Below are positions 1 to 13,883 of a DNA stretch of 13,883 bases, one piece after another. Within the stretch, counting starts at the first letter, position 1; every line of letters begins with the position of its first letter. The translations under genes were made by a program, and so were the position numbers. The DNA is from Thermoflexales bacterium (GTDB lineage: Bacteria > Chloroflexota > Anaerolineae > Fen-1058). The notes beneath the pieces were generated by a model that was not told the DNA's origin, made no database searches, and saw only the letters and a list, made by a program, of their open reading frames with translations. Location: NCBI GenBank assembly GCA_016931085.1, contig JAFGFO010000232.1, positions 1-13,883 on the forward strand, read 5' to 3'.

Positions 1-467
1 CCGTAGCGCACCACGGCATAGTCCAAGATGCTGCCGAAGCTTGCGGCGTTGAAGCGCAGCGAACTCCAGTCACCGCCAGCCGGGCTGCCGGTGCCGGTGC
101 TGCCACCCACACTGTTGTCGTTGATCGAGGTGAACGTGATAGGAGCGAGCTCCGTCCCATCGGCGATGAGGGTGCCATTCACCCACAAGTCATAGGTCCA
201 ACTACTGAACTTGACAACCGCGCCCGGCTCGATGGTGAGTGTGACGCCGCTATTGACCGTGACGTCGCAGGTGACGATGTGAGGATTGTCAGCCGCCGCC
301 CAGGTTGTATTAGCCGTGATAGCGCCGCACCAATCCGCAGCGGGCTCCAAAGGCTGGCGGGCTTGGGCGGGGGACGAACCGGCGCTTGCCAGCAGCAGGG
401 CCAACAGCAGTGCAGCTAAGAGCAAAGCCGAGCTGAGTGTTGGGGTGAACAGTTTACGCGTTTTCAT
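1..467 (-). CDS. Exported beta-helix-like protein, N-terminal part (runs off left edge)
   Basis: Reading leftwards from the ATG at 467-465, 155 codons stay open to the window edge, so the C-terminus is missing. The first 36 residues form a classic signal peptide: basic start M-K-T-R-K, a long Leu/Ala core, and an A-Q-A cleavage site. The mature part has the pattern of secreted right-handed beta-helix proteins: a W-C-G-A-I start, then V-T-V-N-S-G-V-T-L-T-I-E-P-G-A-V-V-K-F, then L-I-A-D-G-T-E-L-A-P-I-T-F-T-S. This motif commonly opens parallel beta-helix repeat domains in bacterial surface proteins. The start is supported by a GGAGGG ribosome-binding site (472-477) four bases upstream and a promoter at 521-549. 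It is divergent from the ATPase block at 640. Substrate or ligand cannot be told from this fragment. The export call is firm; the fold assignment comes from motif memory. Confidence 0.8.
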   Translation of the reverse strand, partial: MKTRKLFTPTLSSALLLAALLLALLLASAGSSPAQARQPLEPAADWCGAITANTTWAAADNPHIVTCDVTVNSGVTLTIEPGAVVKFSSWTYDLWVNGTLIADGTELAPITFTSINDNSVGGSTGTGSPAGGDWSSLRFNAASFGSILDYAVVRY

Positions 468-520
468 CTTTCCCTCCGTGATTGATCAAGCGTTTCTTGG
501 GGTACCGCCACTATGTTACT

Positions 521-549
521 ATTGTACATTAAATCATGGTTCGTGTCCA
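521..549 (-). promoter_or_regulatory. Sigma70-type promoter of the exported beta-helix gene
   Basis: On the minus strand a -35 box TGGACA (544-549, five of six to consensus) lies exactly 17 bases from a -10 box TACAAT (521-526). Transcription would start near 513, giving a leader of about 45 nt before the ATG at 467. The 9-mer GTACAATAG around this -10 recurs on the minus strand upstream of the asparagine synthetase gene (12153-12161). Confidence 0.6.
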
Positions 550-609
550 CAACTTTAGTCTTCGGGGTGCGGTTCACGTTTTTGCGCCGAGCCGCGCGTC
601 GCCATTCCG

Positions 610-618
610 TGGTATAAT
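610..618 (+). promoter_or_regulatory. Extended -10 promoter of the ATPase block
   Basis: A perfect TATAAT at 613-618 is preceded by TG at 610-611, the extended -10 arrangement; no convincing -35 box is seen upstream. The predicted start lies near 625, so the leader before the ATG at 640 would be very short. The surrounding string GGTATAATA is identical to that of the amylase promoter at 12251-12259, and both are followed by a run of six G as ribosome-binding site. Confidence 0.55.
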
Positions 619-639
619 AACAGGGGGGAATGAACGACC

Positions 640-1698
640 ATGAGCAGTCCGTTACGAGCGAGCAGCAGCCAACAAGTGAATGAGGTGATCGGCCAAGCGT
701 TGTCCACGCCCAAACCTTACCCCCTGCCCCCGGACGTGCTGGCCTGGATCGAGAGCGGCCAGCGCTGGGACCCGCTGGAGGAAATCGCCTGGCGGCTGGG
801 CGCCGAGCGGGAGGAGGGGGTCGAAAGGCGGGCCGAGATAACGGTGGGGCGGGAGGAGGAAATCAAAAGCATTCACAAGCTCCTGGAGCGAGGCCGCCAC
901 GTGCTGCTGGTCGGCTCGCACGGGGTGGGCAAGAGCCACATGCTCAGGCACATTGCCGGCGAGCTGGCCGGCGGCGGCACGTGCTTGTTCTTTGACGGCT
1001 TTGGCGCGCCCAAGAGCGTGCTCAAGGAGGTGTGCCTGGCGCTTCACGAGGCCGGCCACCTGCCGGGCTACCAACACGAAGCAGATCCTGAGCGGGCCGG
1101 CGCCATGCTGAACCGCTTGCCACTCGGCAACCTGAGCCAGTTGGCGGCGGCCGGCCTGGACGGGCAGGGCTACACGCTCGTGATCGACAACCTGGACAGC
1201 CTGACTGCCGCTGGCGTGCCGATCCTGCAGGCGATCAGCGACAAGGCGATCCTCGTCGCCGCGTGTAAAGCCGAGAAAACGGAACGGGTAGCCGGGGTGA
1301 TCGATCGCTTCAACCGGGTCGAGCTGGCCCCCATGAACAGCCGGGACATCGCAGCCCTTTTATGGACGCGCCTGGAGCGAGCAGCCGTGGCCGACCCCCA
1401 ACTGTTGGAACGGCGCATCGTGGCCCAGGCCAACGGCAACCCTGGCGTGGTGGTCGATGCCGCTCACAAGCTGGCCGGCAATGCCAGCCTGGCCGACATC
1501 CGCGACGTGCGCGCGACCATCCCCACGACAAGCCAGGTAGATTTAACCTGGATCGTTTTTTTCGCCGTGGCCGGGCTGCTTGCCTTGCGCTACGTCGCCC
1601 GCGCCACAGACAGCACGACCGCTTACGTCGTCTTTGGCGTGCTGTCCGCCTTTGGCATGGCAGCCCGCATCCTGCTGCCGCGGCTGGCGCGCTACTAG
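640..1698 (+). CDS. P-loop ATPase (AAA/Orc1-like) with two C-terminal membrane helices
   Basis: A 352-aa protein built on a P-loop ATPase core. It carries a V-G-R-E-E-E entry motif typical of AAA_16/Orc1-like ATPases (69-74), a Walker A motif G-S-H-G-V-G-K-S (92-99) and a Walker B-like strand Y-T-L-V-I-D-N-L-D (178-186), followed by a hydrophobic strand ending in A-C-K (about 204-210) that could hold sensor 1. After the N-G-N-P segment (265-268) the chain ends in two hydrophobic helices (about 303-319 and 326-347), so the ATPase domain is expected to be cytoplasmic and tethered by its C-terminus. The ATG at 640 follows a G-rich site (623-628); another ATG at 630 is out of frame. It is first in a block with genes at 1710, 2022 and 2511. 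The specific job is unknown; the ATPase call is firm, the subfamily is not. Confidence 0.8.
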   Translation: MSSPLRASSSQQVNEVIGQALSTPKPYPLPPDVLAWIESGQRWDPLEEIAWRLGAEREEGVERRAEITVGREEEIKSIHKLLERGRHVLLVGSHGVGKSHMLRHIAGELAGGGTCLFFDGFGAPKSVLKEVCLALHEAGHLPGYQHEADPERAGAMLNRLPLGNLSQLAAAGLDGQGYTLVIDNLDSLTAAGVPILQAISDKAILVAACKAEKTERVAGVIDRFNRVELAPMNSRDIAALLWTRLERAAVADPQLLERRIVAQANGNPGVVVDAAHKLAGNASLADIRDVRATIPTTSQVDLTWIVFFAVAGLLALRYVARATDSTTAYVVFGVLSAFGMAARILLPRLARY

Positions 1699-1709
1699 GA
1701 AGGAAAGCC

Positions 1710-2021
1710 ATGATAGAACTGCCTTTGCCTGACAACGTGGGGCAATCCATCTTGCTCGAACACGAAGATGGCTCCAGGCACTATTACGTCGTCACCGACG
1801 AAATCGCGCGAGCCAGGCCAGACGCTCCCAACAAGGTTTTGAGCTTTCAGCGGCTCGAAGCCAAAAAGGATGGGCGCGTCCAATTGCGCTTTTGCCACTT
1901 TTTCGCGGACGAAAGCGAGTGGGTCTTTGTCCAGCACGCGCTGTATATCTCGCCCGGCGAGTTCGAGGACGTCGTGGCCGAGGCGTCCGGGCGGGGCTGG
2001 TTTGACATCACTGGGAAGTAA
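1710..2021 (+). CDS. Small protein of unknown function (103 aa)
   Basis: I do not recognise this gene. It encodes 103 residues with no signal peptide or membrane helix, so it is probably cytoplasmic. It is rich in charged and aromatic residues; a notable stretch is F-C-H-F-F-A-D-E-S-E-W-V-F-V-Q (61-75), and the chain ends W-F-D-I-T-G-K. The ATG at 1710 sits 11 bases after the stop of the ATPase gene and behind a purine-rich ribosome-binding site (1697-1707). Its TAA stop directly abuts the ATG of the receiver gene at 2022, so the two are probably translated together. A longer reading of the same frame starting inside the ATPase gene is not credible. It may be an adaptor between the ATPase and the receiver, but that is only inference from position. 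Confidence 0.75.
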   Translation: MIELPLPDNVGQSILLEHEDGSRHYYVVTDEIARARPDAPNKVLSFQRLEAKKDGRVQLRFCHFFADESEWVFVQHALYISPGEFEDVVAEASGRGWFDITGK

Positions 2022-2408
2022 ATGAACACGCTCGCGCTGATTGTCGAAGACGACGCCGACGCCGTAGTTATTTTTTCCGAGGCCCTCCAACAAGCCGGCC
2101 TGGCGGTAGAGGTGGCTTTCAATGGCAACCAGGCGCTGCGGCGGCTGGCGGAGAGGGTGCCTGACCTGATTGTGCTGGACTGGCACCTGCCTCACGCTTC
2201 TGGCCGGGACGTGCTCGACTTTGTCCAGGCGGACGCGCGATTCGAGGACACGCTGGTGATCCTGGCCAGCGCGGACATATTGGCAGGGGAAAAGATCACC
2301 GGCCGGGTGGAGGTGCTGATCAAGCCGGTCGGGTTCAAGCAATTGCGCGACCTGGTGAAACGCTATGCCGAAAATAGCCACAGAGGCACAGAGGACGCAG
2401 AGTTATAG
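2022..2408 (+). CDS. Stand-alone response-regulator receiver (CheY-like)
   Basis: A 128-aa single-domain receiver. The acidic triad E9-D10-D11 opens strand 1, the phosphoacceptor is D53 in L-I-V-L-D-W-H-L-P, the conserved Ser/Thr position is S83 in I-L-A-S-A-D, and the conserved Lys is K101 in L-I-K-P-V. All residues needed for phosphorylation are present, and there is no output domain. Such proteins act by phosphorylation-dependent binding to a partner. No histidine kinase lies in this block; the kinase at 6733-9225 has its own regulator. The start follows the preceding stop directly, with only a weak GGGAAG (2013-2018), suggesting translational coupling. The last ten residues, S-H-R-G-T-E-D-A-E-L, come from a tandem repeat (2379-2402) read as coding sequence and are probably not part of the fold. 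Confidence 0.9.
   Translation: MNTLALIVEDDADAVVIFSEALQQAGLAVEVAFNGNQALRRLAERVPDLIVLDWHLPHASGRDVLDFVQADARFEDTLVILASADILAGEKITGRVEVLIKPVGFKQLRDLVKRYAENSHRGTEDAEL
2379..2402 (+). repeat. Degenerate 8-bp tandem repeat (CACAGAGG type)
   Basis: Three consecutive octamers, CACAGAGG, CACAGAGG and ACGCAGAG. This family of short repeats is scattered through many bacterial genomes, often next to genes. Here it forms the last codons of the receiver gene. Confidence 0.75.
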
Positions 2409-2417
2409 CCTTTTAGA

Positions 2418-2440
2418 GAGTTTTTGCATGCAAAAAACTC
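2418..2440. repeat. Near-perfect palindrome between receiver and FtsK-like genes
   Basis: GAGTTTTTGCA pairs with TGCAAAAAACTC with one extra A in the right arm. It starts ten bases after the receiver stop. It lacks a T-run after the right arm, so it is not a textbook terminator; it could attenuate transcription, protect an mRNA end, or belong to a dispersed palindromic repeat family. The adjoining CTCGGTTTCTTG adds to the repeat-like look. Confidence 0.6.
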
Positions 2441-2510
2441 GGTTTCTTGAACGTCGCGCTTTTCGTCGTTGGCGCAGAACGGGCGGTCACAAAATCCACA
2501 TGACAGATCT

Positions 2511-4100
2511 ATGAGACGCCAGTTGTGGATCATCCTGTCTACTTTGCTCGTCAGCCTTGTGTTGCCTAGGGTTCATACCTGTGTCGTTGTTTCTCATCCT
2601 CTGTCTTTTGCACCAATCTGCCATTATCAATTGACAATTAACCATTTACAATTAACAATTCAAAAGCCCACTCCTCCCAAGCCGCCGCCGCCGCCGCCGC
2701 CGACCGAAGCGCCATCCTCCGGCGATGGGGGGAGCTACCAGCCGCCGTCCACCGGCACACCTACCCCGCCTCCTCCAAGCGCGACCCACACCCGCCGCCC
2801 GCCACCCCGGCCCACCGCGACGTTCACCCCAACGCCCACACCCTCTTGCACGCCTAGTCGCACCCCGATGCCCACGCCCACCACCACGCCCACGCCATCC
2901 CGCACGCCGCGCGCCCAGCTTTTTGCCCTGCCCACGCCCAGCCGTGCGGCTGGTTCTGAGGCGGGGGCAGTTGTCGCCGCCAGCCCAACCTGCTCCCCCA
3001 CCCCACGAGCGAGCCGGCGTGCCTTCCCATCCACGTCTCTGGCCGCCCCGGCTGCGGCATTGGTGAGCTTTTTGACGCGGGTGGCCTGGCTGCCGGCGGC
3101 CCTGGCCGTTCTCATCCTGGTCTTGAGCTGGGCCAGGCGGGCCGCGCCTGGCTTGCGGGGTCCGCTGATGGGAGTGACTGTCATCGCCCTGGCCCTGGCG
3201 GTGTTTTTCGCCGCCGCGCGCCCAAGCCCGGCCGGCGTCCAGAGCTTGAACGTGTCCCTGGTCTGGCAGGCCGGTTTGGCCCTCCTGGCCGCCGTCCTGA
3301 TCGCCACCACCGGCGGCTGGCTGGCCGGCAAGCTCAACTCACACGTACCCCAACAACCATCCCCAACTTCTGATCCCCCTGCCCGCTGCCCAAGCCCCAC
3401 TTCCCAACCTGAAACCTGCGACCTGCAACCTGAAACCTCTTCCCTTCCCCCCCTCTTCCTGGCCGAGGGTGCGCGCGTCCTCGTCACAGGTCCCTCGCGC
3501 AGCGGGAAATCGACCGTTCTGCACCATCTGTGCCGGGCTGCCATGGCCGATCCCACCTTCGACGAGATCGTGCTGCTCGACGGCAAGGGACCGGAACTGA
3601 TCGCCTGGGCGGGGGCCACCCCGGTTGTAAGCTATTGCGGCCCGGAGGATATCGCGGCCTGGATTGCCCCCCTGGAGCGCATCGTGCAGGGGTTTCCCGC
3701 CCGCTACGCTGGCCTGGTCAAGGCTGGCCTACGCAGGGCTGAGCCTGGCGGGAATCGCAAAATGATCGTGATTGACGAGGTCCAGCGTGCCAGCCGGATT
3801 GAGCTTGGCAAAAAGATCATGGCGGCTTTGCTCACCATCGCCGAGCAGAGCGGCGCGCTGGGCGACGTGCTGGTGATCACGACCCAACGCGCCACGCACC
3901 ACAGCCTGGACAAGTCGATCTCGTACAACGCCAACCTGGTCATTGCCCTGACCAGTCCCGAGCACCCCGGCCGCTTTGAGCTGTACAGCTCGTTGGCGCA
4001 GAAAAGGCCCGCTCGCCGTGGCCAGGCCAGGCCGGCCGGCGACGCCGACATCACCGCCTGGGCGGCCGAGCTGACCGGCCGGCGCGCCGGGCGAGATTGA
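2511..4100 (+). CDS. Membrane-anchored FtsK/SpoIIIE-type ATPase
   Basis: With the ATG at 2511 the protein has 529 aa. An earlier in-frame TTG at 2469 adds 14 residues but would bury the signal-anchor start M-R-R-Q-L-W-I-I-L-S. Order: N-terminal hydrophobic helix, seven prolines, a Pro/Thr-rich stretch (about 80-136), three hydrophobic helices (about 190-207, 217-236, 252-269), a linker, then a compact motor with Walker A G-P-S-R-S-G-K-S (327-334), D-G-K-G-P-E-L (357-363, like the D-P-K-x-x-E-L motif of FtsK), Walker B M-I-V-I-D-E (418-423) and T-T-Q-R (457-460, like A-T-Q-R-P). Positive charges fit a Pro/Thr segment outside and a motor inside. The DNA-reading gamma domain of FtsK is absent, so this is not the cell-division translocase; a mobile-element or transport role is possible. 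No clear ribosome-binding site is seen. Confidence 0.82.
   Translation: MRRQLWIILSTLLVSLVLPRVHTCVVVSHPLSFAPICHYQLTINHLQLTIQKPTPPKPPPPPPPTEAPSSGDGGSYQPPSTGTPTPPPPSATHTRRPPPRPTATFTPTPTPSCTPSRTPMPTPTTTPTPSRTPRAQLFALPTPSRAAGSEAGAVVAASPTCSPTPRASRRAFPSTSLAAPAAALVSFLTRVAWLPAALAVLILVLSWARRAAPGLRGPLMGVTVIALALAVFFAAARPSPAGVQSLNVSLVWQAGLALLAAVLIATTGGWLAGKLNSHVPQQPSPTSDPPARCPSPTSQPETCDLQPETSSLPPLFLAEGARVLVTGPSRSGKSTVLHHLCRAAMADPTFDEIVLLDGKGPELIAWAGATPVVSYCGPEDIAAWIAPLERIVQGFPARYAGLVKAGLRRAEPGGNRKMIVIDEVQRASRIELGKKIMAALLTIAEQSGALGDVLVITTQRATHHSLDKSISYNANLVIALTSPEHPGRFELYSSLAQKRPARRGQARPAGDADITAWAAELTGRRAGRD
2621..2662 (+). repeat. Degenerate AT-rich 7-bp tandem repeat
   Basis: Six consecutive heptamers: CCATTAT, CAATTGA, CAATTAA, CCATTTA, CAATTAA, CAATTCA. 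It lies inside the FtsK-like gene and is read as C-H-Y-Q-L-T-I-N-H-L-Q-L-T-I-Q. A 12-bp piece (2637-2648) recurs exactly at 4201-4212, upstream of the next gene. Such heptamer arrays are usually intergenic. Confidence 0.8.
3405..3439 (+). repeat. Degenerate ACCTG-type 7-bp tandem repeat
   Basis: Five consecutive heptamers: CAACCTG, AAACCTG, CGACCTG, CAACCTG, AAACCTC. It is read as Q-P-E-T-C-D-L-Q-P-E-T-S in the linker between the last membrane helix and the motor domain of the FtsK-like protein. It has the same period as the repeat at 2621-2662 but an unrelated unit. Confidence 0.8.
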
Positions 4101-4208
4101 ACCAAAACGCCCTCTCGTGCGACTAATATGGTACAGTGTAAGAGTTTCCCAAACAACTGTCCAAGGAAAGACAACCTAAGGGATGCCAATCATCCAGCCT
4201 ATTAACCA

Positions 4209-4232
4209 TTTAACGGTTCACCTGGCGTTAAA
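4209..4232. promoter_or_regulatory. Inverted repeat upstream of the secreted-protein gene (possible operator)
   Basis: TTTAACG (4209-4215) and its exact complement CGTTAAA (4226-4232) are separated by ten bases and end 32 bases before the ATG at 4265. The spacing suits a dimeric regulator binding two adjacent major grooves; a hairpin in the leader is the alternative. No convincing -35/-10 pair was found nearby. Confidence 0.4.
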
Positions 4233-4264
4233 CGTACAAATTAATCATGATCAAGGAGAAAACC

Positions 4265-6343
4265 ATGTATACCAAGTCATTACGAACGATACTATCCGTC
4301 CTATTCGTAGGGGGAGTGATTCTCGGCGTGTTGCCCGGTGTCAGTGACGCCCGAGTGCCCCCCCCCGAAGAACCCATCGCTCTGCAAATTCAAGACGATG
4401 GCGGCACGGCCGAGGTGGCTGTGGAATGGATGACCGACTGGCCCGGCACAGCTAATGATCGCGCCAATTGGTATTACTCTGCCAACAACCTGTACAATGA
4501 GCTGCTCAACGCCGGTTGGATTGGGCGCTTTAACTGGGGCAATACCAACGCCTGGGAACGGGATTTCAAGGCCGCCGCGTCTGGCGGCAATGGCGACATT
4601 GACACTGTTGACCTGGCCTTGATTGGGACCCACGGCACAGGTGGCTGGGATTCCCGTTACAGCAAGAACTTGAGCGCGGTCTCCTTTACCAGCAACAATG
4701 ACGACACGGTACTCAGCCCTGGCGAGGCGTATCGCTATTACGGCACGAATGACCTCGAATGGCTGGCGTTTGACTCGTGCAGCGTGCTGCGTGACGATAG
4801 CATGTGGTACTGGCACGAAACTTTTAACGGTCTGCACCTGATGCTAGGCTTTGCCAACACGATGTACGTAGTCTATCCCGGCGATGGCGGCGAGTGGGGC
4901 AATCAGATGCGGAAAAAGGGTTGGTGGATCTTTGGCCACGACGCCAAGACTGTAACCCAAGCCTGGTTCTCGGCCGTAGAGGACCAACAACCCTCTGGCG
5001 TGCGGGCGCGCGTGCTGGCAGAAGCGCTCGACAACTACAACGACTATATGTGGGGTCAGGGTTACGTCAGCCCTGATTATCCCAACAATGGCGCTTATTG
5101 GTACTGGGATCACGTGGCGGGAACGCCCCCACCGCTTCAACTGGCCGCCGCGCCCACCAGTATGCCCATCTACCAGGTCGTGCCACGCACGGTGGACGAA
5201 GATTATGTTCGCAGGATCGCCTGGTCTTTTGGTTTTAGCACGACTGACAAGGTGCTCGCAGCGCCCGACCACTCGGCTTTCTACATGGCCAAGGGCGTGA
5301 GCGACACTCAACAACTGCGCGTAGACGCATTCAGCGGCGGCTACCTGTACCAGGACCTCGGCGAATTGTGGACTAAGCCCGAACTGCCGCGCAAGCTGCC
5401 GCCTTCCGGGCCGCGCGCGCAAAGCATCGTGGACAGCTTTATGCAAGGTCGAGGCGAGAGCCTGGCCGGGTTCTACGGCCAACACACCCTGGTCACGCCA
5501 ACCGTCGAAGCGGAAGGCGTGAGCGTTGGCCTCTCTTCTAGCGCTCGAGTCGCCGCCGCGGCGCCGACCACGGTGACGAATTATATGGTCAGTTACGCCC
5601 GCGCCCTGGACATTGGCGACGGGCAACAAGCATCGATCGTCGGGCCGGGAGCGCGCTTCAACGTCTACGTCGGCAATGACAACCAGATCGTCGGGCTAAA
5701 GGGCGGCTGGCGTGACGTTCAGATGGCCACACCCCAGCGAGCAAGCGCCCAGGCCACAGCAGCCGTCACTGTGCCCATCAAGACTGCCAATCAAGCCTGG
5801 AGCGATTTCGAGGCCGACCCCACCATCGCCCTGGCTAAAGCGCCGCTGGCCAGTTCTTATGACCGCGCCGGCAAGCCCGATCCAACGCTAGCTTATTACG
5901 AGCAGTCACTTTCCATCACCCAAACCGAGCTGATACCGGCCTGGGTTTTCGTCGCCGACTTGTACACCGCCACCACCAGCCTCGTCGCGAGCGACGTCAA
6001 CCTGTACGTGCCGGCGGCGGCCGACCCCCTGGCGACACTCCAGGCCAACATCACCCAGCCTGCCACAGGCATCCAAATCAAGCCGGGCGAAAGCCTGAAC
6101 CTGAGCGGCGCGGCCGGCGGCGGGGTGCCACCCTACACCTATCACTGGTCTTCGAGCGTGGACGGCGCGTTGGGCGCGGGGGCTGACTTGACCACCCCCG
6201 AGCTACATGCCGACGTACACAGCGGCCAGATGCAAGCGAACGCCATCACCTTGCTTGTCGTCGACGCCAATGGACAAACGGCTACGGATACGATCCACGT
6301 GACAGTGAGCTCTCAGGTCTATTTGCCGCTGGTCTTGAAATAG
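4265..6343 (+). CDS. Secreted protein, caspase-like (clan CD-like) pattern plus Ig/PKD-like module; possibly DUF6345
   Basis: A 692-aa exported protein. The ATG at 4265 is preferred over that at 4247 because AAGGAG (4253-4258) lies six bases before it and it begins a clean signal peptide (M-Y-T-K-S-L-R, hydrophobic core, V-S-D-A cleavage site near residue 30). The N-terminal half has two hydrophobic strands each ending in a possible catalytic residue: V-D-L-A-L-I-G-T-H-G with H123, and L-E-W-L-A-F-D-S-C with C172. This Cys-His layout is that of clan CD peptidases (caspases, gingipains). From memory it resembles proteins labelled DUF6345. A C-terminal module (about 597-681) containing G-G-V-P-P-Y-T-Y-H-W looks like an Ig/PKD fold, and the chain ends V-Y-L-P-L-V-L-K, a tail common in exported Chloroflexota proteins. 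Peptidase activity is inferred, not shown. Confidence 0.75.
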   Translation: MYTKSLRTILSVLFVGGVILGVLPGVSDARVPPPEEPIALQIQDDGGTAEVAVEWMTDWPGTANDRANWYYSANNLYNELLNAGWIGRFNWGNTNAWERDFKAAASGGNGDIDTVDLALIGTHGTGGWDSRYSKNLSAVSFTSNNDDTVLSPGEAYRYYGTNDLEWLAFDSCSVLRDDSMWYWHETFNGLHLMLGFANTMYVVYPGDGGEWGNQMRKKGWWIFGHDAKTVTQAWFSAVEDQQPSGVRARVLAEALDNYNDYMWGQGYVSPDYPNNGAYWYWDHVAGTPPPLQLAAAPTSMPIYQVVPRTVDEDYVRRIAWSFGFSTTDKVLAAPDHSAFYMAKGVSDTQQLRVDAFSGGYLYQDLGELWTKPELPRKLPPSGPRAQSIVDSFMQGRGESLAGFYGQHTLVTPTVEAEGVSVGLSSSARVAAAAPTTVTNYMVSYARALDIGDGQQASIVGPGARFNVYVGNDNQIVGLKGGWRDVQMATPQRASAQATAAVTVPIKTANQAWSDFEADPTIALAKAPLASSYDRAGKPDPTLAYYEQSLSITQTELIPAWVFVADLYTATTSLVASDVNLYVPAAADPLATLQANITQPATGIQIKPGESLNLSGAAGGGVPPYTYHWSSSVDGALGAGADLTTPELHADVHSGQMQANAITLLVVDANGQTATDTIHVTVSSQVYLPLVLK

Positions 6344-6353
6344 CGAGCCCCGT

Positions 6354-6378
6354 TTTTGACGTAATCCTGGCGTCAGAA
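6354..6378. other. Short hairpin after the secreted-protein gene
   Basis: TTTTGACG (6354-6361) pairs with CGTCAGAA (6371-6378), allowing one G-T pair, around a nine-base loop. It starts eleven bases after the stop at 6343. No T-run follows on either strand, so it is at most a weak terminator. Confidence 0.35.
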
Positions 6379-6478
6379 AGGAGGTCGTTTATCGAACAGT
6401 GAGTGTCTTACCCATTGACGTTCGTGGTTCAAAGGGGATATTTCTGCCGTCCGATGAAGCCAAGCTATCCTTCCCAGC

Positions 6479-6736
6479 TGTAAGCTATTGCGGCCCGGGG
6501 GACATCGCGGCCTGGATTGCCCCCTGGAGTGCATCGTGCAGTCGATCTCGTACAACGCCAACCTGGTCATTGCCCTGGCCAGTCCCGAGCATCCAGGCCG
6601 CTTTGAGCTGTACAGCTCGCTCGAGCAGAAAAGGCCCGCTCGCCGTGGCCAGGCCAGGCCGGCCGGCGACGGTGACATTGCCGCCTGGGTAGCTGAGGTG
6701 ACCTGCCGGCGCGCCGCAGGCGCAACGCACTTTTAA
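6479..6736 (+). pseudogene. Relic of an FtsK-like gene 3' end (deleted and frameshifted)
   Basis: Positions 6479-6541 match 3626-3689 of the FtsK-like gene with three substitutions and one missing base: a C-run has five instead of six, shifting the frame. Homology then jumps to 6542-6718, matching 3915 to about 4091 at roughly 90% identity by eye. The skipped piece, 3690-3914, is 225 bases, exactly 75 codons, with AG at both break points. Walker A is upstream of the copied part, and Walker B and T-T-Q-R fall in the deletion, so no ATPase could be made. The two halves read V-S-Y-C-G-P-G-D-I-A-A-W-I-A-P in one frame and S-I-S-Y-N-A-N-L-V-I-A-L in another, ending at a TAA (6734-6736) that overlaps the kinase stop tail to tail. 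The 135 bases before it (6344-6478) show no gene beyond the hairpin. Confidence 0.88.
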
Positions 6737-9225
6737 GGTGCAGAGTGGGGAATGCGAACCTGGAGCAGCGTACCCTCTCCGGCTTGGCTTTCAATCTCTA
6801 GCGTTCCCCCCACGCTGTCAGCGCGCTCCCGCATAGAGTGCAGGCCCAAGTGACCAGGATACTCCCGCCGGTGATCAAAGCCCACCCCATCATCCTGCAC
6901 CACCAGGATGACCTCCTGCTCGCACTCACTCAACCGCATGTCCACCCAGCCGGCCTGAGCATGCTTGACGATGTTGTTCAGCGCTTCCTGGGCGATGCGG
7001 TACAGCACCTCTTTTGCTTCGAGTGGCAGGTGTGGCTCCTCGCAAAACTTGGCCCGCACGTCGATCTCGAGACGAGCACGTAGGGCAACGGCCTGCCGAT
7101 TCAAGGCTGTCACCAGCCCCTCCTTTTTCAGGAAATCTGGGCGCAGCTCCAAGATCAAGGCCCGCATTTCAGCCAGCCCAGCCTCGGCCAGCGCCAGCAC
7201 ATAGTCCAGCGGCTCGACCACCTGGGCGGGGTCACGGTCCAGCAGCGTGCGGGCTGTGCGCGCACTCAAGCCAATGCCATATAATACCTGCGAAACCGAG
7301 TCGTGCAGCTCGCGTGCCAGTCTTTGCCGTTCCTCCAGCACCGCCAGGCGTTGAGCCTGCTCATACAACTGGGTGTTCTCAATAGCGATAGCGGCCTGGT
7401 TGGCAACGACCAATGCCAGCGCAACGTGCTGAGCTGTATAAGCATAAGGCTGATCGTGGTCGAGACTCAACACGCCGACCAGGCGTTCGCGGACCATCAA
7501 CGGGACCCCCATCCAGGTGCGGATGGCGTCAGCCACTGCCTCCGGATGCGTGCCCATGATTTGCCGGTAATTCTGCGCCAGTGGGCTTTCCCCCTGCACG
7601 TCGTCAATCACCAGCGGCTCGCTCTGCAGCATCATGGCCTCATAGGCTTTTTGATCCTTCAGGGAGAAACACAGCCAGGCCAGCAAACCGGGGGAGACCG
7701 GCCCTCGATGGGCTGCAACTCGAAGCTCGTTTTCCTCATAGGTCAAGAGGCTGGCGCTGGTATAATCCACCATCTGCTTGATCTGATCCAGGATCAAGTC
7801 CAGCGAAGGAGACAGTTCCAGCGTGGACGCCAATTGGCTCGATAGATCCAGCAGAGTGCTCAGCTCCCGGGTGCGCTGCCTCACACGCTGCTCCAGCAAC
7901 TCGTGGGCGTGAACTTCCTCGGTGATATCACGTGCCACAACCAGGATGTGAGGGCGCCCGCGAAATGTAAAGCCTGCGCCAAGCATTTTAACAGGAAATG
8001 CGGTGCCGTCTTTGCGCAAGCCTATGACTTGCCTTTGAAGGAATTCCCCGGCCCTGACAAGCTCAACATACTCGACAAAGCACGGCAGCGAATCAGGGTG
8101 GATGAATTGGGGCGGCTGCAGGTGACGAAACGCTTCGGGTGAGTAACCATGCATACGAGCCGCGGCCGGGTTAAAGTCCACCAGGTGGCCTTCCAGGTCG
8201 TGGACGAGCAAGCTGTCACTGGTGGATTCAAAGATGCTGCGGTACTGCTCCTCCCGTTCTCGCAGTGCGATCTCGGCCTGCTCGCGCCTGGCAATATCCT
8301 GCCGCAGTTGCTCAGTGCGCTGCCGGACGAGCTGCGCCAGGCGTGTCTGGCGGTTGACGGACAAGTAGACCAGGTTGGTTAACAAGCCAACAATCACGAG
8401 TCCCACGATCTGGAAGACACGCTGGGGTTCCTCCACGGTGGCATACCAGCTTGTCTGAGGCACACCGGCCAGTTCCCAGTCTCCCTCCGGCAAATCAACG
8501 CGCCTGGTGACGGGAGCGCGATCAAAGACCGTGCTGGATCCATAAAAGACTTGCCTCCTACTATCGCGCAGCGCAAACACCAGTTCGCCTGATGGCTCGT
8601 TTAACCTGGCTTCTTCCAGCAACGCCGGCAGATCCACCACAACACTAACCAATCCCCAATACGTGCCGTCCCGATAAACAGCCTGCTGGGCGACCAGGCT
8701 CATGCCGCCTTGAGTCAGCTCAATGGGGCCACTCAGGACAATGTGCTGCGATTCAACCGCGCGTTGTGCGTCGGCGCGCACATCGGGGCGAGGGTCCTGA
8801 AGTGCTTCGTAGCCGAGAATACGCTCGTTGCCGGTCAGCGGGTAGACATAGCGTACCACGCCGCCCGGCGCTATCGCCAGATGGCGAATGCCCTGGCTGC
8901 CCGCGTACAATCCGGCGGCAAAAATTCCAAAGCGGGTCGCCATCTCTTGCTCTGTGTAATCAGTCTGGGCGAAGGCAACCAGGCCTTGCAGCCGGACAAA
9001 ACGCCGGAGGATGGCTGACGACAGGGTACTGCTGCGCAGAGAAAGCTCGACGGCTGCCTCCGAACGCCGCTCGGCCAACAACTGTGCCTGATACCACCGT
9101 CCAGCTTGCCACCAAAGCAGCAAAAGCGCTGCCAGGGTCAACAAGGCAACGAGCAGCGCGCCGCCTTCTGGCTCCCGCACATAGCCGCGCATGCGACGCC
9201 AAGTCGTCGTGAGCTTTTTTATCAT
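6733..9225 (-). CDS. Sensor histidine kinase, CHASE-PAS-GAF-HisKA_3 type (NarL family)
   Basis: An 830-aa membrane sensor kinase. A first transmembrane helix (about 22-40) and a second (about 270-289) flank an extracytoplasmic CHASE-like domain (about 41-269, with G-L-V-S-V-V-V-D-L near its end). Inside follow a short coiled coil, a PAS domain (about 325-440, ending A-R-D-I-T-E-E), a GAF domain (about 468-620), a HisKA_3 dimerisation domain with phosphoacceptor H641 in L-A-R-E-L-H-D-S-V-S-Q, and a HATPase_c domain with N-box E-A-L-N-N-I-V-K-H-A (747-756) and G-box D-D-G-V-G-F (778-783). All catalytic residues are intact. It should phosphorylate the regulator encoded just upstream: its ATG overlaps that gene's TGA as ATGA, so translation is probably coupled, and no separate ribosome-binding site is evident. 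The ligand is unknown; CHASE domains usually bind small extracellular molecules. Confidence 0.95.
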   Translation of the reverse strand: MIKKLTTTWRRMRGYVREPEGGALLVALLTLAALLLLWWQAGRWYQAQLLAERRSEAAVELSLRSSTLSSAILRRFVRLQGLVAFAQTDYTEQEMATRFGIFAAGLYAGSQGIRHLAIAPGGVVRYVYPLTGNERILGYEALQDPRPDVRADAQRAVESQHIVLSGPIELTQGGMSLVAQQAVYRDGTYWGLVSVVVDLPALLEEARLNEPSGELVFALRDSRRQVFYGSSTVFDRAPVTRRVDLPEGDWELAGVPQTSWYATVEEPQRVFQIVGLVIVGLLTNLVYLSVNRQTRLAQLVRQRTEQLRQDIARREQAEIALREREEQYRSIFESTSDSLLVHDLEGHLVDFNPAAARMHGYSPEAFRHLQPPQFIHPDSLPCFVEYVELVRAGEFLQRQVIGLRKDGTAFPVKMLGAGFTFRGRPHILVVARDITEEVHAHELLEQRVRQRTRELSTLLDLSSQLASTLELSPSLDLILDQIKQMVDYTSASLLTYEENELRVAAHRGPVSPGLLAWLCFSLKDQKAYEAMMLQSEPLVIDDVQGESPLAQNYRQIMGTHPEAVADAIRTWMGVPLMVRERLVGVLSLDHDQPYAYTAQHVALALVVANQAAIAIENTQLYEQAQRLAVLEERQRLARELHDSVSQVLYGIGLSARTARTLLDRDPAQVVEPLDYVLALAEAGLAEMRALILELRPDFLKKEGLVTALNRQAVALRARLEIDVRAKFCEEPHLPLEAKEVLYRIAQEALNNIVKHAQAGWVDMRLSECEQEVILVVQDDGVGFDHRREYPGHLGLHSMRERADSVGGTLEIESQAGEGTLLQVRIPHSAP

Positions 9226-9872
9226 ACAGCTTGATCCGCTGCGTTAAGCGACACCAGGCCTATGCGCACAGCGTGGAGCGCGGCCTGGGTGCGGCTGAGC
9301 ACGCCAAGCTTGCCCAGGATGTTGCTGACGTGCGTCTTGACGGTTTTTTCGCCGATGGAAAGGCTGGCGGCAATCTCCTTGTTGGCCTTGCCATGGGCCA
9401 ACAGCCGCAGCACCTCGGTCTCGCGCTCGGTCAGCGTCTCAGGGCTGTCAGGCGCGCGCACCTCGTGCATCAGGCGCGCCGCAACCTGCGGCGACAGTTG
9501 CACCTGCCCGGCGGCGGCGGCCTTGATAGAGCGGCATAGTTCGTCAGCCTCCAAGTCCTTGAGCAAATAGCCGATCGCACCGGCCTGCATGGCCTTGAAA
9601 ATAGCCTGGTCTTCCAGCACGCTGGTCAGCGCAATGACCTCAGTGTCGGGCAGCTCGCGCCGGATGGTCAGCGTGGCAGCCACGCCATCCATGACCGGCA
9701 TCAGCAAATCCATCAGCACCACGTCTGGCTTGAGTTGGCGTGCCAGGATCAAAGCCTCGTCACCGTTCTTGGCCTCGCCTACAATGGTCAACTCCGAGTC
9801 CAGCGCCAAGAACATCCTGAGGCCCTTGCGGACCACGCTGTGATCGTCCACGATCAAGATACGAATTCCCAT
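9222..9872 (-). CDS. NarL/FixJ-family response regulator (LuxR-type HTH)
   Basis: A 216-aa DNA-binding response regulator. The receiver domain has D9-D10, phosphoacceptor D55 in V-V-L-M-D-L-L-M-P, T83/S84 in A-L-T-S, and K105 in Y-L-L-K-D. A linker leads to a LuxR-type helix-turn-helix (about 147-203) with the hallmark L-T-E-R-E-T-E-V-L-R-L-L-A and the recognition region E-K-T-V-K-T-H-V-S-N-I-L-G-K-L. It is the cognate partner of the kinase at 6733-9225, which follows with a 4-base overlap. The start at 9872 is supported by GGGAGG (9880-9885) seven bases upstream and by a perfect extended -10 box. Phosphorylation is expected to promote dimerisation and DNA binding; target genes cannot be named from the sequence. 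Length and domain order are standard for the family. Confidence 0.96.
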   Translation of the reverse strand: MGIRILIVDDHSVVRKGLRMFLALDSELTIVGEAKNGDEALILARQLKPDVVLMDLLMPVMDGVAATLTIRRELPDTEVIALTSVLEDQAIFKAMQAGAIGYLLKDLEADELCRSIKAAAAGQVQLSPQVAARLMHEVRAPDSPETLTERETEVLRLLAHGKANKEIAASLSIGEKTVKTHVSNILGKLGVLSRTQAALHAVRIGLVSLNAADQAV

Positions 9873-9901
9873 ATCCTAGCCTCCCTGCTGTTCGCAAACC
9901 C

Positions 9902-9910
9902 ATTATAGCA
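9902..9910 (-). promoter_or_regulatory. Extended -10 promoter of the two-component operon
   Basis: On the minus strand TG at 9910-9909, one base, then a perfect TATAAT (9907-9902). No -35 box at normal spacing; a TTCACA at 9935-9930 is 22 bases away and too far. Transcription would start near 9895, about 23 bases before the regulator ATG. Confidence 0.6.
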
Positions 9911-9985
9911 TAAAAGCGGCACGGTTCGCTGTGAAGGGCCATCGGACGGAATAGGGGAAAGTTGGTCGCCCCCCCAGCGTTGACG

Positions 9986-11980
9986 TCAGCAGATCGTGCT
10001 CCATGTGCGCAACCACATCTCCAGGTTGATCCAGGGCCAGACCGGGAGCGTCTTGTCGTTGTTAGATAGCTGCCACGAGGCCAGTTGATTGTGGACAGCC
10101 TCAAGGCGCAGGTAATCGCGGCAGCGCGACTGGGGGCCAAGCATATCAGGCTCGGCACGCAGCCAGCGGCGAAGCCACCTCCCTTCTGGCACTTCAAATC
10201 CCACTTTGTCCCTGCGCCATACGATCTCGTCAGGCAGCCGGCCTTGCATGGCCTTGCGCAAGATCCATTTTGTCCATCCCTGGTGGATGCGCCAGCCCGC
10301 CGCTGCGGCAAACGCGAACTCGACCAGGCGGTGGTCCAGGAAAGGCACACGCGCCTCGACGCTGAACGCCATCGCGTTCCGGTCTTCGTAATGCAGCAGA
10401 AAAGGCAAGCTCGATTCTGTCAACACTGTCCTGAGATGCCGGTCGAGCGTAGCATGCTTGGACCAGTCGAACCAATCTGCCCTCGTCTGGTGGCCAAAGT
10501 GCAGGGCAAAGTCAGGCTGCAAGCAAGCTCGATCCGCCTGCCGCCGGGCGTGTTGCCGGCGCATGGTGCGCGTCACCGGCGACGGCAAGCTATAAACCAA
10601 TGAACGGGCCAACAGGGGATAAGCGGGCAGGCAAGTCGCTGCCTGGATCGCGCGTGCTTCCCGGCAAGCCGGCCACAGGCCAGCGCGGTGTATCACGTCG
10701 TTCAGGAATATCTCGAAAGGGCGGTAACCGCCCAAAGCCTCGTCGGCGCCTTGACCGTCCAGCAATACCGTGACGCCACATTCGCGCGCTTTGCTCATGA
10801 CGCACCATTGGGCAAAAACGCTGAGAGAGCCGAAGGGATGTTCTTGATGCCAGACCAACTGCTCCAGGTCAGCCCGCAGCCGCTCAACGGTGGGGAAAGT
10901 AAAGTTGCCTTCAACGCCCGTCGCATCCAATACCTTCTGGATATAGGAGCGCTCATTGTAACGGCCTTCTGTGTCATACACAGCACTGAAGGTCTTCAAG
11001 CGCTCGCCGAGCTGTCCATCAGCCACATGGCCTTGTGTGAGCAGATGCCTGATGGCCCAGACGATCGAGGATGAATCCAGCCCGCCGCTCAAGCAAGTTC
11101 CAACCAGCACATCAGACTGTAAATGCAGGCGTACGGTGTCGATGAGCAAGTCGCGGTATCTTTCGATCTCGTTGTCAGGAGAAGTCCGGGGAGCATCCCC
11201 TAACTCTGGAAGGTCCCAATAGCGCTGCTGGATCACGCGATCTGGCGTGGGGCCTACCCGCAGCCACTGTCCGGGGGGTAATGACAAGACCCCTTTGAAG
11301 TAGGTCCGCTCCTGGCTGGGGGGTGGGTCACCAGCCACCAGGTAACGATAGATGGTCTCGTCATCGGCCTGGAAAGGGATGCCGTGCTTGCCAACCAAGG
11401 CCTTGATTTCCGACGCAAAGGTGAGGGCACCATCCTGGCGCGCGTAATAGAGTGGCTTGATGCCAAAGCGATCACGGGCCAGGAACAAGCAGCGTTCCTG
11501 CTTATCCCAGATTGCCAAGGCCCACATCCCATTCAAGCGCGGCAAGCACGCCGTGCCCCAGTGCTGGTAAGCCGCCAAAACCACCTCGGTATCCGTTCGA
11601 CTTTGAAAACTATAGCCCAGCCCGCTCAACTCGGCGCGCAAGGCGAGGTAATTGTAAATCTCGCCGTTGAAAACAATCCAATAGCGCTCGTGAGGGTCAG
11701 ACATGGGTTGATGGCCAGCCGCAGACAGGTCGAGAATTGCCAGGCGGCGAAAGCCAAACGCCAAGTCAAAATCCTGGTCGGCAAAATTTTCGATCGGAGG
11801 CAAGTTGAGCTGCGACATGGTAGCCTGGCCTCCACCCGGCACGCTGCGGCCGGCTTGGGTGTTGACCAACACATAACCCTCGTCATCGGGGCCACGGTGG
11901 CGTAAGAGTGTCGTGGCGCGCCGAAGGTTTGACATATTCAATTTCTTGCCAGGGGTCCAAATACCAAAAATGCCGCACAT
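9986..11980 (-). CDS. asnB: Asparagine synthetase (glutamine-hydrolysing) family protein
   Basis: A 664-aa two-domain amidotransferase. The start must be the ATG at 11980, because glutaminase activity needs the free N-terminal Cys2 in M-C-G-I-F-G-I; a reading starting at 12022 would hide it. The class II glutaminase domain has R-H-R-G-P-D-D-E-G (27-35), N-G-E-I-Y-N (105-110) and R-T-D-T-E-V (128-133). The synthetase domain has the PP-loop S-G-G-L-D-S-S-S (298-305) and G-Q-G-A-D-E-A-L-G-G-Y (409-419). The reaction is expected to be aspartate + glutamine + ATP giving asparagine, glutamate, AMP and PPi in the cytoplasm. Some relatives of this length amidate other substrates, such as cell-surface sugars or peptides, so the gene symbol is a family label. 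A GAAGGGA site lies about 12-18 bases before the start. It is divergent from the amylase gene. Confidence 0.9.
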   Translation of the reverse strand: MCGIFGIWTPGKKLNMSNLRRATTLLRHRGPDDEGYVLVNTQAGRSVPGGGQATMSQLNLPPIENFADQDFDLAFGFRRLAILDLSAAGHQPMSDPHERYWIVFNGEIYNYLALRAELSGLGYSFQSRTDTEVVLAAYQHWGTACLPRLNGMWALAIWDKQERCLFLARDRFGIKPLYYARQDGALTFASEIKALVGKHGIPFQADDETIYRYLVAGDPPPSQERTYFKGVLSLPPGQWLRVGPTPDRVIQQRYWDLPELGDAPRTSPDNEIERYRDLLIDTVRLHLQSDVLVGTCLSGGLDSSSIVWAIRHLLTQGHVADGQLGERLKTFSAVYDTEGRYNERSYIQKVLDATGVEGNFTFPTVERLRADLEQLVWHQEHPFGSLSVFAQWCVMSKARECGVTVLLDGQGADEALGGYRPFEIFLNDVIHRAGLWPACREARAIQAATCLPAYPLLARSLVYSLPSPVTRTMRRQHARRQADRACLQPDFALHFGHQTRADWFDWSKHATLDRHLRTVLTESSLPFLLHYEDRNAMAFSVEARVPFLDHRLVEFAFAAAAGWRIHQGWTKWILRKAMQGRLPDEIVWRRDKVGFEVPEGRWLRRWLRAEPDMLGPQSRCRDYLRLEAVHNQLASWQLSNNDKTLPVWPWINLEMWLRTWSTIC

Positions 11981-12024
11981 CGCCAGGATAGTCCCTTCAG
12001 CCCAAGTCTTTACTTGAGGCAACT

Positions 12025-12091
12025 CGAAATGACGGGCTATCGAAATAGCCTATTGAAATCGGTGCTTGGCACGCATACGATGTATCGAAAT
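12025..12091. repeat. YGAAAT motif cluster with a GGCTAT hairpin
   Basis: CGAAAT or TGAAAT occurs at 12025, 12041, 12054 and 12086, the outer ones 16 and 32 bases from the second or third. Within the cluster GGCTAT (12035-12040) and ATAGCC (12045-12050) form a perfect 6-bp stem around CGAA. It lies 45-111 bases upstream of the synthetase start and could be an operator or leader structure; evidence is pattern only. Confidence 0.35.
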
Positions 12092-12230
12092 CAACCGGGT
12101 ACTGCGAATAGCCAAAATGACAAGTTGAGCAGATCTGTACAAGCTCACCATGCTATTGTACTGCATCGTTCTGCTGGGCTCATCGGGCCAAGTGCGGATT
12201 ATGGACTCGGACTTTCGACGGAGAAACGCT

Positions 12231-12258
12231 TTTTCAACCTGCCAAAGTGCGGTATAAT
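12231..12258 (+). promoter_or_regulatory. Promoter of the GH13 amylase gene
   Basis: A perfect TATAAT (12253-12258) with a four-of-six -35 match TTTTCA (12231-12236) at 16-base spacing. Transcription would begin near 12265, about 28 bases before the ATG at 12293; the ribosome-binding site GAGGGGGG (12282-12289) lies in this leader. Confidence 0.6.
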
Positions 12259-12292
12259 AGCCTATCTATCATCTATGAGTTGAGGGGGGACC

Positions 12293-13792
12293 ATGCCGAT
12301 CACGACACCCGAGTGGGTCAAAGAAGCCGTATTCTACCAAATCTTTCCCGACCGCTTTGCCCAGAGCCAGCGCGTGGACAAGCCGTCGAACCTGGAAGCG
12401 TGGGACGCGCCGCCCACCAATTACGGCTTCAAGGGCGGCGACCTGCTGGGCGTGGCCGAGCGGCTGGACTATTTGCAGGAGCTGGGCGTCACGGCGCTCT
12501 ACTTCACCCCGGTCTTTAGCTCGACGGCCAATCACCGCTACCACACCTTCGACTATTACAGCGTGGATCCGATCCTGGGCGGCAACGCCGCCCTGCGCGA
12601 GCTGCTCGACCAGGCCCACGCGCGCGGCATGCGCGTCGTGCTGGACGGCGTGTTCAACCACGCCAGCCGCGGCTTTTATCCGTTCAATCACGCCCTGGAA
12701 AACGGCGCGCGCTCGCCTTACCTGGATTGGTTCCATTTCAATCCCAAGTGGCTAAAAGCGGGCCGTCCGATCGAGGCCTATCCGCCCAGGCGCAAAAAGC
12801 GAGACAAGCGCAGCGGCTTGGATAGCCTGGGCTACTGTGCCTGGTGGGGGCTGCCGGCCCTGCCCAAGCTGAACACCGGCACACCGGCCGTGCGCCGCTT
12901 TATCATGGACGTGGCCAAATTCTGGATCGACTTTGGCATCGACGGCTGGCGGCTGGACGTGCCATCCGAGATCGACGACGATTCGTTCTGGCAAGAATTT
13001 CGCCAGGTGGTCAAGACGGCCAACCCGCAGGCCTACCTGGTGGGCGAGCTGTGGGGCGACGCGCGGCGCTGGCTGCAGGGCGACCAGTTCGACGCGGTCA
13101 TGAATTACCTGTTCACCAAGGCCGTGCTGGGCTGCTTTGTGGGGCAGGGGCTCGATTTTCAAGAGCTGCGCAGGGCCGGCGACTACCGGACTGTCAGGCC
13201 CATAGGCGTGGAGCGCTTTGCCCGCCGCATCCATGACTTGCTGGCACTGTACGAGCCGGCCGTGACCCACGCGCAGCTCAATCTGTTGGACAGCCACGAC
13301 ACACCGCGCTTTATCACCACGGCGCGCGGCGACGAGAGCGCGCTGCGCCTGGCCGTCTTGTACATGCTGACTTATCCCGGCGCGCCGTGCATCTATTACG
13401 GCGACGAGATCGGGCTTGAGGGCCGGCACGACCCGGACTGCCGGCGGGGCTTTCCCTGGGACGAGGCGCGCTGGAATCACGAGCTGCTGGCTTACTTCCG
13501 GCAGTGCATCGCGCTGCGCCATGCGCACCCGGCCTTGCGGCGCGGCTCTTATCGCACGCTGTTGTCCAAGGGAGAGGTGTACGCTTTTGCGCGCCAACTG
13601 CCGGGAAGCGAAACCGTCGTCGTCGCGCTCAACCTGGGCCGCCAGGCATGCCGCGTCGACTTGCCGCTCAAGAGCGTGCTCGGCGAAGGGACCGTCTTGA
13701 AAAACGCCTGGGGGCAGGCCAGCTACGCCGTTACACGCGGCAAGCTGCGCGAGCTCAAACTGGCTCCGCGCAGCGGGCTGGTGCTGATATAA
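12293..13792 (+). CDS. GH13 alpha-glucan hydrolase (neopullulanase/cyclomaltodextrinase-like)
   Basis: A 499-aa glycoside hydrolase family 13 enzyme. It opens directly with the catalytic barrel (E-A-V-F-Y-Q-I-F-P-D-R-F), with no signal peptide and no N-terminal CBM34 domain, so it is probably cytoplasmic and acts on maltodextrins or cyclodextrins. The conserved regions are present: D-G-V-F-N-H (118-123), G-W-R-L-D-V-P with nucleophile D222, V-G-E-L-W-G with acid/base E252, and L-D-S-H-D-T with transition-state Asp D336. L-P-K-L-N (190-194) matches the M-P-K-L-N signature of the neopullulanase subfamily (GH13_20). A short C-terminal beta domain begins near 425. The ATG at 12293 has a strong G-rich ribosome-binding site and its own promoter. 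Exact substrate (pullulan, cyclodextrin or maltodextrin) cannot be fixed from motifs. Nothing downstream is visible to define an operon. Confidence 0.92.
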   Translation: MPITTPEWVKEAVFYQIFPDRFAQSQRVDKPSNLEAWDAPPTNYGFKGGDLLGVAERLDYLQELGVTALYFTPVFSSTANHRYHTFDYYSVDPILGGNAALRELLDQAHARGMRVVLDGVFNHASRGFYPFNHALENGARSPYLDWFHFNPKWLKAGRPIEAYPPRRKKRDKRSGLDSLGYCAWWGLPALPKLNTGTPAVRRFIMDVAKFWIDFGIDGWRLDVPSEIDDDSFWQEFRQVVKTANPQAYLVGELWGDARRWLQGDQFDAVMNYLFTKAVLGCFVGQGLDFQELRRAGDYRTVRPIGVERFARRIHDLLALYEPAVTHAQLNLLDSHDTPRFITTARGDESALRLAVLYMLTYPGAPCIYYGDEIGLEGRHDPDCRRGFPWDEARWNHELLAYFRQCIALRHAHPALRRGSYRTLLSKGEVYAFARQLPGSETVVVALNLGRQACRVDLPLKSVLGEGTVLKNAWGQASYAVTRGKLRELKLAPRSGLVLI

Positions 13793-13862
13793 CTTTAAGG
13801 TAACTGCTCAGCCCAGGTGACTTGCCCAAACCGGCGCCTTTATTTCACCACCAAGGACACAT

Positions 13863-13882
13863 CCGATCCCGCCGGGGATCGG
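13863..13882. repeat. Perfect 8-bp hairpin at the right edge
   Basis: CCGATCCC (13863-13870) and GGGATCGG (13875-13882) pair perfectly around GCCG, 71 bases after the amylase stop. The sequence ends one base later, so whether a T-run follows (terminator) cannot be seen. It is preceded by CACCACCAAGGACAC, which looks like the start of another dispersed short repeat family. Confidence 0.5.
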
Positions 13883-13883
13883 C

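Follow-up and report, generated by a model that had tools for sequence, protein, structure and literature searches.

Four open reading frames lie on the forward strand of the window, i.e., the whole 13.9-kb contig analysed here, at positions 640–1698, 1710–2021, 2022–2408 and 2469–4100 (genes 1 to 4). An earlier note on this DNA had described four same-strand genes, claiming gaps of 11 and 0 bases for the first three only, and the ORF coordinates agree, with 11 bases between genes 1 and 2 and 0 bases between genes 2 and 3. Gene 4 has three possible starts (TTG 2469, ATG 2511 or GTG 3063, the last being where the database model P0010 begins), so that the gap between genes 3 and 4 is 60, 102 or 654 bases, depending on the start chosen.

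Gene 1 (640–1698, forward strand) encodes a 352-residue AAA_16/STAND-type ATPase (Pfam AAA_16, E = 1.9e-11) with a C-terminal two-helix membrane hairpin. Its hydropathy peaks begin at residues 298 and 328, the hairpin helices lie at about 1531–1677, and the hairpin is conserved in alignment A1. Comparison with plasmid relatives using hhalign gave a probability of 99.9 and E = 5.2e-31 over positions 65–347, with the hairpin covered, showing that both the AAA domain and the hairpin are homologous to plasmid proteins. The gene 1 profile found nothing specific in the PDB, and alignment A1 found no match in the genome contigs. Matches of A1 in 11 of 12 genomes at E 0.001 were rejected as ordinary ATPases, since only the stretch around the P-loop is covered.

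Gene 4 (2511–4100 on the forward strand, start uncertain) combines a P/T-rich stalk, membrane helices (about 3054–3308) and an FtsK/SpoIIIE-like ATPase domain (3441–4094). The Pfam FtsK_SpoIIIE match (E = 5.8e-6, 26.3 bits vs. a curated cut-off of 24), together with Walker A and B motifs (GPSRSGKST and VIDE) whose key residues are invariant in alignment A4, qualifies it as a motor of the FtsK/SpoIIIE superfamily, and in the PDB its ATPase domain matches FtsK translocases best (2iuu, E = 2.1e-6). Hydropathy peaks begin at residues 21, 196, 228 and 259 in the frame from 2469. The membrane anchoring that the earlier note had proposed for both ATPases is thus supported by hydropathy.

The two genes in between are smaller. 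Gene 2 (1710–2021, forward strand) encodes a 103-residue orphan, which, unrecognised in the earlier note, also matches none of the families of Pfam, PADLOC, PHROGs and NCBIfam; its best PDB match (E = 1.1) is nothing specific. Gene 3 (2022–2408, forward strand) encodes a 128-residue receiver domain with a VLDWHLP phosphoacceptor motif and no output domain (Response_reg, E = 1.2e-13, with no other Pfam domain over cut-off).

Downstream of gene 4, a secreted-type protein with DUF6345 (4247–6343, forward strand, Pfam E = 7.4e-45) is a neighbour whose membership in the cluster is unsupported. It is followed by a second, decayed copy of the C-terminal portion of gene 4 (6473–6716, forward strand), from which about 220 internal bases are deleted and which was absent from the list in the earlier note. 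The copy was detected by blastn (64/70 and 162/177 bases identical) and by a profile match (E = 2.6e-22 at 6533–6715). Other neighbours in the window are a histidine kinase with a response regulator, an asparagine synthase and an amylase; with these genes and its even GC content, the window looks chromosomal. No relaxase, integrase, VirB4-type or channel gene was found among its Pfam-scanned ORFs.

Pairing and fusion of the two ATPases

In five relatives (P0015, P0016, L099, L114 and L115), which fall into two separate clades, the FtsK and AAA halves are carried on one polypeptide. In P0015, residues 19–234 share 51% identity with gene 4 (E = 1e-67) and residues 221–552 share 38% with gene 1 (E = 7e-76); the front of P0016 is truncated. 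In a further genome, G750, the two genes are unfused and 12 bases apart (locus L166). The FtsK half precedes the AAA half both in this pair and in the fusions, whereas gene 1 precedes gene 4 in the window. An identical deep split appears in the trees of the FtsK and AAA halves, and fused proteins occur on either side of it. In the AAA half of two fusions (L099, L115), arginine takes the place of the Walker A lysine, suggesting that this half may not hydrolyse ATP there.

The earlier note had treated all four genes as a candidate system, to be refuted by homologues that are unlinked in relatives; for genes 1 and 4, the homologues are linked instead, by fusion and by adjacency. Because the two are fused in five relatives and adjacent in G750, we conclude from sequence comparison that they form one functional unit.

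The large searches scored the best 4 to 7 candidates per genome, so that absences in them are weak. Phylum-wide matches of alignment A5 (60 of 400 genomes) were read as ordinary FtsK-type proteins, as the listed matches cover the FtsK half only (about 6–209 of 471). Nine of the 13 genomes from the class search with A4 (E = 1e-12 or weaker) were set aside, having no convincing AAA-hairpin partner or YdjM membrane hydrolase in the fetched stretches, and G287 (E = 1.7e-22) was left uncounted, its gene being cut by the contig end.

Two of the nine, G086 (L117) and G018 (L120), are Chloroflexota genomes with a cluster resembling that of the window, in which an FtsK-like gene comes first, then an ORF of about 110 aa (106–117 aa), a receiver (E = 1.9e-9 and 9.8e-11, respectively, with a profile from the window's receiver) and a tyrosine recombinase-like gene, the last named by reading only. 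A receiver near such a motor is thus not unique to the window. However, the FtsK halves of these clusters are distant from gene 4 (E about 1e-12 to 4e-11), no AAA-hairpin partner is present, and the small ORF is unlike gene 2 (E above 1). The same receiver profile found no receiver beside the pair or the AAA gene in L166, L096, L099, L114 or L115. The earlier description of gene 3 as a lone receiver stands for its domain content, but the receiver does not recur beside the pair in these relatives; it is a possible regulator of the motors.

Outside the window, gene 2 turned up in no relatives but very close ones: the protein search gave three clusters among six scored candidates, its own counted, and the other two are 84% and 86% identical to it over 98%. 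Relatives of gene 2 lie on contigs whose sizes match those given for a relative of gene 1 (2762) and for one of gene 4 (13017), and the sharing of contigs by P0002/P0009, P0004/P0012 and P0008/P0011 is taken from matching sizes only. Gene 2 probably belongs with the unit in close relatives, as a lineage-specific accessory.

YdjM, nucleases and mobile elements

All three fusions with readable surroundings (L099, L114 and L115) are followed on the 3′ side by YdjM and a staphylococcal-type nuclease (SNase), as is the AAA gene at L096; in all four loci, the SNase adjoins or is fused to YdjM. Mobile-element genes surround two of the three fusions, i.e., ArdC-N, RadC and an actin-like protein at L099 and an integrase at L115, and the L114 fusion is set among metabolic genes.

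The surroundings of a remote gene 1 relative were read in each of the 21 plasmid records found to carry one, all typed as non-mobilizable, although these records are not independent (10 are from Thermus, three from Nitrosococcus and two from one Haliscomenobacter strain). The hosts comprise Thermus, Gammaproteobacteria, Bacteroidota and one archaeon. A gene annotated as a ‘metal-dependent hydrolase’ lies within about 2 kb of the gene 1 relative in 20 of the 21 records, and in each of the five that were scanned it proved to be YdjM (PF04307). In nine of the 10 Thermus plasmids, a thermonuclease is encoded on the opposite strand, close to YdjM or to the spot where YdjM would stand; it is absent from the stretch examined of the tenth. 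For a stalk on YdjM, profiles gave weak matches to Biotin_lipoyl_2 (E = 0.00022 to 0.025) in three of five pieces, two of the three from Thermus, and to HlyD_3 (E = 0.049) in one of them, so that a lipoyl/HlyD-like stalk is suggested partly by these matches and partly by an annotator's name.

Searches of plasmids and phages did not recover the FtsK–AAA fusion itself: the L099 fusion gave one partial Streptomyces match among plasmids (E = 3e-6) and one partial match among phage records (E = 4e-6), each covering 30% of the query. The link between the plasmid module and the two-motor form thus runs through the gene 1 half. A viral origin was considered and rejected, as pattern scans of IMG/VR with the A1, A5 and A4 alignments gave no relative. 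In the window, local profiles run over six frames of the 13.9 kb found neither YdjM nor SNase, and neither YdjM nor a nuclease lies near the L166 pair, for which the stretch is only 3.6 kb long. The mobile-element link suggested in the earlier note is therefore upheld by relatives on plasmids and integrase-bearing elements, but not by the Pfam-scanned ORFs of the window, which contain no integrase or relaxase domain.

Comparison with known systems and interpretation

Similarity to TraB, EssC/EccC and VirB4 models is only weak, and, with no relative in the IMG/VR pattern scans, no match to a known conjugation or phage module was found, a possibility that the earlier note had raised. Domains of relaxase-type conjugation or type IV secretion are likewise lacking among the Pfam-scanned window ORFs, and the plasmid records are non-mobilizable throughout. 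TraB and TdtA are DNA motors of the FtsK/HerA superfamily (PMC5365140). TraB, an FtsK-family dsDNA translocase encoded on small Streptomyces plasmids, is a single motor able to transfer DNA on its own (PMC5365140); it reads clt repeats via a C-terminal motif. In contrast, gene 4 has no DNA-binding domain that Pfam could find and has a second ATPase as its partner. The TraB model NF041214 gave E = 4.7e-4 and 18.8 bits vs. 800 for the L099 fusion, and no TraB match is listed for gene 4. TdtA, the FtsK–HerA family DNA donation ATPase of Thermus ICEth1, likewise belongs to the superfamily of gene 4 and is carried on a mobile element, and the NurA nuclease is discussed as its partner, whereas the sections of that source consulted here describe no AAA-hairpin partner or YdjM (PMC5365140); this likeness is one of description. 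Also likened by description, the core module of the archaeal plasmid pT26-2 is an unexplained set of membrane proteins that includes a VirB4/HerA-like ATPase and has been proposed to be an unknown DNA secretion system; the proteins of its conserved region are reported to be mostly without relatives outside the family (PMC6972569).

The two motors are probably parts of a transport machine about which little is known, with DNA as its most likely cargo. More specifically, we give about an even chance to the proposal that genes 1 and 4 are a membrane-tethered motor pair which pumps a polymer, most likely DNA, and descends from a mobile-element module. In this model, gene 4 would sit on the inner membrane face, with N-terminal helices and an outward stalk, and gene 1 would be its AAA partner, anchored by the hairpin; together, they would drive the polymer across the membrane. 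The ancestral module would be one in which the pair, or the gene 1 relative alone, works with YdjM, its outward extension and, in many cases, a nuclease that presumably acts outside. The branch in the window would have retained the motors, with the remaining module genes missing nearby. Against this model count the lack of relaxase and channel genes among the scanned window ORFs, the failure to find the fusion on plasmids, the absence of YdjM and nuclease close to the pair in the window and at L166, the chromosomal look of the window, the arginine in two fusions, the metabolic surroundings of L114 and the differing order of the pair.

Type VII-like protein export, in which gene 4 would be a one-domain EssC/EccC and gene 1 a partner ATPase, shares with this proposal a membrane-anchored FtsK-like ATPase bearing N-terminal helices. 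The L099 fusion matches EssC (E = 6.1e-6) and EccCb (E = 3.6e-5), gene 4 matches EccCb (E = 0.0028), and the gene 4 profile picks up EccC chains (E = 0.0098 and 0.02), all of them weakly. In G750, the gene 1 relative, alone among the relatives, has a putative YukD-like ubiquitin domain (PF08817, 27 bits vs. a cut-off of 27 on the first 80 residues and 23.1 on the whole protein; a redesigned ubiquitin, E = 0.0031), which would point in the same direction. However, all EssC/EccC scores are far below their cut-offs (16 bits vs. 346.55 for gene 4), gene 4 has a single FtsK domain, FtsK translocases outscore EccC with its profile, no WXG100 or other type VII domain occurs among the Pfam-scanned window ORFs, and in the mobile-element relatives the motor is accompanied by YdjM and a nuclease. 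We therefore regard export of this type as unlikely.

Somewhat less likely still is defence or plasmid exclusion, in which the membrane ATPases and a surface nuclease would cut incoming DNA. This would suit the SNase beside YdjM in the four loci and the thermonuclease of the Thermus plasmids, and, of the PADLOC models, SNc+LTD spans most of the L099 nuclease (E = 6.8e-47) and mad8 matches gene 4 (E = 1.3e-11). However, the mad8 match is limited to the ATPase domain, the window lacks a nuclease by profile search, and PADLOC gave the four window proteins no full-length match, only partial matches to ATPase and receiver domains. Least probable is a worn-down mobile-element remnant with no present function: the decayed gene 4 copy, an internal stop in the gene 1 relative at L097, the missing partner genes and the low-complexity front of gene 4 would fit, but all four ORFs are open, the Walker motifs of genes 1 and 4 are intact, gene 1 is 79% identical to P0002 across its full length, and gene 2 is 84–86% identical to its relatives over 98%.

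The earlier note's picture of a membrane machine moving DNA or protein is partly supported overall, whereas a phosphorylation switch through the receiver stays conjectural. Extended to the whole family, the proposal becomes a tentative one, which we hold to be rather doubtful: a relaxase-free transport machine, carried on plasmids and integrated elements in Chloroflexota, Thermus, Gammaproteobacteria, Bacteroidota and one archaeon, would move DNA between cells. It would consist of the AAA-hairpin ATPase (in some lineages fused to the FtsK-like motor or to a tyrosine recombinase), YdjM with a lipoyl-like stalk and, in many cases, a surface nuclease, joined in Thermus by a TolC-like protein, with the window as a chromosomal branch reduced to two motors. 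No published description of this module was found in the open-licence literature.

Many plasmids typed as non-mobilizable, in which no relaxase is seen, still spread. If the proposal is true, the module, i.e., the ATPase and the membrane hydrolase, with the TolC-like protein and the nuclease in Thermus, would be a candidate for moving such plasmids or for guarding entry. As plasmids of Thermus thermophilus, a species used in the laboratory, carry a version of it, the question is directly testable.

Linkage of genes 1 and 4

The four forward-strand genes of the earlier note (640–4100) are present in the window as described, i.e., an AAA_16 ATPase with a C-terminal two-helix membrane hairpin (gene 1), a 103-aa orphan (gene 2), a receiver domain without an output domain (gene 3) and an FtsK/SpoIIIE-like ATPase with predicted N-terminal membrane helices (gene 4). 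Relatives of genes 1 and 4 are joined in a single 553-aa protein, P0015, the front of which matches gene 4 (51%, E 1e-67) and the back portion gene 1 (38%, E 7e-76). A second fusion protein, P0016, is truncated at its front, and the same fusion was found in three genomes reached by profile search, G358 (locus L099), G095 (L114) and G376 (L115). The genes are separate in G750 (L166), where the gene 4 relative precedes the gene 1 relative on the same strand with a 12-base gap.

In the AAA tree, the window protein and P0015 fall within a clade of eight rows (support 97/95), with the remaining fusions on the opposite side (four rows, 100/100). The tree of the FtsK half places the window protein and P0015 within a clade of seven rows (100/99), opposite the remaining fusions and a fragment from G287 (five rows, 100/99, with one very long branch). 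Because fusions stand on either side of the split, either fusion occurred repeatedly or an old fusion was later split, both of which point to a lasting functional coupling. By sequence comparison, genes 1 and 4 belong together.

The system looks rare and patchy. Matches to the gene 1 alignment occurred in 2 of 396 genomes at E 1e-8 (class of G001, a Caldilineae MAG), 2 of 24 (family of G194), one of two (family of G024) and 3 of 48 at E 1e-9 (order of G750), and matches to the gene 4 alignment in 13 of 392 at E 1e-6, four of them strong (E < 1e-20), 2 of 48 at E 1e-15 (order of G358) and one of six at E 1e-15 (order of G095), in samples that overlap and, where large, had few candidates scored per genome. 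The G024 relative of gene 1 (L097 765–1487) contains an internal stop and is apparently decayed.

The receiver and gene 2

The earlier note had treated the four genes as one set. Recurrence holds for genes 1 and 4, through the fusions and the L166 pair; no receiver adjoins the pair in L166, L096, L099, L114 or L115. Gene 2 was found only alongside close relatives. A receiver cluster was found in two of the nine genomes with weaker gene 4 matches, G086 (L117 7132–9665) and G018 (L120 5898–10058), in the order FtsK-like gene, 106–117-aa ORF, receiver (E 1.9e-9 and 9.8e-11, respectively) and a recombinase-like gene that we read as a tyrosine recombinase. The small ORF shows no resemblance to gene 2. 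This row parallels the window layout and is not a homologous operon; the parallel leaves the earlier proposal of a phosphorylation-switched membrane mover of DNA or protein a possible one. The row itself is possibly a separate Chloroflexota integrative element. A 206–209-aa two-helix protein lies upstream of the FtsK-like gene in L118, L119 and L120.

Neighbourhoods in Chloroflexota and on plasmids

Seven Chloroflexota AAA-hairpin loci were read (the window, L096, L097, L099, L114, L115 and L166). A YdjM membrane hydrolase and a staphylococcal-type nuclease lie downstream of the AAA-hairpin gene in four, L096, L099, L114 and L115, and were not found after it in the window, L166 (3.6 kb) or L097 (4 kb, internal stop). 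YdjM was found in all six genomes tested and also in 8 of 14 controls, so that mere genomic presence is uninformative and adjacency is decisive. The AAA gene of L096 is overlapped by a HerA-like ATPase (partial matches, below cut-off). Additional genes encode ArdC-N, RadC, an actin-like and a DdrB-like protein in L099, and an integrase, P22_AR and Rad52 in L115; the neighbours in L114 are metabolic genes. In PMC7006209, a Listeria gene table places ydjM a few genes away from ftsK, possibly a separate YdjM–FtsK pairing.

The window, apparently the entire contig of 13,883 bases, carries proteins P0001, P0007 and P0010. A DUF6345 secreted-type protein (4247–6343, E 7.4e-45) separates gene 4 from a decayed copy of the C-terminal part of that gene (6473–6716); the family name DUF6345 was not found in the open-licence papers searched. 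Downstream of the four genes are a CHASE-PAS-GAF histidine kinase, a LuxR-type response regulator, an asparagine synthase and an alpha-amylase. The amylase is closest to one from the Caldilineae MAG of G001 (68%), followed by other Chloroflexota MAGs (64–67%) and by a Reinekea, a Planctomycetaceae MAG and Elusimicrobia (62–65%). The Chloroflexota matches make a host within Chloroflexota probable, despite the close scores outside it. Gene GC ranges from 0.57 to 0.68, with no clear island.

Searching plasmid records by tblastn returned 11 with gene 1 and 18 with its Nitrosococcus relative, 21 distinct, all examined in gene context. These relatives are remote (20–27% identity to gene 1), with homology reaching across the hairpin. 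Twenty of the 21 have a gene annotated metal-dependent hydrolase no more than about 2 kb away (short, 128 aa, in Flammeovirga); in the remaining record, NZ_AP025620, that position is taken by a gene annotated HlyD family secretion protein. All five hydrolases scanned are YdjM. The Thermus records carry a TolC family protein (10 of 10) and, in the stretch shown, a thermonuclease (9 of 10). In all five Bacteroidota records the match lies inside a gene annotated integrase (L081 5287–6861; L129, L132, L154, L156), and in the one scanned, from Flavobacterium, the ATPase is by Pfam joined to a tyrosine recombinase domain. These plasmids yielded no FtsK half. On the Thermococcus barophilus plasmid pTBMP1 (L131 6998–8850), YdjM and a large protein with a NEW3 domain come after the ATPase; the ATPase/YdjM pair thus spans the bacteria–archaea divide.

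FtsK/HerA motors on mobile elements are already known. No description of the AAA-hairpin/YdjM module was found in the open-licence papers searched, nor any mention in the available part of a Thermus plasmid paper, which reports a segregation ATPase and an integrase in common with pL4C (PMC4599208).

Possible function

The main rival to DNA transport is a type VII-like protein exporter, helped by a putative YukD-like ubiquitin domain at the N-terminus of the gene 1 relative in G750 (L166 1569–2708). The gene 4 ATPase domain shows its greatest resemblance to FtsK translocases. Its N-terminal part consists of a P/T-rich stretch and membrane helices, and a relative, P0012, carries a Peptidase_C92 domain at the N-terminal position (30.6 bits, cut-off 27). 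Judging from hydropathy and charges, a cytosolic ATPase would place the stalk or the C92 domain outside. Nuclease, peptidase, motors and membrane hydrolase were never all together in one locus among those read; with nuclease and peptidase outside, motors inside and the membrane hydrolase between, the arrangement would fit the carriage of DNA through the envelope.
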